From Sulfolobus sp. S-194 (lineage in GTDB: Archaea > Thermoproteota > Thermoprotei_A > Sulfolobales > Sulfolobaceae): a DNA stretch of 64,000 bases. Location of the stretch: NCBI RefSeq assembly GCF_012222305.1, contig NZ_CP035730.1, positions 2,011,501 to 2,075,500 of the forward strand, in the 5' to 3' direction. Made by a program: the position numbers and the translations under genes. The notes beneath the pieces were generated by a model. The model worked only from the letters and a program-made list of their open reading frames with translations. It had not been told where the DNA came from and searched no databases. Shown in pieces: positions 1 through 64,000 of this stretch; the first letter of the stretch is position 1, and each line of letters starts with the position of its first letter.

Positions 1-239
1 ATTCACAGTAGAGCAGTGAATTGCCCTCAATCGAATAAGCATTACATCATAATTTATAGATTCTATTAATTCTTTCAATATTACTTTATTTATAGGCTGA
101 TGTATAGCTCGCAACAACCTTATAGTGAATTTTTAAAATTGTTAATATAATCAGAAAATGATGAGAAAAAATCATCTAATCCAAATATAAAAATAATACA
201 GTACAGCAATATTGTGTTGGAAATACCGTTATTTATTTA

Positions 240-515
240 AGCTAACTTTTTTTATTCGCGAGTGTGGCGTTCAGTAATAAACCTTTCGGTCAAACTTCAA
301 GCATAGTATTAGCTAACATTGCCACGTGGGTCCTTTCAACCCACGTGGCGATTCGGGGGGAGGGCTCACCTATTTAGGCTCATAAGGCTTATTATTATAC
401 CAAACACTCCAAACAACCCTTGCCAACCTCCTTGCTAAGGCTGTGTATAACTTTTTACCCTTAAGCCTATACTTATGAGACTCATAAAACTTCAACAAGG
501 TTGGGTTCCTAGAGT
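240..515 (-). mobile_element. IS110-family 3' end remnant
   Basis: On the minus strand this stretch matches the 3' part of the complete IS110 element at 16694-17918. It has the last ~48 codons of the transposase (from YSRNPTLLKF to the stop at 370), then the non-coding right end with the CCACGTGGG hairpin (about 326-350) and the terminal GAACGCCACACTC (about 256-268). Everything upstream in the transposase is missing, so it cannot be active. Bases 1-239 outside it hold nothing I can recognise. Confidence 0.85.
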
Positions 516-750
516 AAATTACTTTGGTTATTGCAGAATCTATAATGTGGCCGACTAACGCACTTACTATTGCTCCCGCTATAGTCTCGACATCTGATTT
601 GCTTAATGAATTACCAGCTACAGTACCTATTATCTTCTCTACGATTATCTCCTCAACCTCTTCTTCACCTAACTTGTCACAAACTGATTTAGCAATTTTA
701 ATGCTCTCATTGTCATCATTAGCCGTATACCTAATGTGTATTTCCCCCAA
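370..750 (-). CDS. Chimeric ORF: unknown small protein fused to IS110 tail
   Basis: The 126-residue frame is a chimera. Residues 1 to about 78 are an unrecognised acidic segment (an EEEVEEIIVEKIIG helix followed by a Gly/Ala/Ile-rich stretch). Residues from about 79 are the C-terminal tail of an IS110 transposase. The join lies at the inner edge of the IS110 remnant, so the fusion is a by-product of transposon decay. The only start in frame is a TTG. A second frame just upstream (about 750-815, reading MNEYIARYIGSKDH) looks coding-like and may be the true 5' part of the original gene, lost by frameshift. Most likely a pseudogene; no function can be assigned. Confidence 0.35.
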   Translation of the reverse strand: MGEIHIRYTANDDNESIKIAKSVCDKLGEEEVEEIIVEKIIGTVAGNSLSKSDVETIAGAIVSALVGHIIDSAITKVIYSRNPTLLKFYESHKYRLKGKKLYTALARRLARVVWSVWYNNKPYEPK

Positions 751-1140
751 TTCTTCTGTGATCCTTAGACCCTATGTATCTGGCAATGTACTCGTTCATA
801 AATGTAAAGTATAACTAATAAAGATTTGACCCACAGTACGGTAATGTGTTTCTCGTCTAAGGCTAAACTTTATGGCTATACGCGGTTAATAGTAGTGGTA
901 TAGAAGTTCGTTTACAAGGAATTCAGATGTTAATTCATCACGGGGTTCAGATTTCATAATATTTAATATCAAGCTCTTGGGCTTTTATGATTTTCATTTT
1001 AAAGCTAGTAATTTACGTTAAACTGCATAGGAGTTCGGCCGTAAAAATCTCAAAAACGTTACTAGAATTATTAAACTTGGTTACTTGGATTTTGGTAACA
1101 TCACGTTTAAGTTTATTAACTAAATAATTAATTCTCACAT
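751..1140. other. Intergenic, no gene recognised
   Basis: About 390 bases without a convincing gene. The first 65 may hold the frameshifted 5' end of the minus-strand gene that ends at 370. The last 40 carry a plausible archaeal promoter for the PaREP1 gene: the AT-rich run GTTTAAGTTTATTAAC at 1105-1120 lies about 20-35 bases before the ATG at 1141, fitting TATA-directed, nearly leaderless transcription. Confidence 0.4.
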
Positions 1141-1620
1141 ATGGAGGAACCGATAAAGAGGGCTGAAGATATGGGGATTAACGTTGAAGACGTGTTAATA
1201 AGTCTTATAAGTAGGAATGACCCTAAAGAAGAGATAAGACTTAGGCTCGAATTAGCTAGGAAATACATGAACGAAGCGGAGGAGTACTTAAAGAAGGGTG
1301 ATGCTGTTCAAGCTTCTGAGAAGGCTTATAAGGTAGCTGAGGAGATTGTCAAAGCCTTAGCTGAGAAGTTCAACCTCGAAGAGTATCAAAAGAGCTTGAG
1401 AGAAGGTAGGTGGTACACTTACCTCCTGGTCTCAGCTTCTAGTAAGCTTTCTCAGAAATTAGGGGATTGGGTATTGTCGGGTTGGGACTCTGGATACTCA
1501 CTTCACGTATGGGGTTTTCATGAGGCAAAGTTAACAGTAAGTGACATTATACCGAGAGTGGAAAAGATAAGAAAGATGCTTGAGGAAAGCGAAAAAGTAC
1601 TCGCTAATGACTTTCATTAA
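1141..1620 (+). CDS. PaREP1 family protein (HEPN-type), copy 1
   Basis: This 159-residue helical protein belongs to the PaREP1/PaREP8 family of crenarchaea, a small-protein family classed with HEPN domains. Visible family features are the helix pair RLELARKYMNEAEEYLKKGD (residues ~32-51), the AxxASEKAYKVAEE helix, the EGRWYTY turn and the C-terminal HVWGFHEAKL segment with conserved histidines. A close paralogue lies in opposite orientation at 9320-9796. Family members are often multi-copy and found with nucleotidyltransferases or in accessory regions; their function is not settled. The ATG has a TATA-like run 20-35 bases upstream. No catalytic Rx4-6H motif is obvious, so RNase activity is not claimed. 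Confidence 0.8.
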   Translation: MEEPIKRAEDMGINVEDVLISLISRNDPKEEIRLRLELARKYMNEAEEYLKKGDAVQASEKAYKVAEEIVKALAEKFNLEEYQKSLREGRWYTYLLVSASSKLSQKLGDWVLSGWDSGYSLHVWGFHEAKLTVSDIIPRVEKIRKMLEESEKVLANDFH

Positions 1621-2183
1621 AATACGAGGAAAGTAAGGGGTCGGACTTTCATTGAGGTTTCATGAATTTGTATTCAACCTCTCGTCCTCATTCCCCCTGT
1701 CTGGCTCCCCACGCCTAGGTAAAGTATTCTTCATATTTTTAATGAAGTTATTTTCATTCTCTAATCAATCTTGGAAAAATTAAAATGTGTAAAGATAGCT
1801 GTGCCTAAGAAAGATAAAGAAGTTACAGAAGACTTAGATGATGTCACGAGTTGGTACTCATATCTTTATAAAGTGAGGTATACCAAAAGGGTATGCAGAT
1901 ATTATGTATTCCATTACATTCACCTATATATGCATGAATCTCTTTATTTATATCGCAGTTCTCTTTTGAAAGATTATAAAAACTCTTCCATTTCCGTCTA
2001 AAATTTTGTATTTGTTTCTATTTTCTCTAACCATTATTGTAGGATCATTTGCCAATTTGCCTCTTTTACTACAATATTTCTTTTCCATCCTTACAAATTT
2101 TCCCTTTTATTTCTTCATATTGGCTGAAACATTTACGTTCGATATAAAGAGTAAATTAGCTTTGAATATATTTATAAGAGATT
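1621..2183. other. Intergenic, no confident gene
   Basis: About 560 bases between the convergent PaREP1 and TOPRIM-like genes. A TTG-started frame at 1771-2001 begins with a charged Lys/Asp-rich segment but decays into low-complexity Tyr/Leu/Ser sequence and has no recognisable domain. I treat it as chance or a fragment. Confidence 0.4.
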
Positions 2184-2798
2184 TCATGTTTTTATGGTAG
2201 TAAGATCTTCTAAGATAATGGCTATTACTCTGAATAACTGATCATAAGTCTTTTCAATGCACGATTCTTTTGCCTCCTTTTGTATATGATTAAGTATTTC
2301 CTTGTATTTTCTACAACATCCTTCCCCTCTAAACTTACTTACATCTTTATTGCAAATTTTTATCAGAATAAAATCTTCAATACAACAATAAAAGCCTAGA
2401 AATACAAAATATATGAAAAATTTCTTATCTCCTACATTGCACATTAACCTATAAACATCAAAGTCTTCTCTGATCTTTTGTATAGAGGAAATTAGAATTC
2501 CGTACTTACTTGCATATCTACTAATACAGCTCTCGTAGTCTGAAGTGCAGTGCTCTTTGTCAATAAATATGATATAACTTAAAGAAAATCTTGTAACGTC
2601 ATCTTTAATGAATTTTAACACTCCATCAATTCCAGTATTTATAGTTCTCCCTTTACCTTTTCTACCGCTTTCTGGGATAAATAATGAGGTTTCGCAATAT
2701 TTATCCTTATTTCTTTCCAATGTGTTCATAATAATAGATCTCTCAAACTGCCCATCTCCAAAAACTACCTGAATATTAGCTTTCTCAGAGAACTTCAC
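2184..2798 (-). CDS. Small TOPRIM-like protein paired with AAA ATPase
   Basis: This 204-residue protein has the layout of a minimal TOPRIM fold. A hydrophobic strand enters a Gly-rich acidic turn, VVFGDGQFER (residues 11-20, E19 in the place of the TOPRIM glutamate). Later another strand ends in the acidic motif FIDKEH (D80, E82), matching the TOPRIM DxD position. A cysteine-rich C-terminal half (GEGCCRKYKE) is unusual. Its start overlaps the stop of the upstream ATPase gene by 14 bases, so the two are translationally coupled. ATPase plus TOPRIM is the architecture of OLD nucleases and of the PARIS pair AriA/AriB (DUF4435). The relation to those is inference from motifs and order, not a demonstrated match. 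Confidence 0.55.
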   Translation of the reverse strand: MKFSEKANIQVVFGDGQFERSIIMNTLERNKDKYCETSLFIPESGRKGKGRTINTGIDGVLKFIKDDVTRFSLSYIIFIDKEHCTSDYESCISRYASKYGILISSIQKIREDFDVYRLMCNVGDKKFFIYFVFLGFYCCIEDFILIKICNKDVSKFRGEGCCRKYKEILNHIQKEAKESCIEKTYDQLFRVIAIILEDLTTIKT

Positions 2799-4170
2799 TA
2801 GATAATTTAAGTGCTGTATATCTTAAATCTTCGTAATCCATTCTGTTTAAAACCTCTTCCGAAGTTAAAACCTCATACTTACCGTCGTTAATTAGTATAA
2901 ACCTAACGTTATCTGACCTCTTTTCAGCCAAATACGCGTAAACGTCACTACTTTGTGTTGTAATTAATATTAAATCCACGTCCAGTCTTAACAAGAAGTC
3001 GTAAAATTGCTTAAGCAGTTCCGGATGTAATGCAAAGCTTTCTAAGTCGTCAATAAGGATAATCTTAGGTTGGTAAATAACATATGACAGTATGAAATTT
3101 AGCAAGCTCTTGTATCCGTAACCTAACTCGTTAATTGAAACGTCTGTCTTATCATTAAATAAAACTCTGATTTCATTTCTCGCCGATAAATAAACGTAGA
3201 AGATATTAGGATCGAACTTATTCATTAGGTCGGTAACTTTACGTAATATTGATTGGTCAAAATTTACTGTGGAGTTCTCACGAGGATATATTAAAAGCAC
3301 TTTAGCGTCTTTGTTTCTTCTTGACGAGACATCTGAAAACTCGACTGTGTAATACTCACCGTTTAAATACAATTCTGTTTCCGCGATTTGATTAGACACA
3401 CTACCCCTGAACTCCTTTATTTTGTTTGCATTATTAGGATCAAGCATGGCTATTGCTTCTAACACGCTCGTCTTCCCTACATTATTCTTGCCTAAAATTA
3501 CACCGATTTTGAAATTAGGTAAGACCATCTTAAAGTCTTTCAGCTTCCTATGATTCCTTATCCTAATACCTATGCCTAACTTACTAAGCTTTTCTGGTAA
3601 GGATAAAACGTATTTAGCATTAACGTAGGGGGAATCGTAAACTCTTACAAATTCCCCTCTCCCGTATTTATATATCCAAGTTGAGTAGAGTATTCCTCCA
3701 CCTTGTTTTACTATGCTAATCGGTACAAGTGACTGATTAGCTCCCACCGGTCTCCAGGATTCCTTTGGGTCGTATTCTAGCATTTCACCTACAATACTGT
3801 TTTCGCTTTTCTCAGACACTGGCCTGTGTTCAAGGTTTTCAGGTATAAAGGGGAAGGGATTTCCTTTGCTGAATATCTCTTCTTTTACGCCGTTCTTATC
3901 TACGTAATAGAAAGGAATATCTCCTACCCAAATTACCGTACCTCCTCTTTCCATGAATTTGAAAATTTCTGTTTCACTTACTGGTCTGTTAGGATAATCG
4001 TACAAGCTGTAAGGTATAACATCAGTTCCGAAAATTAGGAAAGATCCTTCCCCATGCGAGCTAACCCAATTGACTACTGAGTTATAATCAAGAATAGGAT
4101 ATTTCGAATTGTACTTACAGATTTCTTCCGTCCAACTATATACTTTACCGCAGTATACTGCTATCTCCAT
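2785..4170 (-). CDS. AAA/ABC-type ATPase with N-terminal amidotransferase-like domain
   Basis: This is a 461-residue protein. Residues from about 205 form an OLD/RecF-like ATPase of the AAA_15/AAA_21 type: Walker A GKNNVGKTS (227-235), a signature-like NELGYGYKSLLN, Walker B IILIDDLESFALHPELL and a switch-like LILITTQSSDV. Residues 1 to about 190 look like a separate alpha/beta domain: SFLIFGTDVIPYS, then GGTVIWVGDIPFYY (76-89), typical of class-I-amidotransferase/ThuA-like folds but without a visible catalytic Cys-His-Glu set. It heads a two-gene unit with the TOPRIM-like protein. The partner and fold suggest nucleic-acid sensing coupled to cleavage, probably against phage or plasmids (inference). 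The N-terminal fusion is the odd part. Confidence 0.65.
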   Translation of the reverse strand: MEIAVYCGKVYSWTEEICKYNSKYPILDYNSVVNWVSSHGEGSFLIFGTDVIPYSLYDYPNRPVSETEIFKFMERGGTVIWVGDIPFYYVDKNGVKEEIFSKGNPFPFIPENLEHRPVSEKSENSIVGEMLEYDPKESWRPVGANQSLVPISIVKQGGGILYSTWIYKYGRGEFVRVYDSPYVNAKYVLSLPEKLSKLGIGIRIRNHRKLKDFKMVLPNFKIGVILGKNNVGKTSVLEAIAMLDPNNANKIKEFRGSVSNQIAETELYLNGEYYTVEFSDVSSRRNKDAKVLLIYPRENSTVNFDQSILRKVTDLMNKFDPNIFYVYLSARNEIRVLFNDKTDVSINELGYGYKSLLNFILSYVIYQPKIILIDDLESFALHPELLKQFYDFLLRLDVDLILITTQSSDVYAYLAEKRSDNVRFILINDGKYEVLTSEEVLNRMDYEDLRYTALKLSSEVL

Positions 4171-4361
4171 AACAATAATCTCAGAGATCGGTGTAAAAAG
4201 CTTTTAAGAGATGGAGCGTTGATAACTTATGGACACACTTGATTACACTTTAATCAACGCTAGATACTCCCTTAACTAGGTTGAAGAGGGTTTTGGATAA
4301 AGTAAAGGGATAGAAATCCGAAGCAAGAGTTAAGGGTGTTTTGCTACTATTTTAGATAGCC

Positions 4362-5594
4362 TTATAAAGGATATATCTTATCGATCAGCCTACTGCAGGG
4401 TGAAGATATCATAGCGATAATAACGTCAATGTTACATCTTACTAGCCTTCCGTTTTGGAATTCGCACCATTGTAAAGTGTTATTAGGATCAAAAAATACT
4501 AATCTAGTTAGCTTAGCTGGACAGTCTATGATTATTGAATAATCGTGGTTTGGATACTTTACTCCTCCACGATCCAAATGTACGCTAAATTCTGGTATTA
4601 TATACCGCATTTTCAGACTAGGCGTAAATCTAGAAATCTTAGCGCCCATTTGTACTAATTGACTTATATGGTATCTTCCATTTAACGGATTTTTAGGCAA
4701 AGATACCTTCGGTAATTTGTTAATTAAATTCATAACAATGTCGTCATTCAAATAAGGATTACCCATTGGGATGCTTTCACTCAAAATTTTACTATTTTTA
4801 TTATCGTTTATATCAACTTTTATGGAATTGCCTATACCGTATACCTCCCCATAATAATAAGGGAGTAAGCTATCCTTGTATTTCTCAACTTGAGAAATAG
4901 CTGTCTTATCATAGTATGATTTAAATTCAAGAACTAAAAAGGAATATTCGCAATCTAGTAACTGTTCGTTATCACAGCTCGTAATGTATATTGCGAGATC
5001 TGGTTTAACTATACCTAACCCCTCAAGATTTATTGAACTACACTCTGAAATTGCACAAAAACCGTTTTTATTTAAAATTCTCACGAATTCTGCTCTTAAA
5101 AATCTCTCATAAGTTGGTGAGGCAAATATCTTATTTATAACAGCACTTCTAGGAATGGTAAAATTAAGAGTTACTGAGAGGGATTGAGGAAGAAAAACTG
5201 AGAAGAAGTAATTAAATAGTTCACCATAAGATTGAAAGGAGCTACTAAATACTTCATTATTACCGTGGTATATTTCAAGACGAATAAAATTAGTCAAATC
5301 AACGCATACAGTATAATAAGGATTTACAATACTAGCATATTCAAATGCTTGCTTACATATTTTAGTATGAGAACTTGATTTTAGCTCATTTTTGAATTCA
5401 AATAGGAAGAGAGGACTACAGTACCCATTGTTACATATATAAGTAACTAAGTCAGCCCTTTGATTTTTATTCCCTACTAGCATTTCGGGGATATTTATAC
5501 TATCTATACCTCTTCTCTTAAGGTATTCCACTATTTCTGCATACCACTGATCTCTTATCTCTCCCTCACTTATAAAATGTAAATATCTAACCAT
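4362..5594 (-). CDS. Tandem PD-(D/E)XK nuclease-like protein
   Basis: This 410-residue protein carries two complete PD-(D/E)XK motif sets. The first has D48 in RADLVTY, E66-x-K68 in LFLFEFKNEL and the helix Q82xxxY86. The second has D199 in VKPDLAIY, E223-x-K225 in LVLEFKSYYD and Q235xxKY239. The Q-x3-Y helix is typical of RecB-like and HsdR-N-type nucleases. The C-terminal ~150 residues are unassigned. The gene is transcribed away from a protein kinase gene with only 35 bases between start codons, implying joint regulation. Two intact active sites in one chain could mean double-strand cleavage by one polypeptide. I infer a defence or restriction-like role; I recognise no named family. Confidence 0.65.
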   Translation of the reverse strand: MVRYLHFISEGEIRDQWYAEIVEYLKRRGIDSINIPEMLVGNKNQRADLVTYICNNGYCSPLFLFEFKNELKSSSHTKICKQAFEYASIVNPYYTVCVDLTNFIRLEIYHGNNEVFSSSFQSYGELFNYFFSVFLPQSLSVTLNFTIPRSAVINKIFASPTYERFLRAEFVRILNKNGFCAISECSSINLEGLGIVKPDLAIYITSCDNEQLLDCEYSFLVLEFKSYYDKTAISQVEKYKDSLLPYYYGEVYGIGNSIKVDINDNKNSKILSESIPMGNPYLNDDIVMNLINKLPKVSLPKNPLNGRYHISQLVQMGAKISRFTPSLKMRYIIPEFSVHLDRGGVKYPNHDYSIIIDCPAKLTRLVFFDPNNTLQWCEFQNGRLVRCNIDVIIAMISSPCSRLIDKIYPL

Positions 5595-5629
5595 GTAAGT
5601 TTTTTAAGAGTTTTATTTAATAAATTTTT
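5595..5629. promoter_or_regulatory. 35-bp divergent promoter, nuclease / kinase
   Basis: Only 35 bases separate the start codons of the tandem nuclease (minus, ATG at 5594) and the kinase (plus, ATG at 5630). The gap is AT-rich, with GTTTTTTAAGAG toward its left side and TTTATTTAATAAATTTTT toward its right. Either can act as an archaeal TATA box in one direction, so both transcripts would be leaderless and the two promoters would overlap. Confidence 0.5.
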
Positions 5630-7096
5630 ATGGCTATTTATGTTTATATTGTCGGTAAAGTGCAACTTTCAAATCCTCCACTTTTAACTCCCTATGTCCA
5701 GATAACAACAGATCATTTTGATGTTAATAATAAGTATTTACAGTGCGAATTAATGCTAATTGATGAAAAATTAAATGTAGAAACAACTTTCACTACTTGT
5801 TTGACAATTAGGGAAACAGATTCGGTAAAGGTTCTCATAAAGGAGCTTGATCCTAAAATTACTTCAAAACTTTTATCTCAAGCCACATTTATTGCAATAA
5901 TAAGGAGCATAAGCATATTTATAACAAATGAATTGAATTTATCAGATATAAAGCAGTCATTGATGTATTTCAATAATAATACTTTAATATATCATTACGG
6001 GATTGATTACTATATATTGAAATATTCTAATTCTATAGGTCCAATAGATTTACAAACTGCTATTAAATTATTGAATTATGTTATGACAAAAAATTCTTAT
6101 GAACTTTCTAAGAATGCTGAATTTTTAAATATAATTCAGACGTTATTTATCAGCCAAACCAGCCCTTCAACCATTCAAGGTAATGTTTGGGTAGGTAGAA
6201 CAATATATGGTTATAAATTACTTGAGAAGATAGGTGAGGGTGGGAATTCTACGGTGTATAAGGTTGAATATAAGAACTCGCTTTACGCAATGAAAATTTA
6301 TAAGATTTTACCACCTTCTCCTACTCAAAGTATTACTGTGCAAGCGATCAGAATATATAAAGATATATATGACGAGTCATCAAATCTAATAGCACTTTCT
6401 GATAAGTCTAAAAATCTGGTAAAGATCTTTGCAATTTACGTAGACTTGAATAGAATAAAAATGAGGTATGCTGGCGATTTAACGGTATATCTTGACTACC
6501 CACCAGTAATAGTCATGGAATACATGGAAGGAGGTGATATATGGCAAATAGTTAAGGATCAATTGATTTACTCAACTCATTGGGAAAAGGTTGTCGCTAA
6601 AATAGGCCTTGAGATAGCAAACGCCTTAGAGGTAATTCATAATAGCGGATACGTCCACCTAGACGTAAAGCCTAGCAATTTCTTGCTCTCTAAGAAGGTT
6701 AATGTAAATACTGCAGAAGAACTTTTGAATTTACTTAACTCTGGTCAACTAGTCGTAAAGTTAGGGGATTTAGGTTCCGCTAGAAAGATTGGAGAGAGCA
6801 TATTACAATTAACACCAGCATACGCACCACCAGAGCAATTTGATGTAACAAGTAAAGCAGATCCTAGCATGGACGTGTTCTCCCTTGGTGCATCATTATA
6901 TGCGATATATAAGGGCATAAAGGGCTTTAATCCGACTAATTTACAAACTAAGAAGTATGAAAGATATTATCAAGAAGTCTTAAATAAGGTTGCTTCACCA
7001 TTTGAGAAGTACTTGTTAAAAATGACTTCTCCAAATCCGAAAGATAGACCTACAATAGATAATGTTAGAAATGAATTAACAAACTTTTTGATTTAA
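5630..7096 (+). CDS. Eukaryotic-like Ser/Thr protein kinase
   Basis: The 488-residue chain has an unassigned N-terminal ~185 residues and a C-terminal protein kinase domain. Kinase landmarks are the glycine-rich loop IGEGGNSTVYK (201-211), the ATP-binding lysine in YAMKIY (K222), the catalytic loop HLDVKPSN (D345, K347, N350), the metal-binding D380 in GDLG (DLG instead of DFG), the APE-like YAPPEQF (398-404) and D415 in DVFSLG. All catalytic residues are present, so it should be active. No membrane segment is seen. Pairing with a nuclease gene across a 35-bp divergent promoter suggests that phosphorylation controls the nuclease or responds to the same signal (inference). The N-terminal domain may be the sensor. 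Confidence 0.85.
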   Translation: MAIYVYIVGKVQLSNPPLLTPYVQITTDHFDVNNKYLQCELMLIDEKLNVETTFTTCLTIRETDSVKVLIKELDPKITSKLLSQATFIAIIRSISIFITNELNLSDIKQSLMYFNNNTLIYHYGIDYYILKYSNSIGPIDLQTAIKLLNYVMTKNSYELSKNAEFLNIIQTLFISQTSPSTIQGNVWVGRTIYGYKLLEKIGEGGNSTVYKVEYKNSLYAMKIYKILPPSPTQSITVQAIRIYKDIYDESSNLIALSDKSKNLVKIFAIYVDLNRIKMRYAGDLTVYLDYPPVIVMEYMEGGDIWQIVKDQLIYSTHWEKVVAKIGLEIANALEVIHNSGYVHLDVKPSNFLLSKKVNVNTAEELLNLLNSGQLVVKLGDLGSARKIGESILQLTPAYAPPEQFDVTSKADPSMDVFSLGASLYAIYKGIKGFNPTNLQTKKYERYYQEVLNKVASPFEKYLLKMTSPNPKDRPTIDNVRNELTNFLI

Positions 7097-7353
7097 TAAA
7101 CTTTTGGTATTGATTTTTATGTTTTTGCTAAAAGCATTAAATCGTATTTTATATTTTGTATCAAAAATCTTACCATAAAATTAGCATAAACCTAAGTAGA
7201 CTTAATGAAAATGTCACGAATATGATTCTTAAATCTCTCAACTTCAGTATGGGAATTTTTTCGCGTAAAAAATGAGATGAATAAAATTCAGAAAAATCTA
7301 ATTCATGCTAATTTTTGTAGAAAATTTTGTATAAGTGAGGGCGGACCTAATCA

Positions 7354-8300
7354 TATGCCTAAGACAAAATGGGTCAAGCAAACCAATAGAGACTTCACCA
7401 GATTTGCCTCAAATTAATCTACTCAACACTCCCTATAATACCTAAACAACTCCTCAAGCTTAAGGCTAGGGGAACATACTTGACAAGACTAGGAAACGAG
7501 GGAAGAAGAACCTTGAACCACATCAATGTTGAAGACATGAGAAAAGCAACCAAGGAATCGGGAAAGAAAGCATCAAGAGAAACTAGGGATAGAAGAGTAA
7601 CAATAGACCTACACTAAATACCACAAGGATAAAACACTATTAAGTAGACCAAATAAGGGAACTAGCCCAAGCAACAATATTAGGAAGAAAAAAAGCCTTC
7701 CTAGAAGTCCTACCAATAACAATAAAGAGAATAGCCGAGGACTTCAAAAAAGTAATACAAGTCCTTAAGTTGGATAAAGAGGGGCTTAGACTCGTCTTTG
7801 CAGATAGGGAGTTTGCTGTAAATGAACAAGTTTCTCTTGGACTTTGTCATAGCTGCTAAGGTTCAAATGTATAGGAAGTATGTGAAGAGGCTTAAGCAAG
7901 TTGATGTTAATTACGCCGGGGTGAGGTATGTTGGTTTCTTGTGTGTGAGGCATGATTCTGGTGCTTATTTAATTGTGCTTAAGAGGGGGGATGGTAAGGT
8001 TGTGGGGTTTTTGGTTAGGGGTGAAAGAGGTGTTCAAGGGGCTGTTGTTTTGGCTGAATAGGGTGGGGTGTTGAGACTGCTTTTCGTTCTTTGGAGGAGT
8101 TTAGGATTAGGAGTAGGAGTTGTGATGTTAGGAAGGAGTTGGTTCTCGTTCTTCTTTCTTATTTTGAATGTTTGGTTTATGATTCGTTCTTGGAGGAGGG
8201 TTAGGTTGTGGGAGTTTTGCGAATTGAAAGGCTTGAGTTATCGCGTAGTTCAAGAGGTAAAAGGGGTAGGGTGTTATCAAGGAAGTGTTTTTCCCTTAAG
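7354..8300 (+). pseudogene. Decayed DDE transposase (IS4/ISH3-like)
   Basis: Transposase-like peptides appear in order but in different frames with internal stops: ELAQATILGRKKAFLEVLP (about 7650-7720), RLVFADREFAVNE (about 7790-7830, the second-Asp region of a DDE domain), KVQMYRKYVKRLKQVDVNYA (7860-7920), FLVRGERG, then AFRSLEEFRIRSRS and VRKELVLVLLSYFECLVYDSF (8090-8210), the usual C-terminus of IS4/ISH3-type enzymes. At least two frameshifts and a stop near 7410 kill the gene. A related but distinct remnant lies at 14985-15989. The 240 bases before it (7097-7353) hold nothing recognisable. The IS name is not assigned. Confidence 0.7.
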
Positions 8301-8480
8301 TCCAGTTGATTCTATGCTTCCTCTTCTGTTAGCGTTGAATAAATTGTATATCTCTAGTATATTCAAGGAAAATATTATTTATTAGCTACAATAGGCCGAA
8401 ATATATGATATTTTATCGTAAATTACTGTGTTAAATTCAATTTATTCTAAATTTTAATTTATCTTGCAATAAAAGAGATT

Positions 8481-8592
8481 CCCATACTGACGTGGGCTGA
8501 AAGGACTCACGTGGCAATCTTAGTTGACACTATGCTTGAAGTATGACCGAAAGGTTTATTACTAAACGCCACACTCAAACATGAAGTAGTGA
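8481..8592 (+). mobile_element. Solo IS110 right end without transposase
   Basis: These bases repeat the non-coding right end of the IS110 elements. The stretch has the hairpin ACGTGGGCTGAAAGGACTCA with flanking CACGTGG, then AATCTTAG, GCTTGAAGTATGACCGAAAG, TTTATTACTAAACGCCACACTC. No transposase codons precede it; the left side joins unrelated AT-rich DNA. It is an orphan end. The same segment in the complete copy follows the transposase stop and is the likely place for a guide (bridge) RNA if this group follows the IS1111-type layout. Confidence 0.75.
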
Positions 8593-8628
8593 AAAATTTA
8601 TATAATGGATAGACTGTCCATATATGCA

Positions 8629-9183
8629 ATGAAACCCATTTTCAGTAAGTTCATATAAACAATCGGCCACAAAAACTTACTCGCCTTATCTCTTTTCTAC
8701 CTACTCAATGTAATACTAACAGCTTTCCTTTTCATCTTCCTATACGCATTACCACAAAAGGAGCTAACAATAAAAACAGATGACGGTGAGCTAGTAGGAA
8801 CTTTCATAACACTAGGAGTATTGTCATTTACCTTTGGTTTAAGACACGCAGTAGACGCTGACCACTTAGCTGCAATAGACAATGTAACTAGGAAAATGCT
8901 ACAAGAGGATAAAAATCCAATCTTCGTTGGAACTTTCTTCTCCTTAGGTCACTCAACAGTAGTTATTTTGTTGTCTCTTTCATTGATGATTGCCGCAAGA
9001 TTTGTAGTATCATCATTGCCCTCACTTGAAAACCTTGGAAGTTTTGTTAGTACATTAGTAAGTGGAGGGCTCCTTTACCTATTAGGCTTCCTAAATGCAA
9101 TAGTACTTTACGAATTATACTTGTTATATAAGGAGTTAACGGCCTACACCCCAGTCAGATCTGTATTACACAGATCTGACTAA
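8629..9183 (+). pseudogene. NiCoT nickel/cobalt transporter, truncated
   Basis: The reading frame encodes the N-terminal half of a HoxN/NixA (NiCoT) permease. It contains the signature RHAVDADHLAAIDNVTRKM (about 8845-8901) and hydrophobic helices on both sides (NLLALSLFYLLNVILTAFLF and FVGTFFSLGHSTVVILLS). Two lesions are visible. A TAA at codon 10 (8656-8658) cuts off the apparent ATG at 8629. The gene stops at 9183 after about 180 codons, although family members usually have 330 or more. The break coincides with the palindrome at 9153-9179. No alternative start restores the first helix well, so I call it a pseudogene. Confidence 0.8.
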
Positions 9184-9205
9184 TATGTTTTATATAAGGA
9201 GGTCA
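9152..9205. repeat. 54-bp dispersed repeat with palindrome (copy 1)
   Basis: The segment starts with a perfect inverted repeat, GTCAGATCTGT / ACAGATCTGAC, with a 5-base centre, and continues TAATATGTTTTATATAAGGA. It aligns without gaps to 54181-54234, with about 41 of 54 bases identical by eye. It sits exactly where the NiCoT coding sequence ends, so it may be the edge of a small mobile element that truncated the gene. Confidence 0.5.
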
Positions 9206-9319
9206 GAACAAGATATTTAGATTAAAAATAACGAGTGGTTACATAAAAGAGTTACAGTCTAAAATCACCAAAAATTAAACTTTACATAACGTTTATGAGA
9301 TTAAGCTATGAAATAATAG

Positions 9320-9796
9320 TTAGGGCTCATTACTCAAAACCTTCTTTGCTTCTTCCAACATTTCCTTAACTCTCTTTAAGTACGAAGTAATATCATTAAT
9401 TGATAGCTTGGCTTCATGAAAACCCCATACGTGAAGAAAATAAGCGCTACTCCATCCATCCAATACCCAATTACCTAATTTGTTTGATAAAGTATTTGAT
9501 GCTTTACCGAGAGTGTAAGTGTACCACCTACCTTCTTTTGCCGCTTGTTGATATTCGGGCAAGTTAAACTTCTCGGAAAGGGCTTTGACAACTTCCTCAG
9601 CAACTTTGTAAGCCTTTTCAGAAGCCTGGATAGCATCACCTTTCTTTAAATACTCCTCACCCTCAGCCATATACTTCTCAGCCAATTCAATTCTTAACTT
9701 AATGCTCTCTTTAGGGTCAATGCGGGACAAAGCTGAAAGTATTAACTCCTCGACGTCAATGCCTTTTTCCTCAGTCCTCTTTATTAACTCCTCCAT
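9320..9796 (-). CDS. PaREP1 family protein (HEPN-type), copy 2
   Basis: This 158-residue protein is a close paralogue of the product of 1141-1620. Shared segments include KKGDAIQASEKAYKVAEE, EGRWYTYTLGKAS, LGNWVLDGW and LHVWGFHEAKL, with the same length and helix pattern. It is transcribed from the minus strand, so the two copies form an inverted pair around 1.1-9.8 kb. A TATA-like TTTTTAAACC lies about 25 bases before the ATG (near 9817-9826). The function of the family is unknown; a HEPN relation and links to mobile or defence loci are family knowledge, not shown here. Confidence 0.8.
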   Translation of the reverse strand: MEELIKRTEEKGIDVEELILSALSRIDPKESIKLRIELAEKYMAEGEEYLKKGDAIQASEKAYKVAEEVVKALSEKFNLPEYQQAAKEGRWYTYTLGKASNTLSNKLGNWVLDGWSSAYFLHVWGFHEAKLSINDITSYLKRVKEMLEEAKKVLSNEP

Positions 9797-10432
9797 AAAT
9801 CAAACTCTGTTGAAGAGGTTTAAAAATTAGAGTGAGGAAACTCTCACTAAGGAATGGTTATATTTGTTCTCACACAATCATTATTTACATAAAGATGAAC
9901 AAGCTATAATGGCAAAGAGAGGATAAGTAATTATTCTCACGATAAGTGCCAAATATAATTTAGGAGATTCGATCGAGAGGTTTAGGATATCTTAAGCTTT
10001 TCTTCATCAGCACTTCTACATTTAGGAATAACATTTGTTTATCAGTTTAAAGTGCAATACTTATCTGCGTTTAACTCTTATTACTAAAGATGTAATATGA
10101 GTTATGCGCAATAAGAATTTAACAGAAATAGTTATTCATATCACGGATAACATTTATTGGAAAATCCTTTGCATTATAATATTCTTATAAAGGGCTCCAT
10201 TAATATTTAATATTTAATTTTATGATATATCATAAAAATCTAATTTGTATATAATGAAACTTCAAAATTTATCTCCACATAATTTTGAAAATTATTTAAC
10301 TCTAAGATTTTCCCTATTATGTTATAATTATTTTGTTTTTACATTTTAAAAAGATAAATCTTTTATTTACCGTTTAGGGCTGAGCAAGTGGGTTAGTAAG
10401 AAACTTTCTAAAACAAAAGAAGGGTAGAGAGA
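9797..10432. other. Intergenic, 636 bases, nothing recognised
   Basis: Strongly AT-rich DNA with no reading frame of convincing composition and no RNA gene seen. The right end (about 10345-10375, AAAAAGATAAATCTTTTATTTACC) has short imperfect inverted runs and could include a terminator for the coiled-coil gene that ends at 10433. Confidence 0.4.
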
Positions 10433-11530
10433 TCATTTTATTACATGAGAAGCTATAATTTCTACCCCTTCCTCTTCAAGCTTCTTCTTTACTTTCTTAT
10501 CCACAAAGTTTGCTACAAGAAATATCTTTATCTTCTTATCCTTATACTTTGCAGAGAATAACTTTTTCCTTATGATAATTTGATCGTAAGCCCCTTTGTC
10601 TGCTAAATTCTTTATTTCAAATACGTAAACGTAATCATTGGTTTCGTAAAAGTCAACCTCAAACACCTTGCCTTTCTCTATTACTCCCTCTTCATCTTTT
10701 ATCATACCATGTACTACTCTCTTAGGATCAACTCCGTGTAGCTCTAAAGCCTTTTTATAAAGTTTTAGCATTGTCCTTTCCATTCCTTTTCCCGCCCTAT
10801 TAGTGAAACTTCCCACTTCTACTGAAAGTTTCATAACGGCTCTTTGTAATTTGCGTACTGCCTTCTGCAGACCTTCGATTGCCTCTCCTTGCTTTTTGAC
10901 AGCTTCTTGAAGTGATGTTATTGCTTCCGTATGCTTATTCACCGTCTCTTGTAATGACTTTACTGCTTCTTGGAGAGATTGAATTGCCTCTCCTTGCCTT
11001 TTCACAGTCTCTTGTAACGACTTAACAGCTTCTTGAAGAGATTGAATAGCCTCTGTATGCTTATTAACAGTCTCTTGTAACGACTTAACAGCTTCTTGTA
11101 ACGATGTTATAGCCTCTGTATGCTTATTAACTGTGTTCTGCAAAGATATAATAGCCTCTGTATGCTTATTCACCGTCTCTTGTAATGACTTTACTGCTTC
11201 TTGGAGAGATTGAATAGCTTCCCCTTGCCTTTTCACAGTCTCTTGAAGAGATTGAATAGCCTCGGTATGCTTATTCACAGTCTCTTGTAACGATTTAACA
11301 GCTTCTTGTAACGATGTTATAGCCTCTGTATGCTTATTAACTGTGTTCTGCAAAGATATAATAGCCTCGGTATGCTTATTCACAGTCTCTTGTAAGGCTT
11401 TTACGTTAGCAATCGTTTCTTCTAATTTCTTTATAACTATTTCATCCTTAAGCTTGTCATATATTTTATCAGCTAAGGCTGAAAGTAATTGTGGATTGTT
11501 AAGGATCTCATCGGCAATCTTTCCACTCAT
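10433..11530 (-). CDS. Heptad coiled-coil protein with C-terminal PD-(D/E)XK nuclease motif
   Basis: In this 365-residue protein, residues ~40-235 are an almost perfect heptad array built from the units SLQETVN, KHTEAIQ, SLQEAVK and RQGEAIQ, giving more than 25 heptads with Leu/Val/Ile in register. This predicts a long parallel coiled coil. The C-terminal ~130 residues form a compact domain with FEVDFY (D293), YVFEIKN (E305, K307) and a following lysine-rich helix, the D-ExK core of a PD-(D/E)XK nuclease. The layout matches DUF3782-type archaeal proteins. It is the last gene of an operon after the proteins at 13193-14296 and 11660-13189 (129 bases downstream). The coil probably sets oligomer state or target spacing (inference). 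Confidence 0.75.
   Translation of the reverse strand: MSGKIADEILNNPQLLSALADKIYDKLKDEIVIKKLEETIANVKALQETVNKHTEAIISLQNTVNKHTEAITSLQEAVKSLQETVNKHTEAIQSLQETVKRQGEAIQSLQEAVKSLQETVNKHTEAIISLQNTVNKHTEAITSLQEAVKSLQETVNKHTEAIQSLQEAVKSLQETVKRQGEAIQSLQEAVKSLQETVNKHTEAITSLQEAVKKQGEAIEGLQKAVRKLQRAVMKLSVEVGSFTNRAGKGMERTMLKLYKKALELHGVDPKRVVHGMIKDEEGVIEKGKVFEVDFYETNDYVYVFEIKNLADKGAYDQIIIRKKLFSAKYKDKKIKIFLVANFVDKKVKKKLEEEGVEIIASHVIK
10860..11400. repeat. 21-base tandem repeats encoding heptads
   Basis: Within the coiled-coil gene, blocks such as CTTCTTGGAGAGATTGAAT, GCCTCTGTATGCTTATTCAC and GTCTCTTGTAATGACTTTAC recur in varied order with few changes. Each 21-base unit encodes one heptad and multi-unit blocks are nearly identical, which suggests recent unequal recombination or slippage. 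Array length may differ between strains. Confidence 0.8.
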
Positions 11531-11659
11531 ATTTAATCGTTTCGTTTAAAGGCTTATAAATAATGTGGAGCTGACCAACTTATATAAGCTATTAGTAGGT
11601 TCTAATAAGTTCTATCCTTTTTAGCTTTACGTGCCTTAGCACATAAGATTATGGAAATA

Positions 11660-13189
11660 TTAGTGTAAGATAGAATTTTGCCTATACCATTTTTTACCTT
11701 CACTAATGAAATCTTCAACTCTCATTAACATACTACCTTTTGTATTATCCATTATTGGAATCATTACGTCCACGTTAATACCTTGTTTTTTAGCTTCTTT
11801 TAACCTACCTATTATACCTTTCATATCTAGAAGGACAGCTATGGATCTCATTACAACCCAAATTTTCCCTAAGCTACTATATTTTTTCTGAACATCATAT
11901 ATTTCATCACTAGGTAGAACGCCATAACTGGTCTTAGCATCTATAACCAAACCAAACTCTTTGACATAAATATCCGGTTTTACTCCTCTTATATCCTCTT
12001 CTACTAAGATCTTGTCTTCGTCAATTTTTTCTACTTCAACTAAGTGTTTGATCGCAACAGCCTTAAGGCCCCTATGTAGTTCCGATTCCTCACCCTTATT
12101 ATGGACGTCTTTGCTCTTGTGGTGTTCCAACCACTCCATAGCATTGCTTAATATTTCCTCAAATGATGAATTTACATTAGCTAAAGCGTCATAAGTTCCT
12201 AAACGCATTTGGAGTCCGGATGCTAGGTAAGCTAATGTTGATATTTCCTCTTTTGAAAGGTTTTCAAACACTATTTTCTTAGGTTTTCCTCCAATAATTA
12301 TCTGGAATTCTTTATAAAGGCATTCTGGCATTATAATTGTAGAATACTTATATCCCATTATACCGTTTAGTGAGTCTCTCAAGATTGTCCTAACTTCTTC
12401 CGTTTTGCACAAATCCTCCTTAATCACGTAAATTCCCGCCGTCGTACCTACATTATACAATTTTGTTAAGCTTAACTCGCTAGAAGAGATTACGTAGGGA
12501 TTAAAGTCGTAACCTCTAATTTTTGCAATTTCCACAGCTAAATACGCTAGGGACTCATCAATTCCAGCCTTATTTTCATCATATACAATAATTGTAGTTC
12601 CATTAGCCCTTATCAGTGATTTAGATAATTGTGAAAAATTATTAAGGAAAGTAATCTGCTCTTCTAATTTTTCTGGTTCTCCAGCGTTGTTTTGTATAAA
12701 AACAATCTGTTTATTTTTTGTTAGGCTTTTATCAACTAATTGTAAATAAATTTTATCATCTAAAGAGCTTACTGTTAGCGTGCTAGGACTTATGAAGACC
12801 AGTTTCTGTGGTCGATTTATCTCACTAATTGTAAATAACGACGTGTCTAAATTATTTACACTAACTAAAGGAGGAGTTTTAAATGATAGCTTGATAAGAT
12901 TAGGAGTATAGGTTATTATATATGTTAATGTATCTAATGGTTTAATGCTGATTTTAGGCGGTAAAGGGAATATTAAAGGTTGTAAGTTTACCTTAACTTC
13001 AAAGTGGAATTGTGCGTCCAATTCTGCTTTAATTGACACCCTTATGATAGGCTTAGAGGTTGATATTTTAAGAGATTTTTCTTTTTTACTTTCTACTTTT
13101 TTAGTGGTTTTTAAACCCTCTTCTCTATTTGTTTCCTCTTCAGCATTTTCAATACTCCTTATTAGCTCCTTCTCTTCTTCACTCATCAT
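11660..13189 (-). CDS. Protein with C-terminal PD-(D/E)XK motif, unknown N-terminus
   Basis: This 509-residue protein opens with a highly charged tail (~1-45), followed by a beta-rich region with repeated proline-hydrophobic strands (~46-160) and an alpha/beta segment (~160-330). The C-terminal part has ESELHRGLKAVAIKHL (~368-383), then VKPDIYV (D406), LVIDAKTSYG (D417-x-K419) and a helix with Q434xxY437. This is a PD-D-x-K nuclease core of the restriction-endonuclease-like fold. The gene starts four bases after the stop of the upstream gene (13193), so the two are coupled. MMSEEEK offers two start codons. No named family is recognised; a nuclease acting with the two operon partners is inference. 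Confidence 0.55.
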   Translation of the reverse strand: MMSEEEKELIRSIENAEEETNREEGLKTTKKVESKKEKSLKISTSKPIIRVSIKAELDAQFHFEVKVNLQPLIFPLPPKISIKPLDTLTYIITYTPNLIKLSFKTPPLVSVNNLDTSLFTISEINRPQKLVFISPSTLTVSSLDDKIYLQLVDKSLTKNKQIVFIQNNAGEPEKLEEQITFLNNFSQLSKSLIRANGTTIIVYDENKAGIDESLAYLAVEIAKIRGYDFNPYVISSSELSLTKLYNVGTTAGIYVIKEDLCKTEEVRTILRDSLNGIMGYKYSTIIMPECLYKEFQIIIGGKPKKIVFENLSKEEISTLAYLASGLQMRLGTYDALANVNSSFEEILSNAMEWLEHHKSKDVHNKGEESELHRGLKAVAIKHLVEVEKIDEDKILVEEDIRGVKPDIYVKEFGLVIDAKTSYGVLPSDEIYDVQKKYSSLGKIWVVMRSIAVLLDMKGIIGRLKEAKKQGINVDVMIPIMDNTKGSMLMRVEDFISEGKKWYRQNSILH

Positions 13190-13192
13190 AAC

Positions 13193-14296
13193 TCACCAAT
13201 GACAACCCAATAGGTATTCGTAGATGTATATTTCTAGACGGTTAAGAGTATGCTCATCTCTTATACTAGATAATTTTAACACATAAATTAACGGTAAACC
13301 TACCTTTTCTAAGAAATCTACTATATTTCCAGTGTAAAATGGAGGGTCTTTTGATCTATGCCTGCACCATACGCTATAGTTTTCAATATCACAACTAAAT
13401 ACTACACTAAACGGTGAGCTTTTTACTTTAGAAATTAAATTATCATAATCACTACAAATTGATCTATCTAAATTTATATAATAAAGATGAGGATTCTCCG
13501 TATAACAAAGACTAGGACTAGAATAGGTACATTTAAATAAACTAAATATATTGTAGTTCACGATAGTTAGTGCTGAACCTATGCTATTTCCAGTAAACGT
13601 TTCATAATTCCCACTTACGATGTCATTATATCCCCAGATCTCATAATCTCTGTTATTTAAATAACTGAACGACCATACTGGACTTACTCCAAATAAGTTG
13701 AAAATTTCTTTATCTAATCTAGGGTATGCTATTTTAAAAGCCTTTAAAGTAGATCCTCTTAAACTGGTTATAAAGAAAGTCCTTGGATTATACACGCTTA
13801 GAAAATTCAGAGATACTTCTGCAAATTCCCTTAGGCTTTCTAAAACGCTTTTATAATCCGTTAAGGTAGGAAAGGAGACGTTAGGCTTCGTTATGTTCTT
13901 AGCCCTTAATACAAAGTCTAAATTAGAATAAATTGTCTGTAACTTGTTATATAACTTAATATCCTTAAATTGTATTGGTACTATACCCGTGCTAGAAGCT
14001 CTCAAAAGAGAAACTACTGCGTTAGTATCAAATGTTAAACCGAATATCTCTTTATAGAATTTTGATACACTGAATTCAGTAAAACTTCCGTCTTCCTTAA
14101 CACCTCCTAACAAAATAACTTCGTATTTCTCATCTTTGATTAAGTCCATAACGTTTTTGCCTACAAGGTTTCTAACTTGATCGTAGATCTTTATGAATTT
14201 TACAACGGAGGAGTAAAGTTTAACTACCTCATTATTTAAGTAATCATTCCACGTTGCAGTATCATAATACCTTATGTCTAAAATTTCATCTGTCAT
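13193..14296 (-). CDS. Unknown protein, first gene of nuclease operon
   Basis: I do not recognise this 367-residue protein. It is soluble in character, with no membrane helices, and is rich in Tyr, Phe and Ser. Noticeable segments are LLGGVKEDGSFTEF (~63-76), FFITSLRGSTLKAFKIAYPR (~175-194) and SPFSVVFSCDIENYSVWCRH (~300-319). The alternation of strands with conserved-looking acids (DGS, CDIE) could fit an RNase-H-like or NurA-like fold, but I cannot show the metal-binding set. It leads an operon whose second and third products carry PD-(D/E)XK motifs, so a partner or regulatory role is likely. The ATG has a TATA-like run ~20-30 bases upstream. Confidence 0.5.
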   Translation of the reverse strand: MTDEILDIRYYDTATWNDYLNNEVVKLYSSVVKFIKIYDQVRNLVGKNVMDLIKDEKYEVILLGGVKEDGSFTEFSVSKFYKEIFGLTFDTNAVVSLLRASSTGIVPIQFKDIKLYNKLQTIYSNLDFVLRAKNITKPNVSFPTLTDYKSVLESLREFAEVSLNFLSVYNPRTFFITSLRGSTLKAFKIAYPRLDKEIFNLFGVSPVWSFSYLNNRDYEIWGYNDIVSGNYETFTGNSIGSALTIVNYNIFSLFKCTYSSPSLCYTENPHLYYINLDRSICSDYDNLISKVKSSPFSVVFSCDIENYSVWCRHRSKDPPFYTGNIVDFLEKVGLPLIYVLKLSSIRDEHTLNRLEIYIYEYLLGCHW

Positions 14297-14304
14297 TACT
14301 TATT

Positions 14305-14330
14305 CACTCTTTGCGGAATTATTTAAGGAT
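14305..14330 (-). promoter_or_regulatory. Promoter of the 14296-10433 operon
   Basis: On the minus strand the sequence CCTTAAATAATTCCGC lies about 20-30 bases before the ATG at 14296. It resembles an archaeal TATA box. No other promoter-like run is closer, and the next genes follow at 4 and 129 bases. Confidence 0.4.
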
Positions 14331-14416
14331 TAAGGAAGGCTAATATGAATTACTGAGGGTCAGAATTAAGATAATTAACAAAAGAACAATCGTTTAGTGG
14401 TTAGGAGAAGTGAAGT

Positions 14417-14990
14417 TCATTTCCTCCATATTACCAGTAATTCAACAGTTATTGTAATAATAACCGCAACCAATATGATTGAAATAAGAAGAACATTTAC
14501 AGACGAAGAAGTTGAAATAATTGAAACAGTACCAGAGTAAAAGTTTGTTACGTATATATAGTTATTATTAGGATCATAAACAATACCGTAAGAATAATAT
14601 TTTAACGTTATATTCTCAATAACTTTGTTCGTACTAGGATTAATTACAGAAATAAATTGAGAGCCTGAATTAGTTACATAAAGATAACCGTTATGGTAAT
14701 CATAAGCAATAGCGTAAGGACTTTTACCTACTTTTATGTTTGTAATAACTTTGTTCGTACTAGGATTAATTACAGAAATAGAGTTAGAACCAGTATTAGT
14801 AACATATAAATAATTATTATTAGGATCATAAACAATATCCATAGGAGACAACCCAACCGATATATTCCCAACTACTTGATTCATACTGGCATTGATAACA
14901 ATAACAGAATTTGGAGAGAAAGTTGGTCACGTATAAAAAGTTATTATTAGCATCATAAGCAATACATAACGGTAGACCCCAAAATCACCC
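14417..14990 (-). pseudogene. YVTN beta-propeller surface protein, 3' remnant
   Basis: An intact frame of 155 codons (14884-14417) encodes two and a half propeller blades with the typical units [19 protein letters not shown] and [10 protein letters not shown]. It ends in a single transmembrane helix (about [20 protein letters not shown]) and a short basic tail. Farther upstream (14885-14990) another blade, [14 protein letters not shown], is present in a shifted frame. The gene is therefore frameshifted near 14925 and its 5' part is gone, replaced by transposase debris. YVTN proteins are usually secreted, cell-surface beta-propellers. This one was probably anchored by its C-terminal helix. Confidence 0.7.
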
Positions 14991-15989
14991 CCTTGAAAAT
15001 AAGTCTAATGTATTAAAAAGTGATTTTAGAGCATTAAATGAATATTCGTAAAAATAATTAATATTATCAAATAAAAATAACAGAATTAAGAATAAACGAA
15101 AGTCTTCCCTAGACATCTTCCCCTTAACAAACATGAACAACATGTAAATAAGTATAGCCAGAACGAAGACGAACAAGCGAAAAACCCAACTCCTAGAAGA
15201 CGTGAAAATCAAGAAAGATTTAACCAACCTAAAGTCTCAATAGGAGTCCTAACCTCATTATACAACCTAACAACCTTGTATTTGGGCAAATCAAGATTAG
15301 TCCCCTTAGCAAAATACTCCCTCTTGCCATCCCTTACCCTATGATGATTAACCTAAAAGCAACCCTATCCTTCCCCTTACTCCTCGTCCTATATATACCA
15401 TCAAAATCGTGGTGAACCTTAACGTCACCCACGGGTACAGCAACCACAAACTTAAATTGAGACAAGTACTTTAACACGTCAACTGAGTAAAAACTAGCAT
15501 CAAGCGTTACTAACGCCCAAGGCCAAGACTTGCTCAATCAAGGTCTTGACAATATCTGCTTTACTCATTCCTTTGGTTATGCGTGTTAGGGCTAGTACTA
15601 GGGTTTTTCCGTTGATTTGTGTTGTTGCAGTTGCGTAGTTCCATGCGTAGCCTTGTTTTGATCCTCCTATTCCTTCTACTGGTTTTCCCTTGTTATTGAT
15701 GTCCAGTCTATTGAAATTTTTATTGGTCTGTGGTTTTTAATTCGTTTTTTAGTTTTTTTATTGAGAGTTTTTTTATTTTCTCTGTCATCTTGTCTATTGT
15801 TGTTTGTTCTATGTAGTTTCTTGCTGTTTGTGGTGATATGCTAAACTTTTTTGCCTTGTTTTCTATTGAGTCTCTTGTTATTGCTGCTGAGATTATTACT
15901 TGTTTTGCTTGTTCTGCTTTTCTTCCTTGGAAGTTTAAGATGGAAGATAATTTATTTTTGACTTGGTTGGGAGGGCTCGGTGTTATCAC
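14985..15989 (-). pseudogene. Decayed DDE transposase (IS4/ISH3-like)
   Basis: Read from 15989 downward, transposase pieces occur in order across several frames. A helix-turn-helix start contains KAKKFSISPQTARNYIEQ (15989-15720). It is followed by IGGSKQGYAWNYATATTQI and LVLALTRITKGMSKADIVKT (about 15680-15550), ALVTLDASFYSVDVLKYL (about 15520-15460), VKVHHDFDGIYRTRSKGKDR and a C-terminus starting SSRSWVFRLFVFVLAILIYM (15227-14985). At least three frame breaks are seen, so it is inactive. The outer end carries an imperfect inverted pair, GGTTGGGAGGGCTCGG (about 15963) and CCGGCTCTCCCAACC (about 16012). It truncates the YVTN gene. Confidence 0.7.
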
Positions 15990-16061
15990 GTTAAATCTAC
16001 CACTAGTAATACCGGCTCTCCCAACCTTAAATTTTTACTATTAGTTTCAAATTTTCTATTA

Positions 16062-16271
16062 TCATTTAAGTAATTCGCTGAGATAATTTTTGTAAAATGA
16101 TTTTGGGTCTACCGATAAAGGGGCATTAAAGTTATTAATTGTATTATTAAAATATAATGTATATTTTACATAACCTAAATTATTATTTTGTAATCCTATT
16201 AATATTAATATTGATGTTGTGAATATTATCGATATTATTATTAACTTTAACAATTTAGATTTGTAAGTCAC
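16062..16271 (-). CDS. Short secreted or membrane-anchored protein
   Basis: A 69-residue frame starts with basic residues (MTYKSKLLK), then one strong hydrophobic segment LIIISIIFTTSILILIGL, then a polar Asn/Tyr-rich tail. This fits a signal peptide or N-terminal anchor with a short extracellular domain. It stops about 70 bases from the decayed transposase, so it may be the surviving 5' end of a longer secreted protein. No family is recognised. Confidence 0.4.
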   Translation of the reverse strand: MTYKSKLLKLIIISIIFTTSILILIGLQNNNLGYVKYTLYFNNTINNFNAPLSVDPKSFYKNYLSELLK

Positions 16272-16564
16272 ATTTAAACAATCCTCTCTTTTTTACTTTT
16301 ATAACGTATTCTCTTTCAATATCACAATATTTAAGTTTTTCACATTACACTGGTGTGTGGGTTACAATTTTGTTAATTTAGTATAAATTATATAAAGTAT
16401 AAATTTAGTTTCAGTTCATGATTAGTTCTGTTTGTAGATAATTTAAGGATATTATGATTTTAATCCCTATCTGAACTTTTATTGTATAATAAAAGTACTC
16501 AAAGGAAGAATAATTTAAGGTAATTTTGAATAAATTTCAAATAAATGAAATTATTGTCCACACT

Positions 16565-16692
16565 GATAGTGTCGTCATTAAGCTATTTATATTTCTATGT
16601 TAAAATAAAGTATACAATAACTTTATCTTAGTATTTTCTCTCTATAGAGATTAGCTTAGTTATTGAATTTATATACAAATGACGACACTATC
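16565..16692. repeat. MITE copy 1 (128 bp)
   Basis: The terminal inverted repeats are GATAGTGTCGTCATT at the left and AATGACGACACTATC at the right. There is no coding capacity. The interior matches the reverse complement of 26725-26853 closely and 25443-25570 more weakly, with a conserved central hairpin TCTCT-CTAT-AGAGA. The right end lies one base from the left end of the IS110 element (16694). Confidence 0.85.
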
Positions 16693-16746
16693 TCCTATAT
16701 AGGTTTATTAGTCGGGTAGAGTAATACTCTCCTCGACTGGGGAAAC

Positions 16747-17808
16747 ATGGTCGAGACACTATCTGAAGCAAAGTCTTCGGCTACGGGCGTGACTAACCCC
16801 TACCGTCGGACTGAACATTGTGATAAAATTCACGAATATAGGTGTGACAAAGAGGTAGGGGTAATAGGAATAGATGTATCAAAAGATTATTTAATTACAA
16901 GTAGGGGGAGGGTGAGAAAATACGAGAACAACCTGAAGGGTTATGAGGAAATCCTCGATATGAAACCTTGCACAATAGTCCTAGAGCCCACCGGAGTATA
17001 CTCAATAAAGCCTTCACAATACTTCAAGGAGAAAGGAGTAAGAGTACTACAAGTAAGCCCAAACGTGTTATCAAGGGAAAAGGAGTTTAGGGGAAAGAAA
17101 ACAGATTTTTACGACGCAGAAAAATTAGAAAACATGGTCGACAAGGCAAAGGAGTACGAGTACAACCCCTTAAGAGAACTAGTAACACTCTACCTCTTCC
17201 TAAAGGACATAGAGACGAAATACAAGAACAGGCTTAAGAGGGCATTATTCCTAGTAAGTGACAATGATAAGATAAGCAAGGAGAGGCTGGAAAAACTTGC
17301 AATGGGCGACTTTACACAAGAAGAATTATACCAACTAGAATATACTCCCTTAGTACTTGAGGAGATCAAAATCTTGGCTAAAAACCTCCTTGAGATTCAA
17401 GAGAGGTTGAAGGAGGTTAGGAGGATGATTGAAGGGCAAGTTCCTCAAGATCATGTCCTATTGACTATACCAGGTGTTGGGAAGCTTGCAGCTGGTATTG
17501 TTGGTGATGTTAAGCGTTTTCCTAAACCAGAGTCCTTTGTTGCTTATTGTGGTCTTGATCCTGTTGTTGAGAGGAGTGGAAGAGCTGTGATAAGTAGGGG
17601 GATTTCTAAGAGGGGTAATAAGTACTTGCGTAGCTTGTTTTACTTTTTGGCAGAGATGAATTATTCTAGGAATCCAACCTTGTTGAGGTTTTATGAGTCT
17701 CATAAGGGTAGGCTTAGGGGTAAGAAGTTATTCACTGCCTTAGCTAGGAAGTTGGCTAGGGTTGTTTGGAGTGTTTGGTATAATAATAAGCCTTATGAGG
17801 CCAAGTGA
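16747..17808 (+). CDS. IS110-family transposase (DEDD recombinase)
   Basis: This intact 353-residue transposase has an N-terminal RuvC-like DEDD domain: GIDVSKD (Asp, ~residue 43), IVLEPTGVYS (Glu, ~80) and KTDFYDAEKLENM (the later Asp pair, ~120-123). A helical middle follows, then the C-terminal Tnp domain with LTIPGVGKLAAGIVGD, ESFVAYCGLDPVVERSGRAV (the Ser proposed as the nucleophile in this family) and RGNKYLRSLF. IS110 enzymes move the element through a circular form, guided by an element-encoded bridge RNA. Here the longer non-coding end is downstream of the gene. It is the only uninterrupted copy in the window and could supply enzyme for the others. Confidence 0.93.
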   Translation: MVETLSEAKSSATGVTNPYRRTEHCDKIHEYRCDKEVGVIGIDVSKDYLITSRGRVRKYENNLKGYEEILDMKPCTIVLEPTGVYSIKPSQYFKEKGVRVLQVSPNVLSREKEFRGKKTDFYDAEKLENMVDKAKEYEYNPLRELVTLYLFLKDIETKYKNRLKRALFLVSDNDKISKERLEKLAMGDFTQEELYQLEYTPLVLEEIKILAKNLLEIQERLKEVRRMIEGQVPQDHVLLTIPGVGKLAAGIVGDVKRFPKPESFVAYCGLDPVVERSGRAVISRGISKRGNKYLRSLFYFLAEMNYSRNPTLLRFYESHKGRLRGKKLFTALARKLARVVWSVWYNNKPYEAK

Positions 17809-17829
17809 TTAAAGAGGCCTCCCCTTGAT

Positions 17830-17918
17830 CGCCACGTGGGTTGAAAGGACTCACGTGGCAATGTTAGCTAACGCTATGCTTGAAGTATGACCGAAAGGTT
17901 TATTACTGAACGCCGCAC
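17830..17918 (+). ncRNA. Candidate IS110 bridge RNA region (right end)
   Basis: This stretch after the transposase is conserved in four copies (240-369, 8481-8592, here, 48178-48281). It forms a strong stem CCACGTGGGT / ACTCACGTGG with a purine-rich loop (TGAAAGG), then a smaller ACC-GAAA-GGT hairpin inside AGTA...TACT. In the IS1111-type branch of IS110 the guide RNA is encoded at this end. The RNA call is inference from position, conservation and structure; the guide loops have not been matched to a target. Confidence 0.4.
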
Positions 17919-18163
17919 TCAATTGAAGTTTTAAACAACTTGGATAACGTCTCGACTATCCCTCATATGAGAGATATAGTCCCGAACCGGTAAGGGAAAC
18001 TCTCGCCCTTTAAGGATGTGATAAAGTCAGTAGGGGGCTCTCCTACATGGAAATCTTAGCTGATACTCTGTTTAAATTCTGACTAAAGGACTCGTTAGTG
18101 ACCTTTTACGCTCATCAGTGTTCGGAATAGATTTTATAATGAATATTATTTAATGAGATTTTA
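17919..18163. other. Intergenic with possible degraded IS110 end
   Basis: Bases about 18050-18105 (GGAAATCTTAGCTGATACTC ... TGACTAAAGGACTCGTTAGT) resemble the IS110 right-end segment at 8510-8575 in spacing and many bases, but weakly. Bases about 17948-17980 recall left-end sequence. This may be an older, degraded IS110 end. No gene is seen. Confidence 0.3.
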
Positions 18164-18793
18164 ATGAGGAGGTTAGTATATTCGACTCTAATAATTGTAA
18201 TTGTTTTAACAGCTATGTTTACTCTTTTATTTCTTGCTCACACTCTTAACTCTACTGAAGAACATCTAATACAGTCTTCGTCTAAAGATTTTCATCTTTA
18301 TCTTAAACTAAATACAACAACAATAAACCCAGGCGAAGGGATTAAAATTATGGTTGAACTATTCTATAATGGAACAAAGGTGCTTTACGTAAACGTAAAT
18401 AATGGCCTTGTAACTCTTCCATCACCATTTCCATGTGGTTCTCAAGTCCTAGTAGGGTTGGAAGTATTTAAAGGATATTATACCGCCTCTAATATATCTT
18501 TAGCTAAACCTCTATTATTCTATAAACCGGGAATATATTCCTGCCCAGTTATTTATGCAGTTACACAGTATAAGTTATTACCGTTGAGTGATCAAATACA
18601 ATTAATATATAATGGAAAAGTACAAGTGACATTGAATGATGAAATTTCAGTTTCTCTTAACGGGTATTGGATAACAAACTCTACTAGTTTAATATCTGGG
18701 GGAAGGTTCACGCTCTTCCAACCTGGGATTTATACAGTAGAAGCTGTTGATTATTTTAATCAAACTGTCTTAGGGTACTTTACAGTGAGTTAA
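18164..18793 (+). CDS. Secreted/anchored Ig-like protein, unknown
   Basis: The 209-residue protein has an N-terminal signal or anchor helix (YSTLIIVIVLTAMFTLLFLA, residues ~5-24) followed by an extracellular domain of alternating beta strands. It has several N-glycosylation sequons (NST, NTT, NGT, NIS, NQT) typical of Sulfolobales surface proteins. Segments such as TINPGEGIKIMVELFYNGT and FTLFQPGIYTVEAVDYFNQ suggest two Ig/CARDB-like sandwiches. No catalytic motif is seen. It lies between IS110 debris and a glycosyltransferase, with no operon partner. The function is unknown. Confidence 0.65.
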   Translation: MRRLVYSTLIIVIVLTAMFTLLFLAHTLNSTEEHLIQSSSKDFHLYLKLNTTTINPGEGIKIMVELFYNGTKVLYVNVNNGLVTLPSPFPCGSQVLVGLEVFKGYYTASNISLAKPLLFYKPGIYSCPVIYAVTQYKLLPLSDQIQLIYNGKVQVTLNDEISVSLNGYWITNSTSLISGGRFTLFQPGIYTVEAVDYFNQTVLGYFTVS

Positions 18794-18947
18794 TGTTGTT
18801 TTCTGAAAATATGGTGAAATATACTCTGTTCTATCTATAGATTTATATTCTTAGATTATAGTAATATATTTATATTATTTTTAATGAAAAATAGCTATAA
18901 CAAAAATATATATGCGGAATAATTGGTTCATTCTGTTATCAATATTT

Positions 18948-19997
18948 TTAACCTAATCTTTCTTCAATTAACTCCTTAATCCTCATTGCATGATTCTTCC
19001 AACTTAACTCCTTAGCTATCTCCCAAGACCTAATACTCATCTTTCTTCTTAAATCCCCATCTTCTAAAATCTCATTAATTTTATCTATTGCTTCTTCCCA
19101 ATTTTTCACAACATAACCATTACCATCGATTAATTCTTTACTCCCTAAACCATCATTTACTATAATTGGCAAACCATAAGACATAGCCTCTAAAACCCCC
19201 ATACCCGGGCCCTTCTCATTAAATCCAAACCTTATTAAAACAGATGCTCTATTATAGAGATTTTGCAACTCCTCCTCCTTTAAAGGACCAGTTACAATAA
19301 CGTCTCCGTATTTTCTTTTAAACTCCTCCAGTGTATCTTTCCTAGCCCACGAACCAGCCATTATAAGTTTCCCCTTAATCCTCTTAGCTATTTCTCCGTA
19401 AATTTCCGGCCTTCTTCCCTCATCCCATAATGATACGGCTAGAACAATCCTTTCCCTATCTAAGTTTATTCTCTCCTTAGGATAACACCCCGGGTAAACA
19501 ACCTCAGCTTTAAAACCGTGAGATGATAATATTTCAGCATTCCACCTACTATTAGTTATAATAACCCTACTGTGAGACAAAACAATCTTCTCTAAATATC
19601 TGGGTAAAAACCACTTAACACTCCTTGAGTCTAAGGAAGTCTCATGAATGTAAACACCATAGTCCTCTTTATATTTCCTCCAACGCAAATAACCAGTTAA
19701 ACCAGAAAATTGATCATGAAACAATGCCGGGCCTTTAATTAAATCCCTAGCCTTAATTATCCTATCTAAATCTACAGTAGCCTCATCACCCCTATGACCA
19801 GCGTAAATAGACGTTATGAAACGATATATTGCCTTAGATTTACCTTCAAAGAGAACTTGCAAATTAACGTTAGATAAATCGTAATATGTTCTAGCCCTCC
19901 TATAAACAATAAGCTTAGAGCCCGGTATATTCCTAGCTTCTTCTAATGCAACCCTTGTTACTCCGCCAGTCCATAAAATCCTAAGAACAATGTTCAT
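18948..19997 (-). CDS. GT4-family glycosyltransferase
   Basis: The 349-residue protein has the two-Rossmann GT-B layout. The N-terminal half begins MNIVLRILWTGGVTRVALEE. The C-terminal half contains the nucleotide-sugar-binding region IVLAVSLWDEGRRPEIY (~197-213), then GPLKEEELQNLYNRASVLIR and GPGMGVLEAMSYGLPIIVND followed by GSKELI (~270-300), the E-x7-E-type motif of GT4 retaining transferases. It is a cytoplasmic or peripheral enzyme that moves a sugar from a nucleotide donor to an unknown acceptor, probably in glycan or glycolipid synthesis. It stands alone between mobile-element fragments. The donor and acceptor cannot be read from the sequence. Confidence 0.88.
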   Translation of the reverse strand: MNIVLRILWTGGVTRVALEEARNIPGSKLIVYRRARTYYDLSNVNLQVLFEGKSKAIYRFITSIYAGHRGDEATVDLDRIIKARDLIKGPALFHDQFSGLTGYLRWRKYKEDYGVYIHETSLDSRSVKWFLPRYLEKIVLSHSRVIITNSRWNAEILSSHGFKAEVVYPGCYPKERINLDRERIVLAVSLWDEGRRPEIYGEIAKRIKGKLIMAGSWARKDTLEEFKRKYGDVIVTGPLKEEELQNLYNRASVLIRFGFNEKGPGMGVLEAMSYGLPIIVNDGLGSKELIDGNGYVVKNWEEAIDKINEILEDGDLRRKMSIRSWEIAKELSWKNHAMRIKELIEERLG

Positions 19998-20246
19998 TTT
20001 GAAAATATATAAAAGTGCTGTAACTTAAATTTTCTCCTATTAAGGTAATTCATGCTATAAATCATATTTTAGAATATACAGATAACATTTAATCGAAAAA
20101 GCAAAAATAGGAGAAGCAATAATTAGCAGTTTCTAATGAACTGAAAGAATATATAAATAATCCTTAGTGTAATTTCAATGATCTCAAGCTTAGATTCTCT
20201 AATTCGAAGAGATTATTGATATTTTGTAACCAAGCTAATGAAAGAT

Positions 20247-20405
20247 TCAAGTACTTACAAAGCTTGGGACTCCTTCTGGATTAGCTAAAGATTTTACAGT
20301 ATTCCAGTATACATCATCTGGGTAATTAGCATAGTCGAGAGCTAGCACTGTTAAGTTATAACTCATAAGTAGCTTAGTCTCCTGTATAACGCAAGTAGAA
20401 TTCGA
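20247..20405 (-). pseudogene. 3' fragment of an unrecognised gene
   Basis: The minus strand encodes CVIQETKLLMSYNLTVLALD and then YANYPDDVYWNTVKSLANPE before a TGA at 20247-20249. The composition is coding-like, but no complete gene fits and the upstream frame is lost. The rest of 19998-20509 is AT-rich and shows nothing else. Confidence 0.35.
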
Positions 20406-20509
20406 AAAGGATATTTAACTTGGCAAAGCTTCTTGTGTACCATAATCCTCAAATAAGATAAAATTTATCATCTTTGATATATTCTCTATCATGGAAAAGC
20501 CCCTATTAA

Positions 20510-20735
20510 CCTATATAGGTTATATTAACCGGGGAGAATAATACTCCTAGGCTGGGAAATATGGTCGACCCCTTAACTGAAGCACAGTCTTCGGAGTGTG
20601 GCGTGACCTACCCCTACCGTCGGACTGAACATTGTGATAAAATTCACGAATATAGGTGTGACAAAGGGGTAGGGGTAATAGGAATAGACGTATCAAAAGA
20701 TCACATAATTACAAGTAGGGGGAAGGAGACTGTAA
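20510..20735 (+). mobile_element. IS110 left-end fragment with truncated transposase
   Basis: The stretch starts at CCTATATAGG (20510-20519) and carries the left-end hairpin (ACCGGGGAG / CTCCTAGGCT, partly mismatched). The first ~57 transposase codons from ATG 20561 include YRRTEHCDKIHEYRCDKGVG and GIDVSKDHIITSRGK. Similarity to the complete copy stops near 20730, in the middle of the first catalytic region, and the frame ends after 70 codons at 20773. The remaining ~1 kb of the element is gone. Confidence 0.85.
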
Positions 20736-20831
20736 TACTCTCATTACTTACACTAATTATGGTTATGAAATAGTAGGATATACAATATATAAAAATAAAT
20801 AAATAAAATATAACTTATTTTTAAAGTATAT

Positions 20832-21644
20832 TTAGGTAAAAGTTATATTTAATTGTGAGCCGGCAGCTTCTTCAATTACATTCTCTATTACTTGAACTCC
20901 TTGCCAGATATAAGGTACTACTTTCTTATTATACAAGTTCTGCATTATGTAAGTTCCGTTAGCGTTCTTTAATGGTAATATATTGTATAAAGGTCCGTAA
21001 GCCATATAAGTTCCGTTAGGACCAGTAATGACAAGTACTGTTACTATATGGCCTTTTAGAATTGCTAAAGGTTCAGTGGTATTTTGGAATATTGCATCTA
21101 ACTGATAATGCATTACTAGTTGATATAGAGGTGTCGGTAAGAAGTGCTTTAATTCTTCTGCGCCAACTGTTATTAGCTCTCCCTTAGGTATTGGGGTTCC
21201 GTTAGGAGTCGCATTTAGCCATTTATTATACATATAAATGAAGTAGAAGTGCACCGGTTCATCTGCTTCATATGGAGTGTAGTTTAAGAATATTAATCCA
21301 GTAGTATTGGGGAATGGTCTATACGGATTAGAGCTTGCATATACATAAGATAAACTTCCGTATGCTGACATTATAATATACAATGGCCAAGCATCAGATA
21401 ATGCTACATGGCATCCTTCCCAACCTATTAAGTATACATCAACTTGATGAGGGGGAGCAAAGTCCTCTGATGAGGCGTAGAAGAATTTTCCTACTGGAAC
21501 AGTTGCATATAGTGGTGGTACAGCATTATTCTGTACTTGATTTACTTGAGCTCTTAAATATATTGGTATAGCAGCTGCTATTATGAAGACTAGCATTGCA
21601 GTTATTGCCATTTTCGATTTTAATCCTTCTTTCATATCCATCAA
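20832..21644 (-). CDS. DUF929 family protein, copy 1
   Basis: The 270-residue protein has an N-terminal membrane anchor (MAITAMLVFIIAAAIPIYLR, ~12-31) and an extracytoplasmic DUF929 domain. The family core is VDVYLIGWEGCHVALSDAWP, a thioredoxin-like strand and turn with one cysteine, followed by FPNTTGLIFLNYTP and VTVLVITGPNGTYMAYG. A second, more typical member is at 44292-45179. DUF929 is an archaeal family, common in Sulfolobales, without known function; the fold suggests thiol chemistry or metal handling outside the membrane. It is divergent from the PQQ-propeller gene at 21732 (87-base gap), so the two may work together at the cell surface (inference). Confidence 0.8.
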   Translation of the reverse strand: MMDMKEGLKSKMAITAMLVFIIAAAIPIYLRAQVNQVQNNAVPPLYATVPVGKFFYASSEDFAPPHQVDVYLIGWEGCHVALSDAWPLYIIMSAYGSLSYVYASSNPYRPFPNTTGLIFLNYTPYEADEPVHFYFIYMYNKWLNATPNGTPIPKGELITVGAEELKHFLPTPLYQLVMHYQLDAIFQNTTEPLAILKGHIVTVLVITGPNGTYMAYGPLYNILPLKNANGTYIMQNLYNKKVVPYIWQGVQVIENVIEEAAGSQLNITFT

Positions 21645-21731
21645 TCTATTATTTTATTAAAACTAAAAAAAGTTTTTTCTTTGATTAGACATTATAGTTA
21701 AATTTATATTTTTAACTATCTTATCGTGTAA

Positions 21732-23264
21732 TTGGGGTTTGATTTGAAAGAAAGTGTAATAGCCATAATTATCGTTGTTCTTTTGATAATGTCTGGAGGA
21801 ATTGGTTTCTATTTAGGCAAATTCTCTTCAAGTAAAACATATGTAACTACAGTTATAAAGACTATGAGTGTCATAAAACAAAATTATACAGAATACAATG
21901 TATATTTAGATGGGATAGAATTTTTTGATATCTTCTATCCCCAGAATTTGCCAAATTCAACTATAGGTCCTAAAAATTACGTAATGTTCGGTCTAACCCC
22001 TAATAGAGATCCAGTTATAGATGGAAACTTAAGTGCTAAATGGGAGACCCCGTTAATAGGAAACTTCGAGCAAAATCTAACACTATGGAATGAGCTAGTT
22101 AATGATATAGGAAAATCTTTTGGCTCAGCTTATAGACAAGCTACCGGAATTGCAGTTGGTCCTACGGAGGCCAACGGTATAGTTTATGTTGCAAGTGATG
22201 CTGGCTGGATATACGGAATTAACGTATTCAATGGTAAAATAATCTTCGAACTTTACACTCCAGGAACTCTCAGTATGTGGGAACCTCTAATATGGAACGG
22301 AATAGGATTAGTGGGTTTAGGAGGTGCGATGTTTGACTATCAACAAGGTGCGCTTAATGCCTTCGGTGGAGGTCATAGGGGGCAATATACTGGAATAAAC
22401 GGACTATTAGCATTTAACGCAACTAGTGGAAAACCATTATGGTTAATTTTAACAAGAGCGCAAGCAATGCCCACTGGCGTAATAGTTAATGGTGTAGTAT
22501 ATTGGGATACCGGTGACGGGACGATATACGCTACTAATATCTCAGATGGCAAGATATTATGGGAATATCATTATGATGGCAGTGGAAATATGGCATCGCT
22601 TGATTACTATGATGGGATAGTAATAGCTGGATTTTCACAATCTTATCCAATGAACATGTCTGCAATAGTTGGAGTTTATGCTAATAACGGGAGTTTAGCT
22701 TATATAATAAAACTGCCTTTTGCAACTACTTCTTCAGCAGGTGATGCAGTAATGGCAGTATGGAAGGGGTATCTTGTTGATGGAATACTTGGATTCCAAG
22801 AAGGAAACCTTCCAATCCTCTCTAACATTAATTCTAGAGAAGTACTAATAGTAGCAAATGCTACTACTGGTAAAATAATTTATATGATGAATATAACTAA
22901 TATGACTACGCATCCTTCAGATACAAATAATGGTTTTAACCCAGAAATAGTTAACGGAATAATATATCAACCTACAATAGCCGGGAAAATTGTTGCTATA
23001 AACATATCAAACGGAAAAATACTATGGGCATCACAACAACTTACAAAGGGCTGGTTACAAGCGGAACCTACATATTATAATGGAATGCTCTTCATTCCAG
23101 CTGGAAATACAATATATATCCTTAATGCGAGCAATGGTAAAATAATTGCAACCTACACTACTCAATTCATAATGAGACAACAGTTAATTATAGTTGGAAA
23201 TACAGTGATAGAGACTTCAGGTACTAATTGGGTGTTTGCAGTCCCTATTTCTGAGATTTTATAA
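21732..23264 (+). CDS. Membrane-anchored PQQ-like beta-propeller protein
   Basis: The 510-residue protein has an N-terminal signal anchor (VIAIIIVVLLIMSGGIGFYLG, ~9-29) and an extracellular propeller. Repeated blade units read GWIYGINVFNGKIIFE, GLLAFNATSGKPLWLI, GTIYATNISDGKILWEYHY, GKIVAINISNGKILWASQQ and NTIYILNASNGKIIATY, the GxxxAxNxxTGKxxW pattern of PQQ-dependent dehydrogenases and BamB-like proteins. Cofactor-binding residues cannot be confirmed, so enzyme activity is uncertain. Many sequons imply surface glycosylation. The start is a TTG at 21732 and a TATA-like run precedes it. It is divergent from the DUF929 gene. Confidence 0.8.
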   Translation: MGFDLKESVIAIIIVVLLIMSGGIGFYLGKFSSSKTYVTTVIKTMSVIKQNYTEYNVYLDGIEFFDIFYPQNLPNSTIGPKNYVMFGLTPNRDPVIDGNLSAKWETPLIGNFEQNLTLWNELVNDIGKSFGSAYRQATGIAVGPTEANGIVYVASDAGWIYGINVFNGKIIFELYTPGTLSMWEPLIWNGIGLVGLGGAMFDYQQGALNAFGGGHRGQYTGINGLLAFNATSGKPLWLILTRAQAMPTGVIVNGVVYWDTGDGTIYATNISDGKILWEYHYDGSGNMASLDYYDGIVIAGFSQSYPMNMSAIVGVYANNGSLAYIIKLPFATTSSAGDAVMAVWKGYLVDGILGFQEGNLPILSNINSREVLIVANATTGKIIYMMNITNMTTHPSDTNNGFNPEIVNGIIYQPTIAGKIVAINISNGKILWASQQLTKGWLQAEPTYYNGMLFIPAGNTIYILNASNGKIIATYTTQFIMRQQLIIVGNTVIETSGTNWVFAVPISEIL

Positions 23265-23296
23265 CGATTTTTTATAGTTATAAATAAGATATAGGT

Positions 23297-23349
23297 CCCC
23301 GTGGCGGAATTAGAAATAGGGAGAAGTTACGCCGCGGGTAAACACTTAA
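23297..23349. repeat. Structured repeat, copy 1 (GTGGCGGAATTAGAA element)
   Basis: CCCCGTGGCGGAATTAGAAA is followed by TAGGGAGAAGTTACGCCGCG and GGTAAACACTTA. Arms CCCGTGGCG and CGCCGCGGG pair over 9 bases with one G-U. Related copies are at 52849-52912 and 49441-49492. The identity is unknown. Confidence 0.6.
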
Positions 23350-23604
23350 CCTATGGGTTAAGAAGCCTTTATATGCAACATACCATAAGGAATTCCAGAA
23401 GTCTTCTTTTACCCTATAAATTACGGAGAAAACTACGCATGCTACTAACAACAATAGAAAAGGACCAATAATCCTTTAATGCTAATAAGGACTCCTCTTG
23501 TACTGGCTATATCAATAATCGGATTACTAGTAGGCTACTTAGAGATGACAAAGAAGGGATGAAGCTTATCATTCCTAGTATGTCCTTTTTTAGGAGAATC
23601 ATTA
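23350..23604. other. Intergenic debris with a 27-codon membrane-like frame
   Basis: Bases 23479-23562 encode a 27-residue frame with one hydrophobic stretch, TPLVLAISIIGLLVGYLEM. It could be the 3' fragment of a membrane-protein gene or a micro-protein. Nothing else is seen. Confidence 0.25.
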
Positions 23605-25218
23605 TTAGCAATGACTAATAATGAACTCTACAGTTTCTTTTATAGAGTCAACATAATTTTCTATTTTTGCAAAGCCGTGTCCTTCATCTTTATATATCTT
23701 GTACTTAACTTCTCTACCCAACTTTTTAAGTTCATTAACTACTTGTAAAGTTTCCTCAGCTGGACATCTTGGATCATTTTCACCGGCTAAGAGAAGTAAT
23801 GAAGTTTTTATTCTTTCTATAAAGAATATAGGTGACCTATCTCTTAATAGATTTTCATCATTACCAACCTTTATTTCGTCATATTGCTGAAGTACTTCCC
23901 TCTCAAGCTTCTTCTCAGTGAGCCAATTTACAAAAGGTACTACAGCGACAGCGGAACACCAAAGATCTGGGAACTTAGTGATGGCCATCATAGTTAAATA
24001 ACCGCCATAACTTGCACCAGTTATCGCAATCTTTTTAACTCCTAAGACCTTCACTGAATTTATAACGTCTAGCAACTCTCCTCCTCCGGGGTCCTTATCG
24101 TTTAAATGATTAAACTTCCTTCCGTAACCGATAGATCCCCTATAGTTGGGACAAATTACTTTAAACCCCTTATCGACAAGAAACTGAATTTCTGGGTTAA
24201 AATTATTCACACATTCCCAATCTGGACCACCGTGAATATAAACTACACCCTTATCCTCGTCACCCTTCTCATAAAGTAAAGCATAAATCTTTACTCCGTT
24301 AGAATCATAAGACACAACCCTAGGTTTTATAAAGTCACCTATAACATCAGCCATAGAATCGGTTAATCTTTCTATTTCTTTTCCATACCTATATAAATCT
24401 GCCGATCTATCATGTTTGGAGTTTATAAAATAAAGATAATCGCCATCAACTTTCAAAGAACGCGTAAAGCCTTCATCTACAATCTCTTTCTCATGAATTA
24501 AAACGAAGTTACCGCGTCTATCTTCAATATAAGCAATAGACCCCTTATATGGGATAGCCTCAAATATTTCATAATTACTTTCCCTTATTTTTCTCATTTC
24601 ACCCTTTAAAATATCAAACTCATAAACCTTAAATAAATCATCATGATTTGATAGGAAAATAAATGATGAATTAGAAGTGAAACAATAATTCTCATTTGCA
24701 ATTTCTTGCTCTGAATTTGGAATATTAATTACATGAATCTCATTACCACTAAGATCTGTTACGTGAATATTATTATCATAAATCCCGGTTGAGTAAACTA
24801 TGTATTTACCATTAAAACAGTAATTGTTAACCGGTCCTTCATCCTTACTTAGCTTTATGTATTTTCCTTCGTTGTAGAGATAAAGATGCAATGTCTTTTT
24901 ATCATAATTTGAAATTAGTAATATTCCTTCTTTTGTTTCGTAAGGGGAGAAGTTATCAAACTCATTATCAACAACTTTCTCTATCTTTCCGTTCTCATAA
25001 AGGTAAATCTTCCTTGTTTCACTACCATTTGGGTCTACTGTAACGAACATTTTATTTCTATTTATCCAATTTACTTCTTCAGCATATCCGTCAAGTTGGA
25101 CCTTTGATCCATCAACGTAAAGGAGAGGCTTTTCATCCCTAATAATTGTTGCAATTTTTCCGTTATATACATCATAATCGAGCACAGGTTTTATCTTGAA
25201 TAAATCTTCATATTTCAT
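23605..25218 (-). CDS. S9 family peptidase (acylaminoacyl-peptidase-like)
   Basis: The 537-residue enzyme has an N-terminal beta-propeller (~1-300, with blade-like repeats such as NNIHVTDLSGNEIHVINI) and a C-terminal alpha/beta-hydrolase domain. The domain has the oxyanion region YIHGGPDW, PNYRGSIGYGRKFN, the nucleophile elbow ITGASYGGYLTMM (Ser), the acid in LAGENDPRCPAEE (Asp) and DEGHGF (His). All triad residues are present. It would remove N-acylated residues or short peptides in the cytoplasm; no signal peptide is seen. The length fits the archaeal APEH group (~560-600), slightly short. It is monocistronic. Confidence 0.92.
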   Translation of the reverse strand: MKYEDLFKIKPVLDYDVYNGKIATIIRDEKPLLYVDGSKVQLDGYAEEVNWINRNKMFVTVDPNGSETRKIYLYENGKIEKVVDNEFDNFSPYETKEGILLISNYDKKTLHLYLYNEGKYIKLSKDEGPVNNYCFNGKYIVYSTGIYDNNIHVTDLSGNEIHVINIPNSEQEIANENYCFTSNSSFIFLSNHDDLFKVYEFDILKGEMRKIRESNYEIFEAIPYKGSIAYIEDRRGNFVLIHEKEIVDEGFTRSLKVDGDYLYFINSKHDRSADLYRYGKEIERLTDSMADVIGDFIKPRVVSYDSNGVKIYALLYEKGDEDKGVVYIHGGPDWECVNNFNPEIQFLVDKGFKVICPNYRGSIGYGRKFNHLNDKDPGGGELLDVINSVKVLGVKKIAITGASYGGYLTMMAITKFPDLWCSAVAVVPFVNWLTEKKLEREVLQQYDEIKVGNDENLLRDRSPIFFIERIKTSLLLLAGENDPRCPAEETLQVVNELKKLGREVKYKIYKDEGHGFAKIENYVDSIKETVEFIISHC

Positions 25219-25442
25219 AAATAATAAAATGAGATAAAAAATAAAAAGTTATTCAGAAAGCTGGCCTTATATCACCTATCATTTCCGGTCAAGTTCATCA
25301 TCAATAAGGAGTTTTATTACAAGTTCAAATTGCTTTCTACCTACTTATAATTTGGCTACGATTTATAAGTCAGTCCAGGAATCTCGTTTATCTCGAGATA
25401 AATTAAAACTTATAATAAGCTGGATTTGATTCAGAGCGTGAA

Positions 25443-25570
25443 CATAGTGTCATCGTTATGTTATAAATTCATTAGCGGAGTTTATCTCTAGTTAGAGAAA
25501 ACGCTAGAATAAAGCTATTGTATGTCTCATTTTAATATAGAAATATAGATACTATTATGATGGCACTATG
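25443..25570. repeat. MITE copy 2 (128 bp, diverged)
   Basis: The ends are CATAGTGTCATCG (left) and GATGGCACTATG (right). The interior shares TTTTAATATAGAAATATAGA and the central hairpin TCTCT-AACT-AGAGA with the other copies at 16565 and 26725. The right end is followed directly by the IS110-like scar at 25572. It is the most diverged copy. Confidence 0.7.
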
Positions 25571-25571
25571 T

Positions 25572-25592
25572 CCTATATAGAACGCCACACTC
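25572..25592. mobile_element. IS110 end-to-end scar
   Basis: CCTATATAG, the outermost bases of the IS110 left end, is joined straight to AACGCCACACTC, the outermost bases of the right end. All internal sequence is missing. The scar lies beside a MITE end, as does the complete IS110 copy at 16694. Confidence 0.45.
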
Positions 25593-25740
25593 GGGGATAT
25601 GAGGGAGAAGATGCGGATTAATTATAACAATCTCTTATTTCTGTTAACGGTATATTATATTAAATATTAATATTAATATCTCTAATAAGATAATAAATGA
25701 AAAGAGGAAGATTTTTAAATGTGTTTTCTTTTATTTTATT

Positions 25741-25977
25741 GTGGTTTGTGAGGAGTGGATTTTCGGATTTTTAGTTAAGGGTGAGATGAATAGAAGGGAA
25801 TTAATAGAATGGTTAAAAAGGAATTTTCCTCATTCAAAACTTCTAAAGCTAATTCTTGAAAAATTGGAGTTAATAAATGAAGATCCATTTAAGCACGCTA
25901 GGGAGAAGCTGGGAAAGGATAAGTACGGAAATCCCATGTTCTATAGAAGTTACGGGGGATATAAGGATACTTTATAG
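25741..25977 (+). CDS. Small hypothetical protein
   Basis: A 78-codon frame starts with GTG and its composition is coding-like. The helical segment MNRRELIEWLKRNFPHSKLL (~15-34) resembles a helix-turn-helix half. It is followed by HAREKLGKDKYGNPMFYRSY. No family is recognised. It lies downstream of MITE copy 2 and converges with the small minus-strand gene at 26003-26155. Confidence 0.4.
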   Translation: MVCEEWIFGFLVKGEMNRRELIEWLKRNFPHSKLLKLILEKLELINEDPFKHAREKLGKDKYGNPMFYRSYGGYKDTL

Positions 25978-26002
25978 TGTTGATTCAAAAACTGTATCGT
26001 GT

Positions 26003-26155
26003 TTATTTGGAAGATGGGATCTCATAAGAGGGTTTACGGTCCTTAGCCTTTCCTTCTTTTTCAATTTCTTTAATAGCCTCCTCAAATACTTCCCTTACTT
26101 CATTAAAGTCACTGAATTCAATAAAAGTATCTTCCCCTTTCTTCACAGTCTTCAT
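26003..26155 (-). CDS. 50-residue acidic/basic protein, antitoxin-sized
   Basis: A short minus-strand frame, ATG at 26155 to TAA at 26003, encodes MKTVKKGEDTFIEFSDFNEV, then REVFEEAIKEIEKEGKAKDR and KPSYEIPSSK. The strong amphipathic helix and charged composition are typical of real small proteins such as VapB or RHH-type antitoxins, but no toxin partner is adjacent. The family is unknown. The remaining intergenic DNA up to 26450 shows nothing else. Confidence 0.4.
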   Translation of the reverse strand: MKTVKKGEDTFIEFSDFNEVREVFEEAIKEIEKEGKAKDRKPSYEIPSSK

Positions 26156-26450
26156 ATGTATAAACTAGTCACAGAGGTTATTAAAGCAATTTGCTAATTC
26201 AGTTGATCTTATCTAAAACAGAAGAGAGTAAAAGTGTGTCACATGTGACAATATTTTCAACAGTTATTCGATTTTAATCCTGCCCTGCCCAGATCCGCAA
26301 AATTTTAGTTGTAAGAGTTTAAACTCTTACGTTAATATAAGTAGGACTAAATTTTGTTTGTCTTGTGGGGAGAGATTCTTAGCTTGAAACGAGATGCACT
26401 GCAATTTATACTACAAATTTTTTAACTTGATTCAGGCTTTAGTTTCAATT

Positions 26451-26698
26451 ATGGCTGAGAAAGTTTTAGAGAAATTAACAATACCCCAGAGAATTATGTT
26501 AATTTTTGGAGCTTCCTCGGGTTGCTTATCATTAGAGGAGTTAGAAAGGAAAACTGGTGTAGATAGAAAAACTCTCACAGTGTATCTATCAAGATTTTGG
26601 CAAAAGAAGGAATAATTTATAGGAAATGGAGACATGTTGGTGGTAGGAAATTTGGAGAATACTGCTTAAAGTACAGAGAAGAAATTGTGAAAAAGTAA
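26451..26698 (+). pseudogene. Small helix-turn-helix regulator, frameshifted
   Basis: From ATG 26451 the frame reads MAEKVLEKLTIPQRIMLIFG, then CLSLEELERKTGVDRKTLTV, a winged helix-turn-helix, and ends early at RFWQKKE (26615). Starting near 26597 the next frame continues naturally as AKEGIIYRKWRHVGGRKFGE and ends YREEIVKK at 26698. One base change in the run around 26595-26605 therefore breaks an ~80-residue DNA-binding protein. It may be a sequencing error or true decay. Confidence 0.6.
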
Positions 26699-26724
26699 AA
26701 GTGAGAAAAATCCTATCACCGGTG

Positions 26725-26853
26725 GATAGTGTCGTCATTTGTATATAATTTCATTAATTGAGGCTAATCTCCATCAAGAGAATATGCTAAGATAAAGTTA
26801 TTGTACGCCTTATTTTAATATAGAAATATAAATAGCTTAATGACGAAACTATC
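26725..26853. repeat. MITE copy 3 (129 bp), inserted in integrase remnant
   Basis: The terminal repeats are GATAGTGTCGTCATT (left) and AATGACGAAACTATC (right). Its reverse complement matches MITE copy 1 along the full length with few differences, including the hairpin TCTCT-TGAT-GGAGA. It interrupts the integrase remnant after the FEKM codons. Confidence 0.88.
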
Positions 26854-27273
26854 ATCTTTTCAAACAATTTCACATCTTCTTCAGTAACTAAATATGAAGT
26901 AGATGTTTGTTTTAGATAATCTCCGAATTCTTTCTGAAGTAGCATGAAGAATAAATTTCTAAAGCCTGGGTCCCTCACAGCCTTCGAAATTACCGCTATA
27001 GCATCATTAATTGTAACCTCGCGGGGATTAAAGCCGTGTATCATCTCGAAAACTTCATCAATTGTTAATGCACTTACTACCTTTTCGACAACTTAGTCAG
27101 GTATCTCTAACTCTTTACCCCTTTCGTCATACTCTAATGTATAAGTATAATTGCTTTCTACTTCTTCCCGTAATTTCTTGCAATTTAGTAGTACCTAACT
27201 TCTCCCTCGCCTTCTCTAACATCTGCTTTTTCTGCTCCTTAGTTAGCTTACTTATATCAAATAAATTTTGCAT
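26854..27273 (-). pseudogene. Integrase N-terminal remnant (pNOB8-type, probable)
   Basis: The minus strand from ATG 27273 reads MQNLFDISKLTKEQKKQMLE, then KLGTTKLQEITGRSRKQLYL. After a +1 shift near 27140 come DERGKELEIPD, a TAA, and VVEKVVSALTIDEVFEMIHG. The last part has VTINDAIAVISKAVRDPGF, FMLLQKEFGDYLKQ and TSTSYLVTEEDVKLFEKM, up to the MITE. This order resembles the N-terminal, non-catalytic part of tyrosine integrases of Sulfolobales conjugative plasmids (from memory of the family). The catalytic R-H-R-Y half is absent. The frame has a frameshift, a stop and a MITE insertion. tRNA-Gly, a usual attachment site, is 110 bases away. Confidence 0.6.
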
Positions 27274-27381
27274 AATTTCATACACAAAATCTTGGTATAA
27301 AAGTGTTACCCGATTTTTCTTGGACGTTACTCACGTAATCGTTCTCTTTGAAGGAATTCTCTTTCAATTTATCATAAAAAG

Positions 27382-27457
<76 letters not shown>

Positions 27458-27484
27458 ACTAACCATAAATAAGAATAAAGGTAT

Positions 27485-28015
27485 TTATAGTTTTCCTCCA
27501 TCATTTTCATGCTCTAACTTTTTCTTTAGTTGAGTTTGGCACGTTTTACAACATGTGTAATATACCTTTTTACCCCACTTTACTAAATACGGATTTCCCT
27601 TGATCTCATTTCCACAATACTCACAATAAAGTTCAGCTCTCTCTATGCTTTCCTCATTTAACTTTTCTGTGGAGATAAAATACTTCTCACTACCTAATTC
27701 TGAAAGTTTATGACTGATAGTACTCAAATCTCCCCTTATTACGTTCATTATTTTCCCATCTATAAGTTTATAACAATCTTCAGCAAGACACTTATCAGAA
27801 ATCACAAATGCGAAAAGTTCTCCCTTTTCATAATATTCAACCGTAAATTTCACTCCTTTATCTTTTAATGATTTTATTATTTTAGCTACCGTAGCCCTAC
27901 TTAAACCAAGTTCCTTTGCTATTTTACTTGCACTTTTCCTCGAGTCTTCTTTTAGCATTTGTAAAATCTTATACTCAATTTGGTTTACTTTTGTCATCAT
28001 TATTCCCTTTTTCAA
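27485..28015 (-). CDS. copR: Copper-responsive regulator, HTH plus TRASH domain
   Basis: The 176-residue protein has an Lrp/AsnC-type winged helix at ~8-55 (KEDSRKSASKIAKELGLSRA, then TVAKIIKSLKDKG). The C-terminal TRASH metal-binding domain has AELYCEYCGNEI and YYTCCKTCQTQLKK (~132-165). It is divergent from a YHS metallochaperone and a copper ATPase, as in the Saccharolobus copper cluster, where the regulator is called copR or copT depending on author. It should bind the 91-bp divergent region and respond to Cu through the TRASH cysteines. MKKGIMM gives three possible starts; MTKVNQIEYK is the most conserved-looking. Confidence 0.9.
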   Translation of the reverse strand: MKKGIMMTKVNQIEYKILQMLKEDSRKSASKIAKELGLSRATVAKIIKSLKDKGVKFTVEYYEKGELFAFVISDKCLAEDCYKLIDGKIMNVIRGDLSTISHKLSELGSEKYFISTEKLNEESIERAELYCEYCGNEIKGNPYLVKWGKKVYYTCCKTCQTQLKKKLEHENDGGKL

Positions 28016-28106
28016 CTTACATTTTTATTTTTATCCATCTTAATAAGTAAGAAAAAGTTTCTTTGTAAACGTTAAGTAAATATACAATTAGTGAGAGTTT
28101 AAGATT
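28016..28106. promoter_or_regulatory. Divergent copR / copM-copA promoter region
   Basis: The 91-bp region between copR and copM holds both promoters. For copM, TAAGTAAATATACAA lies about 15-30 bases before ATG 28107. For copR, ACTTATTAAGATGG reads toward 28015. The repeated AAG/GTAA steps (AAGTAAGAAAAAGTTTCTTT) contain an imperfect dyad AAAAGTTTCTTT that could be the CopR site (inference). Confidence 0.45.
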
Positions 28107-28283
28107 ATGATTGACCCGGTTTGTGGAATGGAAGTAAACGAATCATCTCCGTATAAGACGATGTATAAAGGTAAAATATACTATTTTTGTAGTGCTATGT
28201 GTAAAAAAGCATTTGAAAAGGACCCAGAGAAGTATTTAAGAGAAGGACCTAAAGGAATGCCAGGTGAAGAGGATCATCATTAA
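28107..28283 (+). CDS. copM: YHS/TRASH-type copper metallochaperone
   Basis: This small gene encodes 58 residues: MIDPVCGMEVNE, then the YHS core YKGKIYYFCSAMCKKAFEKD and a His-ending tail (GEEDHH). Cys6, the C-SAM-C pair and the terminal histidines offer copper ligands. It is 18 bases upstream of copA on the same strand and almost certainly cotranscribed. It matches the small metallochaperone of the Saccharolobus cop cluster (named copM or copT). It should bind cytosolic Cu(I) and hand it to CopA. Confidence 0.88.
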   Translation: MIDPVCGMEVNESSPYKTMYKGKIYYFCSAMCKKAFEKDPEKYLREGPKGMPGEEDHH

Positions 28284-28301
28284 TAATTCGGTGGATTTGA
28301 A

Positions 28302-30524
28302 ATGAGTGAGGTGAGAAATGAGAAGAAGGATTTTAGGATTAAAAGGGAAGAAGAACTAAAAATTGTAGGGATGCATTGTGCAACTTGTGTTTCAACAGTG
28401 TCTAAAGCTATTTCTTCTGTTCAAGGTGTAAAAGATGTAAATGTCAACTTAGCCTCCGGAAATGCTAGGGTTGTAATTGAAAATGCCAGATTAAAAGATA
28501 TTGTAAGAGCTGTTAGAAAGGCAGGCTACGACGTTATAACACAAAAAGTAACTTTGAAAATAAGCCTTAATGAAGAAGAATCTGGAAAACTAATTTCAAT
28601 TTTAGAGACTATTCCGGGGATTGTTGACGTTAAGATTAATCCTTCTTCAGGTATTGTTATTCTCGAAATTAATCCTGCAAGTGTAACTGGGGATGAAGTT
28701 GTTGAGGAGTTAAGGAAAAGAGGTTATAAAGCTAAAATAACTACTGAGAGTTTTAAAGGAAAGAGTGACTTTCACGATTTGTTTATAAGGTTGGTAATTG
28801 CTTCAGTTTTCTCTTCTCTCATCTTTATCTTTCCGGCTTATCAACTTTTCTTGTCAATTCCAGTTCAATTTTATTCGGGCTTAAGGTTTCACTTAGGTTT
28901 TCTTAGAGCTTTAAGAAATAAGACTAGTAATATGGATACGTTGGTTTCCCTCTCATCTAACATAGCTTGGTTCTACAGCCTTTACTCTTATCTAATTCAT
29001 TCCCCTAATTACTTCTTTGAGGCTTCTTCCCTCTTAATTACTTTCATTCTCGTAGGAAAGACTTTAGAAGCTTATATTAAAGAGAAGACTTCCGACGATG
29101 TCATAAAACTTCAAACAGTTAAGGCCAGGCTTGCCGATGGCACATTAGTGGATTCCTCTAAATTGAGGGTTGGTAATATTGTTATAGTTAAATCTGGTGA
29201 AATTATTCCGGCTGACGGTATTGTTGATGAGGGGGAAGGGTATGTTAACGAGGCAATTTATACTGGTGAAACTTTACCGGTTAGAAAGAAGAAGGGAGAT
29301 GCTGTGATTGGAGGTTCAATATTAACTTCAGGTTTTCTTAAAGTCCATGTCACTAGGGCTGGAAATAGGACTTATATCTCACAAGTAATTGAGGCTATAA
29401 GAGAGGCTGAGACTACTAGGTTACCTATACAGTTACTTGTTGATAAGGTTTCATCAATCTTTGTTCCAATAGTGATTGGAGTTTCTGTTTTAGCCTTTTC
29501 ATTGTGGTATGTATTTTCCCATTCACTTACTTTCTCTATTTTAATTGCTGTTGCAGTTTTAGCTTCGGCTTGTCCGTGTCCTTTCGGTTTAGCAACGCCT
29601 ATGGCTGTTATGGTCGGAATAAGGAAATTGGTTAAAAAGGGGATTAAAGTAAGGAATGCTGAGAGTCTAGAGAGGCTTAGAGAAGCAAAATACATTGTCT
29701 TTGATAAGACCGGGACTATAACTACTGGAGAGTTTATAGTAAAACCGATAGGTGATGAAAACGCAATAAAATTAGCATGTGCTGTGGAAAAATTTAGTTC
29801 TCATCCAGTAGGTAAGGCTATTGCGTCTTTATATGATGTAAAAGCTGAAGTTAAGGACTTTAATGAATTTCAAGGAGAGGGTGTATACGGGAAGGTTAAC
29901 AATCATGACGTAATAGTTGGTAAGAGGGAATTTGTACTTAAGAATTGTGAAGGAGATTTAGATGCTGATGTTTTGGTTTGTATTGACTCTAAAGTTATTG
30001 CAGGATTTTTGTTGGAAGACAAAATAAGGGATGGAGTTGTTGAGTTGGTTAGTGAGCTTAAGAAATATTATGAAGTTATTATTGCTACTGGGGATTCTAG
30101 TAATTTTGCTGATAAAGTAGGAGAGTTTCTAGGAGTAAAGGTGTATAAGGGTCTTTCACCAGATGACAAAGTAGAGCTAGTTAGAAAGCTAGGTAAGGTA
30201 ATTTTTATTGGTGATGGGGTTAATGATGCTCAAGCTTTAAAAGAGGCTTTAGTTGGTATTGCTGTTTCTACCGGCACTGATATTGCTAAATATGCTGGTG
30301 ATGTAATTGTTCCTTCTGTCCTTTCAATAAAGTATGTGATTGAACAGTCTAAAAGGACTGTGAGGAAAATAAAGGAGAATTTAGCTTGGGCTTTTGCTTA
30401 TAATTCTGTTTTGATACCAATTTCGGCTGGTATACTTTATCCCTTCTATTTGCCTCCTGAATATGCTGCTTTAGCTATGTCTATGGATAGTGTTCTAGTT
30501 TCCTTATGGAGTTTTGTTCAATAA
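28302..30524 (+). CDS. copA: Copper-exporting P1B-type ATPase
   Basis: The 740-residue Cu(I) pump has an N-terminal HMA domain with GMHCATC (~24-30). A second HMA-like domain (~85-150) lacks the CxxC and is probably structural. Membrane helices follow, the actuator motif YTGETLPV, the transport-site SACPCPFGLATP (CPC), the phosphorylation site FDKTGTITTGE, SSHPVGKA (HP of P1B pumps) and the hinge IGDGVNDAQAL. All catalytic motifs are intact. It exports Cu(I) across the cytoplasmic membrane at the expense of ATP. It is in an operon with copM and divergent from copR. The SD-like GGTGG before ATG supports the start. Confidence 0.96.
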   Translation: MSEVRNEKKDFRIKREEELKIVGMHCATCVSTVSKAISSVQGVKDVNVNLASGNARVVIENARLKDIVRAVRKAGYDVITQKVTLKISLNEEESGKLISILETIPGIVDVKINPSSGIVILEINPASVTGDEVVEELRKRGYKAKITTESFKGKSDFHDLFIRLVIASVFSSLIFIFPAYQLFLSIPVQFYSGLRFHLGFLRALRNKTSNMDTLVSLSSNIAWFYSLYSYLIHSPNYFFEASSLLITFILVGKTLEAYIKEKTSDDVIKLQTVKARLADGTLVDSSKLRVGNIVIVKSGEIIPADGIVDEGEGYVNEAIYTGETLPVRKKKGDAVIGGSILTSGFLKVHVTRAGNRTYISQVIEAIREAETTRLPIQLLVDKVSSIFVPIVIGVSVLAFSLWYVFSHSLTFSILIAVAVLASACPCPFGLATPMAVMVGIRKLVKKGIKVRNAESLERLREAKYIVFDKTGTITTGEFIVKPIGDENAIKLACAVEKFSSHPVGKAIASLYDVKAEVKDFNEFQGEGVYGKVNNHDVIVGKREFVLKNCEGDLDADVLVCIDSKVIAGFLLEDKIRDGVVELVSELKKYYEVIIATGDSSNFADKVGEFLGVKVYKGLSPDDKVELVRKLGKVIFIGDGVNDAQALKEALVGIAVSTGTDIAKYAGDVIVPSVLSIKYVIEQSKRTVRKIKENLAWAFAYNSVLIPISAGILYPFYLPPEYAALAMSMDSVLVSLWSFVQ

Positions 30525-30646
30525 TCTTACACTTTTTAGAATAACTTTGGATTACATGAGAAAAAGAAATATAGAGACCTATAAGTATTTCACTTCATAG
30601 AAATGAGAAAAATTAAAAACGAAACCGTTAAATCCATATTTATTTC

Positions 30647-30859
30647 TTACCTTGCTGATTTTTCCTTCTCTTCATAAAGTCTCTTTGCATATTCCAATAT
30701 TTCCTCAGCAATTTTAATTGATTGTTGACCATCATAAGCTGAATAGAGTAGTTCAGGAGGAGTATTAGTTTCTTCATCACCATACATTGAAAGTCCTCTC
30801 TCTTTTCTTAATGATCTTGAGTACGAGGCAAAAAATGTCTCTAATTCTCTTAAGCACAC
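30647..30859 (-). pseudogene. HEPN-domain C-terminal fragment
   Basis: A 70-codon frame carries the last half of a HEPN protein: RKERGLSMYGDEETNTPPEL, then LYSAYDGQQSIKIAEEILEY, the usual GDEE...P...AxxxxxxAEEIL tail of MNT-associated HEPN toxins. The N-terminal half with the first helices and the RxxxxxH region is missing, and the frame overlaps the 3' end of the nucleotidyltransferase gene by 83 bases. A deletion joining the two genes is the simplest reading. Likely inactive. Confidence 0.6.
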
Positions 30860-31031
30860 TATCCTTAGGTAAATTATCTATAACTATCAATAAATCTACA
30901 TCACTATCGTTTCTATTATCTCCCCTAGCAACGCTCCCATAAAGTACTACCGATATCAGATCATCTTTAAATTCTTCCCTCAATACCCTAACTATATCAT
31001 TAAGTAGTGTAGCATAGGGTTCTTTAATCAT
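30777..31031 (-). CDS. MNT-type minimal nucleotidyltransferase (antitoxin)
   Basis: An 84-residue protein has the pol-beta nucleotidyltransferase core: LISVVLYGSVARGDNRNDSD and VDLLIVIDN (~25-53), with the GS motif and the DxD metal pair. MNT proteins pair with HEPN toxins and silence them by adding nucleotides to an active-site tyrosine. The partner here is only a fragment (30647-30859). The third acidic residue normally lies beyond the point where this frame becomes KKRERTFNVW, so the protein may be truncated by the same rearrangement. The ATG at 31031 has a TATA-like TATAAATCTATAGA upstream. Confidence 0.7.
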   Translation of the reverse strand: MIKEPYATLLNDIVRVLREEFKDDLISVVLYGSVARGDNRNDSDVDLLIVIDNLPKDSVLKRIRDIFCLVLKIIKKRERTFNVW

Positions 31032-31113
31032 ATGATATATAAATCTATAGATTTAATAAACGTGACTTCTGATAATTATGATGTTATTAAACCCTATATA
31101 CACAAATTTTTTA

Positions 31114-31150
31114 ACTTCTGGGGGTAGAAGTTACTTCTGGGGGTAGAAGT
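31114..31150 (+). promoter_or_regulatory. Tandem palindrome at the ATPase start codon
   Basis: Two identical 18-base units, ACTTCTGGGGGTAGAAGT, lie one base apart. Each is a hairpin with arms ACTTCT/AGAAGT and loop GGGGGT. The second overlaps the GTG start (31149) by two bases and its G-rich loop is at Shine-Dalgarno distance, so it may control translation, or bind a regulator as DNA. Confidence 0.5.
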
Positions 31151-32225
31151 GCTATTCGATACTTCACCTAAGGATAACAGAAAAGATTTCTTTGATAGAG
31201 AAAAAGAAATTGAAAAACTAAAAGAACTAAGGACTCCTATAACATTAGTTTTAGGGTTAAGAAGAACCGGGAAATCTTCGTTAATAAAAGTGAGCTTAAA
31301 TGAGCTTAACATACCATATATTTATCTAGACTTAAGGAAGTTTGAGGAAGAAAGTTATATCTCTTATAAGGATTTCTTGCTAGAACTTCAGAGTGAAATA
31401 AATAGATTGTATAAGAGATTCACTTCTATTTTGGATTTCTTAAAGAGTATAAAGGGAGTTAGCGTAATGGGTAATGAGATAAGATTTAGCTGGAAAAGAG
31501 AAAAAGTTAGGTTCTCCGATTTACTTGATATGCTAGAGGAATCTTTTAACAAGTTCATAATTGTTTTTGATGAGGCACAAGAGCTAATTAAGTTAAGAGG
31601 TATAAATTTGACTCCAGTACTTGCGTATGTCTACGATAATCTGAAGAACGTAAAAATTATAATGAGCGGATCTGAGATGGGTTTGTTATATGATTTTCTT
31701 AAAATAGAAGACCCCTCTAGTCCATTATTTGGAAGATTTCTTTCAACTGTGGAGTTAAAGCCATTTGCTAGACACGAAGCTATCAGCTTCTTAAAGAGGG
31801 GATTTGATGAGGTTAAAATAGAGTTTAAAGACTATGATACTGTTTATGAAACTATTGGTGGGATTCCAGGTTGGCTTACCTACTTTGGTTCTGTTTATTT
31901 AGATACGAGAAATCTAAAGATAAGCATTGATAAAACACTGGATTATGCTAAAAGGCTTATACTAAGAGAATTCGAGAATTTCTTAAAGGGAAGAGAAGTT
32001 GCGAGAAAAAGATATTTCGTTGTTATGAGAACTTTGGTTAATTGTGGAAAATGGAGTGATGTTAAGCATGCTTTAGAGGCTGAGGAGGGAATAGAGATTA
32101 GCGACTCGGAAATACATAATTATTTAAGGCAATTAATAAGACATTCGTGGATAATTAAGGAAGGAGATAGATATTGTCCAGCCGAGCCTCTAATTGGTTA
32201 TACTTTTAAAGCCTCTGCATTTTGA
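31149..32225 (+). CDS. Archaeal ATPase (PF01637-type, STAND/AAA)
   Basis: The 358-residue protein starts with the family's characteristic KDFFDREKEIEKLKEL. Walker A is LVLGLRRTGKSSLIK (~36-50), Walker B is FIIVFDEAQELIK (~130-142), sensor-like IIMSGSEMGLLYDF, then PFARHEAISFLKRGF and GGIPGWLTYFG. The C-terminus is a winged helix (~290-358) ending in a CPAEPLIGYTF element. These ATPases are abundant in hyperthermophilic archaea; most have unknown function. The GTG start lies at the end of a tandem palindrome. The 3' end overlaps the convergent AAA+ gene by 20 bases. Confidence 0.88.
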   Translation: MLFDTSPKDNRKDFFDREKEIEKLKELRTPITLVLGLRRTGKSSLIKVSLNELNIPYIYLDLRKFEEESYISYKDFLLELQSEINRLYKRFTSILDFLKSIKGVSVMGNEIRFSWKREKVRFSDLLDMLEESFNKFIIVFDEAQELIKLRGINLTPVLAYVYDNLKNVKIIMSGSEMGLLYDFLKIEDPSSPLFGRFLSTVELKPFARHEAISFLKRGFDEVKIEFKDYDTVYETIGGIPGWLTYFGSVYLDTRNLKISIDKTLDYAKRLILREFENFLKGREVARKRYFVVMRTLVNCGKWSDVKHALEAEEGIEISDSEIHNYLRQLIRHSWIIKEGDRYCPAEPLIGYTFKASAF

Positions 32226-33969
32226 ACTCTTCATACATTTTCAGTGTTTCTTTATTAACGCTTGGTTTAATATTAGCTAAAATTTTTATGAAATCGTTAA
32301 ATGTTACTGTTGTTCTAGGAACACCGGTAATCGTTGCCTCTTTAAGTAGGTTTCTCCTAATTTCATCAACTACCAGTTTTAAATCAGCTGGTGTATAACC
32401 ATCAGTAATTTTAGCAACCTTTTGTAAAGTTTCCTCATCGACAGTTAATCCCTTGCTTAATACTTTAAGAACTTCAATTCTGCCTTTTTCATCCGGTGGT
32501 GGTACATAAATTATTTTATCAAATCTCCCCGGTCTTAGTATTGCTGGGTCTAAGTCCCATGGTCTGTTTGTAGCCCCAATTACGATTATTTCTTCATTTT
32601 CCCTAATGCCATCCATTTGATTTAAAAGTTCGGTCAATGCGGTTCTCCATTCGTTTTCACTCCTAGCCCTAGCAATCATATCAATCTCATCAATAAATAT
32701 TATTGCAGGCGCATTATCCCTAGCAATGTGGAACTTTTCTGCAATGATTTCTCCAGCATTAAATGGTCCGGCTGAAGATATTTCCTCACCAGATAGGATA
32801 ATAAAGGAAGCATTAAGCTCATTTGCTAATGCCTTTGCAATACTCGTTTTCCCAGTACCGGGAGGACCATAAAGTAATACTCCTTTAACTGGTTTTATTC
32901 CCAGTTTTTCTGCAAGGTCTTTCCTCTTCAGCGGTAACTCTATTGAGTCTTTGATAATTCTTTTAACATCTTCTAGGTCTCCTAAATCATCCCATCTTAC
33001 ATCTGGTACTCCGTATGGTCTTTCACCTAGTTTATGCCTTGAGTATTTCTTAGCAATATTTTCGAATTTTACGATAGTTTGTATAGATACGGATGGTTTG
33101 TAATTTTCCAGAACTTTTATAAAGTCTTGTATTGTTGGAGTTCTTCCCTCTCTTTCACACTGTATTTTCACTTCTTCAACAATTTCTTTTATATCAGCTG
33201 GTGAAAGTCTATTACTCCTTTTAGCTAATTCTCTGCAATCAATGTTTTGAACATAACCGCACCATATTTTTTCTCTTCCATTTTCATCTGGCAGAGGTAC
33301 GTAAATCACTTCGTCAAATCTTCCTGGTCTTAAAAGTGCTTCATCTATTTCTTGCGGTATGTTTGTTGTCCCAATAATAAGTATCGGTAAGTTCTTGTCA
33401 TGTAATTCTTGTAGCCTCATTAAAAAGATGTTAATTAATCTGTGAGTTACTTCATGTATATCCCCTTCTCTTTTTAAAGTAAATCCGTCAATTTCATCAA
33501 TTACGACAACAGCTGGAGCGTTTAATTCTACTACATTAAAGAAGTTATCAAGTAAATATTCACTTTCACCATACCATTTGCTCATTACGTCTGTAGATTT
33601 TAACTCAAAGTAATTCCATCTGAGTTTATTTGCTAATGCTTTTGCAATGCTTGTCTTTCCAGTACCCGGAGGACCAAATAGTATTACCCCGTAAGCTTTC
33701 CCCTTTTTCATAACGTAACTGGCAATCTCATCTAATTTGGCTTTAATTTCTTCCATGTCGTAAATCTGGTCCCATGTGATTGAGGGTATTCTACTCATTT
33801 TCTTTTGTAATTGTCTTTGTTGTGAGTGGCCTACTCTCATAATTCTCATGAAGTAAATAAAGTAGACCAACGGAATAACGAAAGTTAAAATTATAATTCC
33901 TAGTTCAATTGCATTAATATATGTTGAAAGCAGTGAAGGAGTAGCAGATGTTGATATGTTGGCAATCAT
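32206..33969 (-). CDS. Membrane-anchored double AAA+ ATPase (Cdc48-like)
   Basis: The 587-residue protein has one N-terminal membrane helix (IELGIIILTFVIPLVYFIYF, ~21-40) and two AAA+ modules. Each has Walker A GPPGTGKTSIAKALAN, Walker B (VVVIDEID and IIFIDEID), and an LRPGRFDE/K arginine-finger segment. The first module has the aromatic pore motif SKWYGESE. The second has GEEISSAGPFNAGE, an altered pore loop. The typical Cdc48/VAT N-domain is absent. It is probably an unfoldase or extractase working on membrane or membrane-proximal substrates (inference). Confidence 0.88.
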   Translation of the reverse strand: MIANISTSATPSLLSTYINAIELGIIILTFVIPLVYFIYFMRIMRVGHSQQRQLQKKMSRIPSITWDQIYDMEEIKAKLDEIASYVMKKGKAYGVILFGPPGTGKTSIAKALANKLRWNYFELKSTDVMSKWYGESEYLLDNFFNVVELNAPAVVVIDEIDGFTLKREGDIHEVTHRLINIFLMRLQELHDKNLPILIIGTTNIPQEIDEALLRPGRFDEVIYVPLPDENGREKIWCGYVQNIDCRELAKRSNRLSPADIKEIVEEVKIQCEREGRTPTIQDFIKVLENYKPSVSIQTIVKFENIAKKYSRHKLGERPYGVPDVRWDDLGDLEDVKRIIKDSIELPLKRKDLAEKLGIKPVKGVLLYGPPGTGKTSIAKALANELNASFIILSGEEISSAGPFNAGEIIAEKFHIARDNAPAIIFIDEIDMIARARSENEWRTALTELLNQMDGIRENEEIIVIGATNRPWDLDPAILRPGRFDKIIYVPPPDEKGRIEVLKVLSKGLTVDEETLQKVAKITDGYTPADLKLVVDEIRRNLLKEATITGVPRTTVTFNDFIKILANIKPSVNKETLKMYEEFKMQRL

Positions 33970-34040
33970 AAAATAAATTCTTCTTGGTTATTTAAAAATG
34001 ATGAGTTTTAGGGGAGTTTGAGCGGTGAAATAGCGGTTAC

Positions 34041-36120
<2,080 letters not shown>

Positions 36121-36259
36121 AAATACATGATTGATTTTTTAATTTTTAACTTTTTCGATGTAAAACAATAAGAAGTTAATTTTTAAATTCTTAAGGTTTT
36201 AGATAGAGAACTAATCTTTAAGGAATAAGTTTTAAAACATTTAGGAATAATATTAACGT

Positions 36260-36796
36260 ATGAAAATAAGAACTGTAATATATGGTGTAGTTTTCTCAAT
36301 AGCTTCTTATGCGTCTGCAGCTGCTTTAGCTCTTAGTATTGGTGCTTATGCTATTAGCTCATTCACAGATCCCATAGTAACTCTTACAATACCACTTATC
36401 TTACTTTCAATTGGCCTACAAGCTATGAATGAGAAGTTTAGTGTACTTCTGCTTACTGTAATAAATGCAGTACTTTACGCTGCAACAGGTTTACTCTTTA
36501 TGGTTCCGACTCTGATAATTGCTGGCGTTATTGATGAGATAATAACTTGGTTTATAGGGTTTAGAAGTTTTAAAGCAGTGATGATTAATACTACTACGGT
36601 AGGAACTTTAGTTGGAGTCCTTAGTGTTATATTTGGGATTATGATGGTGGGATTAATTGGTTCAATCCCCTTTAAAGATTTAGCATTAGCTTATCTAGTA
36701 TTTACAATAATTTATCTAGTAGAAAGTGCTATAATGGGGTTAATCTCGTATAAGTTAGGTTCATATTTGTTAAAAAGCGGAATTATTAAGGGATAA
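36260..36796 (+). CDS. ECF transporter S component (substrate-binding)
   Basis: A 178-residue, six-helix membrane protein starts KIRTVIYGVVFSIASYASAA. Its size, position and helix pattern fit an ECF-type S component (ThiW/BioY-like class), which binds a vitamin or similar ligand. The T component follows 2 bases after its stop, and the fused ATPase lies next on the other strand. The ligand cannot be read from the sequence. Start ATG 36260 has a TATA-like run upstream. Confidence 0.7.
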   Translation: MKIRTVIYGVVFSIASYASAAALALSIGAYAISSFTDPIVTLTIPLILLSIGLQAMNEKFSVLLLTVINAVLYAATGLLFMVPTLIIAGVIDEIITWFIGFRSFKAVMINTTTVGTLVGVLSVIFGIMMVGLIGSIPFKDLALAYLVFTIIYLVESAIMGLISYKLGSYLLKSGIIKG

Positions 36797-36798
36797 TA

Positions 36799-37416
36799 TT
36801 GACTAAGGCAACTTTTCTTTATTCGTTAATATTTCTTATAATAACAGCTGTAGAAACTACACTATATCCAACTTATTTCTCTCTTATCTTGACCATGGGT
36901 TTGATATACAAGAGATGGAGAGTTCTTATAATAGAAATTTTGATTGCGATTATTTCTTTTACTTTTTTGCACTTCATAGGAAAAGAATATTTATTTATAT
37001 ACACTGTTAGAGCCCTTACATATCTAAACTTATACTTTATTATGAGTGAGTATGTTGACTATAATTCTATTCTTTATCTTCTTGGAGAAAAAGGAGTACC
37101 GCTAGTTGTTGGCTTTGCTTATTATCCCCTTTTTTATAGGATTGCGTCTGAAATAAGTTTCAATGCTAGAGCTAGGAAAATCGGTTTTCACATAAATAAG
37201 TTAGTTTTACCATTTGTTGTTCAAATGGTTAAAGTTGCTGAAGATCTTTACGTCTCTTACACTATAAAACTTTACGGGAAATTTCACGGAAAAAGGAATT
37301 TTAAACCTACATCAGTAGATATTATCTTAATTTCGTTATCTTTACTATTGGTGATGATTAACCTTGCAACTGAAATAATGATGATCACGCAGGCTCCTGA
37401 TCCATGTTTACTATAG
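36799..37416 (+). CDS. ECF transporter T component (EcfT)
   Basis: A 205-residue membrane protein starts with TTG, 2 bases after the S-component stop. It has several helices and the long cytoplasmic region [20 protein letters not shown], where the ARA..G motif resembles the coupling helices of EcfT that touch the ATPase. The 3' end overlaps the convergent ATPase gene by 32 bases. It probably couples ATP hydrolysis to uptake by the S component. Confidence 0.75.
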
Positions 37417-38485
37417 TATTGCAGATTGAGATCAAGTCTTCATCGTGAGTTGCTATTATGATCCCTCTCTTTTCCTCCTTTAATATTTTAATAGCCTCAT
37501 AAAAAGATAATAATGCTTCGCCATCCATTCCAACTGAAGGTTCGTCTAAAGCAATAACTTTGTATTTTGAGGCAAATGCTGAAGCAATAAGCACCCTCAT
37601 TTTTTCGCCATAGCTCAAAGTAAAGGGACTTCTGTCTTTCTTGTCTTTTAGATTAAAGAGCGAGAGTGCATTTTCGTCTTTTACCTCATCTTCAACTGTT
37701 TCCTCAAAGAATTGTAAATCTGGATTTTGAAGAACCAAATAAACTTTTCCTACCAACCTCTTTAATCTAGTAGTTTTGCCTACGCCGTTTCTCCCAACTA
37801 AGCAGACAACTTCACCTTCCCTTACCCTTAGTCCTTCATGGTTCAACAATTCTTCCCCTAATTCAATCTCTATTTTAGGTAAAGAGAATCCTCTTAAGCC
37901 CTCTTTCTTAAGAAAATCTTCATTATACAATTTCTCTTTTTCAATTTCCCTTATATCACCGCTTTTGATTAAATAAACGCGGTCAATCATATCTCTAATT
38001 TCCTTTATTCTATGTTCAGCAATTAAGCTCCCTTTTGGTATAACACTTTTTACTAATTTAATAGCATATTTATCTAAATTAGCGAAGGGTTCATCAAATA
38101 GAATATGTTTTGGCCTAGATGCTAATATCGTAGAAATAACGAATCTTTTCTTGTAGCCATCTGACAATGTATAAAAATCTTTGTTAAAATATTCTCCCAT
38201 AATTTCTTTCGCTATACTCTCGTCTACGGGATGAAACATTGATTGGAGATTTAATTCCTCCTCACACGTTAAAGCTAATATTTGCGTCGAAGGATCTTGA
38301 AATACTGCTGATAGTTTTGAGTAGTCTCTATTTTTACAGAAATCTTCTCCATCCAATACTACTTTTGCCTTTAAATCAAGACAAAGACTACTCTTTATCA
38401 AAGTAGTTTTACCACTACCGTTTTTTCCAACCAAACCAACAATTTCATTATCACTGACAACAAGCTTATCATTTATAACTAGCAT
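37385..38485 (-). CDS. ECF transporter ATPase, two fused ABC domains
   Basis: In this 366-residue protein, two ABC domains are fused in one chain. Domain 1 has [14 protein letters not shown] (~17-30), [12 protein letters not shown] and [12 protein letters not shown]. Domain 2 has [14 protein letters not shown] (~229-242), a signature [12 protein letters not shown] and [12 protein letters not shown]. Each half is short, with a minimal helical insert, as in EcfA1-EcfA2 fusions of archaea. It powers the S and T components encoded on the opposite strand (36260-37416). The start is only 18 bases from the FAH-family gene on the other strand. Confidence 0.9.
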
Positions 38486-38503
38486 AGTATATGTGAGGCT
38501 TGT

Positions 38504-39349
38504 ATGAAAATAGGTTTTGCTATAACAGAAGATGGGGAAAAGAAAATCGTATTTATAGAAGGTGAAAAATATTATGAGATTAAAAAAGATGGGTTAGATT
38601 GTGTTCTATCTAATCCAATATCATTTATTAAAGCATATGACCTCATGTTGAATTTACCTAAAACTGAGATAAAGATAAAAAAGCTTCTACCACCGTTATT
38701 CCCTAATAAGATCTTTTTGCCTGCTGTAAATTTTAGGTCCCATTCATCAGAAACTTCGATGACTCCACCAAAATCTCCTTACTTTTTCACAAAATTTAGT
38801 AGTAATAGTCTAGTCGGACCGGAAGATTATATAATTCTTCCAAGGGACTTGAAAAGGGTAGACTATGAAGGGGAAATAGGGATTATAATTGGAAAGAGGG
38901 GAAAATACATAAAGAAAGAGGAGGCAAAGGATTATATCTTTGGTTACACAATAGTTAATGATGTAAGCTTTAGGGATTATCAATTTCCGGAACTTCACCC
39001 TTACGGTTTAAATTGGGTTATGGGAAAAGCGTTAGATACTGGATTGCCAATTGGTCCATGGATTGTTACTAAAGACGAGATTAAGGATTTCAAACTTAGA
39101 ATAATAACTAGGCTCAACGGCCAAGTTGTACAAGATGGAAATACTGAAGATATGATATTTTCTGTTGAGGATCTGATTTCCTATCTCAGTCAAGGAATTA
39201 CTCTAGAGCCTGGGGACGTAATAACTACCGGTACACCGGCTGGTGTTGCTGAATTTACTGGAAAAAAGTACCTTGAAGACGGAGACGTTATAGAAGTTGA
39301 AGTTGAGAAAATAGGAGTTTTGAGAAACTATGTAAAAAGAGAAAGTTAA
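38504..39349 (+). CDS. FAH-family hydrolase/dehydratase
   Basis: The 281-residue enzyme is of the fumarylacetoacetate hydrolase family. The catalytic-domain motifs are [29 protein letters not shown] (acidic metal ligands), [26 protein letters not shown], and [12 protein letters not shown] near the end. It is cytoplasmic and Mg-dependent. In Sulfolobales this family includes 2-keto-3-deoxy-D-arabinonate dehydratase of pentose oxidation. The convergent neighbour is a sugar dehydrogenase, which fits a sugar-acid role, but acylpyruvate hydrolysis is an alternative. Its ATG is 18 bases from the start of the divergent ECF ATPase. Confidence 0.85.
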
Positions 39350-40428
39350 TCCCACATAATGACTGTTTTTATTTCTCCATTAGGTTTTTTCATTAAAACT
39401 TCTGGTGCTTGTTCAACAGAAACTTTTGAAGTTATCATTTTTTGTAGAACGTCGTAGTACCTATTTTTCCATATACTTAAGTAGTTTAATGCTCCTTGGA
39501 AATCTTTTTTACTAGCATTAACACTACCAATAACTATTATATTCCTCTCTACCATAAAAGTCACTAAGTCAGACGTTATTTCGTACTTTTCTCCTTCTAA
39601 CGTACCAAAAAGGATTAATGCTGAATTTGGTTTCATTCTAGGCATTAACGGTATGAATGCAGAAGGAACTCCACTAGTATCAACTATTAAATCCGCTTCT
39701 GGAAGCTTATCTCCATCTTTCACTGAATTAATAAAAGTTACGCCCAACCTTTTACTGATATATTCTTCCATAGGAGAAGGATCTCTTTTGTTAATTATGT
39801 ATACGTTAAAACCTAATGTAATAAGAATTAGAGAAAAGAATGTGCCTATTGGTCCACTACCAATTATAAATGCATTTCTGCATCCAAATGTTGAATCCTC
39901 GCAAGTCCATATCATTCTTCTTTGCACAAATAATAACTCGTCTATAGCTTTTACAACGTTAGACAAAGGTTCAGTTAACACTGCTATATCTTTTATTTCG
40001 TCTGGGACTTTTACTAACCATAATTCATCATCAACAAATTCTTCTCTCATAAAACCATGTTTGCCTCTTATTCCAGCTTCAACAAATTTTCCAGTCTCAC
40101 AAAAATCTTGTCTCCCAATTTTACAATTTAGACAAACTCCACATCCTCTCCTAACTACTGGTACTACATAATCACCTTTCTTTAGATATTTGACCCCATC
40201 TCCAACTTCTTCAACCATGCCGAGTCCTTCATGACCTAATATAAGAAAATTATAGCCATCCGGTGGGTAGGTAAATGTTATTTTTGCGTTAACAATTCCT
40301 CTATCAGTACCGCAAATTCCAGTATATAGTGTTTTAACTAAGACTTTTCCCTTTCCCAAAGTTTCTCTTATGGGAATATCTTTGACTTCTACACCAGATT
40401 TTTTAGGTGTAACAACTATTGCTTTCAT
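39346..40428 (-). CDS. Glucose 1-dehydrogenase (Sulfolobus-type, MDR, zinc)
   Basis: The 360-residue medium-chain dehydrogenase aligns well with Saccharolobus glucose dehydrogenase: [30 protein letters not shown] (catalytic Zn Cys), [12 protein letters not shown], the structural zinc loop [33 protein letters not shown], the Rossmann turn [11 protein letters not shown] and NKRDPSP after it (NADP-type basic residues). It oxidises glucose or other aldoses to lactones, the first step of the branched Entner-Doudoroff or pentose pathways. It is convergent with the FAH-family gene (4-base overlap). It may be a paralogue with different sugar preference. Confidence 0.9.
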
Positions 40429-40486
40429 ACACCTCTTTAGGTCTTTGAAGTAAAAATTTTTTATGCAAAAATTCTAAAAGAATGTT

Positions 40487-41044
40487 ATGAAAAGACTGAC
40501 AAATTCCAAAACTTACCTAATACCACCACTTATTCTGATTTTAGCTTTCGTAAATCCCTATATAGAAGAGGTCATGTTCGATAACGAGGAAGTTTTTATG
40601 GCGTCGCATTACGCTTTAGCTATTGCAGGTGGTTTAATTGGTTACTACTACTTTTCCGGGAGGAACTATTTTGCTTACATAGGCTCGTTACTTATCGTAA
40701 TTTGGCATTTACCCGAACTTTTTACTTTAGGAGGTGGGATATTAACGTTTAGAGTTCTAGATGAAATAAGTTTATTTGCTGGTGGTTTTCTAATTGGGCT
40801 AGCAGTAAGTAATATGAAGTTATTAGAAAAAATCTTATTATTTGTTTTATGGATGCTTGGTGATACCACACTTGCAGTAGTTTTAATAATCCAATATCCT
40901 TTCTATACTTCTCCACCCTTATCTTATTCACCATATCCTTCAACTCAAGAGCCACTTACGGGTTATGTTATGATTATAGCAATGACAGTGATCCTTGGTT
41001 TCCTCTTGTTTAAGGCATTTAAAAACCTTCACATTTTTGGTTAA
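40487..41044 (+). CDS. Six-helix membrane protein, unknown
   Basis: The 185-residue protein has about six hydrophobic helices (for example YALAIAGGLIGYYYFSG, ILLFVLWMLGDTTLAVVLII). An acidic loop PYIEEVMFDNEEVFMASHYA with His and Glu resembles a metal-ligand loop, and HLPELFTLGGG follows a later helix. No named family is recognised. It is divergent from glucose dehydrogenase (58-base gap) and followed after 34 bases by the unknown gene at 41079, so the two may be cotranscribed. Confidence 0.6.
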   Translation: MKRLTNSKTYLIPPLILILAFVNPYIEEVMFDNEEVFMASHYALAIAGGLIGYYYFSGRNYFAYIGSLLIVIWHLPELFTLGGGILTFRVLDEISLFAGGFLIGLAVSNMKLLEKILLFVLWMLGDTTLAVVLIIQYPFYTSPPLSYSPYPSTQEPLTGYVMIIAMTVILGFLLFKAFKNLHIFG

Positions 41045-41078
41045 AACGTATTAACCTCTAATGATATGAAAGTTTAAG

Positions 41079-42293
41079 ATGAAAGCATACGATATCCTTG
41101 CATATTTACTAGAACATTTAGAGCCAAACTCTGTAACTGCATTAATTACAAATGACGGTATACCGTTAATGCTATCTAAAGATAGCGACTATGAGATAAG
41201 CGTTTATATTTGTAAAGATGAAAATGTTAAGAAGTTCCATAAAGAGTTTGATAAGCCTACAATCCATAGAGCAGTTATTGAATTACTTGAAGAAATATCC
41301 TCTTATCTAGGAAAAGAGATTGGAGAACTTAATATTTCAAACAGTGTAAAGTTTGAGGACTGCGTTCCTAAGAGACAAGAAGTAAAAAGAGAAAGACCAC
41401 AGAAAAAGAGAGTAGCAGAGACAAAGAATTTGGTAGAGGAAATGAGAAAACTACCCTCTGCGTATAATATTATACCCCTTTTCACTGATAATGGAAAGCT
41501 TATAGCTATTGTACTAGAAAATTTATCGCTTATTTCAACAGATAAAATAGTTAAAAGCATATCTAGAGTTTCTGACGGAAATATTTCACCAATTAATGCT
41601 GACCCGGTTACAATAATTTATGTTTTATCAACACTGAAGTTCGATTTGCAAAAAGGTAATCCATTCTCCTCATACGAAAAATACACGTTCTTTACAGCTT
41701 TATATCAAGATTTAGGCGAAATAGGAGAAGAAGGCGAATTTCAAAATAGGAAAATGAAAAAGAAACAAGGAAAATTCTTCTCAGTGACACCAAAAGGATT
41801 ATTGAAACCTATTCCTTTAGAATTTTTAGATATATCTAGAGAGAAAAAGAACACACTTAACGTAGGTTACTTCATCCATGACGGGGAAAAATTTGTTAAA
41901 CTAAATTCCTTTGACCTCTTTGAGTACCACGAAAAGAACATATTTACCATAAATTCGTACCTCTTTTCCTCATTCATAGTAACCCAAAAGGACTTCAAAG
42001 TGGAATATCAAAATTTCGATAAGTTGATCAGTAATTTTGTCAATAATGTGATTTCAAAAGGGGTTGGTGCTAAATACGTCAAGGATGTATTTGAATTAGA
42101 GAGAATACTTTATGATATTCAATACGTTAGGACTGTAGCGGGTAATGAGATATCCATAGTTGATCCCATATCTTTATGGTATTATAGAAATAAAGGAGAA
42201 GATGTTAGACTTTGCGACTCTTGTGAACTAAAGGATAAAGTAGAGTTATGGAACCGAATTATTAAAGGCTTTTACAGAGAATTTTTATTATGA
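41079..42293 (+). CDS. Unknown soluble protein
   Basis: I do not recognise this 404-residue protein. It has no membrane segments. A basic linker (KRQEVKRERPQKKRVAETK, ~112-130) separates an N-terminal alpha/beta region (~1-110) from a larger part. Two cysteines near the end, RLCDSCELKDK, form a CxxC that could bind a metal. The N-terminal ALITNDGIPLML and the later PLFTDNGKLIAIVLENLSLI look like paired roadblock-like strands, which is only a guess. It may be cotranscribed with the membrane gene before it. Confidence 0.55.
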   Translation: MKAYDILAYLLEHLEPNSVTALITNDGIPLMLSKDSDYEISVYICKDENVKKFHKEFDKPTIHRAVIELLEEISSYLGKEIGELNISNSVKFEDCVPKRQEVKRERPQKKRVAETKNLVEEMRKLPSAYNIIPLFTDNGKLIAIVLENLSLISTDKIVKSISRVSDGNISPINADPVTIIYVLSTLKFDLQKGNPFSSYEKYTFFTALYQDLGEIGEEGEFQNRKMKKKQGKFFSVTPKGLLKPIPLEFLDISREKKNTLNVGYFIHDGEKFVKLNSFDLFEYHEKNIFTINSYLFSSFIVTQKDFKVEYQNFDKLISNFVNNVISKGVGAKYVKDVFELERILYDIQYVRTVAGNEISIVDPISLWYYRNKGEDVRLCDSCELKDKVELWNRIIKGFYREFLL

Positions 42294-42372
42294 AAATAAA
42301 GTTAAACAAATTTTTAACTTAATTGTTAATTATAATTACAAAGTTTAAAAACTTCTCGTTGAATTATCTATC

Positions 42373-44307
42373 ATGACAAGTCTACTTTCCATTGTGGTTC
42401 TAACGTATATAGTATTAATGATGGGAATAAACTTTGCGATTTTAGGTTATATCTTAAGAAAAGAGTACTTAAACAGAAGAGCAGTGCTATTTTTACTTTC
42501 AATCATTTTATATATGGGCGTCGAGAGCGTTTCTTTAGGTTATATAATTTTCTATCATGGTAGTCCTTTCATAGAGCCACTTGTATTACTTTTAGCCTCA
42601 ATTCCAATTATTATGTCAGCTATAATAAAAAGTGAAGTAGTCAGAGTAAGGAGTGACAAACTGTCTGCATCCTTACTCGCATTTTCCATAGTTTTCGATG
42701 AAGTTGCTATGGGTTACCTTTATGCATCAGCTTTTGGTCCTCACATATTTAATCCATTTATCAACGCTGTAAGTAATATAGCCTTTGGAATAATGATGTT
42801 GGCTGACGGAATTTTCTTCTTATTAATATCCCGTGTGAAGAGTATAATTGAGTTTTCCTTAACTACATTTGCGATATCCATGGCATTCCTACCGTCTATA
42901 TTTATAGAATCTGGTAAACTTACTGAACTTATTGTATCGTTTATATCTACAATAATAATGATCACGAATATTGTAACGCTTTATTTAATTGAAATTAGGA
43001 GAGTTACATTACAAGGACAACTCTTTTCGATAACTTTAGCGTTTTTTGACTTTCTAATGATGTTGGGATTAACTACTTTTGCTTCGTTTAATGATATGTG
43101 GTTAATATCTTTGTCAATAGTTCTATCTATGATATGGTATTTTGTTCTTATATTTTACGAAATTCCTTCTAGGAGAATTGAAATGAAACTAAGATATCCC
43201 TTCATTTTTCTAGTCTTTGTAAATTTAGCTGAATTGACTATGGGATTTGGTGAAAGTGTGTTAGGATTTACTATAACTAATTCAATATTTTCCAATATGC
43301 AATCACATATGATGATGAGGCATGGAATGATGATGAGAAGTCCATTTACAAATCCTTTATGGTGGTTATTCCCGATTAATCCTCTAGGTATGGGTTTAAT
43401 GTTTGTTCATACTAACATTAATATTGTTCTGAAAACAATATTTACTTCTTATATGTTTGTCATGGCAACTACAATGACACCTTTTTATGTTATAATGATG
43501 GGAGCTGAGATGAGCTATTTAGTTTATGAGAGATATAAGCACGCAAAAAACCTAGGGGTTAAGAGATGGACTTTAGTTATCCTTTTAGGGATCCCAATAT
43601 TTGTAGTTTTAATACCATACTATACAAACTTTTACATTTTCGGAATGAGTGGTATGATATTCCCAGTAACTCTATTACCGTTTACATTGTCATTACTTGC
43701 AGTTGCGATAGCCTCAACATTGTTTGGTAGAAGGGCTTACTGTAACGCTGTTTGCATGTCTGCTCATATGTGGACTAATATATTTTATGATCAATTTAAG
43801 CCAAAGAAGAGCAGTAAAGTATGGGAATATTTAAGATGGGTTTTTATAATTCCTATGGTTGTAGCATTCTCCCTGTACATATTCATGGAAATTCACTTAT
43901 GGACTCCGCCAAAGATAGGGATGACAACCCTTGACCCATTAAACTTTTACGGGATGTTTGTGCTGAACTATATTTGGTGGATATTTTACTTTTTAACCCC
44001 AGTATTTGGTGCCTATAGCTGTGCTAGACAAGGATGGTGTGGTTTTGGAACATTTGCCGGGTTATTTAACAAAGTATTTTTCAAAATAAAGGCCCATGAA
44101 GTTGAGACATGTAAGAGTTGCGAAATAAAAGCCTGCGACTCTTCTTGCCCAGTAAAAATACCGATATCCCAAGACATAATAAGCAAAGGATATTCAAATA
44201 GGATAAGCTGTGTGGGTTGTGGAGATTGTGTTGAAGCTTGTCCATACAACAATTTAGAGATAGTAGATATAACAAGTTATTTAAGAAAAAATCACATAGC
44301 TTCCTGA
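42373..44307 (+). CDS. Membrane polyferredoxin (NapH-like) with Met-rich loop
   Basis: The 644-residue protein has about 12-14 membrane helices and a C-terminal ferredoxin domain. Iron-sulfur motifs are CKSCEIKACDSSCPVKIP and CVGCGDCVEACPYN (two 4Fe-4S sites, ~577-625). The NapH-like CNAVCMSAHMWT and YSCARQGWCGFGTFAG segments lie near the last helices. Around residues 310-324 a loop MQSHMMMRHGMMMRSPF is very rich in Met and His. It is probably an electron-transfer membrane protein of unknown partner. The 3' end overlaps the convergent DUF929 gene by 16 bases, as with DUF929 and other redox-like neighbours. Confidence 0.8.
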   Translation: MTSLLSIVVLTYIVLMMGINFAILGYILRKEYLNRRAVLFLLSIILYMGVESVSLGYIIFYHGSPFIEPLVLLLASIPIIMSAIIKSEVVRVRSDKLSASLLAFSIVFDEVAMGYLYASAFGPHIFNPFINAVSNIAFGIMMLADGIFFLLISRVKSIIEFSLTTFAISMAFLPSIFIESGKLTELIVSFISTIIMITNIVTLYLIEIRRVTLQGQLFSITLAFFDFLMMLGLTTFASFNDMWLISLSIVLSMIWYFVLIFYEIPSRRIEMKLRYPFIFLVFVNLAELTMGFGESVLGFTITNSIFSNMQSHMMMRHGMMMRSPFTNPLWWLFPINPLGMGLMFVHTNINIVLKTIFTSYMFVMATTMTPFYVIMMGAEMSYLVYERYKHAKNLGVKRWTLVILLGIPIFVVLIPYYTNFYIFGMSGMIFPVTLLPFTLSLLAVAIASTLFGRRAYCNAVCMSAHMWTNIFYDQFKPKKSSKVWEYLRWVFIIPMVVAFSLYIFMEIHLWTPPKIGMTTLDPLNFYGMFVLNYIWWIFYFLTPVFGAYSCARQGWCGFGTFAGLFNKVFFKIKAHEVETCKSCEIKACDSSCPVKIPISQDIISKGYSNRISCVGCGDCVEACPYNNLEIVDITSYLRKNHIAS

Positions 44308-45179
44308 ATTATTTGAAGGATTTGATTTCCTTCTGTTTGAATGAAGGAGATTTGTGAAGGAACATTGCCATTTTTTATATCCTGAAGAATCATTGCTGGA
44401 AGCTGAGTGTTATAATTATTATCGGCAGCGTATTGGGCCAGTAGCCCCGGCATGCCAAAGTTTACTTCTTGGTCATAACCCAGCATTATCCAAGTACCAT
44501 TCGGTCCAGTTATTATAATTGTAGATACAACATGTGGTGGATTTCCTAAATATGCTATTCCTACGTTATGTCCGGGAAATGGTGTAGTTATTTGATATTG
44601 GTAAATAAGATTATAAACCCATGATGGGGCGAGTTTTTGTAACTCATTTAATTCAAAATTAACAAGTGAGTTACCAGAATAGGTTATAATTGTTCCATTT
44701 GGTAGTGAGGCTGAGGAGTTTGAGGTAAATATTCTACCTAGTAAATATATTGCATGAAATTCTACGCTAGAGTTTGAATTAAAAGAGTTGAATATTAGTC
44801 CGGGTACTTTGCCAGGAATTGTATTATCTGGTGGTGAGATTGGTACATGTTCTAGATCAGAATAGTTTGGTGTAACGTTAATTACACCATAATGGCTTAA
44901 TGCAATATAAAGTCCCCAAGAGTCTGAAGCGCCAAATGGGCAACCGATCCAACTAACTAGATATACTTCAACTTTACCAGCGGGTGCATAATCTTGAGTG
45001 GATACTTTCGCAAATTGAAAGAAGGGTTCTTGGGTATTTATCACACTATTCCCAGAACTCCCAGAATTTGAATGAATCATTGGTAACATAATAAACACTA
45101 TTAATACTAGAACTAATGCAATAAATGGTATATATAATAATTTGCTTTCACTATTCTCTTTTTTCTTTCTTTTTGCCAT
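44292..45179 (-). CDS. DUF929 family protein, copy 2
   Basis: The 295-residue protein has a basic N-terminus (AKRKKKENSESK), one membrane anchor (LLYIPFIALVLVLIVFIMLP, ~14-33) and a DUF929 domain facing out. The signature VEVYLVSWIGCPFGASDSWG is a thioredoxin-like active-site region with a single cysteine. VSTIIITGPNGTWIMLGYDQ follows, as in the copy at 20832. The end QISFIQTEGNQILQIIQEAM also matches. Its function is unknown. It overlaps the membrane polyferredoxin gene at the 3' ends, so the two are transcribed toward each other. Confidence 0.85.
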   Translation of the reverse strand: MAKRKKKENSESKLLYIPFIALVLVLIVFIMLPMIHSNSGSSGNSVINTQEPFFQFAKVSTQDYAPAGKVEVYLVSWIGCPFGASDSWGLYIALSHYGVINVTPNYSDLEHVPISPPDNTIPGKVPGLIFNSFNSNSSVEFHAIYLLGRIFTSNSSASLPNGTIITYSGNSLVNFELNELQKLAPSWVYNLIYQYQITTPFPGHNVGIAYLGNPPHVVSTIIITGPNGTWIMLGYDQEVNFGMPGLLAQYAADNNYNTQLPAMILQDIKNGNVPSQISFIQTEGNQILQIIQEAM

Positions 45180-45313
45180 CGTAATTAATAGTAGGCTTAA
45201 AGTAATAACTTTTTTCCTAAAATCTTATTTGTTTATAAATATCTGCACTTTATAACACTTCAGTTACACTTATATTTACTATTATTTATTTTATTGATAA
45301 ACGGGTAACTAAA

Positions 45314-45916
45314 TTGAGAAGAAGAATTAGGCTACTAAGTATCAAGGGCGGTGTAGGAAAATCAGTATTGTCTTTGTTAATAGCTAACTATCTGAAGGAG
45401 GTTGAAATACCATTTATAGTGGAGGAATTAGATCCAATTGAAACAATAAGAGTCTTATCATCTAATACTTTACCTATTATTATTTACTTCTCCACAAATG
45501 ACTTTCTCTATAAGAGACTAAAAGTAAACGAAAATAAGTTAAGAAAGCAGTTAGAGAAATATCACTGGCTAATATCAATTTCTGATATGTTTACTGGAAT
45601 AGATCCTAACAGTGATATTGTGCAGTTTCAAGATTCCGTTACCAGTGTAAATTTAAACGTATTTCTTACAGATAAATCTACAGTATCTTATACTGTAGAA
45701 TATGCAATTAAATGGAAATCACCTAGGATTTTGATAATTAATTTTGCTGATGATCCTAAGAAAATCGAAGAAGAATTTATTGATTATGTTTATGGTGAGG
45801 GTATTTTTCATAAGGTTTATGGGATACCATTTTATGGTTCATTTTCAGAATTAGAAAATTCTCCAATAATTAGAAAAATTATAAAAGATTTGTTAGATAT
45901 TTTGATTCAAATATAA
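45314..45916 (+). CDS. ParA/MinD-like P-loop ATPase, short
   Basis: The 200-residue protein has a deviant Walker A IKGGVGKSVLSLLIANYLKE (~10-29, with the signature lysine of ParA/MinD) and a shortened body. Other ParA landmarks are weak: VEELDPIETI may be a switch and RILIINFADDPKK sits where Walker B or the NKxD-like element should be. A TTG codon starts it. Sixty-seven bases downstream are two DUF2173 genes on the same strand, so they may form one unit. It may position or regulate membrane complexes (inference). Confidence 0.7.
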   Translation: MRRRIRLLSIKGGVGKSVLSLLIANYLKEVEIPFIVEELDPIETIRVLSSNTLPIIIYFSTNDFLYKRLKVNENKLRKQLEKYHWLISISDMFTGIDPNSDIVQFQDSVTSVNLNVFLTDKSTVSYTVEYAIKWKSPRILIINFADDPKKIEEEFIDYVYGEGIFHKVYGIPFYGSFSELENSPIIRKIIKDLLDILIQI

Positions 45917-45983
45917 TTAAATTTTAATTATATTAATCTTAACTTAGAAAGATTTATTAATTAGTAAAACAATAGTTAATTTG

Positions 45984-46310
45984 ATGTCACAAATTAACTT
46001 TGATAGGATACCTGGTTTAATTGCTGTATATAAAATTGATAATGATACAGTTATTAAACTATATGGCAAAGATATTAATATTGATATTAGTAAGTTAAAA
46101 AATATAATAATGGAAAATATGAGAATAGGTGAAGAGGAGGCAAAGAGGTTAAAACTCATTGATCCCTTTTTAGGCTTTGCTATGGTAGTTGATGATGTAG
46201 GTATAACATATCTAAGTGGTCTAATAGTCATCACTGAAGCAAAGAAAACAAATTGGGATTTTCTAATTAAAAGCTTATTAAAAGAGGTGGGTGTATATGA
46301 AAAAAGTTGA
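45984..46310 (+). CDS. DUF2173 protein, copy 1
   Basis: A 108-residue soluble protein with DUF2173 features: IPGLIAVYKIDNDTVIKLYG, then EEEAKRLKLIDPFLGFAMVV, and GITYLSGLIVITEAKKTNWD. Such proteins are predicted roadblock/LC7-like. I chose ATG 45984, one codon inside an upstream TTG. It overlaps the next DUF2173 gene by 14 bases. It may bind the ParA-like ATPase encoded before it (inference by analogy with roadblock/ATPase pairs). Confidence 0.75.
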   Translation: MSQINFDRIPGLIAVYKIDNDTVIKLYGKDINIDISKLKNIIMENMRIGEEEAKRLKLIDPFLGFAMVVDDVGITYLSGLIVITEAKKTNWDFLIKSLLKEVGVYEKS

Positions 46311-46767
46311 GGAAATTAAGGGTTATAAAGGTCATATAGCGTTAAATGAAGAAGGAAAAGTAATACAAGCAAAAAATCTGGAAAATGAAGAAGAATGGGC
46401 AAACGTCCTGAAGTTTAACGTGGAAAAAGGTAATGAAGAGGCTAAGGAATTAGGATTTAATAAAATGAATGGGTTTGCAATGATAGGAAGTAATTACTCC
46501 CTAGCTTTTATGAAGGGTCTTGGAGTAGTTGTAGACACTAGGAAGGCTGATTGGCAAGAACTCTTCATTTACTATACTTACTCATGGAGCGTTTTGATAA
46601 CAGGGATTGTTATTACGGCATTGTCCATAATTCTATTTGGTTTGGCATTTACATCATATATGAGTTGGTTAGCTCCAGAGCCAAGATTTTACTTACCAGC
46701 AATATTACTGATCGTAGGTATAGTTTTCTTGGCAGCGTCTAAATCTTCAATGGCATATAGACTATAA
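46297..46767 (+). CDS. DUF2173 protein, copy 2, with two membrane helices
   Basis: The N-terminal ~90 residues repeat the DUF2173 fold of the preceding gene (IKGYKGHIALNEEGKVIQAK, then MNGFAMIGSNYSLAFMKGLG). A C-terminal membrane hairpin is added (VLITGIVITALSIILFGLAF and FYLPAILLIVGIVFLAA). ATG 46297 has GAGGTGG 8-13 bases upstream, better than the GTG at 46291. The 5' end lies inside the previous gene. It could recruit the soluble copy and the ATPase to the membrane. Confidence 0.78.
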   Translation: MKKVEEIKGYKGHIALNEEGKVIQAKNLENEEEWANVLKFNVEKGNEEAKELGFNKMNGFAMIGSNYSLAFMKGLGVVVDTRKADWQELFIYYTYSWSVLITGIVITALSIILFGLAFTSYMSWLAPEPRFYLPAILLIVGIVFLAASKSSMAYRL

Positions 46768-47289
46768 TTTTTTCCAAATAGAAAAGAATAAGCCATTGGC
46801 CTCTTCATAGTGATCAAGAGAATATTTTCTTTCTTCCATTTCTTTCTTAATCTTTCCCCTTATCATTATCATATCTACAATCAAAATTTTTCCATTATCT
46901 TTAAGTACTCTTAGGACCTCATTTAGAGTTTCTTTTAACTTATCTCGTTTTAAATTGTAAAAATACATGACAGAGTATATAAAGTCAAAATATTTATCTG
47001 AAAATGGAATTTTATCTAGACCATCAAATAATTTCACTTTAGCAGTATATTTTGAAATTAACCCTTCTACCTCTTTTCTATTAACATATTTCCAGTCATC
47101 TATGCAATAAATTTCTTTATTATTTGTTATGGAGATGTAAATTGGAATCAAGCAATTTCCACAAGCATAATCCAATATTTTTCCTTGAATTTCACTTAAT
47201 ATTTTACTTATCTTCTTAGCTATAAATATCTCTTCATCGACCGTTATGCCCATTCTTAAAATCGGATGAAAATCATTTTCGTTAATCAT
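46762..47289 (-). CDS. SAM-dependent methyltransferase, class I
   Basis: The 175-residue protein has a class I Rossmann methyltransferase layout: motif I ILDYACGNCLIPIYIS (~37-52; Gly-x-Gly partly degenerate), an acidic residue after strand 2 (IYCIDDW), LDKIPFSDKYFDFIYSVM (motif II region) and LNEVLRVLKDNGKILIVDMI. It is short, so no large substrate domain. The substrate is unknown. The 3' end overlaps the DUF2173 gene by six bases, and the start is 30 bases from a divergent PsiE-like gene. Confidence 0.8.
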   Translation of the reverse strand: MINENDFHPILRMGITVDEEIFIAKKISKILSEIQGKILDYACGNCLIPIYISITNNKEIYCIDDWKYVNRKEVEGLISKYTAKVKLFDGLDKIPFSDKYFDFIYSVMYFYNLKRDKLKETLNEVLRVLKDNGKILIVDMIMIRGKIKKEMEERKYSLDHYEEANGLFFSIWKKL

Positions 47290-47319
47290 AATTCTATGTA
47301 GGCCAAGTAGTATATAATC

Positions 47320-47733
47320 ATGAAATTAATAGATTTCATAAAAGCTCAACTAAAAGAAGAAAAAATAGTATCTAATATAGTTAAAGTAATAGAAGGAATT
47401 CTTTTAATTGCTATAACAGTTATAATAATTTACACGATTTATGAACTTATAACTACTATTTCACAAGGTTTTTTAGTTGAAGTTATAGGACTAGTAGGCA
47501 ATGCGTTTCTGTTAGTAGTACTTTTAGAAATATTCCAGAGTATAGCTGATTTTGGCAAAGGAAGAGGAAGAAGTGTAGTATATGTTATGGATGCTACTGT
47601 GTCTTTCCTGCTTAGGGAAATTATAATAGAAATATTTAATGGTACACCACAAGCTACTATACTCCTAACTTACGCCGGTTTAATAATCACAATAGCTGTT
47701 AGTAGATTTTTAATCTCTATTAAGAGGAAATAA
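47320..47733 (+). CDS. PsiE-like membrane protein
   Basis: A 137-residue protein with four helices matches the PsiE family pattern: IVKVIEGILLIAITVIIIYT, ELITTISQGFLVEVIGLVGN, FLLVVLLEIFQSIADFG and SFLLREIIIEIFNG. PsiE is a phosphate-starvation-inducible protein in bacteria, without known activity. It is divergent from the methyltransferase. Confidence 0.75.
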   Translation: MKLIDFIKAQLKEEKIVSNIVKVIEGILLIAITVIIIYTIYELITTISQGFLVEVIGLVGNAFLLVVLLEIFQSIADFGKGRGRSVVYVMDATVSFLLREIIIEIFNGTPQATILLTYAGLIITIAVSRFLISIKRK

Positions 47734-48177
47734 AAGCTAAGATTAAGAGGAATAATACTACCGAAAAGAAGAATGATGATAAGAACTACAAATACGACTT
47801 ACTATCACTCAAAGGTTGTTAAGACTGTAACATCTCTGCGTAACTTTTAAATATTTTTAAATACTTCTAAATATCGTTTAGCATTTATCGGAAAATCCTG
47901 GCAGTGAATAATTATTTCAAAAGATATTATAGATATTTATACTATATTTCATCTCATAGAGAATAAATTTATCAGTATTAGATGAAAATCTTATACAATG
48001 AATCATATTTGTTTAAAAATTATTTCAACGTAGGATTTTCACGTAAAATGCTAATCGTTTTATTAAGTAATGTTTATACAGTATTACTAATGTATTTTTT
48101 ATTGATGATCCCCCTAACTGATGACGGGTACTACTCACGAGGTTTGGGAAGTGATAAAAGTCTGGATGGGAGGGTAG
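47734..48177. other. Intergenic, 444 bases, no confident gene
   Basis: AT-rich DNA between the PsiE-like gene and IS110. A frame starting at 47982 begins MKILYNESYLFKNYFNVGFS and is hydrophobic for ~20 residues, but it then runs straight into the IS110 end with poor composition. It may be the 5' end of a gene cut by the insertion. Confidence 0.35.
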
Positions 48178-49391
48178 TGGCGTTCAGTAATAAATCTTTC
48201 GCTCAAACTTCAAGCATAGTACTAGCTAACATTGCCACGTGGGTCCTTTCAACCCACGTGGTGATTCGGGGGAGGGCTTACTTATTTAGGCTCATAAGGC
48301 CTATTATTATACCAAACACTCCAAACAACCCTTGCCAACTTCCTAGCCAAAGCAGCATACAACTTCTTACCCTTAAGCCTATCCTTGTGTGTCTCATAAA
48401 ACTTCAACAAAGTAGGATTCCTAGAATAATTCAACTCAGCCAAAAACAAACTACGCAAATACTTACTACCCCTCTTAGAAATTCCTTTACTTACCACAGC
48501 CCTGCCACTCCTCTCCACAACAAGGTCTAAACCACAATAAGCTACAAAGGACTCTGGTTTAGGAAAACGCTTAACCAACAATACCAATAATAATACCAGC
48601 TGCAAGCCTCCCCACACCAGGGATTGTTAATAAAACATGGTCCTCGGGAACTTGCCCCTCAATCATCTTCCTAACCTCTTTTAACCTCTCTTGCGTTTCT
48701 AGGAGTGTTTTTGCCAATACTCTGATTTCTTTAAGTACCAAGGAGGTGTATTCTAGGTTGTAGAGTTTTTCTTGTGTAAAATCTCCTTTCGCAAGTCTTT
48801 CCAACCTATCCTTGTTTACCTTATCGTTATCACTTACTAAGAATAATGCCCTCTTTAACCTATTCTTGTATTTCGTCTCTATGTCCTTTAGGAAGAGGTA
48901 GAGTGTTACTAGTTCTCTTAAGGGGTTATACTCGTACTCCTTTGCCTTATCAACCATGTTTTCTAATTTTCGCGTAAAAATCTGTTTTCTTTCCCCTAAA
49001 CTCCTTCTCCCTCGATAGTATGTTTGGACTAACTTGTAGTACTCTTATCCCCCTCTCCTTGAAGTATTGTGAAGGCCTTATTGCGTATACTCCAGTGGGC
49101 TCTAGGACTATTGTACAAGGTTTCATTTCAAGTATCTCTTCATATCCCTCTTTGTTGTTCTCGTATTTTCTCACCCTCCCCCTACTTGTAATTAAGTGAT
49201 CTTTTGATACGTCTATTCCAATTACCCCTACCCCTTTGTCACACCTATATTCGTGAATTTTATCACAATGTTCAGTCCGACGGTAGGGGCTTGTCACGCC
49301 CTCGCCCGAAGATTTTACTTCAATTTCCATCTCGACCATGTTTCCCCAGCCGAGGAGTATTACTCTCCCCGGCTAATATAACCTATATAGG
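48178..49391 (-). mobile_element. IS110 element, inactivated copy
   Basis: The copy runs from left end CCTATATAGG (49382-49391, minus strand) to the right end GAACGCC (48179-48186). It has the left hairpin AGCCGGGGAG / CTCCTCGGCT and the right hairpin CCACGTGGGT / ACCCACGTGG. Both ends are complete, so it could be moved in trans, but its transposase is broken. The last bases past GAACGCC differ from other copies (ACTACC instead of ACACTC). Confidence 0.85.
48282..49339 (-). pseudogene. IS110 transposase, multiply frameshifted
   Basis: Three frames make up the gene: codons 1-129 (49339-48950), a middle part (48957-48571) and the end (48617-48282). A 5-base deletion near 48975-48985 turns TDFYDAEKLENM into TDFYAKIRKHG, shifting frame and removing the catalytic Asp. 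A second disturbance near 48590-48605 repeats ATT/GGT codons (GIIIGIVG) and shifts frame again. A third, in-frame loss deletes two residues in YLRSLF-LAELN. It otherwise resembles the intact copy at 16747 very closely, so the decay is recent. Confidence 0.9.
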
Positions 49392-49417
49392 TGTTTCCCT
49401 CGACTAGGGCCTAATGA

Positions 49418-49492
49418 CTTAAGGGTGAGTGTGCATGATCCCTTAAGAGGTGTTCGTGGTGGAATTAGAAGTAATTAAAAGTTAACTCTGCT
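49418..49492. repeat. Structured repeat, copy 3, with adjacent dyad
   Basis: A perfect dyad CTTAAGGG (49418-49425) and CCCTTAAG (49440-49447) leads into AGAGGTGTTCGTGGTGGAAT and TAGAAGTAATTAAAAGTTAA. Its CCCTTAAGAGG ... CGTGG.GGAATTA part aligns with 52849-52912. The 3' stem arm is lost. It directly borders the IS110 copy. Confidence 0.5.
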
Positions 49493-49618
49493 AGCCTCTT
49501 CAATGATAGCACGAGCAATTACGTAAAAAAGAGCCACAATCTTCTCTTATGTTAATTAGACTCATTTAAATAGTAGCTAATCAAGTAAGAGATGAAGTAA
49601 TGAACGTCCATTCTTATT

Positions 49619-50305
49619 TCATAGTAGATTTTCTAAATCAAAAGGATTATGAATTCCAATCATATAAACTATAATGAAATTAATGGAAGTTGCGGTAAAA
49701 GGAATTAGATACAATTGATCAAATCCTCCTAAGCCACCAAAGACTAGGACGTTCTCATCATAGCTTAAAGAAAATCTTTTATTAAAATTCAATATATAAT
49801 TCGTGTCTATCTCCTTAGATCTCAATATATCTTGTAATAATAATGCAATAAAGGAAGAGATGAAAGTATTTTGTACAACTATTCTACTATTAAATAGAAA
49901 AAGATTTATAAATGAAAATAGGAAGGCGGTGAAATAATTTGTCGTTACACCTCCAAATGAATGCCCTTTTACAACTTTACTAAATTTATATGCTATAGCT
50001 AAACTTAAAATTGCAGAGATCAAGAGGAGGTAAGTCTCATCAGACATGAAAACTAATAATAGTAAAGAAGAGATTACTATCTCAGAGAATATGGAAAGAT
50101 TTACCCCATGGAACTTATCCACCTTCAAATAAAAGCCCGATAGAAATGAGTTCATTAAGGCCAAAGGAACTATCAATTTGCTAACATTATAACTGATAAT
50201 GAAGCTTATAATAGAGAATAATGGAAGTGAGACAATTAGAGTAAACACAAAGTTAAACACAAAAGCATCAAATCTATATCGTCTAATAGTGAACTCCTTC
50301 TCCAT
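49619..50305 (-). CDS. Membrane protein, unknown; 4th gene of membrane operon
   Basis: The 228-residue protein has about seven hydrophobic helices (for example AFVFNFVFTLIVSLPLFSII and LLISAILSLAIAYKFSKVVK). There are no charged catalytic motifs, and the last part has a GGLGGFDQLYLIPFTATSIN stretch that resembles a reentrant loop. It starts two bases after the stop of the preceding gene, so it is translationally coupled. No family is recognised. With its neighbours it may make a membrane complex linked to the small hydrophobic protein at 51857. Confidence 0.6.
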   Translation of the reverse strand: MEKEFTIRRYRFDAFVFNFVFTLIVSLPLFSIISFIISYNVSKLIVPLALMNSFLSGFYLKVDKFHGVNLSIFSEIVISSLLLLVFMSDETYLLLISAILSLAIAYKFSKVVKGHSFGGVTTNYFTAFLFSFINLFLFNSRIVVQNTFISSFIALLLQDILRSKEIDTNYILNFNKRFSLSYDENVLVFGGLGGFDQLYLIPFTATSINFIIVYMIGIHNPFDLENLL

Positions 50306-50307
50306 TT

Positions 50308-50733
50308 TTACATCCCTAGTTTATTATAAACTAAAACTTCTATAAAACCTAAAATTACCAAGTAAATTAAGCCAAGGATAATATTATTTTTCTTAGAAAA
50401 GTATAACATTCCGTAAAATTCTAAGAATATCAACAATATAGTAAAATATCCTCCAATCATTCCTTCCATAACTGTTGACATAGCTACATAAAACTCAAAT
50501 AACGAAGATAAAAACAACCATGGTATTAAAATAATGGAAAACTTCATTATATTCTCTATGAAATAAATTAAAGTAAAAATTATACTATTAGCAATTATAA
50601 TATTAATTATTAAATATTGAGATAAATAGTGAGGAATAACTCTCAAGGGAGACGTAATTGCTAAGATTATGGAAAGCAAAAAACTAATGAAAATAACATA
50701 GAAAGGATTGTTAAATTTGCTCATATCTCTCAT
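50308..50733 (-). CDS. Membrane protein, unknown; 3rd gene of membrane operon
   Basis: The likely start is ATG 50733 (MRDMSKFNNPF), which overlaps the stop of the upstream gene as TGATG and gives 141 residues. A longer frame to 50805 would intrude 70 bases into that gene. The protein has four to five helices (VIFISFLLSIILAITSPLRV, YLIINIIIANSIIFTLIYFI, FTILLIFLEFYGMLYF). No family is recognised. Confidence 0.6.
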   Translation of the reverse strand: MRDMSKFNNPFYVIFISFLLSIILAITSPLRVIPHYLSQYLIINIIIANSIIFTLIYFIENIMKFSIILIPWLFLSSLFEFYVAMSTVMEGMIGGYFTILLIFLEFYGMLYFSKKNNIILGLIYLVILGFIEVLVYNKLGM

Positions 50734-51833
50734 CACCTTAAAAATTCGTAAAGAAAAGAAATACCTAACGAAGATAGTAAAGTGACTAGAGCTATCAGTA
50801 GCCAAGCCGCCAGGCCTTTTTTCTTATTATTAGTTGAAAATATCGCAGTAATGTAAGCCAGTAGTGTGAATAATGCATCTACTTCCACATAGCTAAAATA
50901 GAGCGAAGGGTGCTTTAGTATTGATAATAGAAAGAGCTGAGGAATAGTAGAAATGAAAAAGTATTGAGCATAAGATGCCAAAAATTCTTCTTGTAAGAAT
51001 CCAAAGTACATGAAAATTACTGATGATAAAAAGGTTACAATGGAGAGAATTAATATATCTACGCTGAATTTATCCAATGAGAGAATAAAAAAGACTAGAT
51101 TAGGTTCACCTAAAAAGAGCGCCGAGGAAGATATGAAAGAAAATATGAGAATAAACGGCATTAAAGATAAAACGTTTCTTAAATGAGGATTATCTAAGAC
51201 CGGTTTTGACAATGCTTGAGTAATAATAAGTTTAGTTAACTTAATTTTCTCTCTCATGTAAATATAAATGAATAGAAATGTAAAACCTACTATATAAGGA
51301 ACAGTCAAAAGGTAGATTAAAAGGTAAGAGCTACTATAAGGACTTGAGTTGAAGTAATTTGAAGCTTCATAATACGATATTCCAAATAAGTATCCTAGAA
51401 AAATTAACAGCATATATTTTCTTACTTTCTCAAACTTGTATAGCTTGCTTTCAACTTTCTGTAATATTTCACGAATTTTCCAATAATCTGCACAATCACA
51501 TATGATTACGAAAGGTCTTATTGTATCAATTACTACAAAATCTATATCTCTACCCACATATTTTCTATCTCCAACATAATAGGAAAAACTTCCCTCATTT
51601 ACCTTTTGTAAATTTCTGGTAATTAATAAAGGTACTAAATAACCAATAATAAAGTAAGATATGAGAAAAATTATAATTTCCCATAACTCATTACATGGAA
51701 TGAAAGTCCCAACAGGAGAAATAATTATCGGAATGAATCCTAACGCTATAATTAGAGCAGATAAATATCCATCAATCTGCTTGAAACTTACAAATTCAAT
51801 CAAGCTTTGGATAAAAAAGCTTTTGCCTTGCAT
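50733..51833 (-). CDS. Large membrane protein; 2nd gene of membrane operon
   Basis: The 366-residue protein has two helices near the N-terminus (ALIIALGFIPIIISPVGTFI, LWEIIIFLISYFIIGYLVPL), a cytosolic segment of ~70 residues (YYVGDRKYVGRDIDFVVIDT, then DYWKIREILQKVESKLYKFE), and about seven more helices. No HExxH or other enzyme motif is seen. The layout, with a soluble loop after two helices, is like that of ABC-permease or protein-maturation membrane proteins, but no family is recognised. It follows the small hydrophobic gene after 23 bases. Confidence 0.6.
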   Translation of the reverse strand: MQGKSFFIQSLIEFVSFKQIDGYLSALIIALGFIPIIISPVGTFIPCNELWEIIIFLISYFIIGYLVPLLITRNLQKVNEGSFSYYVGDRKYVGRDIDFVVIDTIRPFVIICDCADYWKIREILQKVESKLYKFEKVRKYMLLIFLGYLFGISYYEASNYFNSSPYSSSYLLIYLLTVPYIVGFTFLFIYIYMREKIKLTKLIITQALSKPVLDNPHLRNVLSLMPFILIFSFISSSALFLGEPNLVFFILSLDKFSVDILILSIVTFLSSVIFMYFGFLQEEFLASYAQYFFISTIPQLFLLSILKHPSLYFSYVEVDALFTLLAYITAIFSTNNKKKGLAAWLLIALVTLLSSLGISFLYEFLR

Positions 51834-51856
51834 TTTATTTCTACCTTAATGATCTA

Positions 51857-52180
51857 TTATGCAGTAGCTGTTATACCTCCAAAAACTGCAAGAGTTATTG
51901 GATCACTCATGGCTGCTCCAATAGCTGCCCCTGCAATTATTTCTCCAATTGAGCCTCCGTTAGCAGCAATTACACTGCCCCAGTCAACCATTATTGGAAA
52001 TACATTGGACCAAAAGTATGTTGCGGCTCCCCAAAATCCGCCAGAGTTACCTGTAGTAAAGTATACTATGGCTTGCGTTAACATCATAGTATTTATAGGA
52101 ATAGATACTAAGAAAAATACCATCATAAATAGTGCCATAATTAATTGCTTAGCGGTTATATTACGTTGAATTGTACTCAT
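51857..52180 (-). CDS. Small Gly/Ala-rich hydrophobic protein heading membrane operon
   Basis: The 107-residue protein has a short charged start (MSTIQRNITAK), then a long helix LIMALFMMVFFLVSIPINTM, a Gly/Trp middle (TGNSGGFWGAATYFWSNVFP) and a C-terminal Gly/Ala-rich helix GEIIAGAAIGAAMSDPITLA. It has no Cys. Such composition is found in viral membrane-coat proteins, pore-forming bacteriocins and pilin-like subunits. It is the first of four tightly spaced genes with three polytopic membrane proteins. GGTGA lies about 10 bases before its ATG. A peptide-plus-immunity/export cassette is one reading (inference); sulfolobicin-like status cannot be confirmed. Confidence 0.6.
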   Translation of the reverse strand: MSTIQRNITAKQLIMALFMMVFFLVSIPINTMMLTQAIVYFTTGNSGGFWGAATYFWSNVFPIMVDWGSVIAANGGSIGEIIAGAAIGAAMSDPITLAVFGGITATA

Positions 52181-52483
52181 TCTTTCATTTCACCAGGTCA
52201 TATTTTATTTTTGCCTCCTTAAATTCCTTTTTTTTTTTAAAAAAAAGAGATTAACAAGTGTATATTATTTAATATTTTTTAGAACAATAGCGTTTGATTT
52301 TTAATACTTAATTATACAACAGATATTTCACTGAACATTTTTTAAAGTAAAAAATTTATACTAGAGAAAAGAAGAGAGTATCATTAATTGTAGTCATTTA
52401 GATTTGCAGAAAAATTCAGTAAATGAATAGTAATATATTATCAATAATTTCTTAGTAATTAATCTTTATTCTTAAATTATTAT

Positions 52484-52699
52484 TTATCTAGCTTTAGCTA
52501 TTGCTTCCCAATCTTCCTTACTTAATTTCCATTCCATTGCTCCGGCGTTCTCTTCTAAATGCTTTAAATTACTTGCTTTAACTATGGGAATCATAACATC
52601 AATGTATATATACCAATTTAAAGCAACTTGTATGGGCATTTTATTATACTTTTTAGCAATTTCATCCAGTATCTTAATTTCTGGAGGGAAGGAGGGTAA
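52484..52699 (-). pseudogene. Aldo/keto reductase, C-terminal fragment
   Basis: The minus strand ends at TAA 52484 with the conserved AKR tail: LDEIAKKYNKMPIQVALNWY, then DVMIPIVKASNLKHLEENAG and AMEWKLSKEDWEAIAKAR. This is helix-strand-helix 7/8 of the TIM barrel with the cofactor-binding K-x-S-N motif. The remaining ~200 residues, including the catalytic Tyr and Lys, are gone. The right edge (~52700) joins unrelated sequence. Confidence 0.75.
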
Positions 52700-52848
52700 G
52701 GGTGGAGTACTTTACGGCATAATTAGACGCAAGAGCTAACGTTTTCATATATGCGTTAGTGAAATATTTTATAAAGGCGGTATACGCGCAAATATGCTAA
52801 CGTGCAACATTTACATATTGCATATCTCGTTAAAATGCAACGATTTAA

Positions 52849-52912
52849 CCCCTCAAGAGGGGCCGTGACGGAATTAAAAGTAAGGATAAGTTACGCCACG
52901 GGTAAACACTTA
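52849..52912. repeat. Structured repeat, copy 2 (GTGACGGAATTAAAA element)
   Basis: CCCCTCAAGAGGGGCCGTGA continues CGGAATTAAAAGTAAGGATA and AGTTACGCCACGGGTAAACA. The first part is a perfect hairpin, CCCCTCAAGAGGGG, with a two-base loop. A second pairing brings CCGTGACG to CGCCACGG with one mismatch. It aligns with copies at 23297 and 49441. Confidence 0.6.
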
Positions 52913-53135
52913 AATAAACCTAATATTAAAAGAGTAAGATTAGATGAGGCTGTAAAGGCTCCTTGTACAACATGCATTTAATGCTGAGCTTGGATATAAG
53001 CAAGCTTTAGAGGTTTGTTTGAGGAAGTAATTCGCTTGTAGATATTTTGATAAGTATACTGCATAATCTTATTTGATTACTTTAGTATAAATACAAATAG
53101 TTAAAAATTATATAAATATATTACAAGCAAAACTT
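52913..53135. other. Degraded coding debris, no gene
   Basis: A frame near 52960-53030 reads VQHAFNAELGYKQALEVCLR K and has coding-like composition, but the upstream frame shifts. It is a fragment of an unrecognised gene, possibly part of the element whose end is the structured repeat. A TATA-like run lies at 53085-53115. Confidence 0.3.
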
Positions 53136-54095
53136 CTATTCTATGCTAATTAACTGCAATAGTGACCTTATAGTTTTACTATTAAACCAGTAGTCTTTAA
53201 TTATTTCATAGTTTTTATCTATGAAGCTACCTAATTCCTTATGGTCTTCCTTTACCTTCTTTAACATTTCATCAAAGGACTTACTCCTATCCTTAGCATA
53301 TTCTGTGATCAACTCAGAAAATACTAAAGATAACTTTCCTTGTTCTTTTATCATCTTTTTGCTCTCCATTTCATCAGCTAACTGAACGACAAAAGGCTTA
53401 TATTTAAAGACTAACATGTTAAAATTCTTGGCATTCCTAAAGGGAAGAGAATCACCGTAAACCTTTACGACAATTCCCTCCTTACTCTCTAACCACGATA
53501 AGACCTTCATTGAGTTTATATCTCTCAAGCTTTTAACCTCAATAAACTCTACTGAATGTGGAAATGAAAACTCTGTAGGTAATAAATAACGATCACCTTT
53601 AAGCACATCGAATACCGAGAAATTAATAGGTTCTTTCTCTATTTTAAAAGGAGAATATTCTTTATCGAATATTTCCATCCTTACTATTACTCCTTTCTCC
53701 TTAGCTTTACTTAATAGCTCAAGAAAATCATCACGGAACTTTATAAATATTCCAAAGAGTAGACTTATATCTTGTTTATTAATTCCCGAACCACTCTTAT
53801 GGCTTAAGTGAACTTTATCGTCAACTTTAATTACAATCTGAGTGCCATCGTGTTTAGGCTCAATAAATACTCTGTACTTTAACATATCGTCATTTATTAC
53901 CTCGTTTAAAGAGGATATATTTTCCGTGTTATACTCGTACTCACTTCTACTAAGGTCTTCCTTATATTCCTTAAATACTGAAAGGAATTCTTTATAGTCC
54001 TCGTCACTAGGACTAAGGTTAAGCCTATGTTTACAGAATAGAAATATATCACGTTTTATGCCTTCATTAAGCAAGTTCATTAACGATTTATACAC
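53136..54095 (-). CDS. RNA-ligase-type nucleotidyltransferase
   Basis: The 319-residue protein has the covalent nucleotidyltransferase motifs of ATP-dependent ligases: motif I IEPKHDGTQI (nucleophile K81, KxDG), HLSHKSGSG, motif III VRMEIFD (E141), motif IIIa INFSVFDVL (F159-D163), motif IV KEGIVVKVY (E206-G207) and motif V VFKYKP (K231, K233). An unassigned N-terminal 70 residues and a helical C-terminus (~240-319) frame the core. The size and motif spacing favour an RNA ligase (Rnl-like) over a replicative DNA ligase. The substrate may be broken tRNA or other RNA in repair (inference). It is monocistronic. Confidence 0.85.
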   Translation of the reverse strand: MYKSLMNLLNEGIKRDIFLFCKHRLNLSPSDEDYKEFLSVFKEYKEDLSRSEYEYNTENISSLNEVINDDMLKYRVFIEPKHDGTQIVIKVDDKVHLSHKSGSGINKQDISLLFGIFIKFRDDFLELLSKAKEKGVIVRMEIFDKEYSPFKIEKEPINFSVFDVLKGDRYLLPTEFSFPHSVEFIEVKSLRDINSMKVLSWLESKEGIVVKVYGDSLPFRNAKNFNMLVFKYKPFVVQLADEMESKKMIKEQGKLSLVFSELITEYAKDRSKSFDEMLKKVKEDHKELGSFIDKNYEIIKDYWFNSKTIRSLLQLISIE

Positions 54096-54405
54096 TTTTA
54101 AAGCAATAAGTGTTAAGCTAAAATATTCATATAATGATCCTCTTCACTAAGAAAACTAACTTATTTATATAAAACATATTAATCAGATCTATGTAATACA
54201 AAAATGACCATTATATTTTATATAAGTAAGTCAGCCTCCAGTTACAAGATTATATCGGACATTTTCATAACAGTTCTATCGTAACTGGAGAATTTTGATA
54301 ATTATGTAAAAATGTTAATTAACTTTCTATCAATTTAGAAAAGGAATACTAGAAGAAAAATGTGATGAACAATTTTAAATAATAGCTTCTCATATAGTTA
54401 GAATA
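54096..54405. other. Intergenic with 54-bp dispersed repeat (copy 2) and inverted repeat
   Basis: Bases 54181-54234 match 9152-9205 (about 41 of 54 bases). Next, CTCCAGTTAC (54236-54245) and GTAACTGGAG (54281-54290) form a perfect 10-base inverted pair around 35 bases. The S53 protease ATG is 115 bases on, and AATTTTAAATAATAGC at about 54370-54385 is its likely TATA box. Confidence 0.45.
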
Positions 54406-57400
54406 ATGAAAAGAGTAGTAATTATCTTTATATTTCTTCTTTTAATTTCTATCTTTCCTACATTTTTATTATCGTACTCTGTTACAGAAAGACAATATGT
54501 TATCGCAAGTATATTTATTCCCCCTAAAGATATTAGTCAAATCTATTCATTAGCTTATGAAGTTTCCAACCCTAATTCCCCTTTATATCATCATTTTCTC
54601 AATTCATCAGAAATAATGAATTTTATGAATATACACGAATATGAGGCTATACTATCTTTTCTTAAGTCACATGATATTAAGATAATTTCTACGTCTTTAG
54701 ACTCGATAATTGTAGTTAATGTGAGTGTACTCCAGCTTGAGGAGTTTCTTAACACAACTATTTTCTTTAATAAATTCCAAAACTACACATATTATTCTGG
54801 GATTGGTTATTTTAATGGCAACGTAATAGTAGCGAGTAACTTTACTACGCTATTTTTGAAATCACCCGATGATTTAGTTACACCTTCTCTTATTAATCAA
54901 ATCGAGAAAAAAGCTATAACTTTGAACTTTACTTACGCTGATGAATCTTATCCGGTAACCTGGTTACTAAAGGCATACAACGCTACTGTACTTAATGCAA
55001 CCGGAGAAGGTTATACATTAGGAATCCTAGACTTTTATGGAGATCCTACTATAGTTCAACAATTAGCTTACTTCGATAAAATATACAACTTGCCCCCTCC
55101 ACCTTCTTTCAAGATTAAATATATAGGAACTTCTTGTCCTTTCGGAGGTTTACTTTCAGGCTGGAATTTAGAAATAAGTCTTGATGTCGAAGTTTCACAT
55201 GCTATGGCACCTAAGGCAAATATTATACTTTATGTCGCAAATCCAAATTTGCCAATACCAGCAGTTTTAGCTAAAATTGTTCAAGAGGATAAAGTAAACG
55301 TATTATCTCAAAGTTGGGGTATTCCAGAATCAGAAATAGTAGATAATCCAGCAAATCTCATGACTGTTTACGAAATGAATTTGTATTATGCTTTAGGTTC
55401 GCTAGAGGGAATAACTTTCCTAGCAAGTACCGGTGATGTAGGCGGTAGCGGTTATAGTACTTCCCCTATTGGTTCTGTTACTTTTCCATCAACTTCGCCA
55501 TTTGTTACCGCAATAGGTGGTACTACGACATACATTACATTAAATGGCAGCGCTTATCAGACTGCTTGGTCAAATTACGGTTTTATACCTTATTTCATTA
55601 ATTATGGTGGCTCAACTGGAGGTATTAGTGTTTTATTTGTAAAACCATTGTATCAGTTCTATATCCCAACACCTAATACTTATCCTTATGGGAGAATGGT
55701 TCCAGATATTTCTTTAAACGCTAACCTCTTCCCCGGAATTCAAGTAGTCTTTCCAGGTAATATAACTTATTTAATTGGAGGTACCAGTGAAGCTTCACCA
55801 CTTTTTGCTGGTTTATTAACACTAATAATGCAAAAAGATAACACAACATTTGGTCTAATTAATCCCCTACTTTACTATTTAGGGGAGAAATATTATAATG
55901 AAGCTTATTTCCCCATTACATTTGGTTACAATATTCCGTGGGTTGCAAAATACGGATATAATCTTGTTACGGGACTTGGTGCACCAAACATAGGAGAAAT
56001 TGCTCACTTAGTTAAGTTGATTAAATCTTCTTCCCAGTTAAGAATATCTATTTCTCTTTACAACGGTACAAACTATACTTATTACTTTTTACCAGACCAA
56101 GAAATAGAGATAATTGCTAACATTACGGAAAATGGAAAAGAAGTAACCAGCGGTTCATTTAACGCTTATGTGTATTCATTAAGCGGAGAAGTTGCTAATA
56201 TTGAACTTCATTTTAATGGCAGTAGATGGATAGGTTACTATTACCCTACTGTTGAAGGTCCGATAGAAGTTACAGTAAATAACGAAAGTGCAACAGACGC
56301 TTTTGTAGGTTATCTACTAGTTATCAGAGGAAATTTAAATGTTATTTATCCAGAAATCAGAGGAGAAGTATATAACTTATACGATGAACATGTTAATGTT
56401 TCTTTTGTAAATGCAACAATATACGCATACCAACCTCTAAATAACTCTTATGTAAAAGTGACAGACATTACAATGAATTCGAGCAATGAAGAATACGTAG
56501 CATATTTAGGTAGAAATATTACGGCTGGCCCAATATTAATTGTTGGGAATAATGTTTATGGTTATATACCAACTTTCGCAGGTAGTTCTTTTCTATTAAA
56601 TACACTAATAATTCCCCCGCTTGTAGTAGAGCCTGGTGTTGTAACACCTGGTAGTTCACTCTTTATAGAACCTCTTAATATACCATTCGGTAACACTAAC
56701 ATTTCGGCTGTGTTGTATGGTCTTGACGGAAAAGTATTATCTGTTGCAAACTTATCTTGGGTTTTAGTGCCATTTGAAGGACTCTTAGCTTATGCCTATG
56801 TTGGATACTTAAAAATCCCCCAGAACATAACTCCTGGACTTTATACTTTAATTCTTAATCAATATTCTACGTTGGGTAATACTAGTGTGTTAGAAGGAAG
56901 GTACTATTCGCAAATATATGTTGCACCTCAAAATCTTTCAATTAGTGCAAAACTGGAGGGAATTTTAGCTGAAGGGAATAACATAAAAATTATAGCAAAT
57001 ATTACTTATCCTAATGGCACTGAGGTTAAATACGGAATGTTCTCAGCAACTGTTTATCCGTTACAACTTCAGAGTAACTATGAAAGCTATACCGAGAGTT
57101 TTGAGATACCATTATGGTTCAATGGAACTTTATGGATAGGCAATTTCACATTACCGTCAACCTATACTCAAGGTAATTTAACATACCTATCGGGAAATTA
57201 TTTTGGTCCTTTCTCGATTTTTATCTCAGGAATTTCAGCTAATGGATATCCTACAACTAATGACCTTAATGCTCAAAAGCCGTTTATAGTTCAACCATAT
57301 ACACTAATAGCTAACACATCAGTAACTTTCGCTCAAACATTTTACGTTTACTTTTACCATGACAATATTTCAATGATAGGTAAACTATTTAATGATATAC

Positions 57401-57936
57401 TAGAAAATGACATAGTATACAACAGTAATCTGGAAATTATAAACTCTCAAATAAATGGAACTTTAGTAATAAGAAACTCTAATGTCACACTTGACGGTGT
57501 TGTAGGTGATAAAATAGTAGTTATAAATTCGACTATAAATGTGATTAATTCTAAAATCATGAATATAACGTTATTATCTAACTCTAGGATATCTAATGAG
57601 ACCTCAGTAATTGAATACCTTTCCATACCTTTACCTTCAATCTTGCTTAGTGGAAACGAGGTTGTAGTTCATGGTAAAGATATTAAAAATATTGAAGTTT
57701 TCGTAAACGGAAAATTAATATATAGTGGCATATCTACTCAAGTTACTCTCCCTCTATATAGTGGGTATAATGAAATTCACGTGATAGTAGTTCAGAATGA
57801 TGGAGAAATTACAAGTAAAAACTTTGAGGCTTATATACAGTATAACAATAATTCAATAATCTCGTTAATTCTCTCTGTTATAGCTATTTTTCTTGCTGTT
57901 ATTCTATTAATAATGTATCGCCAGAGAAGAACTTAA
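54406..57936 (+). CDS. Secreted S53 family protease (sedolisin/kumamolisin-like)
   Basis: The 1176-residue exoenzyme has a signal peptide (VVIIFIFLLLISIFPTFLLS, ~4-23), a pro-kumamolisin activation domain (~25-165; e.g. FLNTTIFFNKFQNYTYY) and the S53 catalytic domain (~180-540). The catalytic residues are E255 and D259 in EISLDVE, D344 in STGDVGGSG, and S461 in GGTSEASPLFAG; YNLVTGLGAPNIG forms the Ca site region. Ig-like repeats (~550-1130) and a C-terminal membrane anchor (ISLILSVIAIFLAVILLIMY) follow. It degrades proteins outside the cell at low pH. The long C-terminal arm with many sequons suggests a cell-surface display enzyme. The 3' end overlaps the START-like gene by 38 bases. Confidence 0.93.
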   Translation: MKRVVIIFIFLLLISIFPTFLLSYSVTERQYVIASIFIPPKDISQIYSLAYEVSNPNSPLYHHFLNSSEIMNFMNIHEYEAILSFLKSHDIKIISTSLDSIIVVNVSVLQLEEFLNTTIFFNKFQNYTYYSGIGYFNGNVIVASNFTTLFLKSPDDLVTPSLINQIEKKAITLNFTYADESYPVTWLLKAYNATVLNATGEGYTLGILDFYGDPTIVQQLAYFDKIYNLPPPPSFKIKYIGTSCPFGGLLSGWNLEISLDVEVSHAMAPKANIILYVANPNLPIPAVLAKIVQEDKVNVLSQSWGIPESEIVDNPANLMTVYEMNLYYALGSLEGITFLASTGDVGGSGYSTSPIGSVTFPSTSPFVTAIGGTTTYITLNGSAYQTAWSNYGFIPYFINYGGSTGGISVLFVKPLYQFYIPTPNTYPYGRMVPDISLNANLFPGIQVVFPGNITYLIGGTSEASPLFAGLLTLIMQKDNTTFGLINPLLYYLGEKYYNEAYFPITFGYNIPWVAKYGYNLVTGLGAPNIGEIAHLVKLIKSSSQLRISISLYNGTNYTYYFLPDQEIEIIANITENGKEVTSGSFNAYVYSLSGEVANIELHFNGSRWIGYYYPTVEGPIEVTVNNESATDAFVGYLLVIRGNLNVIYPEIRGEVYNLYDEHVNVSFVNATIYAYQPLNNSYVKVTDITMNSSNEEYVAYLGRNITAGPILIVGNNVYGYIPTFAGSSFLLNTLIIPPLVVEPGVVTPGSSLFIEPLNIPFGNTNISAVLYGLDGKVLSVANLSWVLVPFEGLLAYAYVGYLKIPQNITPGLYTLILNQYSTLGNTSVLEGRYYSQIYVAPQNLSISAKLEGILAEGNNIKIIANITYPNGTEVKYGMFSATVYPLQLQSNYESYTESFEIPLWFNGTLWIGNFTLPSTYTQGNLTYLSGNYFGPFSIFISGISANGYPTTNDLNAQKPFIVQPYTLIANTSVTFAQTFYVYFYHDNISMIGKLFNDILENDIVYNSNLEIINSQINGTLVIRNSNVTLDGVVGDKIVVINSTINVINSKIMNITLLSNSRISNETSVIEYLSIPLPSILLSGNEVVVHGKDIKNIEVFVNGKLIYSGISTQVTLPLYSGYNEIHVIVVQNDGEITSKNFEAYIQYNNNSIISLILSVIAIFLAVILLIMYRQRRT

Positions 57937-58408
57937 AGTATGGTATTAAATGAGCTTTTATTACGTGATCAGGAAAGTTAAAATCTGGTTTTAGTTCTTT
58001 TACATCTTTCCCTAATAGTTTTTGAACTAGCTTCGGTTTGTAAATTGTATTCATGTTGAAAACAACGTTTGAAGCTTCAACTCTCTCTGTTACAAAAATT
58101 TCAATTTCCCAGTACAACGTCTCATCTTCGCTGTTACCCTGATATTTTACTCCATTTGGTATAATATTAGGGCCTTCAGCATAACCTAAAAACGTTTTTA
58201 TACCAGTATCTGGAGTTCCAAAAATATACATAACTCTAAATTTTTTAGGAAATTTGTTAATTTTATCTAAAGTAGTGAAAACTTTATTTTCCTCATCATA
58301 CACTTGAAGAATATCAATATGGGATATTATACCAAATAGCCTGAACGGATCAGTTATAATTTTCATTATTTCTCTTTTTTCGGCTTTTACTAAAATTGAG
58401 TTATCCAT
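57899..58408 (-). CDS. START/SRPBCC-like protein (STK_08120-type)
   Basis: A 169-residue protein begins MDNSILVKAEKREIMKIITD, then PFRLFGIISHIDILQVYDEE; the C-terminal half has VERVEASNVVFNMNTIYKP-like strands. This is the small START-like family known from Sulfolobus tokodaii STK_08120. The fold has a cavity for a hydrophobic ligand; no enzyme motif is seen. The function is unknown. It converges with the S53 protease gene (38-base overlap). Confidence 0.7.
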   Translation of the reverse strand: MDNSILVKAEKREIMKIITDPFRLFGIISHIDILQVYDEENKVFTTLDKINKFPKKFRVMYIFGTPDTGIKTFLGYAEGPNIIPNGVKYQGNSEDETLYWEIEIFVTERVEASNVVFNMNTIYKPKLVQKLLGKDVKELKPDFNFPDHVIKAHLIPYFKFFSGDTLLIE

Positions 58409-59014
58409 ATGATTTTAACTGAATCATCTTATTTATATTTTTTAGTATATATTAATATATATCAGTTATATTTTATATACAAATAAGTGGATTAAGCTTT
58501 TGATTTTCTCTATTAAGAGACTAGAAATCATCTTTATGTATACTCATAAATATAACTTATCAATCTACATAATTCTAGCTAATAATTAAGCTGAAAACTT
58601 ATGTTAAACACCATATTGCGTTTAGACTTTTACTCTGAGTTTGAAAGATTAAAATTAATCATATTCAAAACCCTCTATCGATATAATTTAAGACCATAAA
58701 CATAGCTTTGTTCATATATTCAAATAGTTGAGCATTAATTATCATAGTTAATAATTCATCTATAATAATATATAGTCAAATATAATGGCTTTCCGAAATT
58801 CTTATTTTTTACCAGCTCTATTGCAATATCATGACTATTTCTATTAAAAACGAATAAAGCATAGTCTTAATATATTTGGAATGTTTCTTTGCAGAATTAT
58901 TTTAACTCTAAAACAAGGGAGACTCATATCTCGTGAGGGTCTTTTCAGTATTTATTAATAATTATTCGTACAAAAAAGATAAAAATTTTATTATAGTCAA
59001 ACATAGAATCGTAT
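58409..59014. other. Intergenic, 606 bases, nothing recognised
   Basis: AT-rich DNA between two divergently oriented genes. I see no RNA gene, frame or repeat of note. The last ~40 bases, AAAAATTTTATTATAGTCAA, are the probable promoter of the hydantoinase operon. Confidence 0.4.
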
Positions 59015-60940
59015 ATGCTTGTTGCAGTTGACATAGGTGGTACATTTACTGATATAATAGGAGTGAAAGATGACGGAGAAATTGTTTACTACAAGGGTCT
59101 GTCAACACCAAAAAATCCAGAAATTGGAGTAAAAGAAGGTGTTCAAAAATTAGGAATAAATATAGATACTCTGATACATGCTACAACAATTGCAACAAAC
59201 TCTCTTCTTGGACAAGTCAATTTAGAGTTGCCAAAAACTGCATTAATGACCACTAAGGGTTTTTCTGACATAATTGAAATTGGAAGACAAAACAGACCAG
59301 AACTCTATAATTTATTCTTTGAAAAACCTAAACCTTTAGTACCAAGGGAATTAAGATTTGAGGTTGATGAAAGGATTAATTCACGAGGTGATGTGTTAAA
59401 GCCGCTTAACACTCAAGAAGTAGAAGAATTAGCAAAAAAGATTAATGTTGATGCGATTGCAGTAGTATTTTTGCATTCTTATTTAAACTCTATCCACGAA
59501 AAGATGGCTAAAGAGATACTTTCAAGATATGTAAAGTATGTAACAGCCTCTTATGAGGTTTCTCCGGAACAAAGAGAATATGAAAGAACAACGACAACGG
59601 TAATTAATGTAATGTTAAAGCCCCTTGTAAGTAAGTATATAGAATCTTTATGGAAGGAGATAAAGCCTAGAGAGTTCTTCATAGTAGCAAGTTCTGGTGG
59701 ATTAATTGATGCTAATGAAGCTATTGAAAGACCAGTACAATTAATTGAATCTGGACCAGCTGCCGGAGTTGTTGGGGTTAAATACTTTGCAGATGAGATG
59801 AATATAAAGAATGCAATTAGTTTTGATATGGGCGGAACTACAGCTAAAGCTGGTTCAATTGTTAATGGTGAAATTGAAATAACAAATGAATACGAAGTGG
59901 GTGGTAGGACTCATCATGGTAGGATAATTAAAGGTTCTGGGTATCCGGTTAGGTTTCCTTTCATTGATTTAGCTGAAGTATCCGCTGGTGGTGGAACAAT
60001 AATTTGGTTAGATGAATCTGGAGGACTAAACGTTGGTCCTTTAAGTGCTGGGGCTGATCCGGGTCCTATGTGCTATAATAAGGGTGGTAATTTACCAACA
60101 TTAACTGACGCTAATCTCGTTTTAGGAAGAATAGGTGAGGAATTATTAAGTGGTTATATGAAACTGAATAAGGAATTAGCAATAAAAGGATTTGAAAAGT
60201 TAGGCGATCCTATACAAGTTGCGAAGGAGGCAGTAAGATTAGCTACTCTAGAAATGGCTAGAGCAATAAGGTTGGTAACAGTCGAAAGGGGTTTAGACCC
60301 TTCAGAATTTACGCTATTCTCTTTTGGCGGCGCTGGACCTCAGTTTGCAGCAGATATAGCTGAAGAACTTAGTATTAAGAGGATTTTAATCCCAGTCTAC
60401 CCTGGACTGTTTAGTGCACTATCTATGTTATTGGCTGATATTAAAATAGAAATTAGAAGGGCCTATCCTAAAGATATTGAAAGAGAGTTTAGGGAATTGG
60501 AAGAGGAATTGAGAAAGAAAATGTCTGGTATTGATTACTTTTTAAGGTATGCTGATGTTAGATATAAGGGTCAAGGATGGGAGTTAACTGTACCTGCAGA
60601 TGGTGATATAAGAAGAAATTTTGAGCAGAGGCATAAAAATGCATATGGTTTTACTTTACCTTATGATATTGAGATTGTGAATATAAGAGTATTTGGGATT
60701 AAGAGGATTAAGAAGCCGAAGCTTACGTTAAAGATATCAAATAACGTAAAAGTAAAGAGAAGGAAAGTTTACTTTGATGATTGGATTGATGCTAAAGTCT
60801 TTATCAGAGAGACTTTACCAATCGGGTTTAAAGAGAAAGGACCGGCGGTCATAGAAGAATATAGCGCTACAACAGTAATTCCTGAAGGATGGACTTTTAC
60901 TGTTCTTCCGAATTATTTTATAGAGTTAATGAGGGAGTAA
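59015..60940 (+). CDS. hyuA: Hydantoinase/oxoprolinase subunit A (HyuA)
   Basis: The 641-residue ATP-dependent amidohydrolase subunit has [14 protein letters not shown] (~2-15, phosphate loop of the actin-like ATPase fold), [26 protein letters not shown] (~272-284), [12 protein letters not shown], and [15 protein letters not shown]. Family members cleave cyclic amides such as N-methylhydantoin or 5-oxoproline with ATP. Subunit B follows one base after its stop. Cytoplasmic. The substrate is not certain; acetone or acetophenone carboxylases share this fold but need a third subunit, which is absent here. Confidence 0.93.
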
Positions 60941-60941
60941 A

Positions 60942-62453
60942 ATGGTTAGTTGGGAAGTTATAAATAAGGCCACAATATTCATTGCAGAAGAAATGGGTGT
61001 TACTTTAAAGAAGTCTGCTTTATCACCAAATATTAGGGAAAGAATGGATCACAGTTGTGCAATAGTAGATAGGGAAGGTAAAATTGTTGCTCAAGCTGAG
61101 CATATTCCAGTTCATTTGGGCTCTTTCAGAATTGCAGTTAAAAACGTGCTGAAGTTTGCTGAGGAATTGAAAGAAGGAGAAAGTCTAATATTTAACGACC
61201 CCTATATATCTGGGACGCATTTAAACGATGTTGGAATATTAACTCCAATTTATTACGAGTCCGAACTTATCGGATATGTTATAAATAAGGCTCATCACGT
61301 TGATGTTGGCGGTCCGTTACCCGGTAGTATAAATCCAAATGCTAAAACCTTATACGAGGAGGGTATTATAATCCCTCCGATGAAGTTAACAGATGAGGTA
61401 ATTAAGTTTATAAAAGAGAACTTTAAAGTCCCAGAGGTTTCTATTGGTGATTTAAATGCTCAAGTTTCTGCTAATAAGATTGGAGTTATTAGGGTAAAGC
61501 AACTTATTGAGAAATACGGTAAGAAAGAAGTTCTTGAAGGTTGGGATAAAAGCATAGATCATACTAAAAGTCTTGTTCTCCAGAATAGCTGGAAAGAAGG
61601 TGTTTATGAGGCTGAGGACTATTTGGAGTTTAACGATAATCTGCTAAATATAACTTTACACTTGCATGTTAAAAATGATAAAATTGTTGCCGATTTTACT
61701 GGTACTCATAAGCAAATAGATGGTCCATTAAACGCTGTTTTAGGAGTTACTTATTCCGCAGTTTCCTTTGCAATCAGATCAGCCTTAAATAAGGATATAT
61801 CAACTAATGAGGGCTTTTATTCTTTCATAGAAGTTATTGCTGAAGAAGGTTCTTTAGTAAATCCTAAAAAGCCTGCGGCAGTTGGTGGTGGTAATGTTGA
61901 AACTTCACAAAGAATTGCTGATGTTACTTTTCTGGCCCTATCCCGTTTTCTACCTTATATTCCAGCAGCTAGTTCTGGGACTATGATGAATGTGATGATG
62001 GGTGGTATTTATCAAGGTAAATATTGGTCTTATTATGAAACAATTGCTGGTGGCAGTGGTGCTAGACCTAATTCAGATGGAGTGTCAGCTGTCCATACAA
62101 ATATGACCAATACGTTAAATACTCCAATTGAGATTGCCGAAATGAACTATCCTATTATCTTTACCTCATACAAGATAAGAGGAGGAAGCGGTGGTAAAGG
62201 ATTTTATAAGGGTGGTGATGGTATAATAAGGAGTTTTAAAGTTCTTTCTCCTACGAGGCTTTCTATTTTAGCTGATAGATTTAAGACCTCTCCTTGGGGT
62301 TTAAATGGTGGTGAAAACGGCAAACCTGGTAAAGTTTATATAATAAAAAAGGGAGAGGAGATAGAAATGCCTAGTAAGTTTACGATAGATTTAAATGAAG
62401 GAGATGAGGTAATTATTGAAACTCCAGGTGGTGGTGGTTATTCAAGGTCTTAG
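60942..62453 (+). CDS. hyuB: Hydantoinase/oxoprolinase subunit B (HyuB)
   Basis: The 503-residue catalytic subunit has [53 protein letters not shown] and [16 protein letters not shown] (metal ligands), [36 protein letters not shown], and a C-terminal [13 protein letters not shown] glycine-rich end. It starts one base after hyuA and works with it in ATP-dependent ring opening. The 3' end overlaps a small convergent membrane gene by 12 bases. Confidence 0.93.
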
Positions 62454-62762
62454 AGCCAGAACAATACTATTAATTACTGACATCACAAGAAGGGAACCTA
62501 TGTATGCTGTTACACCAGAGATTAAGTTACTATAAATTTTTTCACTAAAAGAAAACTTATGTGATAAAATGTTTACAATTAGTAGGGATACGATAATTGG
62601 TAGTATGAGTACGTTGAAGGGTGTAAACCAAAGCCTAACCGGTCCGTCTAAGAAGAAGTAAAAATCTAAACTCATGAAGAGAAATATACTAGTAAGTCCA
62701 CTCAATAAACCCAGTAAAATAACATATTTTGTTTTCATATTAGGTTGCCTATTCTCTTTCAA
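62442..62762 (-). CDS. Small three-helix membrane protein
   Basis: The 106-residue protein has three to four hydrophobic segments ([59 protein letters not shown]). No family is recognised. It converges with hyuB. Confidence 0.5.
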
Positions 62763-62835
62763 GTATATAATATTTTTGGTAAGAGTATTACCAAGTTTAC
62801 GTTTAAATATTCAGTGCCTGCGTATTTCTTCACCG

Positions 62836-63390
62836 TTAAGTGTGGCGGGCTTTCATCATTTCTTTCAAATTATTTAATACTTCAGAAATAGTTTTAAATG
62901 GTAACCTTCCGTAGGGATATAACTTAACATTAACTCCAGTAATTTCTGAAGCTTCTTTTACTACACTATAATGATGTTTTGGCAATATTCCTACAATGTG
63001 AGCATGCATATTTCTAACATTTATAAGAACTTTTGCTAATAATTCAATAAATTCCTCTCTTTCCTCCTTAGTCATCATTGATGGTGGATAATCATAAGAG
63101 TTAAACGGGTAGCAGTCTTCATATTCTCTTGGTACTAACAACATAGGTTCTGATACAGAATAAAACTGTACTTTTTCCTCGTATCCTCTCATTATAGCAT
63201 AAGCTAACTTATGGGTTCTCGATAAGTGATATGGTTTTATAGAGGTGCAAGGGAGAAGAACAGCGTAAGGTTTTGTAGATTTCCATTCGTTAAGAAGAAT
63301 TTCGTACCATTTTCTAACTACTGGATGCTTAAAAGGATCTTCTCCTTCTCTTTTAATTATTCTTTCTCCGTGAAGAGGAGGACATTGCAT
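62836..63390 (-). CDS. ArcS-like archaeosine synthase core (DUF5591)
   Basis: The 184-residue protein contains the ArcS core: PYAVLLPCTSIKPYHLSRTH (~42-61), then a region YSVSEPMLLVPREYEDCYPF and DYPPSM. Archaeal archaeosine synthase uses this domain to modify preQ0 on tRNA position 15 (with lysine, then a radical SAM partner). Here only the core is present, without the TGT-like and PUA parts of long ArcS proteins, as in short crenarchaeal versions. It is divergent from a TGT-like gene at 63467, which supports tRNA modification. Confidence 0.8.
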   Translation of the reverse strand: MQCPPLHGERIIKREGEDPFKHPVVRKWYEILLNEWKSTKPYAVLLPCTSIKPYHLSRTHKLAYAIMRGYEEKVQFYSVSEPMLLVPREYEDCYPFNSYDYPPSMMTKEEREEFIELLAKVLINVRNMHAHIVGILPKHHYSVVKEASEITGVNVKLYPYGRLPFKTISEVLNNLKEMMKARHT

Positions 63391-63466
63391 ATTAAAAAAT
63401 ACGCTGGGATATTTAATAATCTCTTTTTAGTAATACCTATAAACCTGGTATAACCAAATTATTTTC

Positions 63467-64000
63467 ATGGAAATTTTTCTTGGAGTGCAAGATTTGAAGG
63501 TACCGGTATGGGAATTTCACACGCCAGTTATGATTAACCAGCTTAGGTGGGATAGTATACTCTGGAATAATAAAACGTGGGTAGATAGTGGTGGTTATCA
63601 GATAATGAAAAAGGGAATTCCGTTAAGCCCAGAGATGATAGAAAAGAAATATAGGACGTTAACTGCTGATGCATATATTAATCTCGACATTCCCTCATTT
63701 CCTTGTGAGAGAGTTGACGAAAGAAACTTTAAACACTTTGAGTACCTTTATGAGAAGGAGATAAACGTAATTCCCGTTGTTCACGGATATAATGTTGAAG
63801 ACATTGATAAGGCTATCGATTTTTATTCCCAATATGTAGATGTAATAGCATTTGGCGGTATAGTTCCCCCCTCACTAAAAGGTGGGAGAAAAATAGTAAT
63901 TTACTTATATCATTACGTTAGAAAATCTGTTAAGAAGATTCACGTCTTAGGTGCTGGTTCACCTTATATGAGAAAAATTTTCTTTAATGCAGATAGTGTT
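63467..64000 (+). CDS. TGT-like tRNA-guanine transglycosylase family protein, partial
   Basis: The gene runs off the window; 178 codons are visible from ATG 63467. They include EIFLGVQDLKVPVWEFHTPV, TWVDSGGYQIMKKGIPLSPE (the DSGG(Y/F)Q motif with the active-site Asp region of TGT), INLDIPSFPCERVDERN, VIPVVHGYN and VIAFGGIVPPSLKGG (substrate-pocket Gly-Gly). It is a TIM-barrel tRNA-guanine transglycosylase relative. It may insert preQ0 in archaeosine synthesis, or be a TGT-like homologue of other role. The 76-base gap to ArcS holds both promoters. Confidence 0.82.
   Translation, partial: MEIFLGVQDLKVPVWEFHTPVMINQLRWDSILWNNKTWVDSGGYQIMKKGIPLSPEMIEKKYRTLTADAYINLDIPSFPCERVDERNFKHFEYLYEKEINVIPVVHGYNVEDIDKAIDFYSQYVDVIAFGGIVPPSLKGGRKIVIYLYHYVRKSVKKIHVLGAGSPYMRKIFFNADSV

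Follow-up and report, generated by a model that had tools for sequence, protein, structure and literature searches.

The nuclease and kinase genes

The stretch of DNA considered here (the window, 64,000 nucleotides) comes from a Sulfolobus host, an archaeon fond of heat and acid, and carries two divergent genes. On the minus strand, 4362..5594 encodes a putative tandem PD-(D/E)XK (HSDR_N-like) nuclease of 410 amino acids, identified from its motifs, an alignment of homologues and Pfam profiles. On the plus strand, 5630..7096 encodes a Ser/Thr protein kinase of 488 amino acids, identified from the Pfam Pkinase model (106 bits against a cut-off of 31.7) and its motif residues.

The nuclease can be divided into three parts. 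Half 1 (approximately residues 12-117; 5244..5561, minus strand) contains D48, E66, K68, Q82 and Y86 and is delimited by HSDR_N/HSDR_N_2 and by the alignment of the two halves, and half 2 (approximately residues 165-272; 4779..5102, minus strand) contains D199, E223, K225, Q235 and Y239 and is delimited by HSDR_N matches in relatives. The initial annotation had reported two full D-ExK-QxxxY sets in this one chain, and all ten residues do indeed lie at the positions it gave; moreover, they are invariant in an alignment of the five usable homologues (5/5). Two non-overlapping sets arose in only 1 of 10,000 shuffles of the nuclease's own residues (0.0001), and, of the 244 ORFs at the sampled loci that reach 150 amino acids, only members of the nuclease family have them. 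The third part, which the initial annotation did not mention, is a C-terminal region of about 125 amino acids (residues ~286-410; 4365..4739, minus strand) that has no family match, but is defined by its conservation in relatives, being kept in all of them except the truncated copy of genome G025.

The catalytic residues of the kinase are complete as first described (G202-x-G204, K222, E249 and H343-x-D345-x-K347-xx-N350), and are followed by the further motifs DLG at 380 (D380), APPEQF at 399 and DVFSLG at 415. The catalytic domain (6212..7069, plus strand) has its nearest relatives elsewhere among the TPR-kinases of the Sulfolobales that we group as g8, whose catalytic domains are 51% identical to it. 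The window kinase has no TPR, and its N-terminal domain differs from that of these proteins. This domain (190 amino acids; 5630..6199, plus strand) matches no Pfam family, in agreement with its earlier description as unassigned, and is otherwise represented by the G013 copy and by a 20-codon remnant in G012. Of 197 genomes, only that of the window and G013 encode the domain as such, both times divergent from the nuclease.

The two genes are separated by a shared divergent promoter region, with the 35-base gap noted initially lying at 5595..5629. It contains one A/T box directed towards the kinase (5599-5610) and one directed towards the nuclease (5611-5624), which we read as probable TATA boxes of leaderless genes; both persist in G012 despite the loss of its kinase gene. 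Both genes show dN/dS values below 1 in pairwise comparisons with the window genome (G000), at about 0.18-0.24 for the nuclease (against G012) and 0.38-0.46 for the kinase (against G013), with weaker constraint in the kinase N-terminal domain (0.42-0.51) than in the catalytic domain (0.28-0.44). As these pairwise values are not separable by branch, they are silent on constraint after the loss of a partner.

Family assignment of the nuclease

Profiles built from residues 1-130 and 150-285 of the same five proteins aligned the two halves to each other with their motifs in register (hhalign E 6e-10, probability 97%), whereas the C-terminal region aligned to neither half profile. The window nuclease itself falls below the Pfam cut-offs of both HSDR_N and HSDR_N_2, its match to HSDR_N (residues 41-89, E 9e-4) scoring 19.5 against a cut-off of 25.1. 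Its relatives, however, exceed these thresholds: HSDR_N_2 at half 1 of the G030 protein (29.8 against 25), HSDR_N at half 2 of the G029 protein (26.6 against 25.1), and both in the G025 protein, where each half separately passes, half 1 with HSDR_N_2 and half 2 with HSDR_N (32.1 and 31.4). Since relatives score above curated thresholds, the nuclease is likely to consist of two copies of a type I restriction-type nuclease domain plus an extra C-terminal region. Sequence profiles thus back the predicted tandem PD-(D/E)XK architecture for both halves.

Other approaches gave little additional information. AlphaFold models, produced from single sequences with the alignment of relatives left out, reached pLDDT values of 37 for the nuclease and 34 for the kinase; a PDB sequence search with the nuclease single sequence and profile returned no match, and the nuclease has no assignment in PADLOC or NCBIfam. 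Judged by its sequence, the protein appears to be a known kind of nuclease, HSDR_N, in tandem form, with an interesting and testable, but unproven, link to a kinase.

Distribution of the nuclease and its association with kinases

The nuclease was found in 7 of the 197 genomes sampled from the host's order, all within one family, the Sulfolobaceae. The profile, run against genome contigs, viral contigs and a sample of 398 genomes from the phylum, detected none outside this family, and a single-sequence search of 50,697 phage and 72,556 plasmid records returned no match. Intact copies are present in the window, G012 (88% identical) and G030 (56%). The G029 copy (47% identical) has a TAG near codon 11, although translation might begin at a later start, the G013 copy carries two frameshifts (one 2-base and one 1-base deletion), the G025 copy stops after half 2, and the G014 copy is interrupted by an insertion with an ORF that looks TnpB-like from its sequence. 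The patchy, often decayed and CRISPR-adjacent nature of these copies indirectly supports a defence role for the nuclease.

A kinase, or what is left of one, adjoins the nuclease at four of the seven loci. An orthologous kinase is its neighbour in both the window and G013; in G012 the first 20 kinase codons survive in this position, and unrelated sequence takes over after them. A TPR-type kinase in the same orientation precedes the nuclease in G030, 174 bases upstream of it. Supported branches separate this TPR-type kinase from the window kinase in the kinase-domain tree, so the G030 association is an independent one, and the four kinase-adjacent loci count as two separate pairings, with kinases that are not orthologous. 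In G029, G025 and G014, the sequence within ~25 kb of the nuclease revealed no kinase. Most carrier genomes encode 7-11 kinases related to the query, and on the rough assumption of ~2,800 genes per genome we estimate the probability of chance adjacency at less than 1% per locus. Two associations in about five lineages therefore exceed chance, with the caveats of a low count and of non-independence among related genomes.

The view of the two genes as a unit therefore survives in part: adjacency recurs in two independent forms, and G013 and G012 bear witness to the orthologous pairing, but three loci are kinase-free and the genes are separable. This separability is clearest in the reciprocal decay of G013, where the kinase is intact and the nuclease frameshifted, and G012, where the nuclease is intact and the kinase lost. 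Since either gene may survive the loss of its neighbour, the kinase is best regarded as an optional, exchangeable partner, and the two are unlikely to form a strict toxin/antitoxin or obligate effector pair. We accordingly rejected a toxin-antitoxin-like obligate unit, whose genes should be kept or lost together. We found no description of the nuclease-kinase pair in the open-licence literature, which is weak evidence as only that part was searched.

CRISPR context and neighbouring genes

The proximity of several nuclease copies to type III CRISPR loci is a further feature absent from the initial annotation. With cas10 located by a Pfam palm model, the nearest cas10 lies 2.8 kb from the nuclease in G029, 10.8 kb in G025, 19 kb in G030 and 47 kb in the window, with 75, 240 and 306 kb completing the seven distances; the G000, G012, G013 and G014 copies thus span 47-306 kb. 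Taken together, cas10 is closer to the nuclease than expected from random placement (Fisher combined p about 2e-4, a value that holds when each lineage is represented by a single genome). Three of the seven loci are near cas10 or RAMP genes, and the window copy is at no cas locus. The G029 nuclease is flanked by a Cmr operon (Cmr1, Cas10/Cmr2, Cmr3) and by cas4-cas1-cas2 plus an array; the G030 nuclease is ~3 kb from RAMP genes; and the G025 nuclease sits in a CRISPR array near its degenerate-repeat end, with Cas6, RAMP, Cas3 and Cas2 genes close by. In this last case the truncated gene occupies ~1.1 kb between two repeats (L021 7543-12581). The proximity to cas10 supports residence in defence-rich regions, and the nuclease may possibly work together with type III systems. 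No CARF or cyclic-nucleotide sensor was matched in the nuclease by Pfam at E up to 1, a search that divergent CARFs can escape. Between the G029 nuclease and cas4-cas1-cas2 lie two small ORFs of 180 and 134 amino acids (L019 10848-11964) that have no NCBIfam match and may be further type III-associated genes.

Several neighbouring genes in the window merit separate mention. Downstream of the nuclease, 2184-4170 (minus strand) holds two overlapping genes, for a 461-residue AAA_15/AAA_21 ATPase with best PADLOC matches to NsnB, AriA and AbiLi, and for a 204-residue protein with no family match. The two are possibly a separate ATPase-effector defence pair, and fragments of both genes occur near the G029 CRISPR locus (L033 2823-4779). 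At 370-750 (minus strand), the first ~75 residues of a 126-residue ORF, which are followed by an IS110-type transposase tail, match a conserved glycine-zipper-like protein encoded immediately past the nuclease gene of G030 (L018 9497-9901). We considered these two ORFs as a third component of the system and rejected them, as the window copy is fused to IS110 and others are at unrelated places.

Beyond the kinase, 11660-14296 (minus strand) contains ORFs of 509 and 367 amino acids that lack Pfam matches. The 509-residue protein has a PD-(D/E)XK-like C-terminal stretch (KPDIYV...LVIDAKT), and a relative spread over two frames lies ~2 kb beyond the kinase in G013 (L020). A 365-residue protein of coiled-coil repeats, nuclease-like at its C-terminus (VFEVDF...YVFEIKN), is encoded at 10433-11530 (minus strand), and in G014 a 67% identical relative is found ~15 kb from what remains of the nuclease gene (L028). 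The 120-residue ORF at 8821-9183 (plus strand; FGLRHAVDADHLAAIDNVTRK) appears, from its sequence, to be a truncated nickel/cobalt transporter gene.

Discussion

A comparison of the seven loci enabled us to propose a model for this gene pair, which we put forward at about an even chance of being right: a mobile tandem HSDR_N-type nuclease, exclusive to the Sulfolobaceae, that cuts virus or plasmid DNA and has acquired the kinase as an add-on regulator. In this model, a horizontally moving nuclease of the HSDR_N clan (PD-(D/E)XK with QxxxY), restricted to one family, would have duplicated its nuclease domain and retained both active sites, with DNA of viruses or plasmids as its most likely target. 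The two sites might serve one strand each or form an intramolecular dimer, and the C-terminal region may function in target binding or control. The kinase, with its private N-terminal domain perhaps acting in sensing, would probably tune the nuclease or its expression, so that control could reside in the C-terminal region, the kinase, or both, and the kinase would have been lost or exchanged in related lineages. Control of the nuclease by the kinase is plausible; its exertion through phosphorylation, like the choice of DNA as target, the antiviral function and the placing of the two sites on opposite strands, is what we infer from the comparison.

It is possible, if on the unlikely side, that the nuclease is autonomous or an ancillary of type III CRISPR systems and the kinase an unrelated passenger of the same defence region. 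In three of the five independent lineages the nuclease gene is located within or next to a type III cas locus or a CRISPR array, the G029, G025 and G014 copies are kinase-free within ~25 kb, and the intact G012 nuclease stands beside a mere 20-codon remnant, all in keeping with this reading. However, cas10 is distant from the copies in the window, G012, G013 and G014, and the nuclease chain has yielded no CARF or other cyclic-nucleotide-sensor family. A passenger also sits poorly with a kinase adjacency that arose twice against a chance of <1% per locus, and with a kinase N-terminal domain confined to the nuclease locus. These last observations, together with the shared divergent promoter region, would suit the opposite extreme, the originally suggested kinase-gated pair in which the kinase senses infection and frees or activates a toxic nuclease, neither working alone. 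We consider such an obligate arrangement improbable, given the intact G012 nuclease with its kinase remnant, the intact G013 kinase with its frameshifted nuclease, and the three loci at which the kinase is missing.

A selfish or mobile-element gene for a homing-like nuclease with no host defence function might account for the patchy distribution over varied genomic sites, one of them a CRISPR array, for the IS-rich surroundings and for the frequent decay (the TnpB-like insertion in G014, the G013 frameshifts, the G025 truncation and the TAG at codon 11 in G029). Nevertheless, the nuclease has no match in the phage and plasmid records or viral contigs searched, neither conserved ends nor a recombinase partner were seen at the loci inspected, and a homing nuclease leaves the kinase partner unexplained; we therefore judge this very unlikely.

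A broader reading, which we offer as speculative and rather doubtful, is a new archaeal innate defence system in which a single-chain, double-site nuclease is licensed by exchangeable Ser/Thr kinases and has elsewhere been taken over by type III CRISPR loci. Licensing would then fall to a kinase with a private N-terminal domain in one lineage and to a TPR kinase in another. Few archaeal defence nucleases beyond CRISPR and classical restriction have been characterised, and a double-site nuclease next to a Ser/Thr kinase would permit a direct test of phosphorylation-controlled archaeal immunity. The loci themselves provide a natural experiment, with the nuclease only in G012, the kinase only in G013, both in the window and another kinase in G030.

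Relationship to known systems

The window kinase matches the mad6 (E 1e-41) and PD-T4-6 kinases of PADLOC, but scores only 56.8 bits against the NCBIfam MAD6 cut-off of 460. A control TPR-kinase, from a g8 operon with metabolic-looking neighbours, matches mad6 equally well (E 7e-40), and this likeness is therefore not diagnostic. We accordingly rejected membership of MADS, Mokosh or PD-T4-6 on the strength of the kinase. Mokosh combines a kinase/helicase with a phospholipase-D-type nuclease, and resembles the window pair in joining a Ser/Thr kinase domain to a nuclease. The window pair differs in having no helicase domain and another nuclease fold, and matches MkoA solely across the kinase domain.

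The nuclease shares PD-(D/E)XK and QxxxY with the HSDR_N/HSDR_N_2 domains of type I restriction R subunits (PF04313, PF13588). In contrast to those subunits, it has tandem domains, a C-terminal region of its own and no helicase/translocase: Pfam found only HSDR_N-type matches, and no SF2 helicase/translocase domains, in the 410 residues. No HsdM or HsdS partners were apparent in an unsystematic look at the neighbouring ORFs.

Can1 likewise carries two PD-(D/E)XK-type domains in one chain, together with two CARF domains (PMC6981274). Its first nuclease-like domain lacks active-site residues, leaving one catalytic domain that is licensed by the cA4-binding CARF domains (PMC6981274). The window nuclease resembles Can1 in its two nuclease domains per chain and in having three relatives at type III CRISPR loci, but differs in having two complete sites and no CARF match. 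It follows that its mode of activation either differs from that of Can1 or lies in the C-terminal region.
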